A stretch of 64,000 nt of DNA from Halalkalicoccus sp. CGA53 (GCF_036429475.1 NZ_CP144125.1:2046001-2110000), one strand, 5' to 3'. Positions 1-64,000 are shown, numbered from the stretch's first letter. Numbers and translations: made by a program. Notes: generated by a model not told the origin, from the letters alone.

Positions 1-1
1 C

Positions 2-91
2 CATCTCGCACAATACGCCCATGACGAGGAGTGGTCGATCTCGGTCGATCCCGAGCCGTCGAAACGGGTCCGGGAGGCGATGGACGCATGA
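2..91 (+). CDS. 3' end of a viral protein, cut by window edge
   Basis: An open frame enters from the left edge and ends at 89-91. The visible 29 residues (beginning HLAQYAHDEEW and ending REAMDA) are acidic and look like a genuine haloarchaeal C-terminus. The stop overlaps the next start by four bases (ATGA), as throughout this gene string. Function cannot be inferred from the fragment. Confidence 0.5.
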   Translation, partial: HLAQYAHDEEWSISVDPEPSKRVREAMDA

Positions 92-243
92 ACTCTATCG
101 GGGCCAAAGTATGCACGTCTCGTGGGAGCTGGTTCCCGTGGATCGACTACGCATCAAACGGTCACGCACGTCATCTGGACGTGTTCATCCCGCTCCCGTT
201 TGACCGAGATCTCTGGATCTACTACTCGAGAGGGATCCGATGA
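88..243 (+). CDS. Hypothetical viral microprotein (51 aa)
   Basis: The ATG at 88 overlaps the preceding stop by four bases, and its own stop at 241-243 overlaps the next ATG at 240 in the same way. This chain points to translational coupling in a single transcript. The 51-residue product is rich in aromatic residues (FPWIDY, RDLWIYY) and has no recognised motif. It is supported mainly by its place in the overlap chain; the frame is open further upstream but those starts would overlap the previous gene. Confidence 0.5.
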   Translation: MNSIGAKVCTSRGSWFPWIDYASNGHARHLDVFIPLPFDRDLWIYYSRGIR

Positions 244-458
244 CCGCCGACTCGAACGACGTCGCGGCCTGTCCACACTGCGACGGTACACACTGGAACG
301 CGCGCACGAAGATTCCGAGCTCCGAACCCCGGTATCGGTGTCACGACTGCGGGGAGACGTTCGACGAGATCCGATACCGGCCACCGAGGGACGGCAACCG
401 ATCGGTCTCGGGGCTGGCGAAGGTCCTCCTCGATCTCGGAAAGGAGGCCGACCGATGA
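240..458 (+). CDS. Zinc-ribbon microprotein
   Basis: 72-residue acidic protein. Two Cys pairs, CPHC near residue 12 and CHDC near residue 35, form a four-cysteine zinc ribbon of the kind found in haloarchaeal transposon and virus accessory proteins. The rest (RYRPPRDGNRSVSG then an acidic-basic tail) is short. It overlaps both neighbours by four bases. A role in nucleic-acid or protein binding is likely from the fold alone; no specific function can be assigned. Confidence 0.7.
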   Translation: MTADSNDVAACPHCDGTHWNARTKIPSSEPRYRCHDCGETFDEIRYRPPRDGNRSVSGLAKVLLDLGKEADR

Positions 459-610
459 ACATCTCAGAGGAACGTGTGGTAGAGGTCCTAATATGGGCCA
501 CAGTGGTAATCGTCGCGTGGTCAGCGAGCATAGAGCTCGCGACGTTCTTTTTAGCGGTGATGATTCTCTCCCTTGTTTTGGCTCAGACGCGCCGTGAGGT
601 GGAAACGTGA
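455..610 (+). CDS. Small membrane microprotein
   Basis: The start at 455 is chosen because a strong Shine-Dalgarno-like AAGGAGG sits at 441-447 and the ATG overlaps the previous stop by four bases; a longer upstream reading of the same frame would overlap two real genes. The 51-residue product is almost wholly hydrophobic between residues 10 and 43, enough for one long or two short membrane helices, with a charged C-terminus. Possible holin-like or envelope-associated protein; unproven. Confidence 0.6.
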   Translation: MNISEERVVEVLIWATVVIVAWSASIELATFFLAVMILSLVLAQTRREVET

Positions 611-795
611 CTGCGAGAGACGTCCTGATCCGCCACGGCTCGGTCGAGATCGTCCTCCGCGATCACTACTGGTTCAAAGGCCGAGCCGTCGATCGCATCG
701 GACCCTACGCCGGGCACGACGAACTGCTCCAGCGGATCGGTGAACGTCGCGAGCTCGAGCTCCAGCACGTCTACTCGGTAGGTGATGCTCGATGA
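607..795 (+). CDS. Hypothetical viral protein (62 aa)
   Basis: Starts at GTG 607, overlapping the previous stop as GTGA, and ends at 795 within the next start (ATGA). The product has a mixed alpha/beta look (VLIRHGSVEIVL, then YWFKGRAVDRIG) and no recognisable motif. Coupling with its neighbours on both sides supports expression. Confidence 0.6.
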   Translation: MTARDVLIRHGSVEIVLRDHYWFKGRAVDRIGPYAGHDELLQRIGERRELELQHVYSVGDAR

Positions 796-920
796 GCTAT
801 CCCTGCCCGTACTGCGAGCGCGAGTTAGACAGCTGGTTCTTTTTCGAGCGCCACAAACGCAAGCTCTGTCCGGAGCGCCCGAGCGCCCCGGCACGGAACG
901 GAGCCGAGAATGATGAGTGA
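792..920 (+). CDS. C2HC zinc-finger microprotein (42 aa)
   Basis: A short gene at ATG 792, four bases into the previous stop. The product begins MSYPCPYCERELDSW and carries CPYC at residues 5-8, then FFERHKRKLC, giving a single C-x2-C-x12-H-x4-C zinc finger at the N-terminus. The C-terminus is short and disordered. Many haloarchaeal viruses encode such single-finger microproteins; DNA binding is possible but not shown. Confidence 0.6.
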   Translation: MSYPCPYCERELDSWFFFERHKRKLCPERPSAPARNGAENDE

Positions 921-1155
921 CTCCCCGCTCACCGACCGCGTCGCCCTCAAGGAGCTCACGAACGGCTCGACGCTCGTGTTCTACATCATCAAGTGGTACG
1001 GCCCGATCACCCCCTCGGAGATCGCCGAACGGGCCGGGATGAGTCGGGAGACGGTCTACTCCCGCGCGAACGAACTGAAGCGGCAGAATCTCATCACGTC
1101 CCGACACGGCCATACCTCCGACGCGCGCGAAGTAGTGTACGATATAGTGAGCTAA
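910..1155 (+). CDS. Winged helix-turn-helix regulator (MarR/TrmB-like)
   Basis: 81-residue protein with a clear winged-helix signature: ITPSEIAERAGMSRETVYSR (helix-turn-helix, about residues 35-54) followed by LKRQNLITSRHG (third helix into the wing). It begins at ATG 910 or 913, overlapping the preceding zinc-finger gene, and is the last gene before the late region. A transcription regulator of viral genes is inferred from fold and position. Confidence 0.75.
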   Translation: MMSDSPLTDRVALKELTNGSTLVFYIIKWYGPITPSEIAERAGMSRETVYSRANELKRQNLITSRHGHTSDAREVVYDIVS

Positions 1156-1227
1156 CGCTGTTATTTACGTTCTGGGACACGTCCTGCTGCCCGAGGGCAC
1201 AGTGTAGCCCTTACAGAAGTCAGAGGC

Positions 1228-1288
1228 ACCCGCCCTGACGCGATCCCCACCACCCCAACCCTCGGCCCAACCCCAACACCACCCACCC
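1228..1288. other. C-rich/G-rich tract with G-quadruplex potential
   Basis: The + strand carries successive C-runs at 1229-1231, 1233-1235, 1245-1248, 1253-1256, 1259-1261, 1266-1268, 1271-1274, 1282-1284 and 1286-1288, separated by mostly 1-9 bases. The minus strand therefore has nine G-runs of three or four. It lies in the 183-base gap between the early microprotein genes and the packaging operon and is not coding in either direction as far as I can tell. Confidence 0.55.
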
Positions 1289-1307
1289 TTTCCGTACACG
1301 CTCGGAG

Positions 1308-1321
1308 CCCCGGATCCGGGG
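1308..1321. repeat. Perfect 14-bp palindrome upstream of 1339
   Basis: CCCCGGATCCGGGG is an exact palindrome ending 17 bases before the ATG at 1339. It could be an operator for the packaging operon, part of a terminator for the upstream string, or a hairpin in the mRNA leader. Confidence 0.5.
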
Positions 1322-1338
1322 TTTCCCTATTCATAGCC

Positions 1339-1932
1339 ATGAGCATCTCGAACCCGAACTCCCAGTCAGACCGACCGGAGCGTAGCCCACCAGCACCGAC
1401 GGACCCGTACGTTTCCATACCCGAGGCCCCCTCGCGCGTTTTTACGGCCCTCATCGACGACAACCACCGTGTGTGCTCGCGGTGTTACCTCCGGATTCGA
1501 CGCACCCACGAGTTCCCCTGGGAGGTCGGTCGCAAACACTCCGATTACGTCCGCTACATCTACGAGGATCGCCCGGATCACGACCACGACGTGACCGAGG
1601 TCGGGTTCTACGAGCAGCCGACGCTTCCAGGACGGTGTCCGAAGGACTATCCGCCGCCGAAGACGGGCGCGGCGAACGAGCTGCGCGGCTCACGTCACTG
1701 TGCCTGCTGTGGCGAGTTCGACGCCGAACGGGATCAACCGACACGCTCGACCCGCGAGGCCGTCGACGTCGCGGCGAACATCTCACAGACGCTCGAGGAG
1801 TACGAGATCTCCCATGACTGGGTACTCCTCCTCGAGCTCACGAAGCGGCTCAAGCGCTCTCCCGTCACCTCCGGCGACGATCATGCAACGTTCGAGCGTG
1901 CGGTCGCGAAGGCGATCGAGCGCGTCCGATGA
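1339..1932 (+). CDS. Hypothetical viral protein with Cys pairs (197 aa)
   Basis: First gene after the G-rich tract. The product contains CSRCYLRIRR near residue 47 and CACCGEFDAERD near residue 120, two Cys pairs about 70 residues apart that could form one split zinc site. The C-terminal third (residues 140-195) is predicted helical. No family is recognised. Its place directly before the terminase genes is compatible with a role in packaging initiation or late control (inference). Confidence 0.75.
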   Translation: MSISNPNSQSDRPERSPPAPTDPYVSIPEAPSRVFTALIDDNHRVCSRCYLRIRRTHEFPWEVGRKHSDYVRYIYEDRPDHDHDVTEVGFYEQPTLPGRCPKDYPPPKTGAANELRGSRHCACCGEFDAERDQPTRSTREAVDVAANISQTLEEYEISHDWVLLLELTKRLKRSPVTSGDDHATFERAVAKAIERVR

Positions 1933-1939
1933 GCCCGGC

Positions 1940-2047
1940 ATGAGCTGGACGTGCGCGGGCTGCGAGCGTCAGATCCCGTTCGATCCGTCGGGCGATGAGC
2001 GGACCGAGAGCGGCGACGTCTGCTATCGGTGTCAAGACGATCGGTAA
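1940..2047 (+). CDS. Zinc-ribbon microprotein (35 aa)
   Basis: ATG at 1940, eight bases after the previous stop. The product is essentially one zinc ribbon: CAGC at residues 5-8 and CYRC at residues 28-31. An AT-rich stretch (TAATATAAAAATA) begins at the stop codon and runs up to the small terminase gene. Confidence 0.55.
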   Translation: MSWTCAGCERQIPFDPSGDERTESGDVCYRCQDDR

Positions 2048-2066
2048 TATAAAAATACCATAAGCC

Positions 2067-2645
2067 ATGTTCGGAATCTCGAGGGATGCCACGCCGGACG
2101 CGCCGGTGGGCTCGGCGGACACACGCCGTCTCGTGGCGTTTCACTGGCACTGGACGACCGAGATGACGAACGCCGAGATCGCGACGGCGCTGGGTGTCAG
2201 GGAGCGGACGGTCGACAAGTACCTGTCATCGCCACCCTCGCAGGAGGCAAAGGCGAAGATGGCGGACGTCGAGGCCGGCGTTCGGTACGTCGCGATCGCC
2301 GAACTGAAAGAGCAGCTCCGTTCGGCTGGTCACGCGTCGAAAACCGCTGAGTGTCCCGTAAAGGTATGGGCCGACGACGACGGGAACCTCAACGTCAAAG
2401 ACGAGTACGACGACGAGACCGGTGAGGTCGTCGATAAGTATGTCGTGCCAGATACAATCGAGATCGGGCCGGATGAGAAAGCGCGGTATTTCCGGCGAGA
2501 GGAAGCTCGAGAGATCATCGATCTGCTGACCGACATCGTCGGGGCGAAAGCCGCCGAGCGCCACAAACACGAACACTCAGGAGAGGGCGGCGGACCGATC
2601 GAGGTAGTCATAAATGACAGCATCGTCACAAGCGACGACAGTTGA
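2067..2645 (+). CDS. Terminase small subunit-like protein
   Basis: 192 residues. The N-terminal part holds a helix-turn-helix, EMTNAEIATALGVRERTVDK (about residues 31-50), typical of viral small terminases that recognise the packaging site. A charged middle follows and then a helical segment, ARYFRREEAREIIDLLTDIV, with an acidic tail. It overlaps the large-terminase gene by 32 bases. Assignment rests on the fold and strict synteny, since small terminases diverge beyond recognition. It would bind viral DNA and load the large subunit. Confidence 0.7.
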   Translation: MFGISRDATPDAPVGSADTRRLVAFHWHWTTEMTNAEIATALGVRERTVDKYLSSPPSQEAKAKMADVEAGVRYVAIAELKEQLRSAGHASKTAECPVKVWADDDGNLNVKDEYDDETGEVVDKYVVPDTIEIGPDEKARYFRREEAREIIDLLTDIVGAKAAERHKHEHSGEGGGPIEVVINDSIVTSDDS

Positions 2646-3939
2646 ACTCAACCACCAGTGGACGACCTATCAGGCGGACACGCTCCGGGCGATCCACTCC
2701 GGTGAGTACGACCTCGTCGTCCTTCGGACGGGCTACGGGGGTGGGAAGTCGGTGCTGGGCTCGAGGTGGATCCATCGGACGGCACTCCAGCGTGGCGGCG
2801 AGTACCTCGTCCTCGCCCCGGACTTCGCGAAGGGCGGTCCGGCGACCTACCGCGTGTTCTTCGACGAACTCCCGGGTGAGAACACCGTCCCGAACGATGC
2901 GGCGGGCGATCCGGAGAACTCGCCGATCGTCGCGGGGTACAACGCGAACGAGAAGCGGCTGACGTACACCAACGGAGCCGTCGCCCGGCTCGGGTCGGCC
3001 GATAAGTGGAACCGGTACGCCGGCTCCGAGTTCAACGGCATCTGGGGGGACGAGCCGGCACACTACGACACGACGAACCTGTACGACCTCCACGAGATGC
3101 TCGTTTCACGCCAACGGACCGAGGCGGGGCCGAACGTCACGTTGTGGACGTCCACGGGCGCGGGGTTCAACCAGTACTACGACATCACGGAGCGGAAGGT
3201 GGACGAGGACGGCGAACCCCTACCGTGGGCGGATCGCATGGAGGTGATCGTCGGGTCGTCGCTCGACAACCCGTTCCTCTCGGAGAAAGAGAAGATGCTC
3301 GCACAGTTCGAGGGGACGCCTCGGGAGGCACAGGCGCTTCACGGCGGGTTCGCCGCTGCGCAGGGTCTCGTCTACCCCTCGTTCTCTCGCGAGCGGAACG
3401 TTGTCGCCGAATCAGAGGCGTGGGACCTCGTCTCGGGCGACTGGCGGATCTACGGCTACGACCACGGCTGGGCGGATCCCCGCGTCGTCCTCGAGATCGC
3501 GAAAACGAGCTACGATCAGTACATCGTCGTCGACTCGTTCTACCGATCCGAGACGAAGTACCAGAAGGCGGTCGACTGGCTCCGAGACAACGAGAAACCG
3601 GTCGGGACGATCCACTCGGAGACCGAACCGGAGCACCAGGAGGCATTCCGTTCGGCGGGCTACCCCTGCGAGGGAGCGATCAAGGACCTCGACGAAGGGA
3701 TCGCGCTCGTCCGGCAGTTCGTCGACGTCGATCACGAGGAGCGGCCGGGCCTGCTCGTCTCGGATCGGTGCGTCGAGCTGGTCCAGGAGTTCATGAGCTA
3801 CAAAGAGGAGCACGTCGGGAAGTCGGTCGCCGAGGACCACGCACTCGACGCTCTCAGGTACGCTCTGATGGGTGACAACTTCTCGCAGACGAAACCCACG
3901 ACCGTCAGATACCACGGCTCGCGCCCGGAGGATATGTAA
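2614..3939 (+). CDS. Terminase large subunit (packaging ATPase-nuclease)
   Basis: 441 residues, usual length. Walker A is RTGYGGGKS at residues 38-46; a Walker B-type segment GIWGDEPAHY follows near residue 143, and STGAG (near 183) fits coupling motif III. The C-terminal RNase H-like nuclease has its first acidic site in YGYDHGWADP (near residue 285) and a later one in AEDHALDALRYAL (near residue 412). The enzyme cuts concatemeric DNA and pumps it into proheads through the portal, which is encoded next. The start at 2614 lies inside the small-subunit gene. Confidence 0.93.
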   Translation: MTASSQATTVELNHQWTTYQADTLRAIHSGEYDLVVLRTGYGGGKSVLGSRWIHRTALQRGGEYLVLAPDFAKGGPATYRVFFDELPGENTVPNDAAGDPENSPIVAGYNANEKRLTYTNGAVARLGSADKWNRYAGSEFNGIWGDEPAHYDTTNLYDLHEMLVSRQRTEAGPNVTLWTSTGAGFNQYYDITERKVDEDGEPLPWADRMEVIVGSSLDNPFLSEKEKMLAQFEGTPREAQALHGGFAAAQGLVYPSFSRERNVVAESEAWDLVSGDWRIYGYDHGWADPRVVLEIAKTSYDQYIVVDSFYRSETKYQKAVDWLRDNEKPVGTIHSETEPEHQEAFRSAGYPCEGAIKDLDEGIALVRQFVDVDHEERPGLLVSDRCVELVQEFMSYKEEHVGKSVAEDHALDALRYALMGDNFSQTKPTTVRYHGSRPEDM

Positions 3940-3942
3940 CAC

Positions 3943-5484
3943 ATGGGACGAATCTCACGCGGGCTCGAAGCCCTCTCGGCCCGCCTCAAGCAGAACGTCG
4001 AGACGCGACAGCGACGCCCCCGGTTCAGCATCAGATCCGGCGACCTCGAGGTGGTCGACCCCGGTGAGAACATCTACGACTACTGGCAGACGGTCGAGAA
4101 CACTCCGATCGTCCGAACCTCGCTGCTGAACTTCGCCTACGACGTCACCGAACCGGGGCTGAAACTCGACGGACCGGATCGGGCGATCAACTATCTCGAA
4201 GATGAGTGGATCCCGCAGGCGGGGATCGTTGCAGGGGAGCGTCACAAGCCGTTCGAGCCGCTGCTTGCGCAGTCGGTGGTCCAGCGCTGGGGCCGAGGCG
4301 GTATGATGGTCGAGCACGTCCGGGACGACCCGGAGGACGCCAACAGTACGATCACGGGCGTCAACCCGATCCGACCGGAGACGGGCAAGTTCGTCACGCT
4401 GCCGAACAAACAGATACTCGTTGAGCCGTCGGATATCGAAGACGGCCTGGTCGACGCGCAGACGGTCCACGAGACGAAGCGGGGGGAGCCCGCGGCGTTC
4501 ATCCAGTGGCATCCGGACGCGCTACGGCCACACAAGGACCGCGAGACGGTCCCGCTATCGGCTAACGACTTCACGCGCTCGGTGTTCGACCCCGGCCTCG
4601 GGACGGAGCAGCTCGACGGCGTCTGGGGCAACCCGATCACGGAGACGATCGACGACGACGTCGCCGGCCTGAAGAACATCCTCCGCTCGACCGAGAAGGT
4701 CGTTCTGACGAAAGGTGGCGGCCTCTGGGACGTCTCGTTCGGGCACGAGACACTCGAGTGGGAAGACGAGGAGGGAAAGCACGCCGAGATCTTCATGTGG
4801 TCGAAGGAGAGCCAGGACGAGTACGTCGAGGAGATGGAGGACCCCGACCCCGGGGCGATGATGTTCCACGACGGGGCGATCGAGCTCGACAACCTCGCCT
4901 CGGAGGTCCCCGACGTCATCCCACACCTCGAGTTCTACGTGAGCAATATCACGAGTGCGCTGCCGACGCCGCTGTTCGTCGTCGGGTTCGAGGAAGGGAT
5001 CAACCAGTTCGTCACTGAGCGCCAGGACAAGCGCTACCAGCTGTTCATCAACCGCGAGCGAAAGGAACTCGGCGAGTTCGTCACCCAGCTCTTCCGGACG
5101 GTCGTCGAGACGAACCTCGGCATCGACGCGACCGACCTGACGGCCCGCGTCGAGCCACCGGAGGAAGCGTCGCCGATCCTCTCGCTGACCGTCGAGGAGC
5201 TCGAGAAGGGCGTCCTCTACACCGAGATGCTCCAGAACGTCGCCGGGAATCGCGACCCCTACGAACTCATCGACGACGATCCGCTGTTCGAGCAGATCCT
5301 GATGCTCGATCCCGAGACGCAGCGCGACATCGACGAGGACGTCGTCAGCGCCGAGGACGAGGAGGTCCAGGAACAGATCGCGGAGCTTCGGGAGGCGATC
5401 CAGGGCGACGGCGGAGAAGAAGGGCAGCCGCCCCAGGACCCGCCCCAACAGCCGCCACAGCCCCCCACCGAGGCGGACGACTAA
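3943..5484 (+). CDS. Portal protein
   Basis: 513 residues, usual length for the SPP1/HK97-type portal family. It begins with a basic N-terminus, has central segments typical of portals (for example DYWQTVENTPIVRTSLLNFA and NQFVTERQDKRYQLFINRER, the long wing/crown helix), and ends in a Gln/Pro-rich disordered tail. It lies directly after the large terminase and before the Mu-F-like protein. Twelve copies would form the DNA channel at one capsid vertex. Confidence 0.88.
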   Translation: MGRISRGLEALSARLKQNVETRQRRPRFSIRSGDLEVVDPGENIYDYWQTVENTPIVRTSLLNFAYDVTEPGLKLDGPDRAINYLEDEWIPQAGIVAGERHKPFEPLLAQSVVQRWGRGGMMVEHVRDDPEDANSTITGVNPIRPETGKFVTLPNKQILVEPSDIEDGLVDAQTVHETKRGEPAAFIQWHPDALRPHKDRETVPLSANDFTRSVFDPGLGTEQLDGVWGNPITETIDDDVAGLKNILRSTEKVVLTKGGGLWDVSFGHETLEWEDEEGKHAEIFMWSKESQDEYVEEMEDPDPGAMMFHDGAIELDNLASEVPDVIPHLEFYVSNITSALPTPLFVVGFEEGINQFVTERQDKRYQLFINRERKELGEFVTQLFRTVVETNLGIDATDLTARVEPPEEASPILSLTVEELEKGVLYTEMLQNVAGNRDPYELIDDDPLFEQILMLDPETQRDIDEDVVSAEDEEVQEQIAELREAIQGDGGEEGQPPQDPPQQPPQPPTEADD

Positions 5485-5487
5485 CCG

Positions 5488-6501
5488 ATGTCGACGCGCT
5501 CACCGGTCCACGACCTCCTGAGCCCCTGCTGGGACGGCCCGTCACCCGGCGCGGGGCCGGAGTACGCTCGCCACCCCGACCTCGAGGCGTTCGCGACCGA
5601 CCACGCGATCGGGCATCACGTCCGGAATCACTTCGTCGCCCACGGCACCGGCGCCGGCCACGGCACCGGGATCGAAGCGCTCGCGAACGACCTGCCTCAC
5701 AAACAGGAGACGCACTACTCGAAGTACGCCCAGAACCTCCGGGGCGCGTTGAAGCGGATCCGGATCGCGGCGACCGAGGCGATCGTCGAGGAGGACATCT
5801 TCGGGCTCGAGACCGAGGCGCTGGTCTCGCCGCCCGGATCCTTCGACTTCTCGCGTGATAGTGAGAAGGAAGCTGCGTTTCGCGAGTGGCTCGACCGCCA
5901 GCTCGAGGACGACATCCTCACCGAGTGGGGCGGGGAGAATACCTACATCTCCTCGTCTTATCAGCGGGCGATCACCGACGCCGATAGCGACCTCCGCCGG
6001 GCGTTTCGCGAGCACGACGTCGATCTCTTGGATGTGCCCGACGCGGACACGCCGGCGGCGTCGGTCGTCCGGTCGGGGATCCACGAGGACGCGATGCAGG
6101 ATCTCTTCGAGCGGAACTTCCGCGCGCTCGAGGGCTTCACGGACGAGCTCGGGTCGGACCTCTCGCGAGAGCTGCTCGACGGCTTCTCACAGGGCGAGGG
6201 GCCACGGGACATCGCCACGCGGATCCGAGACACCGTCGGGAAGGCGTCGGATGGGCGCCACACCGGCTACACCGGCCGGGCGACGACGATAGCTCGCACG
6301 GAGGTGATGAACGCGCACCACGTGGCAACGACGAAGCGCTACGAGGAGTTCGGCGTCACCCAGGTCGAACCGCTCCTCTCACCCGGCGCGTGCGATCAGT
6401 GCGTCGACCTCTCGAACGAGGCGCCGTGGTCGCCCGAGGAGGCGCGCGGGCTGTATCCAGCCCACCCGAGTTGTGTCTGCGCACTAACGATAGCGACCTG
6501 A
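5488..6501 (+). CDS. Mu gpF-like minor head protein
   Basis: 337 residues. The C-terminal domain is diagnostic for the Mu-F/SPP1 gp7 family: IARTEVMNAHHVATTKRYEE near residue 270, then CDQCVDLS and HPSCVCAL, a Cys/His cluster at the end. The N-terminal half is helical. Such proteins bind the portal and are carried in the head, where they assist assembly or DNA ejection. It starts four bases after the portal stop. Confidence 0.88.
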   Translation: MSTRSPVHDLLSPCWDGPSPGAGPEYARHPDLEAFATDHAIGHHVRNHFVAHGTGAGHGTGIEALANDLPHKQETHYSKYAQNLRGALKRIRIAATEAIVEEDIFGLETEALVSPPGSFDFSRDSEKEAAFREWLDRQLEDDILTEWGGENTYISSSYQRAITDADSDLRRAFREHDVDLLDVPDADTPAASVVRSGIHEDAMQDLFERNFRALEGFTDELGSDLSRELLDGFSQGEGPRDIATRIRDTVGKASDGRHTGYTGRATTIARTEVMNAHHVATTKRYEEFGVTQVEPLLSPGACDQCVDLSNEAPWSPEEARGLYPAHPSCVCALTIAT

Positions 6502-6517
6502 ACCCGAGACCGAGACC

Positions 6518-7795
6518 ATGACAGTCACAGATACAGCGGAGGTCCTGAGCGACGGGTCGGCCGTCGTGGAACAGCCCGCCGACGCGGAGGCGAACCAGCT
6601 CCGAGTGCGGGGGATGCTCATCCCCGAGGGAGCGATCTCGGAGGGGATGAGCGGGAAGCCTACCCGGTGGCCCGGCGACGTCCTCGAGGACGCTGCCGAT
6701 CGGGAGGTGTTCGTCGGCAAGCCGATCACGATCCCGCCGGACTGGGACCCCGAGCAGCACGTCGGCGTCACTCGGACCGACGTCGGTGTCGAGATCGAGT
6801 CGGGCGTGACGTTCGAGGACAAGGTCGGTGAGATCGAGTCGACGCGCTACGAATCCGGCGAGGGACTGTTCTTCGAGGGCTTCATCGCCGATTCGTACGC
6901 CGGCGACCTCGTTCAGCGAGCGCTCGCGCAGATCTCGCCGGTGATGTTCCGGTCGGTCGAGGAGGTCGACGCCGACGGCACCGACTACGACGAGCTATAC
7001 GAGGCTCGACAGATCGGGAGCGTCCGCGATCTCGGCCTGGTCCCTGACGGCGGGATGCCGGGCAACCATATCGAGGCGATGAGCGCGTTCTACGCAGAGG
7101 CACTGTCAGCACGCTTCGACTCTGACGAGCCGGCGGATACCGGCATCGGCAGCGGTAGCGGAGACGGCCCGGAAGGGGATGACGACCCATCGGCAGAGGG
7201 TCAGACCACTTCGGGAGCGGACGGCAGCGGCGATGCGGATGCGGACACCACAGGTCAAACCATGACTGACGAAGACGACTACACGGAAGAAGAGCTCGAG
7301 GTGCTGCGGCAGCTCCCCCGATACGAGGAGCCGGTCCTCGTCGAGCGGGCGGATGCCGAAGCGCTCTCGCGCGCGGATGAACTGCTCGCGGCGGCTGACG
7401 ACGTCGACGGTGATGTCGAAGTGGTCGCTGCGGATGACTACGAGGCGCTCCAGAGCCACGTCGAGACGATCGACGGCCAGCTCGGTGGCGTGCTGACCGA
7501 GACCTTCGGGCTGAACGAGAAGGCCGTCGAGGCCATGTCGTTCGAGGCGAAGGTAGCGGCACTCGAGAACGACGAGGGCGAACTCTCGCTTGAGGCACTC
7601 TCACAGACGCCGGAGACCGGCGGTTCGGGTGGAGAGCCGAACGACGACAGTCCGAGTGAGGAGTCACTCGACGAGGCACGTGCACTCCAGCGCGACATCG
7701 AGGCGCTCGGCTCCTCGGCACCGGAGACACTCAAGACGCGGGTCACGGAGCTCACCGATGCCGAGAGCTACGATGAGGCCGTGGAGGTGCTCTAA
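6518..7795 (+). CDS. Probable prohead protease-scaffold fusion
   Basis: 425 residues in the position normally held by the capsid protease and scaffold. Residues 1-195 look like a folded beta-rich domain (LRVRGMLIPEGAISEG; FFEGFIADSYAGDLVQRALA; then a PVMFRSVEEVD segment). An acidic Gly/Ser/Asp linker follows at about residues 205-250. Residues 255-425 are acidic and helical, as in scaffolds. An in-frame ATG at 7262 starts exactly at the scaffold-like part (MTDEDDYTEEELEV). Protease identity is inferred from synteny; I cannot point to catalytic residues with confidence. Confidence 0.6.
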   Translation: MTVTDTAEVLSDGSAVVEQPADAEANQLRVRGMLIPEGAISEGMSGKPTRWPGDVLEDAADREVFVGKPITIPPDWDPEQHVGVTRTDVGVEIESGVTFEDKVGEIESTRYESGEGLFFEGFIADSYAGDLVQRALAQISPVMFRSVEEVDADGTDYDELYEARQIGSVRDLGLVPDGGMPGNHIEAMSAFYAEALSARFDSDEPADTGIGSGSGDGPEGDDDPSAEGQTTSGADGSGDADADTTGQTMTDEDDYTEEELEVLRQLPRYEEPVLVERADAEALSRADELLAAADDVDGDVEVVAADDYEALQSHVETIDGQLGGVLTETFGLNEKAVEAMSFEAKVAALENDEGELSLEALSQTPETGGSGGEPNDDSPSEESLDEARALQRDIEALGSSAPETLKTRVTELTDAESYDEAVEVL

Positions 7796-8182
7796 ATGGC
7801 ACGACTCCCACAGGCCGCCGCCGCGGCGTTCAACCGTGCGCGGACGGTCACGTACGAGGCCGGCGAAGCACTCGAAGCCTACCAGGCGGTCGCGATCGAC
7901 GCCGGTGCCGCGGTCGCTGCAGGAGATGGAGATCACGCTCTCGGCGTCGTCGCGAAGGACGCCGATGCTGGCGACAACGTGACGGTCGCGGTCGACGGCG
8001 CGGTGCCGGCGTTCGTTGCTGACGCAGTCGTCGCCGGCGAGCAGCTCGGATCGAGCGCCGAAGCGGGCGAACTCGCGGCTGGCGACGGACACTTCACCGC
8101 CCTCACCGACGCTGGCGATGCGGCCGGACTGTCGCACGGAGGCGACTTCGGCGCCGGCATCGCGATGGTGAACATCCACTGA
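7796..8182 (+). CDS. Capsid decoration/stabilisation protein (DUF2190-like)
   Basis: 128-residue, Ala/Gly/Asp-rich beta protein beginning immediately after the scaffold stop and ending 11 bases before the capsid gene. Segments such as EALEAYQAVAIDAGAAVAAG and DALGVV-type strands resemble small decoration proteins that trimerise on the capsid surface. Position between scaffold and capsid gene supports this. No catalytic motif is seen. Confidence 0.65.
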   Translation: MARLPQAAAAAFNRARTVTYEAGEALEAYQAVAIDAGAAVAAGDGDHALGVVAKDADAGDNVTVAVDGAVPAFVADAVVAGEQLGSSAEAGELAAGDGHFTALTDAGDAAGLSHGGDFGAGIAMVNIH

Positions 8183-8193
8183 GGTGACGATAC

Positions 8194-9024
8194 ATGCCAA
8201 CTACTACCCAGAACGTCCCCGTTCAGAGCTACACCATCGAGTCGATCCTCGAGGAGAGGACGGCCCCGATGTACCAGTTCCGGAACGCTTTCAGGGACTA
8301 CGACGCGACGGACAACGACGAAGAAGAGATCAAGTTCCCCACCCCGAGCGACGACTTCCTTCGGGACACGATGGCGGACATCGACGAACTCTCGCAGTAC
8401 CCCCAGATGGAACTGGAGTACGGCGAGGCGTCGGCGACGTGGGCGAAGTACGGCTTCGCCGTGACGATCTCCGACGAGGCGGTCCGCTTCTCGCGCATCG
8501 ACGCGGAGCTCGACGCGCAGGGGCAGATGATGGAGTCGAACGCCCGCAAGCTCGACGCGCAGGCGTACGAACTCCTCGCGGAGGAGAACAACGACATCGA
8601 GATCGGCGACGGCGAGACCGACTTCAACTACGAGGTCACCGTCGATGCGTGGGTCGAGATGATGGACCAGGAGTACAACCCGGACCGGATGCTCTGGGTC
8701 GTCGGTCCACAGGCGTTCGGCGAGCTCGCGAAGGACGACCGGTTCACGCACGCGACCGATCGTGGCGACGAGCTGATCCGGAACCGCGTTCTCGAGGACA
8801 TGTTCGGGACGCCGTACGTCCTCTCGAACACGGGCGACCTCACCGACGATGCGTTCCTCGTCGACACCGGAACCTACGGCTACGAAGTCGAGTGGGAACC
8901 GACGTCGGTCGAGGTCGTCGACAAGCGAGATATCGACGGGACGATGTACAAGATCAGCGGTATGTGGGGCTACGGCGTCACAGACCCGCAGGCTGCGATG
9001 TACGTCCCCGGCGGAGTCGCGTAG
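8194..9024 (+). CDS. Major capsid protein (HK97 fold)
   Basis: 276 residues, a size suited to an HK97-fold subunit without a long delta domain. The N-terminus (SYTIESILEERTAPMYQFRN) would form the N-arm. The middle carries WAKYGFAVTISDEAVRFSRI and a long helix, and the C-terminal part has PDRMLWVVGPQAFGELAKDD and TPYVLSNTGDL, typical of P- and A-domain segments. It follows the decoration gene and precedes connector genes, the standard order. Confidence 0.88.
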   Translation: MPTTTQNVPVQSYTIESILEERTAPMYQFRNAFRDYDATDNDEEEIKFPTPSDDFLRDTMADIDELSQYPQMELEYGEASATWAKYGFAVTISDEAVRFSRIDAELDAQGQMMESNARKLDAQAYELLAEENNDIEIGDGETDFNYEVTVDAWVEMMDQEYNPDRMLWVVGPQAFGELAKDDRFTHATDRGDELIRNRVLEDMFGTPYVLSNTGDLTDDAFLVDTGTYGYEVEWEPTSVEVVDKRDIDGTMYKISGMWGYGVTDPQAAMYVPGGVA

Positions 9025-9032
9025 TAATTATC

Positions 9033-9266
9033 ATGACCCGCCTTCGGTGTTCTCGTCCCTCGTGGGGCGCTGTTCGCGACCCGGAGAGCGGTGAGCATGT
9101 CTCGCTCGACGCCGATGTCGATCGCGAGGTCGCCGAACGACTCGCAGACCGGTACGACCCGGTCGAGATCGCTGAGAGCGACGGCGTATCCGGAACGTGC
9201 ACCGAGACGATGACGAGCGGAGAGGTCTGCGGCCGAGACAGGCCTTGCCAGTACCACGATGACTGA
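9033..9266 (+). CDS. Small Cys-containing viral protein (77 aa)
   Basis: The start at 9033 is the ATG just after the capsid stop; a long upstream reading of this frame is only a shadow of the capsid gene. The product ends with a dense Cys/His cluster (CTETMTSGEVCGRDRPCQYH), a plausible zinc site, preceded by a helix (DREVAERLADRYD). It overlaps the next gene by eight bases. Possibly a small head protein; function unknown. Confidence 0.6.
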   Translation: MTRLRCSRPSWGAVRDPESGEHVSLDADVDREVAERLADRYDPVEIAESDGVSGTCTETMTSGEVCGRDRPCQYHDD

Positions 9267-9636
9267 TCCAGCCGCAGAACCGGAGGACGTCGAGTCCGAG
9301 TATCCGTTCGCGACCGTCGAGGAACCGACCATCGGCAAAGCGCTCGAGCGGACGGCGCGAGACATCTACCGAGTGTACGATCCGGAGGACTTCGAGGACG
9401 ACACTCACCGGTCGGACTTCGAGGCGGCGCTGACGGCGCTCCGGCTCCTCCAGACGCACGAACGCCCCGAGGAGTCGGTCGACTCCGGCCGCTCGTCGAT
9501 CGACTACCTGAACAACCCGATCGCCGATCTCCGAGCACGGATCCGCCGACTCGATCCGGGCGACGAGTTCGGATCGTCGGTGATTCGGAACACCGACCGG
9601 CACGTCCGGTCGACGCGGACCTCGGAGGCGCGCTGA
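9259..9636 (+). CDS. Head-tail connector-like protein
   Basis: 125-residue acidic, mostly helical protein (TIGKALERTARDIYRVYDPE, SDFEAALTALRLLQTHE) in the slot occupied by the gp6-type portal adaptor in other tailed viruses. Sequence similarity is not obvious to me; assignment is from gene order, length and helical content. Confidence 0.5.
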   Translation: MTDPAAEPEDVESEYPFATVEEPTIGKALERTARDIYRVYDPEDFEDDTHRSDFEAALTALRLLQTHERPEESVDSGRSSIDYLNNPIADLRARIRRLDPGDEFGSSVIRNTDRHVRSTRTSEAR

Positions 9637-9641
9637 TCGCG

Positions 9642-10037
9642 ATGGGCGAGACGTTCGGATCCGGCGGCTGGGCGATCAAGACGACCGGGATAAACAAGGC
9701 GGTCAACCGCCTCAACGACGTCAGCGTCCAGTTCGATGGCTCGACGACGTACGTTGTCGGGCCACAGACGTCGTACGCGATTTATCACGAACTCGGAACG
9801 TCGAAGATGCAAGCGCGTCCGTTCATGCGACCGGCGGCCGAGCGCGTCTCGGGCGATATCGCCGGCTACGCGCAGCGCGTCTCCCGGACGCAGGGCATCC
9901 CGCTCAACAGCGAGGCGAACATCGTCCGATGTGTCGCCCTCGCCGTCGAAGACGAGGCGAAGCGGATCGCTAAGGCGAAAGGTGTCGAGGACACCGGGGC
10001 GACGATCGCCTCGATTGAAGCTCGGCGGGTGAGCTAA
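9642..10037 (+). CDS. HK97 gp10-like tail completion protein
   Basis: 131 residues. The segment YAIYHELGTSKMQARPFMRP near residue 46 matches the hallmark of the HK97-gp10 family, in which a Tyr/His-Glu-x-Gly-T motif is followed by ARPF(M/L)RPA. These proteins sit at the neck and help attach tail to head. It lies five bases after the connector-like gene. Confidence 0.82.
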   Translation: MGETFGSGGWAIKTTGINKAVNRLNDVSVQFDGSTTYVVGPQTSYAIYHELGTSKMQARPFMRPAAERVSGDIAGYAQRVSRTQGIPLNSEANIVRCVALAVEDEAKRIAKAKGVEDTGATIASIEARRVS

Positions 10038-10041
10038 CGGG

Positions 10042-10392
10042 ATGCTCGCCGCACAGAAGCGGATGATCCAGCGCCTCGGCAAGCCGGTCACGGTCCGGAA
10101 CGCGACCGGCGGCGGTGGTCGAACCCTGCCGGAGTATGAGGCCGACGGCGAGATCGCGATGATCAAGGAGCGTCGCGGGATGCCGCGCACGCTCACCGAC
10201 TCGGACGGCTCGGAGACCGAGGTTTCGATCGAACTCCGGTGCGTGCCGGACGGCGCGGATCCGGAGCTCTCCCCAGCAGGCGAGGGCTCACAGCCCACAC
10301 TCCTCGATCACCCCGAAGGTACGACTTACCGACTGCTCGATACGCACGTCGAGGACGGCGGTGTGGTCGTCCTGAGCGTCGTGGAGGACTAA
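10042..10392 (+). CDS. Head closure (stopper)-like protein
   Basis: 116-residue beta-rich protein following the gp10-like gene. It begins with a helix (AAQKRMIQRLGKPVTVRN), then alternating strands with a Gly-rich turn, and ends with strands (TYRLLDTHVEDGGVVVLSVV). This matches the general plan of small beta-barrel stopper/adaptor proteins (SPP1 gp16 type). Gene order is the main evidence. Confidence 0.55.
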   Translation: MLAAQKRMIQRLGKPVTVRNATGGGGRTLPEYEADGEIAMIKERRGMPRTLTDSDGSETEVSIELRCVPDGADPELSPAGEGSQPTLLDHPEGTTYRLLDTHVEDGGVVVLSVVED

Positions 10393-10404
10393 CCTCACGT
10401 AAAC

Positions 10405-10899
10405 ATGGTCCGAGACGTCAAACAGGACCTGATCGACTTCTTGCATGCAGAGTTCCCGTTTTCGGAGGTGTCGGTCACCTTCACCGAGGAGGACATCGAC
10501 TTTCCGGACTACGACGGCGGCTTATCGTACCCGTCGATCCGCCCGGCGACGAAGGACACGACGGTCCCCGGGAGCGGCGTGACCGGCTTTACCGGGATCG
10601 ACCCCGGCGGGGCCGGCCCGACGCAGAATCCCGTGACGACAGTCCAGGTGGACTGCTGGGGCGGGACGACCCAGACCGGTCGGATCCAAGAGGCGGACGT
10701 CCATCCCGGAACGGTCGCGACCGAGCTGGCCGAACTCGTCCGGGAGACCTGTCGGAACAACGCGACCGACGTCGAGGGCTACCAGTTCGTCGGAACGACT
10801 GAGGCGTCAGAAGCCCACGACTCCGACCGCTCGCCGACGGTCTATCGCGAGTTCGTGATCGTTGCGATGGGCTACCACGAACGCCCAGCGGCCGACTGA
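10405..10899 (+). CDS. Tail terminator-like protein
   Basis: 164 residues directly before the tail tube gene region. The N-terminal helix (VRDVKQDLIDFLHAEFPFSE), central strands (TTVQVDCWGGT) and C-terminal strand (YREFVIVAMGYHER) fit the tail terminator fold, which caps the growing tail tube and joins it to the neck. No sequence signature is decisive. Confidence 0.55.
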   Translation: MVRDVKQDLIDFLHAEFPFSEVSVTFTEEDIDFPDYDGGLSYPSIRPATKDTTVPGSGVTGFTGIDPGGAGPTQNPVTTVQVDCWGGTTQTGRIQEADVHPGTVATELAELVRETCRNNATDVEGYQFVGTTEASEAHDSDRSPTVYREFVIVAMGYHERPAAD

Positions 10900-10905
10900 C
10901 CTGTC

Positions 10906-11109
10906 ATGACCTGGATAACAGTACCCGACGGCCTCCGGGCGTTCAAATATGCCGACTACGGCATGACTCGGACGGCGGAGGTCACGTCGAACGGCAAGGC
11001 GAACGTCCCCGAGGACGTCGCGGAACAGCTCGAGAACCACCCGTCCGGCGAGTTCGCCCGCGTCGATGCGGACGACGATACGGACACTGACGACACCGAC
11101 AATACATGA
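10906..11109 (+). CDS. Small acidic protein before tail tube gene (67 aa)
   Basis: 67 residues with a strongly acidic Asp/Thr tail. The N-terminal part (WITVPDGLRAFKYADYGMTR) is beta-like. It overlaps the tail tube gene by four bases, indicating coupled translation. Similar short proteins precede tail tube genes in other haloarchaeal tailed viruses; role unknown. Confidence 0.55.
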   Translation: MTWITVPDGLRAFKYADYGMTRTAEVTSNGKANVPEDVAEQLENHPSGEFARVDADDDTDTDDTDNT

Positions 11110-12398
11110 GTGTACCAGAACACGAGTTCGCCGAGAGCGGACTCCTACCGGGGCGCTATCAGTGGGTCGAAGAGCCGACCCCGATGGGCGTCCCCGAAAA
11201 CCCCGAGTGGAACCGATTCAGTGACAACATGCGGCAGTGGGAGGCGACCGGCGGTGCGAACCTCGAGCGGATCGAGGGCCTCGGCACCGCCGACGCGACC
11301 GGCCACGGCCGCGGCACCGAAGAGCCGGAGGCGACGATCGCGTACGACATGCAGCGCTTCCCGGTCGACGGGACCGGCGCCCCCGTCGGCGCGGAGGCGT
11401 ACGCCGCTGAGCGCGACGAGTACAACCGGCTGTTCGCGACGCTGATGTGCGTGGGGCGAACCGAAGACAGAGGCGGGAACTTCGACGCCGGTATCCGGCA
11501 GTACACGGTCATGCGCGGCGTCGCGTTCGACACGGTGGAGGCGACGCTCGACCCGACCGAGAACGACCCGATCCTGATCGAGCTGGAGGCGGTGCCTCGA
11601 AAGGTCCGCTCCTACATCATCCACCAGCCGGACGGCCCGATCAGCGTGGTCGCCGAATCGTCCGAGCCGGCCGAAGACGACGGCCTCGAGATCACTGTCG
11701 AGGACGAGGACGCCGAGACCGTCGAGACGGTCGAACTCGGAACGGCGACGACAGACACGTTCGAGGACATAGACTCGGTCTGGCTCTCGGACGAGCCGGT
11801 CGGCGATATCACGATCGAGGCCGACGGCGACGGCACGATCGTCATGGAGGGGACGTCCACCGAGACGGAAGACGTCGTAGCGGGCGGACTGACCTACTCC
11901 GACGACGACCAGCCGGTCGACGGCGACCGGGGCGTCCCGTCTCTCGGCGACGGTGCGAACGCCGACCCGATCAACGAGACGTTCGAGTTCTTCGTCGGCG
12001 ACCGCCTCGAGCGCGCACCGGGCACGCCGTACCGCCCCCGGATCAACTCGGCGTCCTGGACGATCGAGAACTCGCTCGAAGACGAGTCACTCCACCAGAC
12101 GCGCGCCCCGACGAACGACGCGGGTTCGCGCAACATCCAGCTCGAGGCCGACATCGCCGGGCGTCGTGCGAGCCACGACTCGATGATGGACTCGCTCCAG
12201 AAGACGTCGTTCCCCGTCTATCACGAGCTGAGCGGGGGCGTCGTCGAGTTCCCCGCCGTCGTGATCCTCGAAAGCGACGGCCGCTCGTACGAGGCTGACG
12301 ATCAGGCTGTCGCAGCGCTCAGTGAGACGCTCGAAGCGACCGACGGCGAAGGTATCGAGTTCCACAGCGGCGAGACGATCGAGGATGTGACCGCCTGA
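11106..12398 (+). CDS. Major tail (tube) protein
   Basis: 430 residues. Position between terminator and tail assembly chaperones identifies it as the tail tube subunit. The N- and C-terminal parts (YIIHQPDGPISVV; NSASWTIENSLEDES, IQLEADIAGRR) would make the tube barrel, while residues 195-275 are an acidic, strand-rich, Thr/Val-heavy insert (VETVELGTATTDTFEDIDS) that resembles an Ig-like domain exposed on the tail surface. No sheath gene adjoins, which argues for a non-contractile tail. Confidence 0.72.
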   Translation: MSVPEHEFAESGLLPGRYQWVEEPTPMGVPENPEWNRFSDNMRQWEATGGANLERIEGLGTADATGHGRGTEEPEATIAYDMQRFPVDGTGAPVGAEAYAAERDEYNRLFATLMCVGRTEDRGGNFDAGIRQYTVMRGVAFDTVEATLDPTENDPILIELEAVPRKVRSYIIHQPDGPISVVAESSEPAEDDGLEITVEDEDAETVETVELGTATTDTFEDIDSVWLSDEPVGDITIEADGDGTIVMEGTSTETEDVVAGGLTYSDDDQPVDGDRGVPSLGDGANADPINETFEFFVGDRLERAPGTPYRPRINSASWTIENSLEDESLHQTRAPTNDAGSRNIQLEADIAGRRASHDSMMDSLQKTSFPVYHELSGGVVEFPAVVILESDGRSYEADDQAVAALSETLEATDGEGIEFHSGETIEDVTA

Positions 12399-12913
12399 TG
12401 GCTGACACCGAGAAGAAGAAGACGACAAACGTGAACGACGGATCGGATCTCGAGATCGCCCACGCCGAGGATTACGGCATCCAGCGCGACTCCGAAGGCG
12501 AGATCCTCCCGACGATCCAGGCCGTCCCCGGTCTCGACGGGAAGGCTGTGAAGGTCAAGCCGCCGGAACCGGGCGAGTACCAGGAGTACAAGGACGTCTT
12601 CGACGAGGACGAGGGAGACGACGACCGCGTCGACGAGTTCCTCCGGACGTTCATCGTCGACGGGATCGGTTCGGGTGGCCTCGACGAAGTCCCGCCGCTG
12701 ATGGTCCCCGGGCTGATCAAGGCGGTCGAGAACGCTGCCGGCGGGGAGGTTTTTCGAGCCGTCGAGCAGATCGAAACGCAGGAGAACATGGCGGCGGTGC
12801 GGGCGATGGGCGACATGGACCCCGAGACGCTCAGTCGGTTCGCGGAGATGGGTCGCGAGCTGAACGGGAACGGACAGGGGCAGACGGAGCTTCACGACAC
12901 AGTCGGTACGTGA
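12398..12913 (+). CDS. Tail assembly chaperone, first frame
   Basis: 171-residue acidic protein starting on the last base of the tail tube stop. Its place between tail tube and tape measure, and the overlapping second gene, match the gpG/gpT-type chaperones that coat the tape measure during tail assembly. The segment VKPPEPGEYQEYKDVFDEDE is followed by helices (GLIKAVENAAGGEVFRAVEQ). Confidence 0.68.
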   Translation: MADTEKKKTTNVNDGSDLEIAHAEDYGIQRDSEGEILPTIQAVPGLDGKAVKVKPPEPGEYQEYKDVFDEDEGDDDRVDEFLRTFIVDGIGSGGLDEVPPLMVPGLIKAVENAAGGEVFRAVEQIETQENMAAVRAMGDMDPETLSRFAEMGRELNGNGQGQTELHDTVGT

Positions 12914-13179
12914 ACCAGGCGCTCGTCGAGTTCACGCTTCAGACGAAGGGGTCATACACGTTCTGGGAACTGCCCCGGATCCACCTCTCCGAACAGCGCC
13001 GCTTCTTAGAAGGCCTCGTGCAGCACAATCGCATCCAGGAGGAGAACATGGAGAGACAGCACTACGAACGGGACGGCGCGTCGCCAGCGGTCGCTGAGAA
13101 GAAGCGGCGGATGAAGGCAGGCCAGAACGCCGGCCGGCAGTCGATGTTCGACGAGATCAACCAGGAGGCCGCGGCGTGA
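12910..13179 (+). CDS. Tail assembly chaperone, second frame
   Basis: 89 residues from GTG 12910, overlapping the first chaperone as GTGA and lying in its -1 frame. The -1 frame is open at least 240 bases further upstream, so a -1 frameshift product could also form, but I see no canonical slippery heptamer before the stop. The product (FTLQTKGSYTFWELPRIHLS, then a helical basic tail) fits the gpT-type partner. Confidence 0.62.
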   Translation: MNQALVEFTLQTKGSYTFWELPRIHLSEQRRFLEGLVQHNRIQEENMERQHYERDGASPAVAEKKRRMKAGQNAGRQSMFDEINQEAAA

Positions 13180-13502
13180 ACCCCGACGACCTCGCGCTGC
13201 GGAACGTCCGCTCACGGGCGGCACACGAGGACGTGGACGAAGGCGAGGCCGCACAGGCCGAACTCCGCCGCCTCCTCCGGATCATCGACAACGAGCGCGA
13301 GCTGCGGCGCGAGAACGCTACCGCGCTCCGAAAGGTCGGTGATGAAGAAGAGCAGATCGAACTCCAGAACGCGACGGCCGAGTCACTCGACGCGATCATC
13401 GAGAGTTTCGACGTCTACGGCGACGATCCGAAGCCAGGAGTGGACGTGGACGACGATTCGGACGCCGAAGAATCGGGACTGCTGGGTCGGTTGCGCGGCT
13501 GA
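13176..13502 (+). CDS. Coiled-coil protein before tape measure (108 aa)
   Basis: Starts at GTG 13176, four-base overlap with the previous gene. The central part is one long charged helix (AQAELRRLLRIIDNERELRR and on), probably a coiled coil, with an acidic C-terminal tail. Its location suggests it acts with the two chaperones in tail assembly; no family recognised. Confidence 0.6.
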   Translation: MNPDDLALRNVRSRAAHEDVDEGEAAQAELRRLLRIIDNERELRRENATALRKVGDEEEQIELQNATAESLDAIIESFDVYGDDPKPGVDVDDDSDAEESGLLGRLRG

Positions 13503-13738
13503 ACTACACTACTCACCGACGCCGGTGAGCTTCATCGTCCCCTACCGGCCATCTTTAGCCAGCGCCCGTAGCGCTCTTTCGTCCGTCGACCCCTTCTGAC
13601 GGGCCGTATCGGACGCACTGATACGGCGCGACGGTGCAGGCGTCGAGGGCGATCAGGACCGGTCTACGGTCCTCGTCGTGATATAAATTCCCACGGATAG
13701 GATCGCGCGCGGATTTTTCACAAACTCGAGAAACATCA
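13503..13738 (+). promoter_or_regulatory. Intergenic region with hairpins and TATA element before tape measure
   Basis: Three inverted repeats are visible: AGCGC/GCGCT at 13561-13575, CCGTATC/GATACGG at 13604-13610 and 13620-13626, and AGGACCG/CGGTCCT at 13655-13661 and 13667-13673. An ATATAAATT element follows at 13681-13689, placing a start of transcription near 13708-13712 and an approximately 28-base leader before ATG 13739. This is the only large gap in the morphogenesis block and probably combines a terminator or attenuator with a new promoter. Confidence 0.55.
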
Positions 13739-16700
13739 ATGGCACTCACAGGGACCGGCGGGAGCGACATCGACGTCAACATCGGTGGCGACTCCTCGGG
13801 ACTTCAGTCCGCGATAGCCGCCGGCATCTCCGAGCTCAACAGTTTCAAGGGTGCCGTCGCGGCCGCCGGGGTCGCGGTCGCCGCGTTCGGCGGGAAAGCG
13901 CTCAAGGAGTCGATCGGCGCGGCGGCGTCGTTCGAGGCGCAGATGACGGAGTCGCTCGCTGTGATGGGCGACGTCTCGGATACGATGCGCAACGACATGG
14001 AGGACGCCGCCCGCTCCGTTGCGCGCGAGACGACGTTCTCCGCCGAGCAGGCCGGCGAGGCGTACTATTTCCTCGCCAGTGCGGGCTTCGACGCCGCGGA
14101 GTCGATCGAAGCGCTGCCCGAAGTCGCCAACTTCGCCGCTGCGGGCGCGATCGAGATGGGCGACGCCTCGGACTACGCGACCGACATCATGCAGGCGTTC
14201 GGCTACGAGGCCGAGGAACTCGATAAGGTCACGGACACGCTCACCGCCACGTTCACGAACCACAACCAGACCGCCGAGGGGATGGGCGAGGCGATGAGCT
14301 ACGTCGCGCCGGTCGCCTCCGAGATGGGGATGGAGATCGAGCAGGCGAGCGCCGCGATCGGCATGATGGGTGACGCCGGGATCAAGGGATCCCGTGCCGG
14401 GACATCACTCCGGCAGGCGCTGGCCTCGCTCGCCTCGCCGAGTGCGAAACAGGCCGAGCTGATGGAGGAGCTCGGCGTCAACGCGACCGACTCGAACGGC
14501 GACCTGCGGGACATGGGTGATATCCTGCGCGATCTCGAGGCCGCGGGGGTCACCTCCGGCCAGATGATGGAGTTGTTCGGGACGCGAGCCGGGCCGGCGA
14601 TGCAGGTCCTCCTTTCGGAGGGTGGCGACGCTCTCGACGAGTACACGAATCAGATCGCCGAGTCCGGCGGCATCACCGAGCAGGTCGCCCAGGACCAGAT
14701 GCAGAGTTTTCAGGCCCAGTTCAACATCCTCCTGTCGAACATTCGAGACGTCGCGATCGGGATCGGACAGGTGTTCCTTCCCGTTCTGACGGCGCTCACG
14801 CAGCGGCTCACGGGCGTCGTTCGGTGGTTCGCCGAACTCAACGACCGGTTCGACGGGCTTCCCGGCGCGATCGCGCTGGTCTCGACGGTGATCGGCGGGC
14901 TGACGGCCGCGGCGTACGTCCTCGGGACGACGTTCGCCTCCACGCTCGTCCCCGCGGCGGGCGCGGTCGCGGCGGGTATCGCGGCGATCGGCGCACCGAT
15001 CCTCGCTGTTGGGGCGATTCTGACGGCCGCGGCGGCCGCCTGGCGCACGGACTTCGCGGGGATCAGGACACAGGTCGAGCGCGTCACGGCCGCGTTCACA
15101 GACACGTTCGCCCCCTTGGTCCAATTGGCCCTGTCAACCGTCCAGTGGATCATCGGTGACCTCGCGGAGATGTGGCGCTCTCACACGGCCGCGGTCGAGG
15201 GGACGGTCGGGCGTGTCGTTTCGCTGGTTGGCGATCAGCTCGTCGGCCGGATCACAGCCGCCGGACAGGCGATCCATGAACGGATCTACTCGCTTGATGC
15301 GATCTGGGGACAGCACCGCGACACGGTCGACCAAACGATCGGCGCGGTCATCGGCTTCATCACGTCCCTCGCGGAACAGTTCTTCTCATATCTCCGACCG
15401 GTCGCGACGTTCCTCGTCGAGACGTTTCAGGCGGCCTGGGAGTCGGCGGTCGGGAGTATCATCTCGATCGGCGAGACGCTCGTCGAGCTCGTCATCGGAC
15501 TCGGTCAGCGGTTCGGCGTGTTCGACGAACAGACCCGGACCACGTCACAAGTCCTCGGCCAGCTGCTCGACCCGTTCAAGAAGGTGGAGCTGGCGGTCTC
15601 CGGCCTCCAGGAGGTCACCGGACACCTCACGACTCGCTGGGACGAGGACTTCTACGGCATCCGGACCACGACTGAGACCGCCACCGGCCGGATCAGAGAG
15701 ATCCTCGGCGGGATCGATCAGTCGCTCGTTACTGAGGGGCTCACGTCGATCCGGCAGACGTTCGACGGCGAACTCTCGGGGACGAGAGACGTCTCGATAC
15801 TCCGGATGGACGAGATCGCCGCCGGAGTGAGCGAGCGCCTCGAGGGGCTGGTCTCGGTCGGTCAGATGCTCTGGGACATGCACGCCGAGCAGACGGCGTC
15901 GACGCTCCAGAACCTCGCGGCGACGGTGATCCAACTCGTCACACACTTCACGGCGGTTTTCATCGACATCCTCTCACCGTTTCTCTCACGCGCGGGCCAG
16001 TTCTGGGACGAGCACGGCGACCAGATCATCTTCATCGTCGGCGCGTTCACGTCGATCGTCATCTCCCTCGTCCGGACACTCGTCGACACACTCCTCGCGG
16101 TCATCGGGCCAGCACTCGACCAGATGTCCCAGACCTGGGACGATCACGGCCATCTCGTCGTCACGGCGGTCGAGCTGATGGCCGACGTCGTGTTCGGGAC
16201 GCTCGGGTGGCTGATCGACTCGCTCGAGTCACTCATCAAGGCCGGAACGGCGGCGATGGAGGGAGACTGGTCGGCCGCGTGGTCCCACATCTCCGACATA
16301 TTCGTCAGCACGGCCGAGGGGATCTACTCGTTCGCGACGTCGTGGGGCGGACGGCTCCTCTCGTGGCTCAGCGGCCTCATCGGCGACGTGATCGATCACT
16401 TCGTCGGGATGGCTCGCGACCTCGTGGGCAATTCGGTCGTGCCCAACATGTTCGATTCGATACTGTCGGTCGCCGATCGGTTCGGGAGCGACCTAATTTG
16501 GTGGCTCGCTCGCCTCGCGGCCGATTTCGTCCGCGACCTCTTCCGGATGGGTCTCGACGCGACCCGAGAAGTCCGGAACATGGCGAGCGATATGCTCTCG
16601 GCGGTCGACATCACCGGCCGGTTCCGATCGGCCGGCTCCGCACTCATCTCGGCGTTCGCTCGCGGGATTCGAAACGCCGCGAGTGAGGCAACGAGCGCCG

Positions 16701-17020
16701 TCTCGGGCGTCGTCGACTCGGTGTCGAGCTATCTCCCTGGCTCCGACGCCGAGACAGGCCCGCTCGCGGATCTGACCAAACAGGGCGAAGCGCTCCCCGA
16801 GACGTTCGCCTCCGGGATCAAGGACGAAGCGGGTCTCGTCGCGGACATGGGCGCACTGGTCGGCGCGCTCGCGTCGCCACAGCCAGCTGGCGGCACCGGG
16901 CGGACGGATAGGTCCGTGACGGTCAACATCGAGAAGATCGAGGCCAGCGGGCGGCGTGAGGGTCGAGAAGCGGGCCGTGAACTCACGAAGGCGCTCGAGG
17001 CGTACAACGTGGGGCGCTAA
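13739..17020 (+). CDS. Tail tape measure protein (TP901 family)
   Basis: 1093 residues, the longest gene here. Residues 60-320 form the conserved core of TP901-type tape measures: ETTFSAEQAGEAYYFLASAG, then GIKGSRAGTSLRQALASLAS and MELFGTRAGPAMQVL. Several hydrophobic stretches follow (residues 375-440 and 720-830), with helical repeats to the end. It sets tail length and may help DNA cross the envelope. The two chaperone-like genes precede it. Confidence 0.93.
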   Translation: MALTGTGGSDIDVNIGGDSSGLQSAIAAGISELNSFKGAVAAAGVAVAAFGGKALKESIGAAASFEAQMTESLAVMGDVSDTMRNDMEDAARSVARETTFSAEQAGEAYYFLASAGFDAAESIEALPEVANFAAAGAIEMGDASDYATDIMQAFGYEAEELDKVTDTLTATFTNHNQTAEGMGEAMSYVAPVASEMGMEIEQASAAIGMMGDAGIKGSRAGTSLRQALASLASPSAKQAELMEELGVNATDSNGDLRDMGDILRDLEAAGVTSGQMMELFGTRAGPAMQVLLSEGGDALDEYTNQIAESGGITEQVAQDQMQSFQAQFNILLSNIRDVAIGIGQVFLPVLTALTQRLTGVVRWFAELNDRFDGLPGAIALVSTVIGGLTAAAYVLGTTFASTLVPAAGAVAAGIAAIGAPILAVGAILTAAAAAWRTDFAGIRTQVERVTAAFTDTFAPLVQLALSTVQWIIGDLAEMWRSHTAAVEGTVGRVVSLVGDQLVGRITAAGQAIHERIYSLDAIWGQHRDTVDQTIGAVIGFITSLAEQFFSYLRPVATFLVETFQAAWESAVGSIISIGETLVELVIGLGQRFGVFDEQTRTTSQVLGQLLDPFKKVELAVSGLQEVTGHLTTRWDEDFYGIRTTTETATGRIREILGGIDQSLVTEGLTSIRQTFDGELSGTRDVSILRMDEIAAGVSERLEGLVSVGQMLWDMHAEQTASTLQNLAATVIQLVTHFTAVFIDILSPFLSRAGQFWDEHGDQIIFIVGAFTSIVISLVRTLVDTLLAVIGPALDQMSQTWDDHGHLVVTAVELMADVVFGTLGWLIDSLESLIKAGTAAMEGDWSAAWSHISDIFVSTAEGIYSFATSWGGRLLSWLSGLIGDVIDHFVGMARDLVGNSVVPNMFDSILSVADRFGSDLIWWLARLAADFVRDLFRMGLDATREVRNMASDMLSAVDITGRFRSAGSALISAFARGIRNAASEATSAVSGVVDSVSSYLPGSDAETGPLADLTKQGEALPETFASGIKDEAGLVADMGALVGALASPQPAGGTGRTDRSVTVNIEKIEASGRREGREAGRELTKALEAYNVGR

Positions 17021-17022
17021 GC

Positions 17023-18558
17023 GTGACGGTCACAGTCACCGACGCCGAGCTCCGCGTCTGGCACCAGGACCAGCTCGCCGAGGGCGACGACGAGGCCGAC
17101 GCCGACCCCGATCCACATACGATCATCGGGACCGACGGCCTCCGGTCAGTCGAGTTCGCCGCGCATGCCGATACGCTCAAAGACGAGGCGTCGATCGAGT
17201 GCTACCATCCGAGTGCAGGCGGGCCGGACCTCCTCTACGATCTCCGAGTCGGCGACCGGATCGAGTTTCACGGGCTGATCTCGACGCCCGTCGGCGGCTC
17301 GGAAACCTGGGGTGAGGGTACCTGGGGCGAGGGTGTCTGGGGCGGTGGCGACGACGGCATCCCCGACGTTCGGTGGATGGGGCGTGTCCAGCCGACCGAA
17401 ACTTCGCGCGATCAGATCGGGCGGCACAACGGCTCGCTGTCGGCTGACGCCACCGACTGGTGCGGCGACATCCTCTCGAACCGGAAGATCACAGGATCGT
17501 GGGTCGGCCGAGACGCGGGCGCGGTGATCCGCGACATCGTCCGGCGGAAGGCAAGCGAGATCGACGCCTCGGAGATCCCGGATATCGGCGATGACGTCGA
17601 GGTCTACTATGCCTCGAAGGACTGTTGGGATGCCGTCACGGAACTCGCAGCTCTCGGCGACGGCCTCCTCCTCCAGGAGGGTCGGAAGCTCCTGCTCGAG
17701 CCGATCGAGGGGCTCGGCCCGGCGATCGAACTCACGCACGATGACTATTACCTGCCCTGGCAGACGCACACGGACAACGACGTGAAGAACGTCGTCCGGA
17801 TCGACTCGGGCGAGTCCCGACAGATCGAGCATGAGCAGGGCGTCCAAGACGACCTCGAGCGCGTAACCTCCGAGTCACGGATCACGCACCAGCTCCGAGC
17901 GCGGAAATCCCGGGTCCACAGCGTCGATCTGTACGTCGACGCCGAAAGCGACGACGAGGACCTCAAGGTCCGGTTGCAGGCGGACGAAGACGGCGAGCCG
18001 GTCGCGATCGACGACGAGGACTCCGATATCGACTCCGCGGAGTGGAGCGCGTCGGACCTCCCGAGCGGCGGCTGGCAGTCGTTTTTCTTCTCAGACGAGA
18101 TCCTCCCCGACCGGGACCCGTGGATGATCATCGAGACGGAGGGCGACGAGGGTCACGATATCGGCGTTCGGGAGGACGGCGTCCCGACGTACACGTCGTT
18201 CTACCCGCATCCCGTCAACTTCGAGGCGACGGACTCGGCGTCGATCGCCGACTACGGTGCGCGGGAGATCCCGATCGAGAAGGACAACCTCCGGACGCTC
18301 ACGGCAGCCCGTGACGCCGCAATCGCGGAGCTCCGGCGACGGGCGTACCCGACGAAAACGATCTCGTTCCCGGCGCGGTCGCCTCGCGCACACCTGCTCG
18401 AGCCGGGCGATCTGATCTCGGTCGACGAACCGGGCGAGAACGCCGTCGGGGAGTTCATCGTCGTCGAGACGGCGCGGACGTTCGACTCCGACCGCGTCCG
18501 ACTCGAGACCGAGATCACAGCCACCTGGCGGAAAGGCGTCTTAGCTCCGATCAACTGA
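17023..18558 (+). CDS. Tail hub/baseplate-like protein
   Basis: 511 residues from GTG 17023, two bases after the tape measure stop. The N-terminal half is beta-rich with a Trp/Gly repeat (WGEGTWGEGVWGGGDDG, residues 95-111). Residues 170-260 (VIRDIVRRKASEIDASEIPD; DCWDAVTELAALGDGLLLQE) resemble the gp27/hub region in which a tip ring is formed. Residues 285-400 look like an inserted Ig/carbohydrate-binding-like module. The C-terminus (AHLLEPGDLISVDEPGEN) is typical of hub proteins. It follows the tape measure, as hubs do. Confidence 0.7.
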   Translation: MTVTVTDAELRVWHQDQLAEGDDEADADPDPHTIIGTDGLRSVEFAAHADTLKDEASIECYHPSAGGPDLLYDLRVGDRIEFHGLISTPVGGSETWGEGTWGEGVWGGGDDGIPDVRWMGRVQPTETSRDQIGRHNGSLSADATDWCGDILSNRKITGSWVGRDAGAVIRDIVRRKASEIDASEIPDIGDDVEVYYASKDCWDAVTELAALGDGLLLQEGRKLLLEPIEGLGPAIELTHDDYYLPWQTHTDNDVKNVVRIDSGESRQIEHEQGVQDDLERVTSESRITHQLRARKSRVHSVDLYVDAESDDEDLKVRLQADEDGEPVAIDDEDSDIDSAEWSASDLPSGGWQSFFFSDEILPDRDPWMIIETEGDEGHDIGVREDGVPTYTSFYPHPVNFEATDSASIADYGAREIPIEKDNLRTLTAARDAAIAELRRRAYPTKTISFPARSPRAHLLEPGDLISVDEPGENAVGEFIVVETARTFDSDRVRLETEITATWRKGVLAPIN

Positions 18559-18599
18559 CCGTCTGATACCCCGCACGCATCACGGCCAACTGTCAACCC

Positions 18600-18845
18600 A
18601 TGCCACTGAAAGACGACGACCACAGAGCCGCACGGATCATCAAGGACCTCGATCAGCGCCTCTCCGATCTCGAAGAGGAGAGTCGCTCAGACACTACCCC
18701 GAACGTCCTGCTGAACTACGACGACGAGCTCGGCGTCGAGGACGGCGCCGAGTCCGTCCGAATCCGAGACGTCGACCCCCTGTTGATGAACGACGAGGAT
18801 ACCGGTTACCGAATCAGTGCGTGGGGGTCGTATGCCTGGAGCTGA
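18600..18845 (+). CDS. Small tail-tip protein with N-terminal coiled coil (81 aa)
   Basis: 81 residues. The first 30 (HRAARIIKDLDQRLSDLEEE) form an amphipathic helix suited to trimerisation; the rest is acidic and beta-like. It overlaps the next gene by 14 bases. Location suggests a small baseplate or fibre-attachment protein. Confidence 0.55.
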   Translation: MPLKDDDHRAARIIKDLDQRLSDLEEESRSDTTPNVLLNYDDELGVEDGAESVRIRDVDPLLMNDEDTGYRISAWGSYAWS

Positions 18846-19422
18846 TCCCGACGACTCCGACGCGGATCACTCCGTAACGGCGTCCGACGGAACGGGCTTC
18901 CAGGGCGTCGCGACCGTTCGGATGTGGTCGATCTCCTCACTCGAGCGCGTCCGTCCGAACTGGTCGAACCTACCGAGACAGGCGAGACACAACATGCTCA
19001 CGCGGCCGGCGAGGTATCCCACGGCTCCGATCAAGACGGCGCGGGCAGAGAACCTCGTCCTCGACAACTATCTCGAAGCACTCGCCTCGGGGGATAGTCC
19101 GCAACCGACGCACCTCGCGATCGGCGATGACGACTCAGCGAGTCCGCAGGCCGACAGCGACGCGCTGAACAACGAAGTCTATCGCACACAAATCGGCCAG
19201 GACGAAGGCGACGGCCGCGATCGACTCACGTCGACGTTCATCAGCCAGAACGAGATGAACGGTCTCGGTCTCGCGGAGATCGGCTTCGCGAACGGCCCCG
19301 ACGCCGAGGACGACGACCTGCTCACGCATCTGCTGCTCGACGCGTCGGACCAGCTCGAGAGTAAGACCTCGGATATCACAATCACGATAGATTATACCCT
19401 TTTTTATCAGAGGGTGGACTAA
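18832..19422 (+). CDS. Tail-associated structural protein (196 aa)
   Basis: ATG 18832 is preferred; GTG 18817 in the same frame would overlap the previous gene more. The segment EVYRTQIGQDEGDGRDRLTS followed by FISQNEMNGLGLAEIGFANG resembles tail proteins whose C-terminal region describes a fibre-linked domain in other tailed viruses. The gene sits between hub and fibre genes. Function inferred only from context. Confidence 0.6.
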   Translation: MPGADPDDSDADHSVTASDGTGFQGVATVRMWSISSLERVRPNWSNLPRQARHNMLTRPARYPTAPIKTARAENLVLDNYLEALASGDSPQPTHLAIGDDDSASPQADSDALNNEVYRTQIGQDEGDGRDRLTSTFISQNEMNGLGLAEIGFANGPDAEDDDLLTHLLLDASDQLESKTSDITITIDYTLFYQRVD

Positions 19423-19425
19423 AAA

Positions 19426-20610
19426 ATGGTCGACCTCGTAACACCAGGGGAAATCGGTGCCGAAGCCGACAGTCGGTCCTGGGGCCACGCGCTCGGGAAG
19501 GCGGGCGTCGCGCCGTGGATCGTCCACGGTGTGGACATCGCTGGTGCACACTCCGAGATCGACGACACCGCACTCGACGGGTTCAACTACGTCTCGTCGA
19601 GCGGACTCGACGTTACCATATCGGCCGGCGAGGCGTACGTTTACGGCTGGCTCGTTCGCGACCGGGAGACGACGGTCACGCTGCCCGCGGGCGCGACGAC
19701 GACGATCTACCTGGGGTACGACGTGGGTGCGGTGCTCGCCGAGGGAGAGGCGCCGAGCGACTCCGAGAACGTGATCATCGGCGAGGAAAGCGAGTTCGGC
19801 GACGGCGATCCGCGGACGCCGATCTGGGAGTTCGAGACAGACTCGTCGAGCGTGGTGGACGACGAGTGGTTAGGCGTGCTCGAGCAGCCGCTCGTCGTCG
19901 AGGACGGGGCGCTCACGCCACAGATCCCGTTTTCGGTGTCCGGCGATCTCGGTGTCTCGGGGGATATCAACCTCACCGGCAACAACGATCTGTACGTCGG
20001 CGATGGTGAGGGGCGGTTCGGAACGTTCGACGGCGAGGTTACCTGGTATCTCAACGACGAGGAGGGAGGCACGCGCTGGCGCTGGTACGCTCTCGGGAAC
20101 GATTCGGGAACGCGGGCGGATATGGATTACGACGGGAACATCGACTTCCGAGGGTCGGCGGTGGTTCGCGAGGATCTCGATGTCGGGAACGACGCCTTTG
20201 TCGACCGGGATGCACGCGTCGGTCGGCGTGTGGAGACGAATTACTCGGCCTCCTCCGGTGTCCGTGTTGAAGGCGATCAGAGCACGATTCGGTGGAACGG
20301 GGCTACAAGCCTCGATCTCTATTCCGGCGATGTGGGTGCTCATCAGGTCCGGGTCTACCCCGGCGACCGGACGCACGTCATGGAGGGCCTCGAGGTCGAC
20401 GGGCAGACGCAAGCTCAGGGTGGCATCTCGAACTGGGGGACCTTCTGGGGCAACGGCAGGGACCTTCGCGACCTCGGCGACGTCGAAGCCGGCGGCGAGC
20501 TCACCACCTCCGGTCGCGAAGTCCTCTCCGTTCAGAAGGACTGGGACGGTGACGAAATGATCCTCCAGAGTGAGAGTGGGACTGAGATCAGACTCACGAG
20601 CGAGGACTGA
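19426..20610 (+). CDS. Tail fibre-like protein (394 aa)
   Basis: Starts with a conserved-looking attachment region (VDLVTPGEIGAEADSRSWG), then a beta domain (SSGLDVTISAGEAYVYGWLV), and from about residue 185 a long series of short beta repeats with Gly-Asn/Asp turns (DLGVSGDINLTGNNDLYVGD), typical of trimeric fibre shafts. The last residues resemble fibre tips (ILQSESGTEIRLTSED). Likely adhesion fibre. Confidence 0.7.
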   Translation: MVDLVTPGEIGAEADSRSWGHALGKAGVAPWIVHGVDIAGAHSEIDDTALDGFNYVSSSGLDVTISAGEAYVYGWLVRDRETTVTLPAGATTTIYLGYDVGAVLAEGEAPSDSENVIIGEESEFGDGDPRTPIWEFETDSSSVVDDEWLGVLEQPLVVEDGALTPQIPFSVSGDLGVSGDINLTGNNDLYVGDGEGRFGTFDGEVTWYLNDEEGGTRWRWYALGNDSGTRADMDYDGNIDFRGSAVVREDLDVGNDAFVDRDARVGRRVETNYSASSGVRVEGDQSTIRWNGATSLDLYSGDVGAHQVRVYPGDRTHVMEGLEVDGQTQAQGGISNWGTFWGNGRDLRDLGDVEAGGELTTSGREVLSVQKDWDGDEMILQSESGTEIRLTSED

Positions 20611-20613
20611 CCC

Positions 20614-21345
20614 GTGGCGATCGAGATACGCGGGCCGTCTGAGTCCGAGTGGACGGAAGTCGATTTATCAGAAACGGATACTGACGAAAACGACGAGTGG
20701 GCGGTTAACGGAACGGTCGTCTACCGGTCCCAACAGATCATCGAGGACTGGGAGTCGTACAGTTCGACGAGCGACGTCGAGCAGTTCTGGAGTACGGAGG
20801 GGAGTGGCTCGTTCTCACTCGAGTCCGGAGGGCTCGTCGACGGATCTACACAGCACATCCGGCAGCAAGGGATGCATCAGATGCGCTCGTTCCCGTCGGG
20901 CGGGAACCACTCACAGACGCTCGGCCGGTATTTCGAGGAAGGCGACGAGGTCGAGATCCCGATCTGGATGGCTGCGGTGGGCGGTCCACACTACAACATT
21001 CTCGCCAATCTCGCGAGTGACACGGCAGAGGAGAACACCGAGAACTGGCGCTTTGAAATCCAGACCGGCTCGGGACTCCGAATCGTCTGGCACGACGGGA
21101 ATAGCCGAGACGTCAGAGCGAGCGAGAACAGTTCGTCTCCGTACTCGACGAGCGAGGTTTACCGGTTGCGGATCGGCGTCTCGTCGTCGCAGGTCACGTT
21201 TGCGATGGACGAGGCCGACGGCACGACGATCGCGAACATCTCGACGTCGAACGTCTCCGGATCGGAGGTCGCGAGCGAAATGAGCATCGGCCAGATCGCC
21301 CGCGGCGGCGGCGACTGGGAAGTCGATACGTGGTCGGTGCTCTGA
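20614..21345 (+). CDS. Lectin-like (jelly-roll) tail protein (243 aa)
   Basis: Begins at GTG 20614, three bases after the fibre stop. Residues 45-240 have the strand pattern of a concanavalin-like/LamG domain: IEDWESYSSTSDVEQFWSTE, GSFSLESGGLVDG, YRLRIGVSSSQVTFAMDEAD and the closing IGQIARGGGDWEVDTWSV. Such domains bind sugars, which fits a receptor-binding role on the glycosylated haloarchaeal surface (inference). Confidence 0.65.
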   Translation: MAIEIRGPSESEWTEVDLSETDTDENDEWAVNGTVVYRSQQIIEDWESYSSTSDVEQFWSTEGSGSFSLESGGLVDGSTQHIRQQGMHQMRSFPSGGNHSQTLGRYFEEGDEVEIPIWMAAVGGPHYNILANLASDTAEENTENWRFEIQTGSGLRIVWHDGNSRDVRASENSSSPYSTSEVYRLRIGVSSSQVTFAMDEADGTTIANISTSNVSGSEVASEMSIGQIARGGGDWEVDTWSVL

Positions 21346-21387
21346 GACGGCCGAAAACTCTGCCGACAGCAGTGAGTTGATAATTCA

Positions 21388-22074
21388 ATGACAGACGAAG
21401 AGGAATCCCTACCAGGTCGAGAAGAGAACCTCCCGGTCCCCGGGCGGCGGTATCCGGATGACGACCCGGAGAACCGCCGGTTTACCGACCTGCTCATCCC
21501 GGCGGTCGAGGAGATCAGCACGCGAGCGCTGTTTCGCGACTCGGAGGACAGCGTCGGCGACTACCCACCGCTGAGCGATGCGGTGTTCATCGCGACCGAC
21601 ACCGGCGCGGTTTACGAGGCCGACGGCAGTGCGTGGACGCTGACCGAGCTGTCGCTGTCCGGGCTCGTAATTGACGGTGAGGAGGCAGCGACGCTGGCCG
21701 ACCTCCCCAACTCGGCGGCGGACGTCGATGCCGAGCCGGCCGGAGCGGTCGAATCGCATCGCCTCGGCGAGACGCACGACCAACCACAGCCCCCGCAAGC
21801 CCACGACCACCAGGGTGACGTTCTCGATCCCACCTCGGCGTCGGTCGAGTCCGTCGGCTCGGAGTCGGTCGCCGTCCCGAATCGTGAGTGGGTCACCGAG
21901 CGGATCCGGTCGGCGATCGCCGCCGCCGAGCTCGCGCTGCTGACGATCCTCACCGACGCGACTCACACCGTCGCGGAGAACACGACCGAGACCTACCGTG
22001 GCGTCGACATCGAGGAGAGCGGCACGCTCGAGATCGAGGTGAACGCCACGCTCGAGATAGCGGAGACGATCTGA
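21388..22074 (+). CDS. Tail fibre-associated protein (228 aa)
   Basis: 228-residue acidic protein. Residues 70-95 (AVFIATDTGAVYEADGSAWT) form a beta motif common in fibre N-termini; residues 125-170 hold His/Gln-rich sequence, and the C-terminus repeats short strands (EESGTLEIEVNATLEIAETI) resembling the start of a beta-helix or fibre shaft. It is cotranscribed with the other adhesion genes. Confidence 0.6.
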   Translation: MTDEEESLPGREENLPVPGRRYPDDDPENRRFTDLLIPAVEEISTRALFRDSEDSVGDYPPLSDAVFIATDTGAVYEADGSAWTLTELSLSGLVIDGEEAATLADLPNSAADVDAEPAGAVESHRLGETHDQPQPPQAHDHQGDVLDPTSASVESVGSESVAVPNREWVTERIRSAIAAAELALLTILTDATHTVAENTTETYRGVDIEESGTLEIEVNATLEIAETI

Positions 22075-22095
22075 GGTAACCAGCAACCAGCAACC

Positions 22096-22782
22096 ATGCC
22101 AGAGAAAATCAGCATCAGACACAACGCCAATGGCCGGCTCGTAGGTATCGACGATCAGGGTAACGAGGTTCCTCTCGACGTCGACGAACTCGACGCGCTG
22201 TCGGTGAGTACAGAGGCGGCGGAGATCGGCGAAGGGGTTGAGCCAGAGGACGAGTTAACTGTTGGACTCACAGGGACCGATACCGAGTTCGGTTTTGGTG
22301 CCGACGGGACGTTCTCGGCGGCTGGCTTCGAACCGACCGACCCCGCTGAACAGGTTGGACACACATCTATAATACTCGATGGGGACCAGACCGTCTCTCA
22401 ATACGATTGGGAGAGAGTCGAGTTTAACGATGTGGAAGAAGACGATTTCGGTGCATGGGATTCCACCGAATACGAATACGTCGTTCCCGCCGATGGTGTT
22501 TACCATGTCGTATTTGAAATTGGCTGGACTGGCGGAGACGGGGGAGCAGGGGATATAGCCTTCCGGCTGAATCGGAATGGTAGCGTGACACGCGGTCGGT
22601 GTTTCAACGTCTGGAATATAGATTATCCGTCTGGCGGCGATGTTTCACAAAAAGGTAATACGAGAATACGCTGTCAGGAGGGGGACATTCTCGACCTTCA
22701 AGTCCGACACCGAACAGTCGGTCAGCCTGACCTCCACGGCGGCTCCGTTCGGACGTTCCTAACCGTCGACAAGGTGATGTAA
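22096..22782 (+). CDS. C1q/TNF-like receptor-binding protein (228 aa)
   Basis: Residues 90-228 show the C1q-like jelly roll: YEYVVPADGVYHVVFEIGW, then FRLNRNGSVTRGRCFNVWN, and the final LHGGSVRTFLTVDKVM. The first 80 residues are a short shaft. C1q-type heads are common trimeric tips of viral fibres. Base composition is visibly more AT-rich than the neighbouring head genes, suggesting recent acquisition of the tip. It overlaps the next gene by one base. Confidence 0.65.
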   Translation: MPEKISIRHNANGRLVGIDDQGNEVPLDVDELDALSVSTEAAEIGEGVEPEDELTVGLTGTDTEFGFGADGTFSAAGFEPTDPAEQVGHTSIILDGDQTVSQYDWERVEFNDVEEDDFGAWDSTEYEYVVPADGVYHVVFEIGWTGGDGGAGDIAFRLNRNGSVTRGRCFNVWNIDYPSGGDVSQKGNTRIRCQEGDILDLQVRHRTVGQPDLHGGSVRTFLTVDKVM

Positions 22783-23873
22783 TGGTCGAATTACTGTCGA
22801 ACCCCTACGAAGCGGTCGATTGGGATGCGTACCTCCAAGTCAAATCCGACCATCACTACCATACAGAGAAGGACAATCCCCCGCCACACGACATGGTGGA
22901 CACACTCGTTGATGATCTGGATTACGGCATCCTCACCTTCGACAGAGGGACGAATCTCGAAAACGGTACTATGTGGCCGTGGACCGAGTGGAGCACGTAC
23001 GAAGACGGTTGGGAAGACCGCGACCCTGACACCGATTTCACCCGCGACGTGGTGGCCGTCCAAGGCATGGAGCAGGGCACCGACCACACGCTGTCCCTGT
23101 TCTCGGACCTCGAACCGCAGGACTTCAACCTGACGACGTGGTACAATCTTCTCGGAGAGATCAAAGCGACCGGCGGGCTCGCGGTCCTCGAACACCCCAG
23201 CCGATACACCGACGCGGAGGGAGCCGTAGAGCGGTGGGGCGACGGGTTCGAGGACTTCCCTGACACGCTCATCGGGTTTGCCGCGTGGAACAAAGACGCA
23301 GGCCACTTCAACGCCCAGGGGCACCACAGATACGACGACGTGGAATCTTGGGACGCGCTACTGTCTCATTTTATGCCCGAACGCCCGATTTGGGCGTTCT
23401 CTCACGACGACCCGCACGGCTTCGAGCGCGGTCACGACCTCGATGTTCGGTACAACACCGTGGCCGTAGAGGAGATGACTACCGAGGCCGTTCGGACGGC
23501 CTACGAAGACGGACAATTGTTCGCCCACTCCCGAGAGCATTGGGCCGACGACACAGAGGCCCCGCCCGAGATGCCGACGGTCAACGAGATCGTGGTAGAT
23601 GAGTCTGAACCATCTATCACCATCGACGCCTCGGGATACGAGTCGGTTCGGTGGATATGCCAGGGATGGGTGGTCGGGGAGAGCGAGACGCTGGTTTTGA
23701 CCGACGAGATGGACAAGTACGTCCGGGCTGAGTTGTTGACGAACCCGGACGCCCATACCCTGACGCAACCGTTCGGTGTTGACGGGGACGGCCCGAGCTT
23801 CGGGGTGACGAGTTCGGCAAAGTGGGAGCACCGAAGCGAGGCCGAGTGGGGGCACGAGGTCGGTCCACGTTGA
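22782..23873 (+). CDS. PHP-domain phosphoesterase-like tail protein (363 aa)
   Basis: Residues 20-215 carry PHP-like metal motifs: SDHHYHTE (first H-x-H, near residue 23), DYGILTFDRG, VQGMEQGTDHT (Glu and His), GGLAVLEHPSRY (His) and WAFSHDDPHGFERG (Asp-x-His). PHP enzymes use a trinuclear metal site to hydrolyse phosphoesters. Residues 265-363 are a beta domain. The gene overlaps the C1q-like gene by one base and precedes the beta-helix enzyme, so it belongs to the adhesion operon. A role in cutting a phosphorylated surface polymer or lipid is inferred. Confidence 0.68.
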   Translation: MVELLSNPYEAVDWDAYLQVKSDHHYHTEKDNPPPHDMVDTLVDDLDYGILTFDRGTNLENGTMWPWTEWSTYEDGWEDRDPDTDFTRDVVAVQGMEQGTDHTLSLFSDLEPQDFNLTTWYNLLGEIKATGGLAVLEHPSRYTDAEGAVERWGDGFEDFPDTLIGFAAWNKDAGHFNAQGHHRYDDVESWDALLSHFMPERPIWAFSHDDPHGFERGHDLDVRYNTVAVEEMTTEAVRTAYEDGQLFAHSREHWADDTEAPPEMPTVNEIVVDESEPSITIDASGYESVRWICQGWVVGESETLVLTDEMDKYVRAELLTNPDAHTLTQPFGVDGDGPSFGVTSSAKWEHRSEAEWGHEVGPR

Positions 23874-23984
23874 GAAGTTGTAGCCGGCCCGTTCTCCTCT
23901 AACGATCCGGAATAAAGACTAGCGATGAGCCACCGGGGCGAGCACCACACGTCACGCCGACCGGTTGATGCAGTATTCCATACC

Positions 23985-25784
23985 ATGATAGACATATCAA
24001 TCAACGACGAAGCGTTAGAGGCATTGATCGTCGAGCGCGTGGACGACGTGCTCGGGGAGATAGACTTCGGGGGCGGACCTCCGGGGCAGGGCGGCGAGTC
24101 GGCGTACACGACCGTTGGCGTCGGTGGCGACTACGACAGCCTGGAGAACGCCTACGACGCCTGCGCGGAGGGTGCGGGCGGCGAGGTCATGGTCCTGCCG
24201 ACCTACTCCGCGCGAAACGACTCGTTTCCCATCGAGATCGACGACAGAGCGACCGGCATCCGAGGGCAAGGATACGCGAGCACGATCGACGCCCGTGGGA
24301 CGAGCGGCCCCGTGTTCGATCTCTGTTACGGCGCCGTCCGGCCGCTCGGGGCGGGGATCAACAACCTCCGGATCCGGGGCGGTGACCCGGGCGTGCTCGT
24401 CTCCTCGGCGCGCTACTCGGAGATGGAGCGCGTCATGATCCGGGACACTGATGGCGTCGGTCTGCTGCTCGAGTCCGACGGGAGCGGCGCGATCAACACG
24501 CACGACTATCGCGGACTCAAGATCGAGAAGACGGCCTCGCACGGCATCCATCTCGCGAGCGAGCACAACTCCGCAGCCCACTCGACCCGCTTCCTCCAGA
24601 CCGACGTCAACTTCGCCGGCGGCCACGGCCTTCTGCTCGACGGCGGGTTCAGCGTCGACTTCTGGCAGGGGACACTCCAGCACTCGGAGCTCCACGGCCT
24701 CTGCGGGACGGAGAAGAACTCCGGGATGATCGACGTCAAGGGGTGCTATATCGAGGCCAACAACGAGAGCGGCGACGTCGACGCCGAGGTCCGCCTGGAT
24801 CGGTCGTTCGGGTCGTCGATCACCGACTGCTACTTCTACGACCTCGGGAACGGGACGCCGCACGCGATCGTCCTCGCCGGCCGGAATCAGACGGTCGATA
24901 AGTGCACGTTCCGGCCCTACTCGAGAGCTCGTATCGCCGACGAGACCGGGCAGAACACCGTCCGGGCCGAGGGCTGTCGGCTGATCGGCGGGGGCGTGCT
25001 CGGGGATTTTAGCTCCCCGTCCGGTGGCGAGGTGCCGTCGGGCGGTGGCGGCACCGAATCGGATGGTCCTCGAGGCAACTATCGGATCAACGAGGGCACC
25101 GACGACGAAACGACGGTCCACGTCTTCGGGACCGGCTCGCCGAAGACGATGGTCGTCGCGAACATCCACGGCAACGAGCGGAGCGCGGCGATCGCCGCCG
25201 AGCGGATGATCGACGAGGAGTGGGAACCGAGAGAGGGACAGCTGCTCGTCCTGAACCCGGCCTGGCCGTGTGCGGATCGGAACGAGACGCGCGACGGATG
25301 TGGCTACGACGCGAACCGCGCCTTCGGTGGTGATCCAGAGGCGTATGACGCCTTCGACGACGAGGGTTGGACGGAGATGGCTCGCGGGATCTTCACCGCG
25401 GTCGAGGCGGAGGACCCCGACGTCCTGATCGACCTCCACGCTTCGTGGCAGCTCGGGAACGGCCCGGCGCGCAAGATTTTCCCGAACGGTCGCGGCGACT
25501 CGAGAGAGTTCGCCCGGAACGCCTGTGACGCCGTCAACGCCTATCACGGATTCTCTGGTAGCGAAGCGTGGTCGGTCGGCAACACCGTCTCGCCGAGCGG
25601 GGCGGGCAACCAGGGGATGCTCGTGACGCGCTGTCACGACATCGGCGTCCCGGCGCTGCTTTCGGAGACGTACGTTCGCGGCGGCTCCTGGACAGCGCAG
25701 TCCCAGCGACATCTGACGGTCGTCGCGCAGGTGATGGGCGACGTCGGACACAGACATCCGCCGAAAATCGGGCGCTGGCGGTAG
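23985..25784 (+). CDS. Tailspike: beta-helix plus zinc-carboxypeptidase/AstE-like domain
   Basis: 599 residues from ATG 23985; an upstream ATG at 23925 adds a basic stretch unlike the rest. Residues 1-30 (SINDEALEALIVERVDDVLG) look like a trimerisation helix. Residues 40-345 have the repeats of a right-handed beta-helix (DYDSLENAYDACAEGAGGEV near 42). Residues 370-599 match the M14/succinylglutamate desuccinylase fold: NIHGNERS (metal His and Glu), DANRAFGG, DLHASWQ (metal His) and a late ALLSETYVRGG (possible catalytic Glu). A host-surface depolymerase or deacylase is inferred. Confidence 0.78.
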   Translation: MIDISINDEALEALIVERVDDVLGEIDFGGGPPGQGGESAYTTVGVGGDYDSLENAYDACAEGAGGEVMVLPTYSARNDSFPIEIDDRATGIRGQGYASTIDARGTSGPVFDLCYGAVRPLGAGINNLRIRGGDPGVLVSSARYSEMERVMIRDTDGVGLLLESDGSGAINTHDYRGLKIEKTASHGIHLASEHNSAAHSTRFLQTDVNFAGGHGLLLDGGFSVDFWQGTLQHSELHGLCGTEKNSGMIDVKGCYIEANNESGDVDAEVRLDRSFGSSITDCYFYDLGNGTPHAIVLAGRNQTVDKCTFRPYSRARIADETGQNTVRAEGCRLIGGGVLGDFSSPSGGEVPSGGGGTESDGPRGNYRINEGTDDETTVHVFGTGSPKTMVVANIHGNERSAAIAAERMIDEEWEPREGQLLVLNPAWPCADRNETRDGCGYDANRAFGGDPEAYDAFDDEGWTEMARGIFTAVEAEDPDVLIDLHASWQLGNGPARKIFPNGRGDSREFARNACDAVNAYHGFSGSEAWSVGNTVSPSGAGNQGMLVTRCHDIGVPALLSETYVRGGSWTAQSQRHLTVVAQVMGDVGHRHPPKIGRWR

Positions 25785-25796
25785 AAGACCACAACC

Positions 25797-26405
25797 ATGT
25801 TACAGGACATACTCGACAACGAGCGGCTGTACCGAGCGATCGTCCCGCTGACGTTCGGCGTGCTCTACGGGACGTACCACTACGTCGATAACAAGATGGA
25901 CGGCGACTCACCGAAAGCGTCGTTCGACGCCTACGTCTACGGCAAGACCGTCCTCGCGAGCGCGGGCGCGGCGCTGATCGTCACGCTTCGGGGCGACGAC
26001 CTCACGTTCGACGCGATCGACGCGCTGATCCCGCTGCTCATCGTGATCGTGGACGACAAGCTCAACCAGGGCCTCGGCTGGGGCTCTGGCGACGACGGTG
26101 AAGACAGGGGCCATGACGAGGATTCTGAACCGAATGGCGAGGCGCCGGTCATATCCTGGACCGACGCTGAGGAGCGCTTCGACAGCCTCTCACGACGACC
26201 GAACGGCTCCGAGCCTTCAGAGCCAGTCATCGAGTCCGGGTCCGAGCCGAACGACGATCTCGACGATAGTGAGATTCTGGACGGTCTCACGCGCGAAGAG
26301 AAATTCGCCGGGATGGACGACGAAAGAGACGAACGAGACGAACGGCTCTCCGAAGAGGAAGTAGCAGCGGAGGCCGTCGAACGTCTCGATGCCGAGGGTG
26401 AGTGA
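25797..26405 (+). CDS. Membrane protein with acidic cytoplasmic tail (202 aa)
   Basis: Two or three hydrophobic segments lie in residues 13-90 (YRAIVPLTFGVLYGTYHYV; GKTVLASAGAALIVTL; AIDALIPLLIVIVDD), followed by an extremely acidic tail. This plan, directly after the tail genes, fits a holin-like or lysis-associated protein, but no family is recognised and no endolysin is visible nearby. Confidence 0.6.
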   Translation: MLQDILDNERLYRAIVPLTFGVLYGTYHYVDNKMDGDSPKASFDAYVYGKTVLASAGAALIVTLRGDDLTFDAIDALIPLLIVIVDDKLNQGLGWGSGDDGEDRGHDEDSEPNGEAPVISWTDAEERFDSLSRRPNGSEPSEPVIESGSEPNDDLDDSEILDGLTREEKFAGMDDERDERDERLSEEEVAAEAVERLDAEGE

Positions 26406-26510
26406 TGTCTCGATGTGCCGACCGCTCGCCCGAGTGCCGCTCCCGCCAGAGACCAGCACACGGGCACCGCCGACCGACGCGCACCGCGTTGATAAACATA
26501 CGGAATCATC

Positions 26511-26822
26511 ATGCTCGAATCATGGATGGGATTGAGCAAGTCCAACCTCCGATTCGTCATGGCGATGGTCTATTTCCTCGTCTTCGTCCCGGCGATCGCC
26601 TGGCTGATGATCGGCCCCGATCAGCAGTTCGAGTTCTGGCTGCTGGCTCTCTTCATCATCGCTGGATTCGTCCTGCTGTACGGCAAGGACTGGGCGCTCG
26701 ACGTCGCATCAGTCAAGTACGGCGTCGAAACCGACTCCGGATCCGGAACCAGCACCGGCTCTGGCGGGGGAGATTGCGATGACAGCGACTCCACCTCCGC
26801 CCCCACCGATGACGGCGAGTAG
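26511..26822 (+). CDS. Two-helix membrane protein (103 aa)
   Basis: Residues 15-34 and 42-60 are hydrophobic helices (FVMAMVYFLVFVPAIAWLMI; FWLLALFIIAGFVLLYG) joined by a short polar loop, and the C-terminus is a Gly/Ser/Asp-rich tail with one Cys. Small two-helix proteins of this type act as holins in other viruses; the assignment here is only by topology and position. The 26406-26510 gap contains a basic frame not supported as a gene. Confidence 0.6.
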   Translation: MLESWMGLSKSNLRFVMAMVYFLVFVPAIAWLMIGPDQQFEFWLLALFIIAGFVLLYGKDWALDVASVKYGVETDSGSGTSTGSGGGDCDDSDSTSAPTDDGE

Positions 26823-27210
26823 CGAGGTCGTGGCGTTCGAGGCGCTCGAGGCGCTCGCAGTGACCGTCTTCGGGATCACGGACGCGCTGTGGATCGGTCT
26901 TGTTCTCCTCTATTTCGGCACGGCGGGATGGGGTGCGATCGTCGAGGAGTGGTCGGTCTCGCACTGGCTGCCGTTTTTCGCGGTCGCCACGTCGATCGTC
27001 GGCACACTCTACCTCTCGGAGATCATCCAGAACGCGACGATCCTGACGGTCGGCGAGCTGATCGGCGTCGTGACGCTGCTTGGGATCTGGCTGATCCTCT
27101 GGCACGCCATCCAGATCGATGTTTATGGAACGATCGTCCGCGCGATTCGGAACCCAGCCGAGGCACGGCTGCTCTGTCTCGAGTGGATGATCCGGCGGTT
27201 CCTACGGTGA
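26809..27210 (+). CDS. Multi-pass small membrane protein (about 133 aa)
   Basis: Three or four hydrophobic segments: TDALWIGLVLLYFGTAGWG, WLPFFAVATSIVGTLYL and ELIGVVTLLGIWLILWHAI. ATG 26809 overlaps the previous stop by 14 bases; ATG 26779 adds a poly-proline stretch inside the upstream gene. It is part of the membrane-protein cluster after the tail genes, which may serve lysis or exit. Confidence 0.6.
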   Translation: MTASSEVVAFEALEALAVTVFGITDALWIGLVLLYFGTAGWGAIVEEWSVSHWLPFFAVATSIVGTLYLSEIIQNATILTVGELIGVVTLLGIWLILWHAIQIDVYGTIVRAIRNPAEARLLCLEWMIRRFLR

Positions 27211-27217
27211 GTGAGAT

Positions 27218-27457
27218 ATGACAGATGAAACCGACGCGGCAGTCAGCGAGGCACAGGCAAATCCAAACCCGATCACGGAATGGCTTATCGGCCTGATCGA
27301 CTCCCGAATCGAATCGGCGCTCGACGACCACGACGGCGACGGTATGACTCGCGAGGAGGTCCGCGAACTGCTCGTCGAGGAGGTGGTCGTTACGTACGGC
27401 GGCGACGTCGGGCTCCGTCCGTTCGAGGGCGATAGCGACGGCGACGGGGAGGACTAA
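27218..27457 (+). CDS. Small acidic protein (79 aa)
   Basis: Acidic 79-residue protein with a hydrophobic helix around NPITEWLIGLIDSRIESALD and a second helix, TREEVRELLVEEVVVTYGG. It begins seven bases after the preceding membrane protein gene and ends ten bases before the next. The Asp-Gly-Asp-Gly segment after residue 36 is reminiscent of a calcium-binding loop, but only one is present. Function unknown. Confidence 0.6.
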   Translation: MTDETDAAVSEAQANPNPITEWLIGLIDSRIESALDDHDGDGMTREEVRELLVEEVVVTYGGDVGLRPFEGDSDGDGED

Positions 27458-27467
27458 CGAAAGGTAA

Positions 27468-27842
27468 ATGGCTACGACAGATCAGGTCGGGACAGCGGGA
27501 ACGCTGAAATGGAAACACGACCTCGCCGAGGAGATCCCGGCGGGGCTCAACATTCTATCGTATAAGCATGTCCCGGAGATCCTGCTCCGGCTCGACACTT
27601 CACCGGCCTATTTCTCGCAGCTCCAGCGCGAGCTCGGCGCCTCGTCGAAGGTACTCAGCGATCAGCTCACGCGCCTCGTCGAGGCGGGTGTGATCTCACG
27701 GGCAGAAATGAGCGAGAACAATGGGCCGGGGCGCTGTCCGGTGTATTACGGGCTGACGCGCGCCGGAAAGGATGTCATCCCGATCCTCGGACTGATCGGC
27801 GAGTGGTCGGCTGGTCACGACCTCACTTTTGACGGGCAGTAG
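27468..27842 (+). CDS. HxlR/PadR-like winged-helix regulator (124 aa)
   Basis: A winged-helix protein: LRLDTSPAYFSQLQRELGAS then KVLSDQLTRLVEAGVISRAE, with the wing at GPGRCPVYYGLTRAGKDVIP. This order (helix-turn-helix, long recognition helix, wing ending in LTxxG) is typical of HxlR/PadR regulators. It is the last gene of the rightward late block, so it may act as late autoregulator or control the cargo island that follows in the opposite direction. Confidence 0.8.
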   Translation: MATTDQVGTAGTLKWKHDLAEEIPAGLNILSYKHVPEILLRLDTSPAYFSQLQRELGASSKVLSDQLTRLVEAGVISRAEMSENNGPGRCPVYYGLTRAGKDVIPILGLIGEWSAGHDLTFDGQ

Positions 27843-27974
27843 AAGCCGCTCGGCGGTTGGCGAACGCGGGCCGATCGGTACCGAAGCGGTTCCGTCGGAG
27901 CTGGTTCTTCGGCGTTCTGTGAGCGCTCTCTGAGGTTTTGAGGGCCGCTCTGTCACATCGGAAACGGAGTGCGT

Positions 27975-27992
27975 AGAGGCATCACTGCCTCT
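27975..27992. terminator. Hairpin at convergent gene ends
   Basis: AGAGGCA at 27975-27981 pairs perfectly with TGCCTCT at 27986-27992 around a four-base loop. It spans the stop codon of the leftward gene ending at 27982 and lies downstream of the rightward gene ending at 27842, so it could terminate or stabilise both transcripts. Archaeal termination usually depends on U-tracts, which are not evident here. Confidence 0.4.
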
Positions 27993-28740
27993 CAACCAGT
28001 ACGTTGTAGGTAGCAAACCCGATCAAGATGGCACCGACGGCGAAAACGGTGATAGCAAACAACCGATTCGATGTCGCCAAATAGATAGGGGCAGATGTAG
28101 CGACGAGACCTGGTCCAATAGCCCTGCTGTGTTCAGCCCATTGGTTGGTACTCTGTGATTTGACACTCTCATCGACTCTTTCGAGCAGCTCGTTCTGCCG
28201 TTCGAGTTTACTGACGAGTTTCGCTTGAGAACTTGTCACGCTTTCCTGCTGTTCGAGTTTTTGAAGGACCTCGTTTTGTTGCTCTATCCGCTCTATCTCC
28301 AATGAATCACGTTCAGTAGGGAGATCCGCCACTGCATTTCCGATCATCGCTTCTCTCTCAATGGCTGGAGAGAGGTGAGATTCATCCAACACTGCTTCAA
28401 GTTCCTCGCTGCTGACTCCCAACGCAGTGACCCCTCCAGTATCGACCCCGAAGACGTTTCGTACACTACCCAGCAACTCTTCTTGTTCTTTCTCCAAAAC
28501 GTCAGCTATCGCAGATGCAGTTCCCAGTTCGTGGCCGTGCTCTCCAAATGAATCTGACAGAATCGGAAAAGCATTCACGCCGTCCTGAAATCGAACGTCT
28601 GTGAGCGCTGGGAACGCCCTCTGGCTGTTATCAGACTCCTGATGCTGGTTGCCTTCGAACCCAGGACCGCGGTCGGCCTCAGCCTCGGTGCGCAGATCGG
28701 GCGACTCTGCTTCCAAATTGGAGGGGGAATCCCTCGCCAT
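27982..28740 (-). CDS. Coiled-coil membrane protein, cargo island (252 aa)
   Basis: The first 75 residues are polar. Residues 140-195 form a long coiled coil (RIEQQNEVLQKLEQQESVTS and on to ERQNELLERVDES), and two hydrophobic helices end the protein (GLVATSAPIYLATSN; LFAITVFAVGAILIGF). The upstream TTATTC lies about 30 bases before the ATG, consistent with a leaderless promoter. Codon use is more AT-rich than the virion genes. A membrane-anchored sensor or exclusion factor is possible; no family recognised. Confidence 0.65.
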   Translation of the reverse strand: MARDSPSNLEAESPDLRTEAEADRGPGFEGNQHQESDNSQRAFPALTDVRFQDGVNAFPILSDSFGEHGHELGTASAIADVLEKEQEELLGSVRNVFGVDTGGVTALGVSSEELEAVLDESHLSPAIEREAMIGNAVADLPTERDSLEIERIEQQNEVLQKLEQQESVTSSQAKLVSKLERQNELLERVDESVKSQSTNQWAEHSRAIGPGLVATSAPIYLATSNRLFAITVFAVGAILIGFATYNVLVERQ

Positions 28741-29031
28741 GGGTTTGTCACGGTCTGCCCGTGAATAAGCATCATGGCTCTGATGGGCGCTTTTTCTGAA
28801 AACCTACCTTTATAGACCGGTCCTTGAGTTATAACTGAAGGCGGGTCGCGAGATTACGTCCACCTGATCGCCCCTTACGACTAGTTCTTGAAGGCAGATC
28901 GGTGGATTGCCGATCAAGATCTCGTGTCCTGCCAGTAGCCGCATCCAAGGTATCGATAGCTGTTCAAAAGTAAATGATGGAGGGCCATTTGACAACCTAC
29001 GATTTATTGGCCGGTGTATAATAGTGGGCTT
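28741..29031. promoter_or_regulatory. Divergent promoter region between cargo genes
   Basis: For the leftward gene, a hairpin CACGG/CCGTG lies at 28749-28763 and a TATA-like TTATTC at 28764-28769. For the rightward gene starting at 29032, TTTATT at 29003-29008 is 24-29 bases upstream, predicting a leaderless transcript. A second AT element TATAATAG at 29017-29024 overlaps. The middle contains a weak leftward frame (28810-28995) with a TTG start that I do not accept as a gene. Confidence 0.5.
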
Positions 29032-29667
29032 ATGCCCTTCTGGACGATGGTTGCTGTGGCCTTTGGGGGCCTAATCACGATTGTAACAACGGTAGTGACG
29101 GAAAAATGGAAAGAAAAACAAGAATCAGGCAAAGTTGAAAACGCATTAGCGAACGAAATGGAAATCCTTGGACCTGTTCTTGAGGAAATATTACTCGCGC
29201 TATTTTTACACGAATATCCAGATAGAAAATCAGAGCTATTGGAGTGGTCGGAATTTGAGTCCGGTATAGATCAAGAAAAAATCAACATGATAGCATATAT
29301 GTCTAAAATACCTCATAGAACACAAAAAATTGGCAACAAGAGTAGCTTTGAGACGCCTGTTTTTGATAATACTGCCGATAAATTAATATTGCTTGATGAG
29401 CACATAGCCACCAACGTCATTCAGTTCTATGCAGCAATTATAGCACTTGAAGAGCATGTTCCTGACCCCTCTGATGATGAATATAAATTAGCGTATTTGG
29501 ACGCATTCCAAGCGTTAGAGTGGCGGTATCGGGCCTTGACAGAGATGGGTAGAGACGTCCAGAAAACTGATCACAAATATATGACAAATGTGATGGGATA
29601 TAGATTAGATGACGAAGAGAAAGAGCGGGAGATGGATTTAGACGCTGAGGAATTCGATAGCTCTTGA
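29032..29667 (+). CDS. Membrane-anchored cargo protein (211 aa), probably leaderless
   Basis: ATG 29032 is chosen over GTG 29014 because a TATA-like element sits 24-29 bases upstream. The N-terminus is one membrane helix (WTMVAVAFGGLITIVTTVV) followed at once by a basic stop-transfer (TEKWKEKQE); the remaining 180 residues are a soluble, helical, cytoplasm-facing domain with no recognised motif. The DNA is strikingly AT-rich compared with the virion genes. The single anchor plus soluble domain is a plan often seen in defence or exclusion proteins (inference). Confidence 0.75.
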   Translation: MPFWTMVAVAFGGLITIVTTVVTEKWKEKQESGKVENALANEMEILGPVLEEILLALFLHEYPDRKSELLEWSEFESGIDQEKINMIAYMSKIPHRTQKIGNKSSFETPVFDNTADKLILLDEHIATNVIQFYAAIIALEEHVPDPSDDEYKLAYLDAFQALEWRYRALTEMGRDVQKTDHKYMTNVMGYRLDDEEKEREMDLDAEEFDSS

Positions 29668-29682
29668 TGTCCTTATTAACAC

Positions 29683-29943
29683 TTACGCTACGTCCTCTGA
29701 GCCTTCGCCCTCGTATTCCGCCAGCCGATACCCACCCCGACTGCCATCGTAGACAATCAGACCTTCGTCGACGGCCTGCTCGACGCCGGCCTCAATCTCC
29801 GCGGAGTCGAAGCCGCAGTAACCGACGAGGATCTGCTTGATCGTGTGGATCGAGATCACATCGGGGACCTGCTGGCCGGTGGTCCGGTAATCGATAAAGC
29901 GAACGACCCGCTTAACGAGAGTTGATCTCGAAGAATTGAACAT
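29683..29943 (-). CDS. Winged-helix-like small protein (86 aa)
   Basis: ATG 29943 preceded by GGAG ten bases upstream; a TTG three codons earlier is less likely. The segment VISIHTIKQILVGYCGFDSA followed by IEAGVEQAVDEGLIVYDGSR and GYRLAEYE has the helix-helix-wing order of a winged helix-turn-helix. It is convergent with the preceding cargo gene. Likely DNA-binding regulator. Confidence 0.65.
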   Translation of the reverse strand: MFNSSRSTLVKRVVRFIDYRTTGQQVPDVISIHTIKQILVGYCGFDSAEIEAGVEQAVDEGLIVYDGSRGGYRLAEYEGEGSEDVA

Positions 29944-30044
29944 TGTGTGCAATCTCCTTTCTCAATCAACAGCGGTTTTTAAGGCTCGTGATAGATCTTT
30001 CTCCACAATTCAACGCACGAAAAATTCAAACGTCTAGTGAAGGA

Positions 30045-30506
30045 TTACCCAGTTGACTCGTCTTCGACGCCACTCATATCAACATTCACGTTCTTCAGAA
30101 TGCTGCTACTGGGTTCATGGATGACGGTGACCTGAGCGCCTTCGTTGAAGTCATTTAGACTTCCCGAGAACTTGTTCTCATCCAAATGCCAGCTTGACCC
30201 CACGCTCAAGTCTTCTTCGTCTTCGATATTGAAGGTGGCTTCATCTTCACCATCAACAACGCGAATAGTAAGATCGTCGGGGTCCAGGGCATCGCCACCA
30301 TCATTCGATAAAACTAGCCGATCTTCGCTATCGTCCGCACTTAACGATAACTGTGTACTCGGTGCCGATTCTACTGAGTCCCCAAGGCCGAGGACGAACG
30401 TGCCGATGACAGCAGCGAGAATCACGGTAATCGCGACCATCAGGATGACCCCAATGACCGGCGAGACCGCACGATCCTCCCCGCTGAGTATTGTTTTGAG
30501 TTGCAT
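30045..30506 (-). CDS. PilA-type adhesion pilin (type IV pilin-like)
   Basis: 153 residues from ATG 30506. The N-terminus is a class III signal peptide: [20 protein letters not shown] followed by a hydrophobic H-domain ([20 protein letters not shown]). This [20 protein letters not shown] block is the conserved H-domain of haloarchaeal PilA pilins, processed by the PibD peptidase and assembled by PilB/PilC. The rest is a beta-rich, acidic head. No assembly genes are nearby, so it would need host machinery. A pilin in a provirus suggests lysogenic conversion of surface adhesion (inference). Confidence 0.85.
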
Positions 30507-30643
30507 GTTGTAGCTCTCTTGTGCACACACGAGCGATGGATCGTATCAGGCGACGCATGCATACGAACCACCTGACGAGAGGTGATTATCCACCAATCCT
30601 CTCGGGTTTCCATCCTTTCGGTGTACTATAGGGTTCATGGCAC

Positions 30644-30666
30644 CTCGAACATATAATACTTTCGAG
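30644..30666. promoter_or_regulatory. TATA-like element enclosed by inverted repeat
   Basis: CTCGAA at 30644-30649 and TTCGAG at 30661-30666 are exact inverted repeats enclosing CATATAATACT. It lies about 140 bases upstream of the pilin start and could be an operator over a promoter. The rest of the 359-base gap 30507-30865 holds no convincing gene; another AT-rich element (TTTTATTA) is at about 30681-30688. Confidence 0.45.
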
Positions 30667-30865
30667 GGTATTAAGGACCGTTTTATTATGAAATGGGAGG
30701 TGGATGTCGCTTAGAAGAACCATAGCGAGGAACCTGTTAGACCTCGCTTCGGGATTTCACCGAGTATGGTCGGGCAGCGGGATACTGCCGCATTGCGATG
30801 GTTGTGTCTGATGATCATATATGTTGTGGCTAATGGAAGCGGTACGGTGCTAAACTAGTACCACG

Positions 30866-31627
30866 CTACTGGTCAGAAGTTATTAAGATAAATTCTGTCA
30901 TCAAATATGTGATATAGTGGCGTCTGTATTCCGTCCGTGCGTGGCGGAATGCGTAGTAGCATAGAGCACCGAAAGCTATTGCACTGGCAACGATCAAGAC
31001 TGGGTCAATTCCGACTGTTCCGATGATTGGTTCATAAAACGAATCTTGAACTACAGCAGTTGAGATAGTCACCTCTCCCAGAATCGGCAATATGAACGTG
31101 TCGTCAAGTATCAAGATAGCAAAGACGAAGTACACCAGCGCAAGGATGATACCGCTAACATAGATACTTCGGCAGAATGCATAGATAGATTGGAATATTT
31201 GTGCTCTCCCACGGCCCTCGGACTCGACTACTGAACGTACGTGTATGTAGATTGACCGTCCCAACTTTTTATCTTCATAATCACCGATTTTGTCGTAGGA
31301 CAGGCCCAAATGAGGGAACTGTTCACGACAGGCTCGATGAAATTCCCATGATACACACGGCGCAACGTGTTTGGATTTGCAAACTTCCGACTTCAATTGG
31401 TCTCGGTGTGAAGGGATATCTAATAACCGCTCTATGAACACCGACAGAATGTGAACAAGCTGACCCAGTGCAAATGAAAAGGCAAGAACGGGCAGGAGAA
31501 AGAGCAGTCCGGGGCGTTCGATGCCTACGGGCAAGAAGGGATAGAGTCCGAAGAGGAGAAACACCCCAGGGAGCAAGACGCTGAAGAAGTTGTATATGCT
31601 AAATTGAGAAGCCGCATCACTAACCAT
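30866..31627 (-). CDS. Multi-pass membrane protein, cargo island (253 aa)
   Basis: Four or five hydrophobic segments: FFSVLLPGVFLLFGLYPFLP, LLFLLPVLAFSFALGQLVHI, GIILALVYFVFAILILDD and VLIVASAIAFGALCYYAF, around a polar central domain of about 80 residues (KSEVCKSKHVAPCVSWEFHR). Strong AT content and isolated transcription mark it as cargo. Membrane proteins of this kind often serve in superinfection exclusion, but I know no specific family for it. Confidence 0.7.
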   Translation of the reverse strand: MVSDAASQFSIYNFFSVLLPGVFLLFGLYPFLPVGIERPGLLFLLPVLAFSFALGQLVHILSVFIERLLDIPSHRDQLKSEVCKSKHVAPCVSWEFHRACREQFPHLGLSYDKIGDYEDKKLGRSIYIHVRSVVESEGRGRAQIFQSIYAFCRSIYVSGIILALVYFVFAILILDDTFILPILGEVTISTAVVQDSFYEPIIGTVGIDPVLIVASAIAFGALCYYAFRHARTEYRRHYITYLMTEFILITSDQ

Positions 31628-31745
31628 GGTGGGTGTGAAGAATTGTTAAGGGTATAAGTACCCCACGGAGTACATGGCAGTAACAATATCATAACAATTC
31701 AAATCGGTCGATAGAATATTATATCGGTGGTGCAATGCTCCGGTG

Positions 31746-31982
31746 ATGAGTGCCCCCTTCGGTGAGAACCAGAGCGCGGATTCTGGCTCCAACGGAATAC
31801 GGTGTACCGTGAGACACATCGTTTTCTTCCTGGGGAGAGCAGCGGATTTCATCCCTGGCTTAATCGCAATTGCGATTGCTTCGGCTCTGGTTTTCGGCTT
31901 TCACGACAGTGTGGTTCTGGTTATTTTAGTACCACTCTTCCTTGCAGTTCTAGTCGCAATAGCAGAGAAAATTGTATTCTAG
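31746..31982 (+). CDS. Small two-helix membrane protein (78 aa)
   Basis: ATG 31746 (GTG just before is less likely). After a polar N-terminus, two hydrophobic helices follow, ADFIPGLIAIAIASALVFGF and VLVILVPLFLAVLVAIAE. It is divergently placed to the larger membrane protein gene and shares the AT-rich composition of the island. Confidence 0.5.
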   Translation: MSAPFGENQSADSGSNGIRCTVRHIVFFLGRAADFIPGLIAIAIASALVFGFHDSVVLVILVPLFLAVLVAIAEKIVF

Positions 31983-32096
31983 CTCGTTGCAGGTATGCGC
32001 TGGAGATCGGCAAGCTTCACAATAAGGTGGCAAATATAGGTTTCTTCAATTACAGCTGTCGCACCTTCATATAGGATCAGGGCACCAGCGTCAGCG

Positions 32097-32327
32097 ATGT
32101 ACCCACAACCGACGCGACCGGCCGACTGGCACATCCAGGACTGGATCCTCGCCCTCGAGGCGATCGTGCTCTACACCAGACACTCGGATGACGCCCAGCG
32201 CTGCGAGCACGCCGAACGCATGATCGAGGAGATCGCGATGGACCAGGGGATGCTACCCTCGGAGTTGCTGCTTCAGGCCGACGATCAGTTTCACCGAGGA
32301 CATGGCTCATTCCTATACCGATCGTGA
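32097..32327 (+). CDS. Small helical protein of duplicated locus, full copy (76 aa)
   Basis: Helical 76-residue protein ending EIAMDQGMLPSELLLQADDQ. A fragment with nearly the same ending (ELAMDQKVLPWELLLQIDER) occurs at about 33240-33352, so this gene is part of a duplicated unit. It overlaps the next gene as GTGA. Function unknown. Confidence 0.65.
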   Translation: MYPQPTRPADWHIQDWILALEAIVLYTRHSDDAQRCEHAERMIEEIAMDQGMLPSELLLQADDQFHRGHGSFLYRS

Positions 32328-32716
32328 CCGATCGGCTCGGCATGGGAGATCGGTACGACGAACTTCGTGAGGATCTGGCCGACGAGCTCGCGCGGACGCT
32401 CGCGACGATCCGGGGCGGGCAGGAAGCCGGGAAGATGGCCCGCCGTCTGCTCAGTCGGGATCGCTCGCGCTCACACTTCATCGGGATCACGACCGACGGA
32501 CGGGTCGTGCTTCACGAGGCGATCACGCACAGCCTGATCGGCTCCGACGTCCTCGAGGGTTACGTCATCGATCCGGAAAGCGAGTCGGGAGAGCACGTCC
32601 GACTGATCGCGAAATACGACGAGTTCAGCAAGGTCGACGAGTGGATCGCCGACCGGGACCCAGAGTTCTGGGCGTGGCTGCATCCGAGGTTTCGTTGGCT
32701 CGTCAAGAGCGCGTAA
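32324..32716 (+). CDS. Hypothetical protein of duplicated locus (130 aa)
   Basis: GTG 32324, translationally coupled to the preceding gene. The N-terminal third is helical (DELREDLADELARTLATIRG), the middle has strands (RSHFIGITTDGRVVLHEAI), and the C-terminal region is Trp-rich (WIADRDPEFWAWLHPRFRW). No family recognised. It is missing from the second, decayed unit at 33.1-33.7 kb. Confidence 0.7.
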   Translation: MTDRLGMGDRYDELREDLADELARTLATIRGGQEAGKMARRLLSRDRSRSHFIGITTDGRVVLHEAITHSLIGSDVLEGYVIDPESESGEHVRLIAKYDEFSKVDEWIADRDPEFWAWLHPRFRWLVKSA

Positions 32717-32740
32717 GCGAAGAATGGTGTGACGGCTTAG

Positions 32741-33016
32741 TTACTGTGGATTGATCCGGTAGTGCTTCTCGCCATAGACCCGTCGAACAGCAATATCACC
32801 GTCGTAGACAAGACGTTCGAGCTTGCACGAGACGTGCATCTGAACGAGCCGATCGACGACGATCGACCGATCAGGTTCGTCTGTGAACCCGAGGTGGTCA
32901 CACACCTCCTGGACTGAGAATGCCTTCCTCGGATTCTCCTCGAGCAGTTCGAGGATCTGGTTGTAGCGCGATCTCGACTCAGAGCCTGCCTCCCATACCT
33001 CGTTCCCTACAGGCAT
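32741..33016 (-). CDS. Winged-helix regulator, paralogue 1 (91 aa)
   Basis: The helix-turn-helix is ENPRKAFSVQEVCDHLGFTD and the wing is LVYDGDIAVRRVYGEKHYRI. It aligns along its length with the protein at 33395-33670 (same length; SRY near residue 15, LV/LAYDG near 72, GE-HY near 82), so the two are paralogues. A TATA-like TATTAGG lies roughly 30 bases upstream. Probable viral transcription regulator. Confidence 0.75.
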   Translation of the reverse strand: MPVGNEVWEAGSESRSRYNQILELLEENPRKAFSVQEVCDHLGFTDEPDRSIVVDRLVQMHVSCKLERLVYDGDIAVRRVYGEKHYRINPQ

Positions 33017-33115
33017 GGGATGTATAGCTTATCCGTGCCTAATAGTCACACGCATGCAAGCCAAGATGATGGGAATGTAGGTGGAGGACTGCAACCGTCA
33101 GCCGGGATCAGCGGC

Positions 33116-33352
33116 TCATTCAATAGTCGTCGGGAGGACGCGGTACGGGACGAATCGTACCGATGCGACAGTCGCGTGATCGCCGATTCTCAGATCCGAC
33201 TCGCGGAGATCCATCGCGAAGCCCTGCTCGCCGACGGTCTGGTAATCGACTACACGGACGACGCGGTCGACGAGCTCGCGATGGACCAGAAGGTGCTGCC
33301 GTGGGAGCTGCTGCTACAGATCGACGAGCGCTACGCTTGCATGGGGATCTGA
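33116..33352. pseudogene. Chimeric remnant joining ends of two neighbouring genes
   Basis: 33116-33236, read leftward, encodes a C-terminus nearly identical to that of the gene at 33750-34016 (both contain HATVASVRFVPYRVLP and end TIE-stop); about nine in ten bases match. From about 33240 the rightward frame encodes the C-terminus of the gene at 32097 (AMDQ...LP.ELLLQ). The 5' parts of both genes are gone. The long rightward frame across the whole stretch is therefore chance. This marks duplication followed by deletion. Confidence 0.8.
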
Positions 33353-33394
33353 GGATAGACAGAGATCTATGAGAGCGGTAGCACAAATTGGAGA

Positions 33395-33670
33395 TCACTC
33401 AAGCGAGAAGCTGTAGTGATTCTCTCCCTGGGCTTCGCGGGCCTCTATGGTGCCGTCGTATGCCAGGTGATCCAGCATGCTCGCGACTAATATATGACCG
33501 AGACGGTCTCTAATCAGCGAGCGGTTTGCATTCATCGTGAAATTGACGTGGTCGGCGATTTCACTGATTGAGTATGCTTTATCCTGATTCATTTCCAGTA
33601 AACTGACGATATGATGGTATCTCGACTCTCTACGTGGACCATCTTGCCAGTCTGAGCGTTGAATTGGCAT
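33395..33670 (-). CDS. Winged-helix regulator, paralogue 2 (91 aa)
   Basis: Second copy of the 91-residue winged-helix protein: DKAYSISEIADHVNFTMNAN (helix-turn-helix) and LAYDGTIEAREAQGENHYSF (wing). Amino-acid identity with paralogue 1 is moderate, so the duplication is not recent or was followed by divergence. Both copies share a similar GCAAGC-containing sequence about 20-40 bases upstream. It may bind related operators. Confidence 0.75.
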   Translation of the reverse strand: MPIQRSDWQDGPRRESRYHHIVSLLEMNQDKAYSISEIADHVNFTMNANRSLIRDRLGHILVASMLDHLAYDGTIEAREAQGENHYSFSLE

Positions 33671-33749
33671 GACTATTAATAAGCGACGTGCAAGCTTGGA
33701 CGTGTCGCGTCAGAAATGCGCTGGTGACGAAAGGGTGGTGTAGGAATGG

Positions 33750-34016
33750 TTACTCGATCGTCTGCGGGAGGACGCGATACGGGACGAACCGCACCGATGC
33801 GACAGTCGCGTGATCGCCGATCCTGACGTCGGACTCACGGAGATCGATCGCGAAGCCCTTCTCGCCGACGAGCTCCTCGACGTCGGGGTGGACGTGTCTC
33901 GATTCGATCGTCGCCTGGACGTACGGCGTCGGGTCGCGACCGACCCTGGTCGAGACGACCGTCGGCTGGCGCTCGAGGCGGTTGGCGAAAGCGTGGATCG
34001 CTGGCTTGCAGGGCAT
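33750..34016 (-). CDS. Hypothetical protein with duplicated 3' end (88 aa)
   Basis: ATG 34016 overlaps the stop of the upstream gene as TGATG, so it is likely coupled; GTG 34025 is an alternative. The beta-rich C-terminus (FAIDLRESDVRIGDHATVAS and on to the stop) is present again as a fragment at 33116-33236. Function unknown; likely made together with the two preceding leftward genes. Confidence 0.7.
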   Translation of the reverse strand: MPCKPAIHAFANRLERQPTVVSTRVGRDPTPYVQATIESRHVHPDVEELVGEKGFAIDLRESDVRIGDHATVASVRFVPYRVLPQTIE

Positions 34017-34312
34017 CAGCCCCACACCTCGAACTCGCGGCCAGAGAACTGTTCGGCGACGCCGTCAGAGAGGACCTTGTTGCCCTCGAGAACGTCTCCG
34101 TCCCACTCGGTCTCGGCGTACTCGATCCTGGCGACGGCGTGAGGTGGGAACCGCATTGTCCGATCGTCGAAAGTCCGGAGCCACAGCCAGCCGTTGTCGT
34201 TGACGCGGACCGAGTTGACGAGTGCCGGGGCCGATCCGTCGGTCCACTCGATCAGGGCCGGGCTGTCGGCCTCGCTCATCGGTTTGGCCGTGACGTCGGT
34301 GAGTTCGGTCAT
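34016..34312 (-). CDS. Hypothetical beta-rich protein (98 aa)
   Basis: 98 residues, predicted mostly strands (ALVNSVRVNDNGWLWLRTFD; GDVLEGNKVLSDGVAEQF). It lies three bases after the zinc-ribbon gene and overlaps the next gene by one base, forming a three-gene leftward operon from the promoter region at 34.64-34.81 kb. No family recognised. Confidence 0.7.
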   Translation of the reverse strand: MTELTDVTAKPMSEADSPALIEWTDGSAPALVNSVRVNDNGWLWLRTFDDRTMRFPPHAVARIEYAETEWDGDVLEGNKVLSDGVAEQFSGREFEVWG

Positions 34313-34315
34313 TGA

Positions 34316-34636
34316 TCAGGCTTCCAGGAGGACGCGCTCGATCGTCGTGCGCGAGATGTCGCCGATGACCTGATAACACTCCCAGTCCGGGAGGTCCTCG
34401 ACGGTGCAGGCAGTCTTCCGGACGAGCGTCTCGAGGCGGCGCTGCTCGATTGGCGTGAGCTCGATCGGTTCGGTCGCCGGGATCCGTCCGAATCCGTCGA
34501 GCCTCGCCACGCCCCCGTCGGTCGCGACTCGGTGCTCGCCGCAGAACCGCGAGCCCTTCGTCGCCTCGGTCGCACAGCGCGCGCAGGTTCGTTCGGTGTC
34601 GGTACGGTTTTCCGTGACGCCATTGTAGATCGACAT
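34316..34636 (-). CDS. Zinc-ribbon protein, first gene of leftward operon (106 aa)
   Basis: ATG 34636 is preferred over 34678 because it places the start close to the divergent control region and removes a basic stretch. CARCATEATKGSRFCGEH near residue 19 is a C-x2-C...C-x2-H zinc site; the C-terminal helices (IEQRRLETLVRKTACTVEDL) may pack as a small domain. Possible DNA-binding regulator. Confidence 0.65.
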   Translation of the reverse strand: MSIYNGVTENRTDTERTCARCATEATKGSRFCGEHRVATDGGVARLDGFGRIPATEPIELTPIEQRRLETLVRKTACTVEDLPDWECYQVIGDISRTTIERVLLEA

Positions 34637-34815
34637 GGTTCTTGCAATCCTGAGAACCACGGTCGGGTGCTGGAACACCCGGCCAGACCGATTCTGACCG
34701 TCCCGCGCTTCTCAGTTACCACTCTATTCGCCAGCACCATATAGTTATCTCTATATGGATACGTTGCTTCTTATGGCAAGTTACTTGTATGTGGAGATGT
34801 TATGGCTACTTGGAT
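34637..34815. promoter_or_regulatory. Divergent control region with perfect inverted repeat
   Basis: CCATATAG at 34737-34744 and CTATATGG at 34751-34758 are exact inverted repeats around TTATCT, and both arms contain TATA-like sequence. A second hairpin, CGGGTG/CACCCG, is at 34664-34669 and 34676-34681, and an AT-rich GTATGTGGAG follows at 34788. The region separates the leftward zinc-ribbon operon from the rightward HNH operon, so the repeat is a strong operator candidate for both. Confidence 0.6.
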
Positions 34816-35049
34816 ATGGAACTGCAACCAGCAGAGGAGATGTCACGCCGAAGAGCGCTCTTGACCGATAAAGAGCGAGAGAGAATCGCGAGTACGGATG
34901 TTGAGGGGAGGGAGGAAACCTACCGCTATCAAGCGATTTCGCGGGTCAGAAACAAAATCCACGACGAACTGCCGAAAGACATCGAGATCCTGAGAGAGCA
35001 TCACCCAGATCTTCTTGAGGAGCTTCGCGAGGAGGTCTGTGATGGGTAG
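34816..35049 (+). CDS. Small helical protein coupled to HNH nuclease (77 aa)
   Basis: ATG 34816 (or 34840) gives a product containing SRRRALLTDKERERIASTDV and YQAISRVRNKIHDELPKDIE, ending in LLEELREEVC. This all-helical domain is familiar from many haloarchaeal proviral and accessory loci, often near integrases or nucleases, but its role is not established. It overlaps the HNH gene by eight bases. Confidence 0.75.
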   Translation: MELQPAEEMSRRRALLTDKERERIASTDVEGREETYRYQAISRVRNKIHDELPKDIEILREHHPDLLEELREEVCDG

Positions 35050-35686
35050 AGCTCCGGGAGGTTGGGAAGCTCCAGAGGACTGTCCTGAGTGTGGTAGACG
35101 GTCTGCGAATACTCGCTCGTTCGTGTCGCATTACTCGCAGGCCCACGGACCGCCCTACCCGTGGCCAGATCGTACTAAAAGAGGCCATCTGTGGCCAGAA
35201 CGGCGAAAGAAGACGTTGGAAAGGGACGGTCACGAGTGTGTGCTGTGCAACTCCCGCGAGGAGTTGGTAGTCCACCACATGAACAAGAATCCTCGAGACC
35301 ACACTCTTGGAAACCTTCGGACGCTTTGTTCCGAATGCCACAAGGCAATCCATCACTCGCCCGACCCGCCTGAAATCCGGGCCGATGGCCAGGGAGGTGA
35401 GCCGGACGAGGAGACCGGCGAGGGCGACGTCAACCTGCTCGCCGACGTCATCGAAACCCAGAAACGGGAGATCCAGCGCCTTCGCGAGCAATGCGCCGAC
35501 CGCGAGCACGTCTCCGAGGCGCGCGTCTACCTCGATCGGCTTGAGGACGAGCTCCACAGCGAGACGTGTGATCGCGCTCGCGTCGAGTCGTTTCTGGAGG
35601 ACGCGCAACAGGCGATCGACGACGCGCTCGGAGGCAACGATGTAGAGACAACGTCACCCGACCGTGCTCATCGACCGGTCGAGTGA
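35042..35686 (+). CDS. HNH endonuclease with zinc finger (214 aa)
   Basis: Residues 13-35 form a C2H2 finger (CPECGRRSANTRSFVSHYSQ then AH). Residues 68-110 are an HNH nuclease: CVLCNSREELVVHHMNKNPR, LGNLRTLCSECHKAIHH, with zinc Cys pairs and the HH catalytic/metal site. The C-terminal half is a coiled coil (VIETQKREIQRLREQCADRE). Possible roles include DNA packaging nicking, homing or defence. It starts inside the preceding gene. Confidence 0.85.
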   Translation: MGRAPGGWEAPEDCPECGRRSANTRSFVSHYSQAHGPPYPWPDRTKRGHLWPERRKKTLERDGHECVLCNSREELVVHHMNKNPRDHTLGNLRTLCSECHKAIHHSPDPPEIRADGQGGEPDEETGEGDVNLLADVIETQKREIQRLREQCADREHVSEARVYLDRLEDELHSETCDRARVESFLEDAQQAIDDALGGNDVETTSPDRAHRPVE

Positions 35687-35910
35687 CGGAAACGCGGGCA
35701 CAGGGGTGGGGGGTGAGATACCCGCGTCAGGCCGGACTCTCTCCGAATCCAACCCGCAATTTACACAATTGATCAAAACTATAAACAACTTACGATCCGT
35801 TGTCGACCGCTGACGGCCACCTGTTACCAGGGAGATAACCGAGGACCGGTCATCATCGGCCCGCTCTGGGCCAACGAGGCGGTCGAGTCCGTCGAGCTCG
35901 AACTGGCCGA
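35687..35910. other. Gap with possible gene remnant
   Basis: No full gene is visible. The + frame ending at 35912-35914 reads GPVIIGPLWANEAVESVELE before its stop, which looks like a protein C-terminus, but no start codon supports it; it may be the 3' relic of a lost gene. A TATA-like ACTATAAAC sits at 35777-35785. Confidence 0.35.
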
Positions 35911-36513
35911 TTAGAACGGTGAGTCGGTCACCGCGATCGTGTAGTCATCGATATCAGCGTACTCCTCGAATAGCATGACCTCGAACACCCACTCCTCACC
36001 GTCGGGTAGATCAGTCGTGTTCGTGAACGAGTCGTCGATCCGCTGACCCTCCTCGTTGTATGCGACGACGCCCACCTCGACATAGTCGAGTTGCTCGCCG
36101 GTGTTGTTCACGACGACACCCTCCACGCTCGCATCGTCGAAGTCGCCCTCAACGAGCTCGTGCTCGAGGATCTCAAGACCGTCGACCGCCGACTCCTGGT
36201 CTTCGTCCTCCAGAACCTCCTCGGCATCCTCCTCACCTTCGTCTTCGTCATCAGCGTCGGCGTCATCTGTCTCCTCTTCCCCGTCTTCGTCCTCATCCTC
36301 CTCATCGCCTTCGTCCTCAGCTGGTTCGTCGACGTCGTCGGTGTCGTCGGTCTCCTCGGGCGTGTCTTCGGGCTCCTCGTCAGTGTCGTCTTCCTCGTCG
36401 ATATCCCCATCGTCGAGGCCGTCGTCCGCGTCGTCGCCGTTCGCTTCTGTGTCCGCACACCCTGCGATCGCCGCCAGTCCCCCTACTCCGATCAGATACG
36501 TTCTTCGACGCAT
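35911..36513 (-). CDS. Tat lipoprotein with FxLYD-like domain (200 aa)
   Basis: ATG 36513 gives an N-terminus with twin arginines and lipobox: MRRRTYLIGVGGLAAIAGC. The next 95 residues are almost only Asp/Glu/Thr, a typical haloarchaeal surface spacer. The last 90 residues (LEHELVEGDFDDASVEGVVV; LDYVEVGVVAYNEEGQRIDD) match the FxLYD beta domain of secreted proteins. It would be anchored on the outer membrane face. In a provirus next to the repressor it is a plausible lysogenic-conversion gene. Confidence 0.8.
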   Translation of the reverse strand: MRRRTYLIGVGGLAAIAGCADTEANGDDADDGLDDGDIDEEDDTDEEPEDTPEETDDTDDVDEPAEDEGDEEDEDEDGEEETDDADADDEDEGEEDAEEVLEDEDQESAVDGLEILEHELVEGDFDDASVEGVVVNNTGEQLDYVEVGVVAYNEEGQRIDDSFTNTTDLPDGEEWVFEVMLFEEYADIDDYTIAVTDSPF

Positions 36514-36627
36514 ATTGATATACTCCATTCATCGACATATTATTCTTACGATATTGTTCTGTGCGAGGAGAGTCCGACGTCTGGCTGACGCTCGGCGTCT
36601 CTGTATCGCGCAATGGGATATAATTGG

Positions 36628-36969
36628 TCAGTTGTCGCCTTCGTCGCGTGGGAGATCGCGAAGTTCATCGGCGCGTTCATCTACGACGTCTTCAAACTCC
36701 GGTGATCTGTGGTCGTGAACATCCTTCAGCTCGAGAACTGCGAGCCCGCGTGGCGTGATTTCGTAGAGGCCGGACTTTTCTGAAGGCCCGATCCGGCGGA
36801 CTAAGCGATAGTCGGCGAGGTGTGGCAAGCGCTGGTTGACGTAACTGCGCTCCCAGTCGGTGAGGCCAGCGATGTTCGCACCGACATTCCTCCGACCGTC
36901 TGAGAGTTCCTCAAGGATGTCGAAATCGACATCACGAAGCAGCATACCCGAAGCGTCGTCCGGGGTCAT
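36628..36969 (-). CDS. PhiH1-like repressor (winged helix)
   Basis: 113 residues: LLRDVDFDILEELSDGRRNV, then IAGLTDWERSYVNQRLPHLA (recognition helix) and VRRIGPSEKSGLYEITPRGL (wing), followed by an acidic helical tail. This arrangement is that of phage phiH1-type repressors of haloarchaea. A TATA element CTATAATTAT at 36991-37000 (minus strand) is about 27 bases upstream of the ATG, so the mRNA is predicted to be leaderless. Likely maintains lysogeny. Confidence 0.85.
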   Translation of the reverse strand: MTPDDASGMLLRDVDFDILEELSDGRRNVGANIAGLTDWERSYVNQRLPHLADYRLVRRIGPSEKSGLYEITPRGLAVLELKDVHDHRSPEFEDVVDERADELRDLPRDEGDN

Positions 36970-37062
36970 GAAATACCATTGGTTTTGGTAATAATTATAG
37001 CCATCGGAGATAGCGAATGGCGAAAGCCAATGGTTACTTTTATTACTCGGGCGCGAGAAGAG
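36970..37062. promoter_or_regulatory. Lysogeny control region with paired operators
   Basis: ACCATTGG at 36975-36982 and its reverse complement CCAATGGT at 37027-37034 flank both TATA elements (minus strand at 36991-37000; plus strand TTTTATTA at 37038-37045). A second inverted pair, GCCAT at 37000-37004 and ATGGC at 37017-37021, lies between. The layout fits autoregulation of the repressor and repression of the rightward promoter. Confidence 0.6.
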
Positions 37063-37197
37063 ATGGAATACGAGCCAATGCCGTCACTCTCGGGTCTTAG
37101 TAAGGCAGGAGCCGAGTCGGCGGTTGCGGTTCGTGGAGGCCAAGCCACGTATGCAAACCACGCCGACCGCTGGTTGTTACTACCCTCTATGGGGTAA
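37063..37197 (+). CDS. Possible leaderless 44-aa gene opposite the repressor
   Basis: ATG 37063 is 18-25 bases after a TATA-like TTTTATTA, which could give a leaderless mRNA. The product (starting MEYEPMPSLSGLSKAGAESA) has no recognised motif. A hairpin TACCC/GGGTA overlaps its end at about 37182-37197. It could be a Cro- or antirepressor-like partner of the repressor, but it could also be non-coding leader. Confidence 0.3.
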   Translation: MEYEPMPSLSGLSKAGAESAVAVRGGQATYANHADRWLLLPSMG

Positions 37198-37285
37198 TAA
37201 ACAGCCCGGACCGTTCACGACAGTTAACCACCGTTTTCGAGCTACGGCCTTCCGAAACTGGATATGTAAGACCGGCCTGAACAAA

Positions 37286-37320
37286 CTTTGGTACAACAAA
37301 GCCCGCCGGGGTTATTTATC
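37286..37320 (+). promoter_or_regulatory. Promoter of the rightward microprotein operon
   Basis: A hairpin CTTTG/CAAAG (37286-37290 and 37297-37301) precedes a TATA-like GTTATTTAT at 37311-37319. Transcription would start near 37340, giving a leader before the gene at 37407. A weak 39-residue frame at 37325 overlaps that gene and is not accepted. Confidence 0.5.
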
Positions 37321-37406
37321 TGATATGAGGGCCGATAGCAGTGTAGATGGCACATCCCGAGACGTTACAGTTGAGCAAGTATGTCAGCGTATGGACTCAT
37401 TAAACG

Positions 37407-37766
37407 ATGAGTGCGACCGACGCGGACGGGGAGGAGATGCCTGACCGTGCGCGAGAGGACGCGCGATCCGCGGAGGCCGCGGCGAACCTACTCGATCGAC
37501 GCTCGCAGCTGTTCATTGCGCTGCGCGTCCTCGAGGGCGAAGGCACCAAGCCGGCGAAGCGAGACGAGATTCGGGAGTGCTGCGGCGATCTCTTCGGCGA
37601 TCGTCCGTGGCCGCACCACATCAACGCGAGGATGCGCGAGCTCGTCGATCGAGGTCTCGTCCGCCGTGTGGAGCCCGAGGCCACGTCAAAACAGCATCGC
37701 TACGAACTCACAGACCTCGGACGGGAGATGGCGGAGCGAGTCGGATGGGGAACCTTCGATGAGTGA
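37407..37766 (+). CDS. Winged-helix protein, first gene of right operon (119 aa)
   Basis: Residues 28-110 form a winged helix: ALRVLEGEGTKPAKRDEIRE, INARMRELVDRGLVRRVEPE, then KQHRYELTDLGREMAERVG. It heads the microprotein operon and is separated from the repressor region by the promoter above. Likely early transcription regulator. Confidence 0.75.
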   Translation: MSATDADGEEMPDRAREDARSAEAAANLLDRRSQLFIALRVLEGEGTKPAKRDEIRECCGDLFGDRPWPHHINARMRELVDRGLVRRVEPEATSKQHRYELTDLGREMAERVGWGTFDE

Positions 37767-37919
37767 CCGCTTCACTTCCGGAAGGGTGCTTGCCCGTTCC
37801 GCGATCGGCAGAACCGGAAGACAGCGGGTCGGTGACGCGGTCGGTCCAGATTCGACTACTTTCACCGAACCATTCAAATCGGTTCATGTACCATCCGATC
37901 GTCACAACACAACCGGGAC

Positions 37920-38171
37920 ATGGAAGGGAGGGTACTTACCGACGGCTCAAGTGTCGAGGATTCTCAGTCGCTCGTCAGGATCGACCGGACTGATCCGATC
38001 CAGCGAATGCGGTTTCGGTGTCCGAACAACCACACCAGCTGGTCGCCGACGAACTCGCACGTCTACTGTTCGTCCTGCGCTCAACACGTCGACCTCGATC
38101 CCGAACACTACGAACTGTTCGATGCGAAGACCGGTGAGCGGATCCACTGGTCACGGATCGTCCTCGAGTAG
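37920..38171 (+). CDS. Zinc-ribbon protein (83 aa or 54 aa)
   Basis: From the Met at 38007 the protein is a classical haloarchaeal zinc ribbon: FRCPNNHTSWSPTNSHVYCS then CAQHVDLDPEHYELFD. ATG 37920 adds 29 residues in the same frame and cannot be excluded. Upstream, GAACC/GGTTC inverted repeats at about 37868-37886 may be regulatory; 37767-37919 holds no other convincing gene. Confidence 0.6.
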   Translation: MEGRVLTDGSSVEDSQSLVRIDRTDPIQRMRFRCPNNHTSWSPTNSHVYCSSCAQHVDLDPEHYELFDAKTGERIHWSRIVLE

Positions 38172-38278
38172 CAGAGCCCTCACGTCGAGACACGCCGCGG
38201 CGCACTCCAAGTCTCTACACAAGTGTGCCCCGCGGCGCGGTCTGGCGAGAGAACCATTCGGTCCACGGAGCCAGACAG

Positions 38279-38515
38279 ATGCGATACCACGAAAGGGACA
38301 ATAAAGCCGACGACAGCGGAGACGGAGATCGAGACGAACCGGAACGGACGAACGCGCGCGTGGTCCCGACAGGATCGACCGGAGGCCCCCGGACGCCCGA
38401 GGACTGGATCCCGAGCGACGGCGACACGCAGTACTGGTTCATGGGCCACCTCGTCGTGCGCGAGAGTGCGACGGGCTTCGTCGCCAGCGACACGGTCGCG
38501 GAGGTTCGGCGATGA
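38279..38515 (+). CDS. Hypothetical viral protein (78 aa)
   Basis: ATG 38279 is preferred; an upstream GTG at 38225 would add a basic stretch. The N-terminus is charged and disordered; the C-terminal part (DWIPSDGDTQYWFMGHLVVR) is beta-like. It overlaps the next gene by four bases. Confidence 0.55.
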   Translation: MRYHERDNKADDSGDGDRDEPERTNARVVPTGSTGGPRTPEDWIPSDGDTQYWFMGHLVVRESATGFVASDTVAEVRR

Positions 38516-38637
38516 GTCTCGGACCAACACCGCTCCCAGGACAGCAGCACTGCCCGAACGGTCACCTGTGCGGCGCGTCGGCGAACTACTGCAAGACCTG
38601 CGGTGCGGAGCTCGCCGAGGAGGGGTCAGGGCGATGA
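38512..38637 (+). CDS. Zinc-ribbon microprotein (41 aa)
   Basis: 41 residues holding one four-ligand site: CPNGHLC and CKTC (cysteines at residues 14, 20, 27 and 30). Overlaps both neighbours by four bases (ATGA). Confidence 0.6.
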   Translation: MSLGPTPLPGQQHCPNGHLCGASANYCKTCGAELAEEGSGR

Positions 38638-38885
38638 GGGACGGTACTATCATGCTCGTCGGATTGGCTGTCGCGGGCGTTCTGTCTGTTTCGGTGGGCG
38701 TTAGCGCGTTCCTTTACGCGCCACCGGTTAACTTCCCGGGAGAGTGGGCTTGGCTGAACGAGTGGGGTGAGATCGGTGTCGCAGCGGCGGCCGGTTTCTT
38801 CGCCTTCGTGTTTACGCTCGTGATCACGCAGTTCGTCCTCGTCGCAAAGGGATTCAACGAGTTTGACGACATGGAGGGGTTCTGA
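38634..38885 (+). CDS. Two-helix membrane protein (83 aa)
   Basis: Helices at residues 7-28 (MLVGLAVAGVLSVSVGVSAF) and 48-70 (IGVAAAAGFFAFVFTLVITQ) with a Trp-rich loop between them. Start at 38634 overlaps the zinc-ribbon gene. Membrane partner of the microprotein operon; function unknown. Confidence 0.65.
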   Translation: MRDGTIMLVGLAVAGVLSVSVGVSAFLYAPPVNFPGEWAWLNEWGEIGVAAAAGFFAFVFTLVITQFVLVAKGFNEFDDMEGF

Positions 38886-39031
38886 TGAGCCGCGTCGGTT
38901 CGGGCGAGTGTCCTAACTGCGGGTCGCGATCGCTCTGGTCGTGCGTCGGGCGCGGTCGGCCGTCGGGCTGTCACAACTGCGGGAGTGACCTGACCGATCA
39001 CGACGACACCGAGCAGTGGGGTGGGTTCTGA
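38885..39031 (+). CDS. Zinc-ribbon microprotein (48 aa)
   Basis: Four-cysteine ribbon: CPNCGSRSLWSC and CHNC within 48 residues. It starts on the last base of the previous stop (TGATG) and ends the same way, a chain consistent with reinitiation of translation. Confidence 0.6.
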   Translation: MSRVGSGECPNCGSRSLWSCVGRGRPSGCHNCGSDLTDHDDTEQWGGF

Positions 39032-39363
39032 TGTCCGGTGAGTGCGGGGGCGGTACTGAGCGAGAAATCCCCGACGGATGGGAACGAGAAGAACTCATAG
39101 CAGGGATGGATACTGTCGGCAGCTTCAGCATTTCCGACGTGTATATTGGTATGGGGGGTGGCTACAAGTGCAACCAATGCCAGCACTTTGTCCCCCTCGA
39201 ATCGGTCGATGATGACGCCTGCCCGTTGTGCGACAGGTGCGGGATGATCGCGACGGTCATTATGGGAACGCAACGTGTCACAGCTTTGTATCCAGAAGGG
39301 TGGTTTGACGACGATGATCGTTCAGCAGACACGGATACTCAGCGGTTCGGGGGGTCCGACTGA
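39031..39363 (+). CDS. Zinc-binding protein with CxxC knuckles (110 aa)
   Basis: ATG 39031 overlaps the previous stop by one base. Residues 47-74 carry CNQCQHFVPLESVDDDACPL and CDRCG, a double CxxC arrangement (with an additional CPLC), so one or two zinc sites are likely. The C-terminus is acidic. Function unknown. Confidence 0.65.
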   Translation: MSGECGGGTEREIPDGWEREELIAGMDTVGSFSISDVYIGMGGGYKCNQCQHFVPLESVDDDACPLCDRCGMIATVIMGTQRVTALYPEGWFDDDDRSADTDTQRFGGSD

Positions 39364-39470
39364 TGGACTGTTACGCCCTTCGCTCAGACAACCCCGGCTC
39401 ACGCCCACCGACCGTTCGCGAGCGACTCGCCGCCTGGGTCGGTAAGAGGGGATGGGAGGTCCGGCGATGA
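39363..39470 (+). CDS. Microprotein (35 aa)
   Basis: 35-residue basic frame (VRERLAAWVGKRGWEVRR at the end), held in the overlap chain by one base on the left and four on the right. The evidence is the coupling alone. Confidence 0.4.
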   Translation: MDCYALRSDNPGSRPPTVRERLAAWVGKRGWEVRR

Positions 39471-39706
39471 ACCGGGCGATGAGTGACGAGGAGTGGTCGC
39501 TCATGCGCGAGATCGTCGAGCAGGTCCCGGGCTGTTCGGTCGGGACGGTCGACGTCGGGCTCGAGGTCCGGATCAACGATCACGACGGGCGCGAACGCAT
39601 CCCGTTCGGGCGGCTGTTCTCCGTGATCGGCGAGCGCGACGTCGGCGATGCCTACGCCGACTTCGGCCAGGGCGAGGTCCGCATCCAGGTGGTGATCGAC
39701 GGATGA
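39467..39706 (+). CDS. Hypothetical viral protein (79 aa)
   Basis: Begins MNRAMSDEEWSLMREIVEQV (helix) and continues with strands (TVDVGLEVRINDHDGRERIP, EVRIQVVIDG). No recognised family. Coupled by four-base overlaps on both sides. Confidence 0.6.
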   Translation: MNRAMSDEEWSLMREIVEQVPGCSVGTVDVGLEVRINDHDGRERIPFGRLFSVIGERDVGDAYADFGQGEVRIQVVIDG

Positions 39707-39840
39707 TCCGAGGGCGCCACCCCCGACCGATCTATCCGATGGATACTCACTGCCCACTCTGTAACGATCCGTACCTGCTCGTCGAAGAGGGCGAGGAGTC
39801 GGTCTGTCGAAACGGATGCTACAGCGGGAGGCCGGCCTGA
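39703..39840 (+). CDS. Zinc-ribbon microprotein (45 aa)
   Basis: The 45-residue product carries CPLCNDPYLLVEEGEESVCR then NGC, a compact zinc ribbon. Overlaps the preceding stop by four bases and the next start by one. Confidence 0.55.
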   Translation: MIRGRHPRPIYPMDTHCPLCNDPYLLVEEGEESVCRNGCYSGRPA

Positions 39841-40208
39841 TGGCATCACAAAACGCGAAGCGAAACATCGCGCCGGGCAAACCCTGGCTCTGCCAGCGCT
39901 GCGGTGCCGGGTTCCTGACCGGAACGGAACGCGACGCGCACGTTGAGGAGTGCTGGGCATCCGACGATCAGTTCGACGGCCGGATGGCCGAGACCGTCCG
40001 CGAGACCCGGATCGCGGCGGCGATCTACCAGGCCGAGACTGACGCAGAATGGATCAAACCCAGCGACATCGAGGGGCATATCGACTCGCCGCCGCACGTC
40101 GTCTCGGGAGCGATGCAGTATCTCATGGACCAGGGTTTTTTCGAAGAGTGCGACGGTGGCCATGGGAACGCGCGCTACCGAATCTCGGGATCGGGGGGTC
40201 GTGCCTGA
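39840..40208 (+). CDS. Zinc-finger plus winged-helix protein (122 aa)
   Basis: CQRCGAGFLTGTERDAHVEE then C near residue 34 makes an N-terminal C2HC finger, and KPSDIEGHIDSPPHVVSGAM followed by YLMDQGFFEECDGGHGNARY is a winged helix. This combination suggests a DNA-binding regulator. ATG 39840 is favoured by the one-base overlap with the previous stop. Confidence 0.7.
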   Translation: MASQNAKRNIAPGKPWLCQRCGAGFLTGTERDAHVEECWASDDQFDGRMAETVRETRIAAAIYQAETDAEWIKPSDIEGHIDSPPHVVSGAMQYLMDQGFFEECDGGHGNARYRISGSGGRA

Positions 40209-41155
40209 TGGGCTTCGAGCCGATCGACGAACTCACGACATACAACAACCAGGGCCCGCAGCTCTCGGTCTACCCCGACGGCGGCGCACGTATCTCCGCC
40301 GAAGCGGTTCGGCGCTGGCTCAACGGCGAGGATCGCGCGGGCCTCCACTGGGATCGCGAGCGCGGGCTCATCGGGCTCGCGCCTGGCGAGGAGGGTGCGC
40401 ACACGCGCGTGATCTCCAGCGACGGTGACTCGAGCGGTGCGACGATCTCGGTGAAGACAGCGCTGAACCAGGTCGGCGTCGAGGGCCGACTCGACCAGAC
40501 GGTGACCGTCCCGCTCGAGTGGGACGACGACCACGGCATGATGGTCGGCGAGCTGCTGACCGAGCTCGAGGACCTCGGAGAGATCGGTGACGGCGATCGC
40601 GGTGACGCAGACGCCGATGACAGCGACCAGGAGGGGAGCGAAGAGGCCGACGTCGTCGAGGTCGAGGAGATCGAACCCCACCCGGACGAAGCGCCGGAGT
40701 TCGACATCGAGGACGAGGAGGACCTCCAAGTAGCGTACGACAAAGCCGGCGGGAACATCGCGAAGGCGGCCGAGATGTTCGGCGAGAGCTACAACAAGGT
40801 CTACGCGCGCATGCGTAGCGCCGGCGTCCACCAGCCAAACTCCTCGAGCACTGGAGACCAGGAGGACGAATCGGGAAACTCGAAACGGCGGGAGGACGAG
40901 CATGAACGCCCGTCCCTCTCGCCGACTCGGAACGGTCAGAACGGCGAGAAGCCGCCCCGGTTCGTCGACTTCGGCGCGACCCCCACGGACCAACGAACGT
41001 GTCAGAACTGCGGCGCGCACGTCACGAAACAGTTCGCCCGGACGATGGATCCCGAGGAGACCGGCGTTCGTTGCTGTCCGAACTGCCCCGATCTCATCCG
41101 AGATCAAAACGAGGGCGTTCGCGAGAAGAAGTATATCAGGAGTGACGCGGCATGA
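40208..41155 (+). CDS. Large acidic protein with HTH and zinc ribbon (315 aa)
   Basis: Residues 1-110 form a beta-rich domain (VYPDGGARISAEAVRRWLNG; TVTVPLEWDDDHGMMVGELL). An acidic linker follows, then a helix-turn-helix (LQVAYDKAGGNIAKAAEMFG, SYNKVYARMRSAG, residues 176-210), a disordered region, and a terminal zinc ribbon (CQNCGAHVTKQFART, CCPNC). It is the largest gene of the right operon and probably a DNA-binding regulator or replication-linked protein; no assigned function. Confidence 0.7.
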   Translation: MGFEPIDELTTYNNQGPQLSVYPDGGARISAEAVRRWLNGEDRAGLHWDRERGLIGLAPGEEGAHTRVISSDGDSSGATISVKTALNQVGVEGRLDQTVTVPLEWDDDHGMMVGELLTELEDLGEIGDGDRGDADADDSDQEGSEEADVVEVEEIEPHPDEAPEFDIEDEEDLQVAYDKAGGNIAKAAEMFGESYNKVYARMRSAGVHQPNSSSTGDQEDESGNSKRREDEHERPSLSPTRNGQNGEKPPRFVDFGATPTDQRTCQNCGAHVTKQFARTMDPEETGVRCCPNCPDLIRDQNEGVREKKYIRSDAA

Positions 41156-41274
41156 CTGAGGCAGCTGAACCAGTCGAGATCGACCCGCGGACGCCGGCGA
41201 TCGTCGTGGTCGTTGGGCTGCTCTGTTTCGCCGGTCTCGGCTACCTGCTCTACACCGGCGGGGTGATCGGATGA
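41152..41274 (+). CDS. Single-helix membrane microprotein (40 aa)
   Basis: After an acidic start, residues 15-36 are one hydrophobic helix (AIVVVVGLLCFAGLGYLLYT). Coupled by four-base overlaps to both neighbours. Confidence 0.55.
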   Translation: MTEAAEPVEIDPRTPAIVVVVGLLCFAGLGYLLYTGGVIG

Positions 41275-41408
41275 GCTCGACCGACGAGCCCGACGTCTCT
41301 CGTACGCCGGAGGAGAAGCTCAAGTCGCTGATTCGGCGGGACATCGACCCCGATATCACACGCATGGCGAAGAACGCGCTTCACGACCTCCAGGAGGGTC
41401 GTCAGTGA
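41271..41408 (+). CDS. Microprotein converging on integrase (45 aa)
   Basis: Acidic/basic helical product (RTPEEKLKSLIRRDIDPDIT). Its end overlaps the end of the convergent integrase gene by seven bases. Function unknown. Confidence 0.5.
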   Translation: MSSTDEPDVSRTPEEKLKSLIRRDIDPDITRMAKNALHDLQEGRQ

Positions 41409-42646
41409 TCCGATCGTCGAACGCGATCGGGCCGTTCGTCGATCCGATCCAACAGCTCCGCGAGTTCCTCACGCAGTGCTGGGTTCGCCGCGTCGACGAG
41501 CTCCTCGAGAATCGTGTTTTTCCCGTCAGCGACGTCGCCGGCGGCGCCCGGCGAAGCGGGCTGGCCGCAGTTCGGACAGAACTCGTGATGCGGAGCGATC
41601 GCGGTTCGGCAGTTCCCGCAGTCCTTTCGGACGCGATCCGGGCCGTCGTCGGGATCGAGGAGCCCAGCCTCGCGGAAGATGTCATCGTTATGCTCGTCCG
41701 AGGAGATGTGCTCGTAGATCCGCCACATGTCGGTGTCGAGCGTCCAGTGGACGCGATGCTCGATCTGCGAGCGGGAGTAGCCCTCGCGGACCATCCGCGT
41801 GATCGCCGCGTGGCGGAACGCGTGCGGGCTCACCGGCTTGTCCAGGTCGGCCCGATCGGCGATGCGCTTGAGCTGCTGGTTCGCGCTGTGGGGGTTTACC
41901 GCCCCCTCGTCGGTCCAGCGCTCGCCGTTCTCGCCGCGAGCATGTGGCTTGATCTTGTGGAACAGCGCCGCGCCGGGATCGTCCGGTCGGGGGTGGGCGG
42001 TCCGGAGGTAGCTTCGGATCGCCGCCGCCGAGTCGATCAGCGGGTAGGATCGGATCGGAGCGCCCTTGAGCCCGAGTGCGTCACGGTTCGGCTGGTAGGT
42101 CGGTGGGTCCGAGAGATCGAGATCACCGACACGCAGCGAGAGCGCCAGCGAGAGGCGCGCGCCCGTATCGGCGAGGAACTCGATGAACGCGACGTCGCGC
42201 TGATGTCGAGCCGTTCGGACGAGTGCGGCGATGTCCCTCGGCTCGAGCATGGCGTCGGGATCCGGGCCCTCGCGATCGATGCGTGTACGCTCGACGTCGT
42301 CGATCCAGTCGGCGCCGGTGACGTCGCCGAGGAACAGCAACGTCGCGTTCTCGTAGCTCTGGACAGTGGAGTCGGCGAGATCCCACTCGTGACGGAGGCA
42401 GAAGACGAGGTCGTAGAAATCGTCGATGTCCATCTCGAGCAGCGGCACATCCGAGCGCTCGGACGCTGCTCTGACTCGTCGGAGGTAGGTCTTGAGCGAC
42501 CCCGGTGCAACGGAGCCGTCCTTCCGGCGGATCCAGCGACGGATCTGTTCGCGATCGGCGTCGTGAACCTCCTCAGAGTCCCGAAGGAGCCGTCTCTGGC
42601 GCTCCAGACCCCGTTTGAAGTCCTGTGGATCGTCGATCGAACCCAT
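41402..42646 (-). CDS. int: Tyrosine recombinase (integrase) with C-terminal zinc ribbon
   Basis: 414 residues from ATG 42646. The catalytic domain shows the family residues: the first Arg in ADTGARLSLALSLRVGDL, HAFRHAAITRM (His-x-x-Arg), a late His/Trp in HRVHWTLDTDMWRIYEH and the Tyr in its YEH. The N-terminal domain (KTYLRRVRAASERSDVPLLE) is a core-binding helix bundle. Residues 350-375 carry an extra zinc ribbon (CGNCRTAIAPHHEFCPNCG). A TATA-like element at 42672-42679 suggests a leaderless transcript. It would integrate and excise the element. Confidence 0.93.
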   Translation of the reverse strand: MGSIDDPQDFKRGLERQRRLLRDSEEVHDADREQIRRWIRRKDGSVAPGSLKTYLRRVRAASERSDVPLLEMDIDDFYDLVFCLRHEWDLADSTVQSYENATLLFLGDVTGADWIDDVERTRIDREGPDPDAMLEPRDIAALVRTARHQRDVAFIEFLADTGARLSLALSLRVGDLDLSDPPTYQPNRDALGLKGAPIRSYPLIDSAAAIRSYLRTAHPRPDDPGAALFHKIKPHARGENGERWTDEGAVNPHSANQQLKRIADRADLDKPVSPHAFRHAAITRMVREGYSRSQIEHRVHWTLDTDMWRIYEHISSDEHNDDIFREAGLLDPDDGPDRVRKDCGNCRTAIAPHHEFCPNCGQPASPGAAGDVADGKNTILEELVDAANPALREELAELLDRIDERPDRVRRSDH

Positions 42647-42779
42647 ACAAGACACGACACAATGGCCCGCTACTATAACCTGCCTACGCATGGACGTACG
42701 TCTTTCACCACCTGAGAACCGGTTCGGCGACCGTCTGACCGACACAGCGCTTTTCACCGACGCACCCGTTGCCCGCCGC
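42647..42779. other. Integrase promoter and probable right attachment region
   Basis: Contains the leftward TATA-like element of the integrase (GGTTATAGTA on the minus strand, 42671-42680). The virus-host junction must fall between here and the acylphosphatase start at 42780. No tRNA-like sequence is seen. The core att repeat cannot be defined without the left end. Confidence 0.45.
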
Positions 42780-43058
42780 ATGACCGACCGAACCCGCGCA
42801 CACGTCCTCGTCTCGGGATCCGTGCAGGGAGTGTTCTACCGTGCGAGCACACGCGACGCGGCTCGGAAGCGGGGCGTCGACGGCTGGGTGAAGAACCTCG
42901 CAGACGGCCGGGTCGAGGCCGTCTTCGAGGGGAGCGAGGAGGACGTCGAGTCGATGGTCGAGTGGTGTCACGAGGGCTCGCCGGCCGCCTCGGTCGAGGA
43001 CGTCGAGGTGAGCTACGGCGACCCGGACGGCGAGGAGGGCTTTTCGATTAGGCGGTAA
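42780..43058 (+). CDS. acyP: Acylphosphatase
   Basis: 92 residues, usual length. It hydrolyses acyl phosphates. The family signature VSGSVQGVFYRASTRDAARK is complete, with the substrate-binding Arg in GVFYR, and the second motif GWVKNLADGRVEAVFEGSEE carries the catalytic Asn. It is the first clear host gene right of the integrase, so it marks the provirus boundary. Confidence 0.95.
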   Translation: MTDRTRAHVLVSGSVQGVFYRASTRDAARKRGVDGWVKNLADGRVEAVFEGSEEDVESMVEWCHEGSPAASVEDVEVSYGDPDGEEGFSIRR

Positions 43059-43116
43059 CCCGCGAGGGTGCAGGCGCGAGCCACAGCGTTAACAGCCAGG
43101 TGAGCCAACCGGGAGT

Positions 43117-44556
43117 ATGATCACGGCCGAACGGATGGCGGCGGTCGACGAGAACGCCGAGGCGCTCGGCGTTGCCCGGAAACAGCTGATGGAGTCGAGC
43201 GGGAACGCCGTCGCACGAGTCGTCCGAGAACACGCGGAGCCCGACGATCGGATAACGATCGTCGCCGGGAGGGGAAACAACGGCGGCGACGCCTTCGGCG
43301 CCGCACGCTTTCTCGACGGTTTCGACCTCTCGATCCGACTGCTCGGACGGCCGGAGACGATCACGACGGGCATCTCCCGGGAGAACTGGGAGGCGCTCGT
43401 CGCGGCCGGGTACGAGACGGAGACGGTCACGGATTCGAAAGACTTCTCGCTGCCGTCTCCCGAGGTGGTCGTCGACGCGATGCTCGGGACCGGCGTGACC
43501 GGCGAACTCAGGGAACCGGAGGCGACCGCGGCACGGGAGATCAACGCGAGCGAGGCGACGGTCGTCTCGGTCGACGTTCCGTCGGGTGTGGACGCGAACA
43601 CCGGCGAGAGCCCCGGAACGGCGGTCGAGGCCGATCACGTCGTGACGTTCCACGACACGAAACCCGGGCTGGCGAATCTCGACTGCGAGGTGACGGTCGC
43701 GGACATCGGCATCCCCGAGGCCGCAGAGCGCTTCGTCGGGCCGGGCGACCTGCGAGGGATCGGGCGAGCGTCGGACAGCCACAAGGGACAGAACGGCGAC
43801 GTGCTCGTGATCGGGGGCGGTCCGTTCGCCGGCGCGCCCGCGCTCTCTGCGGGTGCGGTGCTGAAGGCGGGCGGCGACCTCGCGAACGTGCTCTGTCCGG
43901 ATCGGGTGTTCGAGGCGGTCCAGGGCTACGGCCCGGACCTGATCGTCCACGACCTAGCTGGGAAACGGTTCGCGCCCGAACACGTCGAGGAGGCACTCTC
44001 ACGCGCCGAGGAGAAGGACTGCGTCGTCCTCGGCCCCGGCCTGGGGAGCGCGGAGGAGACCCTCGACGCGATTGGGGAGTTCCTCGCCGGGTTCGAGGGG
44101 CTGGGAGTGATCGACGCCGACGCGCTCCAGGTCGTCCCGGAGGTCGAGACGGATTCGACGCTTATCTGCACCCCCCACAAGGGCGAGTTCGAGCGGATGG
44201 GCGGCGAACGCGCCGATGACCCGGACGAGCAGGCGGAGCTGGCGCGAGAATTCGCGGCCGAGGTGGACCACGTGATGCTCGTGAAAGGCCCCACGGACGT
44301 CGTCTCCGACGGTGAACGGGTGCGGATCTCCCGATCGGGCAACCCCGGGATGACCGTCGGTGGAACCGGCGACGTGCTCGCGGGGATCACCGCCGCGTTC
44401 TCCGCCCCGCTCGAACCGTTCGAGGCTGCGGCGGCCGCGGCGTACGTCAACGGGCTGGCGGGCGACGCCGCCTACAGTGAAGACGGTCTCGGGCTCACGG
44501 CGTCGCGGATGCTAGAGCATATCCCCGCCGCGATGGGAGGTGCGGTCGATGAGTGA
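43117..44556 (+). CDS. nnr: Bifunctional NAD(P)H-hydrate epimerase/dehydratase
   Basis: 479 residues. The N-terminal YjeF epimerase domain has GRGNNGGDAFGAARFL and DAMLGTGVTGELREP; the C-terminal kinase-like dehydratase has GGGPFAGAPALSAGAVLKAG, LGPGLGS and the nucleotide loop NPGMTVGGTGDVLAGI. Together they repair NADHX/NADPHX, with ADP-dependent dehydration. It overlaps moaC by eight bases, indicating one operon. Confidence 0.95.
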   Translation: MITAERMAAVDENAEALGVARKQLMESSGNAVARVVREHAEPDDRITIVAGRGNNGGDAFGAARFLDGFDLSIRLLGRPETITTGISRENWEALVAAGYETETVTDSKDFSLPSPEVVVDAMLGTGVTGELREPEATAAREINASEATVVSVDVPSGVDANTGESPGTAVEADHVVTFHDTKPGLANLDCEVTVADIGIPEAAERFVGPGDLRGIGRASDSHKGQNGDVLVIGGGPFAGAPALSAGAVLKAGGDLANVLCPDRVFEAVQGYGPDLIVHDLAGKRFAPEHVEEALSRAEEKDCVVLGPGLGSAEETLDAIGEFLAGFEGLGVIDADALQVVPEVETDSTLICTPHKGEFERMGGERADDPDEQAELAREFAAEVDHVMLVKGPTDVVSDGERVRISRSGNPGMTVGGTGDVLAGITAAFSAPLEPFEAAAAAAYVNGLAGDAAYSEDGLGLTASRMLEHIPAAMGGAVDE

Positions 44557-45043
44557 CCGCGAACTGACCCACACGACGGAGTCGGGCGACGTCCAGATGG
44601 TCGACGTGGGGAAGAAGCCGGACAGCCAGCGTCGGGCGGTCGCGGAGGGCGAGATCCGGCTACAGGAAGCGACCATAGAAGCGATCCGGGAGAACGAGGT
44701 CTCGAAGGGCGACGTGCTCGCGACGGCGCGCGTCGGCGCGGTCCAGGCGGTGAAACACACCTGGGAGGCGATCCCGATGTGTCACGCCATCCCGGTGACG
44801 AACGTCGACACCGCTTTCGACCTCAGAGAGGACCGGGTCGTGCTCAGGGTCGCGGTCGAGACGACCGGGAAGACCGGCTGCGAGATGGAGGCTCTAGAGG
44901 GTGTGACCACTGGACTGAACGTCGTCTGGGACATGGTGAAAGCCGTCGAGAAGGACGAAGAGGGGGGGTATCCCGAAACGAGCATCGAGAACGTGCGGGT
45001 GGTGCAGAAACGGAAAGAGCAGGTCGAGAGAACCGACGGATAA
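44549..45043 (+). CDS. moaC: Cyclic pyranopterin monophosphate synthase
   Basis: 164 residues from ATG 44549. MoaC signatures are present: VDVGKKPDSQRRAVAEG, KHTWEAIPMCHAIPV and TGKTGCEMEALEGVTTGLN. It converts the 3',8-cyclo-GTP intermediate to cyclic pyranopterin monophosphate in molybdopterin synthesis. It overlaps nnr. Confidence 0.95.
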   Translation: MSDRELTHTTESGDVQMVDVGKKPDSQRRAVAEGEIRLQEATIEAIRENEVSKGDVLATARVGAVQAVKHTWEAIPMCHAIPVTNVDTAFDLREDRVVLRVAVETTGKTGCEMEALEGVTTGLNVVWDMVKAVEKDEEGGYPETSIENVRVVQKRKEQVERTDG

Positions 45044-45167
45044 ACACGAACGGGAAGGATATCGAATTCGTCTGACTGAACTCACGCGAGGGAATACACG
45101 GGTAAGGGAAGCTCTTCCTGATCGTGACTACCTCGGCTTCTATACTGATCGGTGGCAACAGCGTTGT

Positions 45168-45659
45168 ATGGTCGAGGAAGGAGATCGCGCGCCCGACTTC
45201 ACGGCTCCCCGTGCCGGGGGGCGTGCGTACAACGATATAGAACCGTTCACCCTATCGGAAGCGCTCGGCGGTGGACCGGTCGTCCTGGCGTTCTACCCGG
45301 CCGCGTTCACGAGCGGATGTACCGAAGAGATGTGTGCGTTCCGCGATTCGATGGAGGCCTTCGAGGAACTGGACGCAGAGGTGTACGGAATCAGCGTGGA
45401 TCTGCCGTTCGCCCAGAACGTCTGGATCCAGGAGAACGACCTCGACTTCCCGATGCTCTCGGACTGGAATCACGAGATAATCCGACTATACGACGTCGTC
45501 TACGAGGGAATGTACGACATGATCGAGTCGGCCCAGCGGAGCGTGTTCGTTCTTGATTCGGAGGGGACCGTGACTTACAAGTGGGTCAGGGATGGCGAGA
45601 ACCCGAATTTCGGGCCGTTCGTCGACGGCGTTCGGGACGAGGTGTCGAAGACGGTGTGA
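45168..45659 (+). CDS. Peroxiredoxin (Bcp/AhpC type)
   Basis: 163 residues. YPAAFTSGCTEEMCAFRD contains the peroxidatic Cys51 and a likely resolving Cys56, the spacing of Bcp-type peroxiredoxins. The N-terminal GDRAPDFTAP and later TPrx strands (FPMLSDWNHEIIRLYDVVYE) fit the fold. It reduces peroxides with a thioredoxin-type donor. Monocistronic, with a convergent hflX. Confidence 0.9.
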   Translation: MVEEGDRAPDFTAPRAGGRAYNDIEPFTLSEALGGGPVVLAFYPAAFTSGCTEEMCAFRDSMEAFEELDAEVYGISVDLPFAQNVWIQENDLDFPMLSDWNHEIIRLYDVVYEGMYDMIESAQRSVFVLDSEGTVTYKWVRDGENPNFGPFVDGVRDEVSKTV

Positions 45660-45725
45660 GGATCCCGGAACTCTCACGGGACGCGATCCGAACGAGACGA
45701 CGGTGACTCCCGTATCAGGGCACCG

Positions 45726-47015
45726 TCAGGCCGAGGCGACATCGAGATCCGACGCCTTCGCGCGCGAGCGCTCGACGACGGAGGGACGGGCCTCGAACTC
45801 GACGAGGACGTGGTCGTCCTCGTAGCTCACGTCCGAGACGTGCGCGCGGTCGTGGAGCCAGGAGACGACGCTCATCGTCTCGTCGGTCATCGGCAGGAGG
45901 AGCCGCTCGTGTTCGAGCGGCGGGAGCGCCCGGTCGATCCGCTCGGTCAGCTCCTCGATCCCCACTCCCTCCTGCGCGCTGATCGCGACCGGCGCCGGCG
46001 CGAGCGCGGAGAGCGCCTCGCGCTTCTCCGCGAGTTCGGCCTCGCTCACGAGATCCGTCTTGTTCAGTACGGTGACGATCGGTGCCTCGTTTCGCTCGTA
46101 GAGCGTATCGTGGCAGGTGACGAGCTTCTCTCTGATCTCCTCGATCGGCTCCGAGATGTCGACGACGAGGAGGACGAGGTCCGCGCGATAGACCTCCGAG
46201 AGCGTCGACCGGAACGACTCGACCAGCCAGTGGGGGAGGTCGCTCACGAAGCCGACGGTGTCGGTCACGAGGACATCCCGGTCCATCTCGGCCTTCCGGG
46301 TGGTCGTCCCGAGCGTCGTGAACAGGCGGTCCTCGGACTCCGCTGTCGGATCGAGGTCGGGGTGGAGCTCGTCGTTCTCCTCGACCGAGAGATCGGCAGC
46401 GAGCCGTCGCAAGAGGGTGGACTTGCCCGCGTTCGTGTAGCCCGCGAGCGCGACGAGGTCGAAGCCGGACTCCCGGCGCTGCTCTCTCCGGTGTTCGTCG
46501 TCCTCCGCGATCCGTTCCAGTTCGGCGCTGATCCGGCTGATACGGTCCTTGATGTCGCGTTCGCGCGACTCGTCGTACTCGCCCAACCCCATGAAGCCGG
46601 GGCGCTCGTCACGCTTCGCGAGGCTCACCTTCGCGTCGACGCGCGGGAGTTCGTAGCGGAGCTCGGCGAGTTCGACCTGGAGCTGTGCCTTTTTCGTCCG
46701 CGCTCGCTGTCCGAATATCTCCAGGATGAGCGTGAAGCGATCGAGCACCTCACAGCCCTCGGGCATCTCGCTGCCGATGTTGAAGACCTGGTACGGCCCG
46801 AGTCGGTCGTCGACGATCACCGATTCCGCACCGGTCTCGGTGACGAGCGCCGCCAGTTCGACGATCTTCCCCTCGCCGAGGCAGTATGCCGGGTCCTCGG
46901 ACCGGACCTGGGTACACTCGCCGACGACCTCGTAACCGGCGGCGCGGGCTAGCTCTCGGATCTCGCCGGTCTCCACCGGCTCGCTGTCTGCTCGTTTCGC
47001 GATGACCGTTCTCAT
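45726..47015 (-). CDS. hflX: GTPase HflX
   Basis: 429 residues. The HflX domain precedes GTPase motifs: ALAGYTNAGKSTLLRRLAAD (G1), DTVGFVSDLPHWLVESFRST (G3) and NKTDL (G4). HflX binds ribosomes and in bacteria splits stalled ones; this role is inferred for archaea. The downstream neighbour on the same strand overlaps by four bases upstream (47012-47015), so they are probably cotranscribed. Confidence 0.93.
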   Translation of the reverse strand: MRTVIAKRADSEPVETGEIRELARAAGYEVVGECTQVRSEDPAYCLGEGKIVELAALVTETGAESVIVDDRLGPYQVFNIGSEMPEGCEVLDRFTLILEIFGQRARTKKAQLQVELAELRYELPRVDAKVSLAKRDERPGFMGLGEYDESRERDIKDRISRISAELERIAEDDEHRREQRRESGFDLVALAGYTNAGKSTLLRRLAADLSVEENDELHPDLDPTAESEDRLFTTLGTTTRKAEMDRDVLVTDTVGFVSDLPHWLVESFRSTLSEVYRADLVLLVVDISEPIEEIREKLVTCHDTLYERNEAPIVTVLNKTDLVSEAELAEKREALSALAPAPVAISAQEGVGIEELTERIDRALPPLEHERLLLPMTDETMSVVSWLHDRAHVSDVSYEDDHVLVEFEARPSVVERSRAKASDLDVASA

Positions 47016-47326
47016 AGGTACAATGATCTGGTTGCGTAGGCGGCGTGGTGGGCGGCCTCGACGACCCGTCGTTCCGCGATCGTCTCGACGTACTTGAACT
47101 CCGCGTCGAGCAGCGACTCGACCGTCATCGCGGGCTCCTCGTAGAACTCGCCCCGTTCGGCGACGATCGGCCCACCTGAGGGCGTGGGGAGCCTGCGGAT
47201 CGCGTCCGAGACGACGCCGGTCGTCCCCCGGAGCGTCGGCTCGCCCCGACTCGTCGCGAACCCCATCCCGTCGATCGAGCGGATCCGCGCCGAACCGACG
47301 TGGGCGGCGACCGCTGCGCCGACCAT
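47012..47326 (-). CDS. DUF2209-like protein, apparent loss of start
   Basis: 104 residues from ATG 47326. The upstream in-frame codons read EVVGVDISGRHEEAGEYL before this Met, which looks like the true N-terminus of the archaeal family (VDISGRH), but an in-frame TGA lies at 47396-47398 with no start codon between. A GTG at 47399-47397 is in another frame, so a frameshift (or sequencing error) near 47380-47397 is likely. The product as read may be truncated. It is coupled to hflX. Confidence 0.6.
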   Translation of the reverse strand: MVGAAVAAHVGSARIRSIDGMGFATSRGEPTLRGTTGVVSDAIRRLPTPSGGPIVAERGEFYEEPAMTVESLLDAEFKYVETIAERRVVEAAHHAAYATRSLYL

Positions 47327-47501
47327 CAGGTACTCGCCGGCCTCCTCGTGCCGGCCGCTGATGTCGACGCCGACGACCTCAGCCTCGCCGGCCCTTCACC
47401 CCGGTTCGAGTACGCCGCGTCACGGTCGGGGTACGCTCCTTGGGGAGAAAAAACCCGCGGCGGCCGAAACGACCATGTAGCTGTTCTCTGTATTCGGACC
47501 C

Positions 47502-47819
47502 ATGCTCGAAGCGGTCGACCTCTCCCGGATGGGGCTGGAGTTCGGCGGCGGGAGCGTCGCGGGCGCGGTCGCTGGCTTCGCTGCGAAGCAGGCGGCGAAG
47601 CTCCTCGCCGTCCTCGTCGTCGTCCAGCTCGCGCTGTTCCGTCTGCTCGAGTCGAGGGGGGTCCTCTCGGTCGACTGGGCCGCGCTCTCGGAGGGCGTCT
47701 CCGCGAGCCTCGCCGCGAGCGACGGCGACGCACCCGACTGGGTGAGCACGCTGCTCTCGACGCTGTCGGTCTCCGCGGGCTTCACCGCGGGCTTCCTGAT
47801 CGGCTTCCATCGAGGCTAG
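47502..47819 (+). CDS. FUN14 family membrane protein
   Basis: 105 residues with GGGSVAGAVAGFAAKQAAKL near residue 15, a long hydrophobic helix, and the ending SVSAGFTAGFLIGFHRG, all typical of FUN14 proteins. The archaeal role is unknown. It is convergent with the SBDS gene, overlapping by four bases. Confidence 0.85.
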   Translation: MLEAVDLSRMGLEFGGGSVAGAVAGFAAKQAAKLLAVLVVVQLALFRLLESRGVLSVDWAALSEGVSASLAASDGDAPDWVSTLLSTLSVSAGFTAGFLIGFHRG

Positions 47820-48541
47820 CGGGTGCTGATCTCGTCCTCGTCCCTGACGATCCGCGTCTCGGCCTCGCCGGCCGTGTGCTCGTTCACGAGGTCGTAGAAG
47901 TCGTTCTGGAGGCCGGCCGGGAAGGTGAGCACGCCGATCCACGAGCCGTCGTTCTGCCACTCCTCTCGTTCCAGGTCACCGAACCCCCTGATCCGCGCCT
48001 GGGCGCTGCCGGCGTGTTCGGCGGGCACCTGTACGGCGACCGTCACCTCGTCGAACCGAATCGGTATGACCGGTCGAAGGGCGTCGAGCGCGTCGTCGAC
48101 CTGCGTCTCGACGGGCTCCATCGGATCGACGCGGAAGCCGGCCTGATCGAGCGCCGACTCGATCCGATCGGGGGGGTGTGGCGCGTTGTCCATCTGCGGG
48201 TTCACCGCGTTCCGCGCGATCCGGTTGATTAGCTGTCTGTGTTTCTGCTCCTGCATCTCCCGGCGCTGTTCGGCCGTGATCTGGATCTCCCCCCGTCTGA
48301 CGACCTCGGGGATGATCGCCATCGGCTCCGTGGTGTCGAAGACGTCCTCCAGATCGTTCTCCGCCGGCCGGTCGCCGCGCGAGGCGTCCGAGAAGACCTC
48401 CTCGGCAGCGATCACCTCCTCTAACTCGCCCTCGAACTCCCCGCGTTTGATCGCCAGCGCGGCGTCCGGATCGATCAACACTTCGAAACGCGCCCCGTGG
48501 GATTCGAGTCGCGCCGTCACCGCCTCGTCGAGCGAGATCAT
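47816..48541 (-). CDS. Ribosome maturation protein SBDS/Sdo1
   Basis: 241 residues. N-terminal SBDS domain (VTARLESHGARFEVLIDPDA; EVIAAEEVFSDASRGDRPAE), the central helices (GEIQITAEQRREMQEQKHRQ; LINRIARNAVNPQMDNAPHP) and a C-terminal ferredoxin-like domain are all present. It promotes release of the eIF6-type factor from the large ribosomal subunit. It follows psmA in the leftward archaeal cluster. Confidence 0.95.
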   Translation of the reverse strand: MISLDEAVTARLESHGARFEVLIDPDAALAIKRGEFEGELEEVIAAEEVFSDASRGDRPAENDLEDVFDTTEPMAIIPEVVRRGEIQITAEQRREMQEQKHRQLINRIARNAVNPQMDNAPHPPDRIESALDQAGFRVDPMEPVETQVDDALDALRPVIPIRFDEVTVAVQVPAEHAGSAQARIRGFGDLEREEWQNDGSWIGVLTFPAGLQNDFYDLVNEHTAGEAETRIVRDEDEISTR

Positions 48542-48583
48542 ACCGTGGACTTCCGCTCGCTCGGTAAAAGAGCTTTCCCGCGG

Positions 48584-49330
48584 CTACTCGTCCTCGTCGG
48601 TCGGGACGTCGAGCTCCGCGATGTACTGCTCGATCTCCTCGTCGGTGAGTTTGATGAACTGCTCGGACTCGGCGTCGATCGTCGCGACGCCGACGCCCGT
48701 CGCGTCCAGCTCCTCCTCGTTGGCCGTCGAGAGCGCCGACAGCGCGAGGTCGATGCCGCCATCCAAGTCCATCGTCTCGTCGTAGTGCTCCTCAAGGTAC
48801 TCCTCGATCTCGCCACGGTTCTCACCGACGGCGAGCGCCTTCCACTCCATCGGCGTCCCCGACGGGTCGGTCTCGTAGAGTCGTGGCGTGCCGTCGTTGT
48901 CCACGCCGCCGATGATCAGCGCGACGCCGAACGGCCGGGCGCCGCCGATCTGGGTGTACTGCTGGATGTGGTCGGTGACGTCCTTCGTGAGCGTCTCGAC
49001 GCCGATCGCCTCGCCGTAGCGAAGCCGGTTGATCTGGGCGTTCCGGCGGGCGAAGTCGACGAGCTGACGGGCGTCGGCGACGTGGCCGGCGCTCGCGACG
49101 CCGAGGTGTTCGTCGATCTTGTGGATCTTCTCGACGCTGGTACGCTCCATCAGCGGCGACCGGATCCGCTTGTCGACGGCGAGGACGACCCCGCCCTCGG
49201 TCCGGATTCCGATGCTCGCGGTTCCGCGTTTGACCGCCTCGCGCGCGTACTCGACCTGGTAGAGGCGCCCGTCCGGCGAGAAGATCGTGATCCCCCGGTC
49301 GTACGCCTGCTGTTGGGCTTGTCCCTGCAT
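48584..49330 (-). CDS. psmA: Proteasome subunit alpha
   Basis: 248 residues. The alpha signature YDRGITIFSPDGRLYQVEYA at residues 10-29 is complete, followed by KRGTASIGI and the usual alpha-ring segments. Alpha rings gate the 20S core. Three bases separate it from the RNase P gene upstream, so they share a transcript. Confidence 0.96.
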   Translation of the reverse strand: MQGQAQQQAYDRGITIFSPDGRLYQVEYAREAVKRGTASIGIRTEGGVVLAVDKRIRSPLMERTSVEKIHKIDEHLGVASAGHVADARQLVDFARRNAQINRLRYGEAIGVETLTKDVTDHIQQYTQIGGARPFGVALIIGGVDNDGTPRLYETDPSGTPMEWKALAVGENRGEIEEYLEEHYDETMDLDGGIDLALSALSTANEEELDATGVGVATIDAESEQFIKLTDEEIEQYIAELDVPTDEDE

Positions 49331-49333
49331 AGT

Positions 49334-49816
49334 TTAGTCCCTGAAATCGAGGTCGGTCGCCCCCACGAACGTGCCGTCGACCCGCACGTCAATCAGATCG
49401 CCCCGTGCGACGGCAGGCCGCTCCTCGCCCGCGAACGCGACCGTTGTCTCACCCGATTCTTCCGGTCGGCCGCGTATATACTTTTCTTCACAGCCTCGCA
49501 CGGTCCCGCTGATCCCGCGCACCCACAGACCCACGGGCGCGCCCCCGATCGCCGAGATACAGGCGAGCGCCGCCCGGGTCTCTCCCTCGTGTCCGCGCCG
49601 ATTCCTGACGACGGCCTCCCCCTCGCCGTCGGCGAACCGGAAGTGGAGGAGTCTGAGGTCGGCCTCGGCGCTGCCCGCGTCGCCGTAGAGGTTCCCCGCG
49701 GCGTACCAGAGTTCGCGCTGGAAGGCACCCCTATCTATCTCCGTGCCGGGCAGGGACTCGATCCCGACCGCGAGGTAGCGCCACGTGGGTCGGAGGTGTT
49801 TCGGGAGGTGTTTCAT
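49334..49816 (-). CDS. rnp2: Ribonuclease P protein component 2 (Pop5-like)
   Basis: 160 residues: KHLPKHLRPTWRYLAVGIES at the start, then FRELWYA-like helix and GAPVGLWVRGISGTVRGCEE, characteristic of archaeal Pop5. It partners Rpp30 (encoded at 50399-51097) on RNase P RNA in tRNA 5' processing. It overlaps the methyltransferase gene by four bases. Confidence 0.92.
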   Translation of the reverse strand: MKHLPKHLRPTWRYLAVGIESLPGTEIDRGAFQRELWYAAGNLYGDAGSAEADLRLLHFRFADGEGEAVVRNRRGHEGETRAALACISAIGGAPVGLWVRGISGTVRGCEEKYIRGRPEESGETTVAFAGEERPAVARGDLIDVRVDGTFVGATDLDFRD

Positions 49817-50415
49817 ACCCGTTCGCCGACCAGCACGCCGACCTGCTCGTGGACCCGCTCGACGGCTGTGAGCGCGAAGCCAGCGTCGGTGAACGCCTCG
49901 GCGAGGACTCCTACCGTCGCCGGATCGTCGACCTCCGGGCTGTAGTATGGCTCGTCGGGATCCGGATGGCCGAAGAACATCACGTCGCCGAGGACGAATC
50001 TCCGAGCGCCGAGACCGGCGACCGTGGCGATCGCCTCGCGTTTCGCCTCGTCGTCCACGTGGTGCATCGCGAAGTTCGACGTGACGACCGCCACGTTCCC
50101 CTCGACGTTCGGGCTCCCGAAGCTCCCCTCGCCGAACTCGACGTTCTCTACGCCCGCCTCCTCGGCCTTCCGACGGGCCTGCTCTAACATCCCCTCGCTC
50201 ACGTCCCGTCCGATCACGCTCTTTGCCTCACCCGCGAGCGCCAGCGCGATCGCCCCCGTACCGCAGCCGAGGTCGAGCACCGTCTCGTCCGACCCGGGTG
50301 CGGCGTACTCGACCACGAGGTCCCGGCAGGCCTCGTACTCGGGGCTGCCGCCGTCGTCGTACTCGGCGGCCTTCTCGTCGAACCGCGCGGCGTGCTCCTC
50401 AACGCTCCTCTTCAT
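49813..50415 (-). CDS. SAM-dependent methyltransferase
   Basis: ATG 50415 follows the Rpp30 overlap. The SAM site VLDLGCGTGAIALALAGEAK is near residue 50, followed by GRDVSEGMLEQARRKAEEAG (acidic site). Substrate unknown; its constant place between RNase P genes in haloarchaea suggests RNA or translation (inference). Confidence 0.85.
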   Translation of the reverse strand: MKRSVEEHAARFDEKAAEYDDGGSPEYEACRDLVVEYAAPGSDETVLDLGCGTGAIALALAGEAKSVIGRDVSEGMLEQARRKAEEAGVENVEFGEGSFGSPNVEGNVAVVTSNFAMHHVDDEAKREAIATVAGLGARRFVLGDVMFFGHPDPDEPYYSPEVDDPATVGVLAEAFTDAGFALTAVERVHEQVGVLVGERV

Positions 50416-51097
50416 ACCGACCCCTACGTACGCCCGGCTCAATGAACGACTCGGAACGGATCTCGCGGGTGCGCTCGGCGATCGCCCTCCACTCGCGGAG
50501 TCCGCGTTCGATCTCTTCTCCAGAAAAACCGATCACTTCTCCGATCGCGAGGAGTTCGCGTGGCGCGCGCAGTTCGAGGTGCGACCGGGCAGTCGCGCTC
50601 ACGACGAACGGGACGTCGTACTTCCTCACGAGCGTTCGGAGCAGGCGCAGGTCGCGGATCGTTCGGACCCGAGAGCCGCCGCTCGTCCGGAGTACCGGTC
50701 CGAGATCGACCTCGACGCGGACGTTGTTCCTCGCTGCGGCCTTCGCGAGGACGTGGTTGACCCCCCCGCCCGAGGCCATCGGACGCGAGAGCACGTCGAG
50801 GCGTTCCTCCTCGGTAGCGAACCGGTTGAGCGCGTCGCTCCCCCCGGCGAGCGAGAGCACCGTCGCCTCGTCCCGTCGGCCGCCGACCGCGCCCGCCGCC
50901 GCCTCCGGGGAGTCGGCCTCGATCTCGACTCCGTAGACGAGATCCAGATCGTAGGCGTCCTCGATCGCATCGGCGTCGAAGCCGATTTCGTAGGCGTTCC
51001 TGACGACGAGACCGTCGTAGCCGTACTCGCTCGCGGTACGGGCGAGCCGCGCGACGGTGGATTCGCCCGCCGGGTACGCGGTGACCGCCTCGTACAT
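50399..51097 (-). CDS. rnp3: Ribonuclease P protein component 3 (Rpp30)
   Basis: 232 residues with the TIM-barrel features of Rpp30: YEAVTAYPAGESTVARLART, ARNNVRVEVDLGPVLRTSGG, VSATARSHLELRAPRELLAI and IGFSGEEIERGLREW. With Pop5 it stabilises the RNase P catalytic domain. First gene of the leftward cluster; the promoter should lie in 51098-51191. Confidence 0.93.
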   Translation of the reverse strand: MYEAVTAYPAGESTVARLARTASEYGYDGLVVRNAYEIGFDADAIEDAYDLDLVYGVEIEADSPEAAAGAVGGRRDEATVLSLAGGSDALNRFATEEERLDVLSRPMASGGGVNHVLAKAAARNNVRVEVDLGPVLRTSGGSRVRTIRDLRLLRTLVRKYDVPFVVSATARSHLELRAPRELLAIGEVIGFSGEEIERGLREWRAIAERTREIRSESFIEPGVRRGRYEEER

Positions 51098-51191
51098 ACG
51101 GTCCGTTCTCGGGAGGGGGTGAAACCGGTGGCGGTTTCGCCGGTTCGCCTGCGGGTCCCACGGCTATGTCGATCGCCAGCCGTTCCGTGGT

Positions 51192-52592
51192 ATGGCGATC
51201 GAGAGTACGAACCCTGCGACCGGCGAGCGGATCGAGACGTACGAGGAACACAGCGAACGGGAGGTAGACGACGCGCTTGACGCCGCGATCGAGGCGTTCG
51301 CCGACTGGAGCGAGCGGGATATCACCGAGCGTCAGCAACTGCTCGCGAGGGCGGGAGCGATCCTCGAAGAGCGCGAGGAGGAGTTCGCGGAGCTGATGAC
51401 TCGCGAGATGGGAAAGCCGATCGCGGAAGCGCGCGCGGAGGTCGAGAAGTGTGCGTGGGTCTGTGAGTTCTACGCCGAACACGCGGGCGAATTCCTCGCG
51501 GACGACGTAATCGGAAGCGAGCCACACGCTCGCACGCTCGTCTCCTACGAACCGCTGGGAGCAGTCCTCGCGGTGATGCCGTGGAACTTCCCGTTCTGGC
51601 AGGTGTTCCGCTTCGCCGCCCCGCACCTGACCGCGGGCAACGTCGGCCTGTTGAAACACGCCTCGAACGTCCCCGGCTGCGCGCTCGCCATCGAGGAGGT
51701 GTTCTCCGAGGCGGGCTATCCGGAAGGGGTGTTCAGCTCCCTGCTCGTCGGCTCCGACGCGGTCGAGGGGATGATCGCCGACGACCGCCTCGCCGCGGTC
51801 ACGATCACCGGCAGCGAGGGTGCCGGACGAGCGGTCGCAGGGAACGCGGGGGAGAACCTGAAGAAACACGTCCTCGAACTGGGCGGCAGCGACCCGTTCG
51901 TCGTCCTCGCGGACGCCGACGTGGGGGCCGCGGCGGAGACCGCAGCACGGGCGAGAACGCTCAACTCCGGACAGTCCTGCATCGCCGCCAAACGCTTCGT
52001 CGCTCACTCCGAGATCTACGACGAGTTCGTCGATCGGTTCGTCTCCGAGATGGAGTCGCTCGACGTTGGAGACCCGACCGAGGAGGGGACGGACGTCGGC
52101 CCGCAGGCGAGAGAGGACCTCCTGGAGACGCTCCACGAACAGGTCGAGGCGACCGAGGCGGCAGGTGCGACTGTCGAGTGTGGCGGCGAACCGCTCGAAC
52201 GGGAGGGTCACTTCTACCCGCCCACGGTGCTCTCTGGCGTCCCACGTGACGCGACCGCCGCGACAGAGGAGGTGTTCGGACCCGCCGCCGCCGTCTTCGA
52301 GGTCGGGAGCGAAGAGGAGGCGATCGATCTGGCGAACGACACCGAGTTCGGCCTCGGGGGATCGGTCTGGACGACGGACATAGACCGTGGCGAACGCCTC
52401 GCTCGCGAGATAGAGGCCGGTTGTGTCTTCGTCAATCAGCTCGTGAAATCCGATCCCAGACTGCCGTTCGGCGGCGTGAAGAACTCCGGCTACGGCCGCG
52501 AGTTAGCGAAAGAGGGTATCCACGAGTTCGTCAACAGGAAAACCGTCTGGGTACAGGAGGCCGGCGAGAGCGACGAGATCCCGACCGAGTGA
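51192..52592 (+). CDS. Aldehyde dehydrogenase (succinate-semialdehyde type)
   Basis: 466 residues. Active-site motifs: LELGGSDPFVVLADADVGAA (catalytic Glu) and LNSGQSCIAAKRFVAHSEIY (catalytic Cys about residue 263). PWNFPFWQVFRFAAPHLTAG is the NAD(P) region. The family clusters with succinate-semialdehyde dehydrogenases; substrate not determinable from sequence. Confidence 0.92.
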   Translation: MAIESTNPATGERIETYEEHSEREVDDALDAAIEAFADWSERDITERQQLLARAGAILEEREEEFAELMTREMGKPIAEARAEVEKCAWVCEFYAEHAGEFLADDVIGSEPHARTLVSYEPLGAVLAVMPWNFPFWQVFRFAAPHLTAGNVGLLKHASNVPGCALAIEEVFSEAGYPEGVFSSLLVGSDAVEGMIADDRLAAVTITGSEGAGRAVAGNAGENLKKHVLELGGSDPFVVLADADVGAAAETAARARTLNSGQSCIAAKRFVAHSEIYDEFVDRFVSEMESLDVGDPTEEGTDVGPQAREDLLETLHEQVEATEAAGATVECGGEPLEREGHFYPPTVLSGVPRDATAATEEVFGPAAAVFEVGSEEEAIDLANDTEFGLGGSVWTTDIDRGERLAREIEAGCVFVNQLVKSDPRLPFGGVKNSGYGRELAKEGIHEFVNRKTVWVQEAGESDEIPTE

Positions 52593-52629
52593 GCGGACCG
52601 TCGGATCTGTCGGCTCCCGACCGAGTGAG

Positions 52630-53130
52630 TCAGGCGGTCTCGACGACGATCTCGATCACCTGTCCGTCTCGGAGCTCGTACTCCTCGGGTTCGATCTCGC
52701 CGTCGGCTCGTTCCGTGATCGTGATCTCGTCGCCGTCGCGTTCGTCGTAGACGTTCCCGTCGACCGTGAGGACGTGTGCGCCGTTCTCGGCCGCGTACTC
52801 CATCTCGGCCAGGAGATCGATCGCCTCGGCGAGCGTGAGCCACTCCCCCTCCATGTGCCAGCGTTCGTCCTCGTCGTAGTCGTGGAAGTGGAACTCGGGT
52901 GCCGCGTCGGACTCCTCGATGACGTACTTCGACTCGGAGAAGTCGACCTCCTCGCCGTCGATCTCGACGAAGAGGTAGCCGTGTTCGTGGATCTCATCCT
53001 CGTCGTCGTCACCGCCGAGAAGCGGCATCCGCTCTGTGACGGCGGCACAGCCGGCGAGCGCGGCGAGCGATCCTGCACCGACCACCCCGACGAACTCGCG
53101 GCGGGAGCGGGAGGAACGTCGTTCGGTCAT
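52630..53130 (-). CDS. Tat lipoprotein (166 aa)
   Basis: ATG 53130 gives RSRREFVGVVGAGSLAALAG followed by C (twin Arg and lipobox). The mature part is acidic with a beta domain (YLFVEIDGEEVDFSESKYVI; GAHVLTVDGNVYDERDGDEI). Membrane-anchored on the outer face; function unknown. 53131-53340 carries no gene that I can support. Confidence 0.75.
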   Translation of the reverse strand: MTERRSSRSRREFVGVVGAGSLAALAGCAAVTERMPLLGGDDDEDEIHEHGYLFVEIDGEEVDFSESKYVIEESDAAPEFHFHDYDEDERWHMEGEWLTLAEAIDLLAEMEYAAENGAHVLTVDGNVYDERDGDEITITERADGEIEPEEYELRDGQVIEIVVETA

Positions 53131-53340
53131 GTCACGAAGTTCGGCTTTACGCCGGAAAAGGCCGCGGGTTCCGGTGAGGACGACCCGTCGATCGGGACCG
53201 GCGAGCCGTCGAAGCCGTGTGTGCACCCCCGGCGGCGGATCATAGGAATCATCGTAGCCAGTCGTACCTCTTAGGTCTACACATCAGCGGTGTCGTTCGA
53301 TTCGCAGTCGAGGAACGACGAGTCTCGACGATGATCCCTG

Positions 53341-53769
53341 TCAGTACTCGCCCGCGAGTACCGCTCTCACGTTCTCGACCGCGGCCTCTTTCTTCGCGGG
53401 GTACGCCTCGACCTTTGCGCGGAGGGTGAGCCCGTCACCGCGGGCGACCTCCCCGCGGGAGGCCGCCTGCTTGTCGAGCGTGATGTAGAACTCGCAGTTC
53501 TCGGTCACCCTGTCGTCGAGCTCTCCATCGACCGTCCCGAGGTCCGGGAGCTCGCGGAGCCGGTCGAGGACGACGCGGACATCGTCGGCGGTCTCGACTC
53601 GCGCTGAGAGGACGAGGATGCGGTCGCCGTGAAATCCCTCGGTCTCGGCGCGTTCGATCGGGAACCCGTCGGGGAGGTAGGTCCCGAGCGCGTCCTCGAC
53701 CCGTTTGTCGTCCTCGGTGGCGTAACAGAACGTGCGGAGGTCGACGTAGTGAAGCGGTACGCTTGCCAT
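53341..53769 (-). CDS. RNA-binding protein (COG1325 family)
   Basis: 142 residues: LHYVDLRTFCYATEDDKRVE, a pattern of the archaeal COG1325 proteins (annotated as exosome-like RNA-binding), then FYITLDKQAASRGEVARGDG and LTLRAKVEAYPAKKEAAVEN. Role in RNA metabolism is inferred; haloarchaea are known to lack the typical exosome. Confidence 0.82.
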   Translation of the reverse strand: MASVPLHYVDLRTFCYATEDDKRVEDALGTYLPDGFPIERAETEGFHGDRILVLSARVETADDVRVVLDRLRELPDLGTVDGELDDRVTENCEFYITLDKQAASRGEVARGDGLTLRAKVEAYPAKKEAAVENVRAVLAGEY

Positions 53770-53778
53770 CCCGTCTCG

Positions 53779-53970
53779 CTACTCTTCGGTCTCGTCGACC
53801 GCCGAGAGGGCGTCGGCGGGGACGCCCGTCTCCTGGCCCTCCTCGAAGCTCACGGTGTAGGTCGCGTCGCCGAACATCGTCTCCATCACCTGCGTGACGG
53901 TGCCCTCCTGGCCGTCGAACTCGCTGTGATCGTCGGAGAGCACTACGCGGTCGTCTTCGTCGAAGCTCAT
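53779..53970 (-). CDS. DUF1918/KOW-like small protein (63 aa)
   Basis: 63 residues from ATG 53970, with a beta-barrel look (EDDRVVLSDDHSEFDGQEGT; ATYTVSFEEGQETGVPADAL). The GQEGTVTQV block resembles a KOW-like or DUF1918 turn. Longer upstream readings of this frame are shadows. Function unknown. Confidence 0.65.
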   Translation of the reverse strand: MSFDEDDRVVLSDDHSEFDGQEGTVTQVMETMFGDATYTVSFEEGQETGVPADALSAVDETEE

Positions 53971-54102
53971 ACCCCTCCGTACCTGACCGTCGCGTAAAAA
54001 CGGACCGTTTCTCCACGCCGGTCGAAGCGTTATTGCCCCGCCCGCTCCTCGTCCGGACATGAACGGATCGAGCCGACAGGAGCGCGACCCCCCGGACGGG
54101 CG

Positions 54103-54666
54103 ATGACGACCGTCGACGAACTCTGGTTCCGCGCGAGCGAGGCGAATCAACAGGCCGAACAGGCGTACCACCGGCTCACCGAACGCTACGACCCCGACCT
54201 CGAGTTCGAGCGGGGTCGTCACGTCTCGCGGCGACGCTTTCGAACGCTCGTCGACCGCGTCGCCGGCACGGGCGCACCCTACGGCGCACACACCATCGTC
54301 TACCGGCCGGACGCCTCCCTGCTCCTCGTCCGCCACGAGGGGATCGACATGTGGGTGCTCCCGGGTGGGGAGGTCGAACCCGACGAGGAGTTCCGGGAGG
54401 CCGCCCGCCGCGAACTCTCCGAGGAGGCGGGCGTTGAGGCGAGCTACGACGGCCTCGCGGTGCTCACCCGGGTCGGGATCGAGTGCGCGCAGTACACCGC
54501 CTGGGGCGTCCTCCCCGTGTTCGCAGCACGGGCCGAAACGACCGAGCCGACCGTCTCCGACCCCGACGGGGAGATATCCGAGGCGGCGTGGTTCGATACC
54601 CTCCCGGAGGACACGAGGGACCGAGCGGACCTCCTGACCTGGCGCGAGCGACGGTTCGAAACCTGA
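54103..54666 (+). CDS. NUDIX hydrolase
   Basis: 187 residues. The Nudix box is GGEVEPDEEFREAARRELSE then EAGVEA, with the REL-EEAG core intact (residues 87-110). The N-terminus is a helical extension. Substrate (a nucleoside diphosphate derivative) is not predictable. Confidence 0.9.
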   Translation: MTTVDELWFRASEANQQAEQAYHRLTERYDPDLEFERGRHVSRRRFRTLVDRVAGTGAPYGAHTIVYRPDASLLLVRHEGIDMWVLPGGEVEPDEEFREAARRELSEEAGVEASYDGLAVLTRVGIECAQYTAWGVLPVFAARAETTEPTVSDPDGEISEAAWFDTLPEDTRDRADLLTWRERRFET

Positions 54667-54679
54667 TCGGCAAACCCGG

Positions 54680-55537
54680 TCAGTCGCCGTACGAGACGCC
54701 CTCGTTTGCGTCGGCTCGCATCCGTCTGAGCGCCGCCTGCGCGTTCGAAGCGTCGTAGCCGAAGAAGACGTCCTTCCCGTACTCGTCGGCGACCGCCGCC
54801 GCGTGGATCAGCCGGTCGATGTCGATGTCGACCGCGTAGAGTTCGACGCTGAACGGCGTCTCCAGGAGACTCTCGAACCCGCTCGCGATCACCTCCAGCC
54901 AGTAGGTCGTCGAGTAGGCCATGTCGTAGAGCGGGACCACGAACTCGTCGACGTGGGGTTCGAGCGCGGCGAGGTCGAGGCCCGCTCGCTCGTAGAGGTG
55001 GCCAGGATACGGATCCGGATAGAGCGTGAAGTACGTTCGACCGGGGATCCGCTCGCTCGCTTCGGCGACGAACCTTGTGATCACCGACGCCCGCCACTCG
55101 CCCCAGTCGTCGCGAGCGCTCTCCGCGAAGCGCTCGCGACAGACCTCGCAGCGACAGTAGCCCTGCCGGGGAAAGCCCACGTCGTCGAGACGCACGTCCT
55201 CGTTCGCGGCGGCCGCGTCCGAGACGATCTCCAACAGCCCCTCCCTGTACCGTTCGCGGCTCGGACAGACGTAGCCCCAGTCGAAGTACGGCTGTTCCCT
55301 CGTCGCTCTGTTGCCCTCCTCGTCGACCGGGACGAGCTCCGGCGAGCTCTCGCCCGCCGAGGTGTCCCCGAAACACGAGACCATGTTGACCGCCTCCGGG
55401 ATCGGCTCGGCGGCCCGGCCGGTGACGTCTTTCACCTCGTAGAAGCCGAGGTCGAACTCGGGCCAGGTCACCTCCTCCTCGTTGCGCGTGACGACGCCGT
55501 ACATGCGCCACGGTAGGCCGTCTGTCGGTAAGTCCAT
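54680..55537 (-). CDS. Hypothetical TIM-barrel-like protein (285 aa)
   Basis: 285 residues. YFDWGYVCPSRERYREGLLE, then LDDVGFPRQGYCRCEVCRER (Cys-rich) and RIPGRTYFTLYPDPYPGHLY suggest a barrel of the haloarchaeal glycosidase-like uncharacterised family, with acidic residues at strand ends (DEFVVPLYDM). No activity can be assigned. Confidence 0.65.
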   Translation of the reverse strand: MDLPTDGLPWRMYGVVTRNEEEVTWPEFDLGFYEVKDVTGRAAEPIPEAVNMVSCFGDTSAGESSPELVPVDEEGNRATREQPYFDWGYVCPSRERYREGLLEIVSDAAAANEDVRLDDVGFPRQGYCRCEVCRERFAESARDDWGEWRASVITRFVAEASERIPGRTYFTLYPDPYPGHLYERAGLDLAALEPHVDEFVVPLYDMAYSTTYWLEVIASGFESLLETPFSVELYAVDIDIDRLIHAAAVADEYGKDVFFGYDASNAQAALRRMRADANEGVSYGD

Positions 55538-55553
55538 TGGTATACCCGGTGTG

Positions 55554-56246
55554 TTACTCGTAGACCATCTCGAAGAAGGCCACCTCGTAGTCGACCGCCC
55601 GGGTGAACAGCCCCGCGACCCGGTCCTGCCGCCGTGGGGAGAGGGTCGGACCCTCGCTGTCGAGCTGATCCCGGAGCCAGCTGACGACCGCTTCGAACCC
55701 CGGGTTGTCGTGGAGTTCGATCCACTCCGCTAGGTAGAAGGGCTCGGGCTGCTCCTCGACCGCCGTCGCCCACTCCAGGTAGACCCACTCGACGGGGACG
55801 AGTACCGCGAGCGTCTCGGCGTAGCCGCCCTCGTGGGCAGCGCGGAGCAACAGGTCCTCGAAGCCGGCGGTCACCGCGTGTTTCGGGGGGTCGACCCGAT
55901 CGTTCTCGGGGACCGAGAGCGCGTCGAACGACCGGGCGAAGTAGTCGTCCTCCTCGTCGGTGATCGCGTCCGCGAACTCGACGAGGCGGCGCTTTTGGAC
56001 CATCGTCGGCGCCTGACCGATCCCGCACCCCACGAGCGAGACGAGCGTTCCCACGAAGACGTAGTCCTGGATCAGGTAGGTCGAAAAGACCTCGTCGTCG
56101 ATCGTCCCCTCACCGAGTTCGCGGGTGAAGCGATGCTCGACCGCCTTGGTCCACGCCGGCTCCGAGCGTTCCCTGAGCCACTCGGTGAACCGGGCGTCCT
56201 CGCGGTCGCCCTCGTACGTGGCGTAGCTCTCGGCCACGTCGCTCAC
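55554..56246 (-). CDS. TenA-family protein, second copy, Cys replaced
   Basis: 230 residues from GTG 56246, overlapping the upstream TenA as GTGA. It has the TenA helices (YLIQDYVFVGTLVSLVGCGI; YFARSFDALSVPENDRV) but in the segment that carries the active-site Cys of the first copy it reads LVPVEWVYLEWATAV, with Glu one place later. It thus resembles the TenA_E class, so its substrate may differ from thiamin-derived pyrimidines. Confidence 0.8.
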   Translation of the reverse strand: MSDVAESYATYEGDREDARFTEWLRERSEPAWTKAVEHRFTRELGEGTIDDEVFSTYLIQDYVFVGTLVSLVGCGIGQAPTMVQKRRLVEFADAITDEEDDYFARSFDALSVPENDRVDPPKHAVTAGFEDLLLRAAHEGGYAETLAVLVPVEWVYLEWATAVEEQPEPFYLAEWIELHDNPGFEAVVSWLRDQLDSEGPTLSPRRQDRVAGLFTRAVDYEVAFFEMVYE

Positions 56247-56908
56247 ACCGACCACCCTTCCTCCCGCCAGGCGGCGTCCCAGAACCGGTACTCGTAGCGC
56301 GCGGAGGTGAGAAACAGCTCGCGATACTGGTCCCGATCCGCTTCCGTCGACTCCGTGGCGACCTCGTCCATTAGATCCCGACACCAGTCGGCGAGCTCGG
56401 TGAACTCCTCTCCCGAGTACATCTCGATCCAGGCGGCGTAGCCCTCGTGGTCGGGCAGCCCGTCCTCGGCGAGGCGCAACCCGGTGTCGTTGAACCCCCA
56501 CATACAGGGGAGGATCGCCGCCACGCTGTCGCCGAAGCTCCCGTCGGCCGCGATACGTACCAGAAAGTCGGTGTAGGCCCGGGTCGTCGGCGAGGGGTTG
56601 GTCCCTTCCAACTCGGTTTCGGAGATCCCGAACGCCGCGGCGTAGCTCCGGTGTAACTCCATCTCGGTGGTGATCGTCTCCTCCAGCAGCGTCGCGAACG
56701 TCGCCATCCTTTCGAGCGACCGGGCGCTCGCGGCGGTGTAGGCGAACGCCCGCGCGTACTCGATCAGGTAGACGTAGTCCTGTCGGACCCAGTACCTGAA
56801 GGGGGCCTCGTCGAGCGTCCCGTCGCCGATACCCCGCACCATCGGGTGGTCGTAGATCGCCTCCCAGATCGCGTCGGCCTCCCCTCGTAGCTCCTCGGTG
56901 AACCTCAT
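56243..56908 (-). CDS. tenA: TenA-family thiaminase II
   Basis: ATG 56908. 221 residues: YWVRQDYVYLIEYARAFAYT and LEETITTEMELHRSYAAAFG are TenA helices, and AILPCMWGFNDTGLRLAEDG carries the active-site Cys. It salvages the pyrimidine of thiamin by hydrolysing aminopyrimidines. Adjacent to the Glu-type copy. Confidence 0.9.
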   Translation of the reverse strand: MRFTEELRGEADAIWEAIYDHPMVRGIGDGTLDEAPFRYWVRQDYVYLIEYARAFAYTAASARSLERMATFATLLEETITTEMELHRSYAAAFGISETELEGTNPSPTTRAYTDFLVRIAADGSFGDSVAAILPCMWGFNDTGLRLAEDGLPDHEGYAAWIEMYSGEEFTELADWCRDLMDEVATESTEADRDQYRELFLTSARYEYRFWDAAWREEGWSV

Positions 56909-56963
56909 CGAGCGAAGGCTCGGCGGGCAGGCCCAAAAGGTATTCGGTGGTAGTAGTATCCGG

Positions 56964-58130
56964 TTATTGCCCCGGCGGTTCGGCGGACTCCTCCGCCTGG
57001 TCGGGTTCGGGACGTGCCTCGAGGGTGACCGTGACCGACTCCTCGGACCCGCCACGGAGGACCTCGACGGTGATCTCGTCGCCGGGACTCGTCTCGATCG
57101 CGAGGTAGCGAGAGAGCGACTCTGAGTCGAGGATCGCCTCGCCGTCGATCCCGACGATCACGTCGCCGCCGACGGGTACGGGTTGGCCGTCGACGTCCGT
57201 CGTGTCGTCGCTCCCCGAGAGCGCCCCCGCCGCCGGGGAGCCGTCCACCGTCCCGGCGACGTAGACTCCCCCCGTGTCCTCGAGGCCGTTCGCCCTGGCG
57301 ATCCGGGGCGAGACCGTCACCATCTCGATCCCCACGTAGGGGTGGACGTAGTCGCCGTCCTCGGCGAGCGCCGGGACGACGCGGCGGGCGAGCGCCGCCG
57401 AGATCGCGAAGCCGATGGCGTCGCCGCCCCCGGCGGAGATCACACCCACGACAGCGCCGTCGAGATCGACGAGCGGGCCGCCGCTGTTGCCCGGGTTCAC
57501 CGGAGCGGTCGTCTGGACCGCGTCGGGGATCGGGAAGCCGGTCGGCGCGGGCAGCGATCGTTCGACCCCGCTCACGACGCCCGTCGAGATGCTCCCCTGG
57601 AGGCCGAACGGGTTGCCGAGCGCCGCGACCTCGGTTCCGACCGGTGCGGGTTCCTCGGCGAACCCGAGCGAGTCGGCGTACTCCGGGAGGGCGTCGGGTT
57701 CACAGAGCGCGAGGTCGCTCCCCACGTCGCCCCCCAGCACGGTCGCGGTAGTCCACTCGCCCTCCGCGAACCGGACCTCGACCTGCTCGACCTCGGGGAC
57801 GACGTGGTCGTTCGTGACGATCAGGTCCCCGACGACGAACCCCGACCCTCCCGCGCCCATCCCGCCGTCGCCGCCGTCGTGCTGGATCGAGACGACCGAG
57901 CCGACCGTCGCCTCGTAGAGTCGCCGGTAGCGCGAGCCGTCGGCTCCGGCGTCCCCATCCGTGGACTCGACCACCTCGGGCGTTCCGTCGGCCCCGTCGT
58001 CCTCCTGGCTCTCCCCTTCCTCGGACTCCGTCGTCGGCTCTTCGACCAACGTCGAACAGCCCGCGCCCGCGGCCGCGAGACCCCCGGCGAGCGTCAGGAA
58101 GCGACGTCTGCTCGATCGGCTCCGGTCCAT
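56964..58130 (-). CDS. HtrA/DegP-like serine protease, Tat lipoprotein
   Basis: ATG 58130 gives RSRSSRRRFLTLAGGLAAAG and then AGC (twin Arg, lipobox). The trypsin-like domain has VTNDHVVPEVEQ (His), DVGSDLALCE (Asp) and NPGNSGGPLVDLDGAVVG (Ser). A PDZ domain follows (DVIVGIDGEAILDSESLSRY). Acts on the outside of the membrane in protein quality control (inference). Confidence 0.92.
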   Translation of the reverse strand: MDRSRSSRRRFLTLAGGLAAAGAGCSTLVEEPTTESEEGESQEDDGADGTPEVVESTDGDAGADGSRYRRLYEATVGSVVSIQHDGGDGGMGAGGSGFVVGDLIVTNDHVVPEVEQVEVRFAEGEWTTATVLGGDVGSDLALCEPDALPEYADSLGFAEEPAPVGTEVAALGNPFGLQGSISTGVVSGVERSLPAPTGFPIPDAVQTTAPVNPGNSGGPLVDLDGAVVGVISAGGGDAIGFAISAALARRVVPALAEDGDYVHPYVGIEMVTVSPRIARANGLEDTGGVYVAGTVDGSPAAGALSGSDDTTDVDGQPVPVGGDVIVGIDGEAILDSESLSRYLAIETSPGDEITVEVLRGGSEESVTVTLEARPEPDQAEESAEPPGQ

Positions 58131-58173
58131 ATCGTGTAGCGGGGCCCGAGCCCGAAAGCTCCATCCCCCCGGT

Positions 58174-58644
58174 CTATCCGACCTGGATGTGCTCTTCGAG
58201 GTCCGCCCCGATGATCGTCTCGCAGTAGGCACACCGTACGCCGTCGTCTAGGACCGAAAAGCGCGACTCGATCGGCTCGGATCCCGCGCTGATGCAGTTG
58301 CGGTTCGGACACGAGAGCACGCCGATCACCTCTCCGGGCCTGTCGACGCGGCTCTTCTCGACCACGTCGTACCCTCGGACGATGTTGATCGTCGCGGCGG
58401 GGGCGATCAACGAGAGTACGTCGACCTCGTCCTGGTTCAGCTCTCTCCCCTCGACCTTCACGATGTCTTTTCTACCGGTCTCCCCCGACGGGACGTTCAT
58501 CGCGACGCTCACGGTCTCGTCGCCGGAGCCGTCGATCCCGAGGATCCCGAGCACGGTGAGCGCGTGGCCCGCGGTGACGTGGTCGATGACGGTGCCGTCT
58601 CTGATCTTGCTGACACGGAGCTGGTGGTCGTCGTTCTGGCTCAT
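58174..58644 (-). CDS. pyrI: Aspartate carbamoyltransferase regulatory chain
   Basis: 156 residues: [20 protein letters not shown] at the start and the Cys4 zinc site CPNRNC ... CAYCETIIG near the end. It binds PyrB and adjusts its activity. Overlaps pyrB by four bases. Confidence 0.95.
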
Positions 58645-59546
58645 GAGAGGAGGGTGTCGAGCAGCGCCATCCGCACCGGGACGCCGTTGTGTGCCTGTTC
58701 GAAGTACCGTGCGTGCGACGTCGAATCGAGGTCGGAAGCCACCTCGTCGACTCTTGGGAGGGGATGCATGATCGCGAGGTCCTCGCGGGCCGCCGAGAGC
58801 GCCTCGCGGTCGACGCCGTACTCGCCGGCAACGGCGCGGTACTCGTTCTCGTCGGGAAAGCGTTCTCGTTGGATCCGCGTGACGTAGAGCACGTCGAGTT
58901 CGGGTAGCACCGGTTCGAGCTCCGTGTGCTCTCTGACCCGCGCGCCCGAGTCGTGGAGGTCGTAGCGAACGCTCGCTGGCAGCGAGAGGCTCTCCGGGCC
59001 GATGAAGTGCTGGGAGACGTCGAAGCGCGTGAGCGCCTCGGCCAGCGAGTGGACCGTCCGACCGTACTTCAGGTCGCCCATGATCCCGATCGTGATCTCG
59101 TCGAGCCCGGCGTGTTCGCGGATCGTGTAGAGGTCGAGCAGCGTCTGGGTGGGGTGCTGGCCCGCGCCGTCGCCCGCGTTTACGACGGGGACCGAGACGA
59201 ACTCGCTCGCCATCCGTGCGGCACCCTCCGAGGGGTGTCTGAGCACCAGCGCGTCCGCGTAGCCTTCCACCACCCGGACGGTGTCGGCGAGCGTCTCGCC
59301 TTTCTTCACGCTCGAGGCGTCGACCGGCCCCATGTCGACGACCCCGCCGCCGAGACGTTTGATCGCCGCCTCGAAGCTCATCTTCGTCCGCGTGCTCGGC
59401 TCGAAGAAGAGCAGGCCGAGCAGCGTCCCCGCGTGGCGGCCGGCGACCGACCCCGGATCCGCGTCGATCTCGGCGGCGCGGTCGAGGACCGCCTCGATCT
59501 CCGCCCGCGAGAACTGTTTCGTACCGAGCACGTGGTCGTGCCGCAT
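58641..59546 (-). CDS. pyrB: Aspartate carbamoyltransferase catalytic chain
   Basis: 301 residues with [20 protein letters not shown] (carbamoyl phosphate site), [20 protein letters not shown], and [12 protein letters not shown]. It makes carbamoyl aspartate in pyrimidine synthesis. Stop overlaps pyrI start. Confidence 0.97.
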
Positions 59547-59727
59547 TGGCTGGAGAGAGGGGCAGGAGGACTAAAATCCCGCGGTCCGTCGGTACGGGCG
59601 GACTCCCTTTCTCCGATCGCGTCGTCCCGGACGTATCAGCGGGCCATACACGGACCGCGGCGCGTTAGCCCGCGAATAACGGTCGTGAACCGACGAAACG
59701 TTTAACGTATCCGGAATACTGATACGA

Positions 59728-60360
59728 GTGGTGAGATCGCGCGTGCTCCCGACCGGGATCGAGGTGCTCGACCGCAAGCTGAGCGGCGGCATCCCGGCGG
59801 GCAGCGTGGTCGCGATCACCGCGCCCCCGGCGAGCCAGTCCGAACTCCTGCTCTACGAACTCACCGCCTCGCGGGTGACGCTCTACCTGAGCACACAGCG
59901 ATCGGCCGAGGCCGTGACGGACGCGATCGCCCGGACCAGCGCGCGAACCGGCGACGCGACGGTGCGAGGGATCGACGCCGACGCCCCCCTGGACCACGTC
60001 AACCAGCTCATCCGCGCGCTGCCGGAGGGCTCGAACCTGATCGTCGACCCGGTCGACGTCCTCGAACGCGAGAGCCACGCCCGCTACCAGCACTTCATGA
60101 ACACCTTACAGACCGCGATGGTGAACACCGGCAGCCTCGCCTTCCTCCACGGCCTCGACGGCCACGCCGTCCCGGGAAACCGTGATGTGACGGCCTACAT
60201 GGCAGACGCGGTCTTCGAACTCGAGACCAGGGTGAGCGGCGACGCGATCGAGAACAGGCTCGCTGTCCCGAAGTTCCGCGGATCGAACGCGCTCGAGGAG
60301 ACGATCAAGCTCAGGCTCGCAGAGCGCGTCGAGATCGACACCAGCCGCGATATCGCCTGA
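59728..60360 (+). CDS. RecA/KaiC-like (RAD55 family) protein, degenerate P-loop
   Basis: 210 residues from GTG 59728, about 26 bases after a TTTAACGTA-type TATA element, so leaderless is likely. The fold signature (VLDRKLSGGIPAGSVVAITA) is RAD55/KaiC-like, but the P-loop place reads PPASQSELLL instead of G...GKT/S, so ATP binding is doubtful. Strands SNLIVDPVDVLER and SLAFLHGLDG follow. A regulatory or signalling role is possible. Confidence 0.8.
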   Translation: MVRSRVLPTGIEVLDRKLSGGIPAGSVVAITAPPASQSELLLYELTASRVTLYLSTQRSAEAVTDAIARTSARTGDATVRGIDADAPLDHVNQLIRALPEGSNLIVDPVDVLERESHARYQHFMNTLQTAMVNTGSLAFLHGLDGHAVPGNRDVTAYMADAVFELETRVSGDAIENRLAVPKFRGSNALEETIKLRLAERVEIDTSRDIA

Positions 60361-60367
60361 GGGGAAG

Positions 60368-61405
60368 CTACTCCTCGGTCACGCCCTCGACGTCCTCGAG
60401 ATCGACGTCTTCGATCTCCTCGCCTTCGATCTCCTCTAGGATCTCGTCGGCGTCGACGTCGACGTCGTCGAGCGCCGCCTCGATGTCGCCGAGACCACCC
60501 ATGCCGCCGAGCCCGCCCATGCCGCCCGCGCCCTCGAACGTCTCCTGGACGACGACGCGGTCGAGCTCGAGGCGGTCCATCAGCTCCTGTGCGATCTGCT
60601 GTTTCTGGAAGAGCCACTGCTGGTTCATCGCGAGCTGGGGCGAGCTCTCGATGACGAGCGTCTCGTACTCGACGGTCTCGGTCTCTCTCTCCTCGTCGCT
60701 TTCGACCTCGACCTCCTCCTCTTCCTCCTGGGTCTCGATCCACATCTCGAGGTCCGCGTCGACATACATCGAGAGCATCCCCTGTGCGCGCTCGACGCGG
60801 TCCTCGACACCGCCGACGATCTCGTACTCGTACTCGACGGACTCGCCCGCGAGCGGGTGGTTGAAGTCCACACGTGCCCGCCCGCCGATCACGGTCTCGA
60901 CGTGGCCGTGGCGCCCGTCGATGTCGACGTGCGCGCCGGGGTAGCGGTCGTCCTCGGGGAGCTTCTCGACGCTCACGGTCCTCACGTCGTCGGGGTCGAA
61001 CTCGCCGAACGCCTCGGTGGCCGGGACCGTGACGGTGCCGGTGTCGCCGACCTCCTTCCCGATCAGGTCGGACTCGACCGAGGGGAAGAGGTGGCCCGCG
61101 CCGAGCGTGATCACGCGCGGCTCGATCGTGCGGTCCTCGACGTCGACACCCTCCTCCTCGGCGACCTCGACGTCCGTCGTGTCGACGAGGGTGTCGTTCT
61201 CGACGGTGCGTGCGGTGTAGGCGATCCGGACGAACTCGCCGTCCTGCAGGCCGCCCGCCTCGTTCTCCTCGACTTCCTCGTCACCGTCGTCCGCCGCTTC
61301 CGCCTCCTCCGTCTCGGACTCGTCCGCCTCGGCCGCGTCCTCGGTGGTTTCGGCGTCGAACTCCTCGTCCGCGTCGGCTACCGCGGCCTCATCGTCGTTG
61401 CTCAT
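60368..61405 (-). CDS. FKBP-type prolyl isomerase, SlyD-like, with acidic tail
   Basis: 345 residues. A very acidic N-terminus, then the FKBP part (VRIAYTARTVENDTLVDTTD; ITLGAGHLFPSVESDLIGKE) with an insert-in-flap domain (DIDGRHGHVETVIGGRARVD). Residues 200-345 are a C-terminal helical extension with a run of Glu and a Gly/Met-rich stretch, longer than bacterial SlyD. Folding helper or chaperone in the cytoplasm. Confidence 0.88.
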   Translation of the reverse strand: MSNDDEAAVADADEEFDAETTEDAAEADESETEEAEAADDGDEEVEENEAGGLQDGEFVRIAYTARTVENDTLVDTTDVEVAEEEGVDVEDRTIEPRVITLGAGHLFPSVESDLIGKEVGDTGTVTVPATEAFGEFDPDDVRTVSVEKLPEDDRYPGAHVDIDGRHGHVETVIGGRARVDFNHPLAGESVEYEYEIVGGVEDRVERAQGMLSMYVDADLEMWIETQEEEEEVEVESDEERETETVEYETLVIESSPQLAMNQQWLFQKQQIAQELMDRLELDRVVVQETFEGAGGMGGLGGMGGLGDIEAALDDVDVDADEILEEIEGEEIEDVDLEDVEGVTEE

Positions 61406-61467
61406 ACACTCACCGAGATTCGTTCGGGCCTTAAGAACAACGCTTCGCGCCCGAGGGCGGGATCGGT

Positions 61468-62067
61468 TCAGTTGCTACCGAGGTAGCCGTCGACGGCCGC
61501 CTCGACCGATTCGTAGGTGATCTCGCCGTCGTGTCTGAAGACGAGCGTCCCGTCCTCGTCGTAGACACAGAGCGTCACTGTCGCGTGCGGTCGGTAGGTC
61601 GCGAGGGTCTCCTCGTCGCACATCGCGTGATCCCAGTCGCCACCGTACTCCTCGGCGAACGCCCGGAGGTCGTCCATCGAGGCGTCGAGGTTCGTGTTGA
61701 CCGTCAGCACGTGTGCGTTGTCGCCGTACTCCTCGTGGAAGTCGGCGATCGTTCGGGACTGTTTCTTGCCGTACTCCGAGTGGATGTCGACGAGCAGGAC
61801 GATCGTCGGCTTCTCGATCGGGCCGATAGTGACCGACTCGCCGTCGGGCGTCTCGAGTTCGACCTCGGGGGCCTCGTCGCCCACCTTCGTTCCCTCGTCG
61901 TCATCGTCGTCGTGGTCGTCGTACTCGTCGCCGTCGTGATCGTCGGTGTCGTCGTCCTCGTCGTCGCCGATCTCCGGGTCGTCGTCGTCACCGAGACACC
62001 CGGCCATTCCGGCGAGTGCGATTCCGCCGCTCAGCTGTAGGACACGTCGACGTGTTGCGTCGTGCAT
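61468..62067 (-). CDS. Thioredoxin-fold lipoprotein lacking the CxxC
   Basis: 199 residues: RRRVLQLSGGIALAGMAGC (twin Arg, lipobox), an Asp-rich spacer, then a TlpA-like domain (APEVELETPDGESVTIGPIE). Where CxxC should lie after the first strand it reads LLVDIHSEYGKKQSRTI, so redox activity is unlikely at that position. Later Cys residues (AMCDEE, TLCVYDE) are isolated. Confidence 0.82.
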   Translation of the reverse strand: MHDATRRRVLQLSGGIALAGMAGCLGDDDDPEIGDDEDDDTDDHDGDEYDDHDDDDDEGTKVGDEAPEVELETPDGESVTIGPIEKPTIVLLVDIHSEYGKKQSRTIADFHEEYGDNAHVLTVNTNLDASMDDLRAFAEEYGGDWDHAMCDEETLATYRPHATVTLCVYDEDGTLVFRHDGEITYESVEAAVDGYLGSN

Positions 62068-62284
62068 CAGGTTACTGAACAGGAGTTCGATACTTACTTA
62101 TCCGTGATACAATCTCGATACTCCGCGTTCGGAGCCGTCCTTATACGGTCGTGAAGGGTCGACCGTCGAACGAGCGGGGGTCGTTGGTCGACACATAACA
62201 CGGATTATACGATGCGTAACCGGTCTCCGGTCACGTTCTGCGGCCTCGACGAACGTTCTTCGTGCTCGCAGTCGAACGTCGAGT

Positions 62285-62854
62285 ATGTACGAAGTCGAGG
62301 TGAAGGTCCGGGCCCCACACAGCCCGCTCCGGTCGCGGCTCGCCAAACTCGGAGCGGATCCGATCGGGGCGGTCACGCAGGCGGACACCTACTACGACGC
62401 CCCCCACCGCTCCTTCGCGGAGACCGACGAGGCGGTCCGCATCAGGCGGGAGACGCCCGTAAGGGAGGACGGATCCGGTAACGACGCGACCGTCCTCACG
62501 TACAAGGGGCCGCTCGTCGAGTCGGCGTCGAAGACCAGGGTGGAACGGGAGGTCGACGTCGAAGACGGCGAGGCGATGGCGGCGATCCTCCAGGCGCTCG
62601 GGTTCGAGCCGGTCGCCACGGTCGAAAAGGACCGCGAACGCTTCTCGCTCGAGGGGATGACGGTAACGCTCGATTCCGTCGCGGGCCTCGGCGAGTTCGT
62701 CGAGGCAGAGACCGAGGCGACCGAGGGCGAACGGGTCGCCGCCCGTGAAGAGGTCGTCTCGCTGCTCTCGCGACTCGACCTCGACGCCGACGACCAGCTC
62801 CGCACCTCCTACCTCGAACTGCTGCTCGCGGAGGAACATTCCTCTCAGTTATAA
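62285..62854 (+). CDS. CYTH-domain protein (class IV adenylyl cyclase/ThTPase-like)
   Basis: 189 residues from ATG 62285. The N-terminus MYEVEVKVRAP contains the ExExK signature of CYTH enzymes, followed by QADTYYDAPHRSFAETDEAV and VRIRRETP (Arg pair), TYKGP, then REVDVEDG. It acts on triphosphate-containing substrates; exact activity (cyclase or triphosphatase) is not clear. Confidence 0.88.
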   Translation: MYEVEVKVRAPHSPLRSRLAKLGADPIGAVTQADTYYDAPHRSFAETDEAVRIRRETPVREDGSGNDATVLTYKGPLVESASKTRVEREVDVEDGEAMAAILQALGFEPVATVEKDRERFSLEGMTVTLDSVAGLGEFVEAETEATEGERVAAREEVVSLLSRLDLDADDQLRTSYLELLLAEEHSSQL

Positions 62855-62910
62855 ACTGGTGGCGAAAACTTTCCGCAAGGTATAGCACGCCGGGTGGCGA
62901 ATCCGGGGCA

Positions 62911-64000
62911 ATGACCGAGCGGAACATCCGGGTCGAGCCGATCGATCGTCGGGCAGTCGAAGATCAGGAGGTAGAGATCGTCGAGCGGAAGGGGATCGGC
63001 CACCCGGACTCGATCTGTGACGGGATCGCGGAGAGCGTCTCGAGCGCGCTCGCCCGCGCGTACCTCGACCGGGTCGGGAAGGTGCTCCACTACAACACCG
63101 ACGAGACCCAGCTCGTCGCCGGGCGGGCCGCACCCGCCTTCGGCGGCGGGGAGATGGTCGATCCGATCTACCTCCTGATCGTCGGCCGCGCCACCAAGGA
63201 GTACAAGGGGACGACGATCCCGACCGGAACGATCGCACTCTCGGCCGCCCGCGAGTACCTGGCGGAGACGCTGCCACACCTCGATCTCGGCACCGACGTG
63301 ATCCTCGACGTCAAACTCGGTGAAGGCAGCGGGGACCTCCAGGAGGTCTTCGGCGAGGGCGGCGCGACCGTCCCGATGGCGAACGACACGAGCTTCGGCG
63401 TGGGCCACGCGCCGCTGACCGAGACGGAGCGGATCGTCCTGGAGGCCGAGCGGGGGCTCAACGGGGAGTTTTCGAACGAGACCCCCGCGCTGGGCCAGGA
63501 CGTGAAGATCATGGGCAAACGCGAGGGTGACCGGATCGACGTGACGGTCGCGGCGGCCGCGGTCGACGCCCACGTCCCCGACATGGAGGCGTACAGGGAG
63601 ACGATCGCGGCGGTCAGGGAGTACGTCGCGAACCTGGCCGGCGAGTACACCGATCGGGAGGTGGCGGTCCACGTCAACACCGCCGACGAGTACGACCGGG
63701 GAGCGATCTACCTCACGACGACCGGCACCTCGGCGGAGAACGGCGACGACGGCTCGGTGGGCAGGGGCAACCGTGCGAACGGGCTGATCACGCCCAACCG
63801 CTCGATGTCGATGGAAGCCACCAGCGGAAAGAACCCCGTCAACCACATCGGGAAGATCTACAACTTGTTGAGTACCGAGATCGCCGAATCCGTCGTCGAG
63901 GAGGTCGACGGCATCCGGGATCTGCGGGTGAGGCTGCTCAGCCAGATCGGCCGCCCGATCGACCGGCCGCACGTCGCCGACGCCCACGTCGTCACCGAGG
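62911..64000 (+). CDS. mat: S-adenosylmethionine synthetase (archaeal type), cut by window edge
   Basis: ATG 62911. The frame stays open to the last base. Archaeal MAT signatures: [60 protein letters not shown] and [14 protein letters not shown]. It makes SAM from methionine and ATP. The C-terminal end is missing. Confidence 0.97.

Follow-up and report, generated by a model that had tools for sequence, protein, structure and literature searches.

What do the last two genes of a haloarchaeal virus tail module do, and do they do it together? In the window, the whole 64,000-nucleotide stretch of DNA analyzed here, two adjacent genes on one strand, gene 1 (encoding P0001) and gene 2 (encoding P0002), lie at the distal end of the tail module. 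A preliminary description had read them as one unit, a PHP-type phosphoesterase next to a beta-helix/M14-like hydrolase, that could remove phosphate- or acyl-linked groups from the host surface. We confirmed both open reading frames and their place behind the tape-measure and fibre-like genes; that description had the fold and the location right, was mistaken in proposing a fixed unit, and was overconfident on PHP catalysis and on phosphate chemistry. The reading that we favour, with somewhat better than even confidence, is that gene 1 and gene 2 encode tail-tip or tail-fibre-associated proteins that come from exported enzyme families and act on the host coat.

The host genome comprises 4.0 Mb in two contigs, and the first 27 kb of the window form a tailed-virus structural module. 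Its terminase large subunit gene (2614-3939) is about 60% identical to those of HSTV-1, HRTV-28, and related haloviruses; portal, major head protein, and tape-measure genes were also identified, followed by genes with weak similarity to tail genes. The element is a haloarchaeal tailed provirus integrated in a salt-loving archaeon. Sequence common to this provirus and a second one in the same genome puts its left end near -1880, outside the window; no direct repeat of at least 18 bp was found between the provirus flanks tested. Because the gene at 19426 resembles, at its N-terminus, the one that precedes the phiCh1 tail-fibre pair, the region 20614-25784 occupies the fibre/adhesin position. The gene just before gene 1 shares a 39-aa similarity with the gene that precedes a PHP relative in the provirus at L069 (G319), which is discussed below. 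This upstream gene has the lowest GC content in the tail module (0.55); with 0.61, the PHP gene is low as well, a hint that the two may have come in jointly. Past the tail module, GC drops to 0.48 between 28000 and 32000, compared with 0.65 in the provirus. The features of the locus are collected in the table.

Table. Coordinates of genes and predicted functional residues in the window.
Feature	Position	Strand	Remarks
Tail tape measure gene	13739..17020	+	48% identity over 395 aa to tape measure of L069 provirus
Fibre/virion-protein-like gene before gene 1	22096..22782	+	weak PHROG tail-fibre/virion matches
Gene 1 (P0001), 363 aa	22782..23873	+	variant PHP-fold protein, C-terminal Ig/CBM-like beta domain
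PHP motif I, H25-Y-H27	22854..22862	+	predicted metal ligands; invariant in 36 sequences
PHP motif II, T52-F-D54-R55	22935..22946	+	Arg in place of His; alignment
PHP motif III, E97 and H102	23070..23087	+	alignment
PHP motif IV, H138	23193..23195	+	alignment
PHP motif V, D210-P-H212	23409..23417	+	alignment
C-terminal peptide SSxxxWxxxSExEW of gene 1	23805..23852	+	also at C-terminus of L069 proviral PHP
Gene 2 leader	23874..23984	+	conserved in second provirus copy; homology starts here
Gene 2 (P0002), 599 aa	23985..25784	+	N-terminal module, predicted right-handed beta-helix ~60-340, M14 AstE/AspA-like domain ~360-590
M14 zinc ligands H395 and E398 (NIHGNE)	25161..25178	+	predicted; invariant in alignment
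M14 DANRAF, substrate-binding R445	25308..25325	+	predicted; alignment
M14 third zinc ligand H485 (DLHAS)	25431..25445	+	predicted; alignment
M14 catalytic glutamate E561	25665..25667	+	predicted; alignment
Small membrane-protein-like gene after gene 2	25797..26405	+	first 37 codons in block common to second provirus

On its own, P0001 has no significant match in Pfam, PHROGs, NCBIfam, or PDB sequences, and a scan of viral contigs with P0001 and its near relatives also yielded no match. Matches to gene 1 occur in 19 of 394 genomes of the order, its own genome counted, and the family comprises 21 haloarchaeal relatives. In the family alignment, the CehA/McbA metallohydrolase model (NF038032) is matched at E <= 0.01 by 12 of the 22 members, P0001 itself not among them, and Pfam PHP by two. 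The family profile matches PHP crystal structures with E values of 3.5e-11 and 2.5e-10; relatives match PDB entries 3e38 (BVU_3505) and 2anu (TM0559). An AlphaFold model built with the sequences of bacterial relatives scored pLDDT 80.7 and pTM 0.85, and a Foldseek search with this model returned PHP proteins as the top nine PDB matches, followed by Ig-like domains, which fit the C-terminal part of gene 1. Taken together, the profile matches and the model settle the PHP fold, a distorted barrel, at the level of prediction, as the preliminary description had proposed. Gene 1 shares its fold, motif order, and C-terminal beta domain with CehA/McbA-like proteins, BVU_3505, and TM0559; unlike CehA/McbA-like PHP proteins, it falls below single-sequence HMM detection, carries Arg at the motif-II His position, and is located in a viral tail module. 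The label phosphoesterase goes beyond these data: the nearest curated family is CehA/McbA, named for ester/carbamate hydrolases, and one metal ligand of gene 1 is lost.

In active PHP domains, nine residues hold three metals (PMC3666897); the full set is required for the three-metal site, not for the PHP fold. Across 36 aligned sequences, H25, H27, H138, and D210 are invariant, and P0001 also retains E97, H102, and H212. The set is nonetheless incomplete: seven ligands are retained in addition to an ambiguous motif-I Asp, and the motif-II His, kept in bacterial and most haloarchaeal members, is Arg55, so that the TDH expected of a complete motif set reads T-F-D54-R55. Lys, Arg, or Ser stands at this position in the exported relatives L002 and L005 and the proviral L017 and L018, with which P0001 groups weakly in the tree (80/86). 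This position-4 His is among the residues most often lost from PHP domains, and Arg is its usual replacement (PMC3666897). From the alignment we infer a site with two metals at most, or a degenerate one, in which Arg55 replaces the third metal. Catalysis by gene 1 is thus uncertain; the protein may be non-catalytic, since one of its metal ligands is gone and further losses occur in its clade. The expectation that structure prediction would place the His, Asp, and Glu residues of gene 1 in a metal site is borne out by the AlphaFold model at the level of the fold only. The C-terminal peptide common to P0001 and the L069 PHP is absent elsewhere among the loci compared; the pattern was drawn from these two proteins themselves and is an observation, not a test.

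The start of gene 2 is most likely 23985; another in-frame ATG lies at 23925. Its C-terminal domain matches PF24827 (AstE_AspA_cat) with an E value of 4.7e-7 and 30 bits, above the gathering cut-off of 25. The beta-helix scores 24.4 bits against PF13229, just below the cut-off of 25.9, which a homologous host beta-helix passes. AlphaFold, working from four sequences, gave a pLDDT of 34. All five predicted catalytic residues, H395, E398, H485, R445, and E561, are invariant in the M14 alignment, so the predicted set is complete; E561 is an addition to the motifs listed earlier. The profile matches and the alignment uphold the earlier assignment of an M14/AstE domain and, less firmly, that of the beta-helix fused to it. 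The motifs originally quoted are all present, in gene 1 (HHYH at residues 24-27, GMEQGTDH at 95-102, LEHPSRY at 136-142, HDDPH at 208-212) and in gene 2 (NIHGNE at 393-398, DANRAF at 442-447, DLHAS at 483-487), and they are not due to chance, given that PF24827 matches gene 2 above its cut-off and that the joint profile of the 21 gene 1 relatives matches PHP structures.

Gene 2 thus resembles the M14 AstE/AspA family, annotated in haloarchaea as 'succinylglutamate desuccinylase/aspartoacylase family protein', in its above-threshold match and its full set of catalytic residues, and differs from it by the attached beta-helix and by its place among viral tail genes. No signal peptide is visible in P0001 or P0002, and tblastn with both proteins against 50,697 phage records detected no homologue. 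M14 domains do occur in or beside the tail modules of other tailed-virus contigs. In one viral contig (L093:7542-8717), an N-terminal part precedes an M14/AstE domain in one fused protein, whose gene lies in the tail module before the tape measure.

Both families have exported cellular relatives, in haloarchaea for both and also in bacteria for PHP. In this genome and in those of two congeners, the chromosome carries a gene for a Tat-exported protein in which a beta-helix is followed by an M14 domain (L055, L024, L025). In pairwise comparison, both halves of gene 2 are homologous to the host protein (E 2e-10 and 2e-34), and in the M14 tree the viral and host forms fall inside one supported group of eight (96/98). 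Given the common two-domain architecture, the homology of both halves, and the common tree group, gene 2 is a viral form, lacking the signal, of a host-type exported enzyme. Compared with the host protein, it is without the Tat signal and without the stretch that separates helix from enzyme, and its N-terminal module is its own. The host homologue also matches Peptidase_M99; removal of acyl groups, as first suggested, is therefore one option for an AstE-type M14 domain, and cleavage of a peptide or amide bond is as likely.

Among the PHP relatives, bacterial proteins have signal-like hydrophobic segments at their N-termini, and the haloarchaeal L002, L005, and L017 have Tat-type signals. Some are encoded in surface-polysaccharide clusters with epimerase, glycosyltransferase, nucleotidyltransferase, and phosphodiesterase genes, or beside a polysaccharide deacetylase. 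These data support the earlier suggestion of surface action as likely for both proteins. At L102 and L103 (G412:C5), several variant PHP genes lie in one surface-polysaccharide region, some of them after short open reading frames of a common type.

A second proviral case is found at L069, where a fibre-like gene is followed by a PHP relative, a small gene, and a polysaccharide lyase 14 gene (E 3.6e-19). The lyase-like gene (L069:7804-8862, G319:C35) stands at the end of the provirus tail module. The L069 PHP protein, unlike P0001, has a Tat lipobox-like stretch at its start and may be located elsewhere; the predicted lipoprotein-type signal points to a cell-anchored rather than a virion role there. 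A PHP gene plus a surface enzyme thus recurs in two proviruses (n=2), that of the window and L069. A further search, in two haloarchaeal families (171 and 148 genomes), brought up no other proviral PHP; three new loci (L111-L113) look chromosomal. It is a tentative and rather doubtful generalization that haloarchaeal tailed viruses convert the exported surface-remodelling enzymes of their hosts to tail parts, with a variant two-metal PHP behind a fibre gene and an exchangeable second coat-cutting enzyme, beta-helix/M14 here and polysaccharide lyase 14 in L069, for stepwise degradation of the coat.

Do gene 1 and gene 2 form a unit? The one-base overlaps once cited in favour of this exist in part: gene 1 shares one base with the fibre-like gene before it, whereas 111 bp (51 bp at the least) separate the start of gene 2 from the stop codon of gene 1. 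The overlap ties gene 1 to the gene upstream, not to gene 2. The second provirus of the genome, a truncated one outside the window (L053/L054, G000:C2:2506700-2511651), has three parts in common with the first: the left end (87%), a block with gene 2 (82%), and a regulator gene (74%). Its gene 2 is 83% identical and stands behind a different gene. The common block starts just past the gene 1 stop codon and ends within the gene that follows gene 2; upstream of it in the second provirus lies the end of another open frame. That the boundary falls cleanly at the end of a gene in each copy favours cassette exchange, with some room left for an earlier loss of the PHP gene from the second provirus, which bears deletions. 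We also searched about 20 kb (about 10 kb each way) around 16 PHP relatives with P0001 and P0002 joined as the query, so that both proteins were tested at these loci, and no gene 2 homologue was flagged. Two points could suggest one conserved functional unit of PHP and beta-helix/M14 proteins, as originally proposed: the genes adjoin on one strand, and in L069 another surface enzyme (PL14) is encoded close to the PHP gene. With an M14 gene lacking a PHP neighbour in a related provirus remnant of the same genome and no gene 2 homologue flagged near the 16 PHP relatives, we hold such a unit to be very improbable. As judged from gene order, gene 1 and gene 2 are neighbours here, not a fixed pair, and look like independent cassettes in an adhesin slot.

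The virion location, the catalysis, and the host-coat substrate that we propose are inferred from families, residues, and gene position. Gene 2 would encode a tail-spike-like protein whose beta-helix stalk bears a zinc-dependent M14/AstE-type amidohydrolase, with its predicted catalytic residues complete; during attachment, the target of this enzyme would be an amide/acyl or peptide bond in the outer coat of the host. Gene 1, a variant PHP protein that ends in a beta domain and whose site could hold two metals at most, would bind or hydrolyze a surface glycan component beside the fibre. The two viral proteins probably act on the host coat during attachment. A serious competitor, at a little under even chances, makes gene 1 a dead PHP scaffold, a glycan-binding or structural part of the tail, with gene 2 as the sole enzyme. 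The Arg at the motif-II position is common in variant PHP domains thought to be inactive (PMC3666897), the whole gene 1 clade lacks this His and mostly the motif-V His as well, and the Ig-like C-terminal domain is consistent with such a role; P0001, however, keeps H25, H27, E97, H102, H138, D210, and even H212, more ligands than its closest relatives keep and unexpected in a dead scaffold.

The two genes might also serve lysogenic conversion, altering the host surface, for example to block superinfection, and not be virion parts. The lipobox-like signal of the L069 PHP, the export of the host-genus beta-helix/M14 protein, and the separate 111-bp leader of gene 2 would fit; we regard this as unlikely, given that neither window protein has a visible signal peptide and that both genes belong to the late tail module and share its strand, gene 1 overlapping the fibre-like gene. 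Little probability attaches to an intracellular role for gene 1, as a nucleotide or small-molecule phosphoesterase or a counter-defence enzyme. Nucleases and nucleotide phosphatases exist among PHP proteins, and many haloarchaeal relatives have a canonical metal site and no signal peptide, but P0001 groups, if weakly, with exported, proviral, and element-borne relatives rather than with that signal-less canonical clade, and its gene sits in the tail module.

Enzymes that act on the host coat are already known among the proteins of tailed viruses. The turret of HFTV1 carries a polysaccharide-deacetylase-like domain on the virion, a precedent for coat-acting domains in archaeal tailed viruses (PMC12494034). 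Like the proteins that we propose, it is a putative metal-dependent virion enzyme, thought to weaken the S-layer glycan; it has another fold and sits on the capsid turret, not at the tail end, where the window proteins are predicted to be. Gene 2 also resembles phage tail-spike depolymerases, as it encodes a predicted beta-helix protein and stands last among the tail genes, but its catalytic part is a separate C-terminal M14 domain, and no glycosidase or lyase site was identified in its beta-helix. A literature search of limited scope found no report of the PHP or beta-helix/M14 families in haloarchaeal viruses.

How archaeal tailed viruses pass S-layers and surface glycans is poorly known, and the HFTV1 domain is the clearest lead that we found. 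If they are on the virion, the gene 1 and gene 2 proteins are concrete, expressible candidates for tail enzymes directed against the archaeal envelope, and through the host-encoded counterpart of gene 2 the substrate could then be approached directly. One idea for what the M14 domain might cleave is poly-gamma-glutamate, a polymer reported for Natrialba and Natronococcus (PMC8909396). The host beta-helix/M14 gene itself, a good lead to the substrate, lies at L055:6951-8993 (G000:C2, about 947-949 kb).
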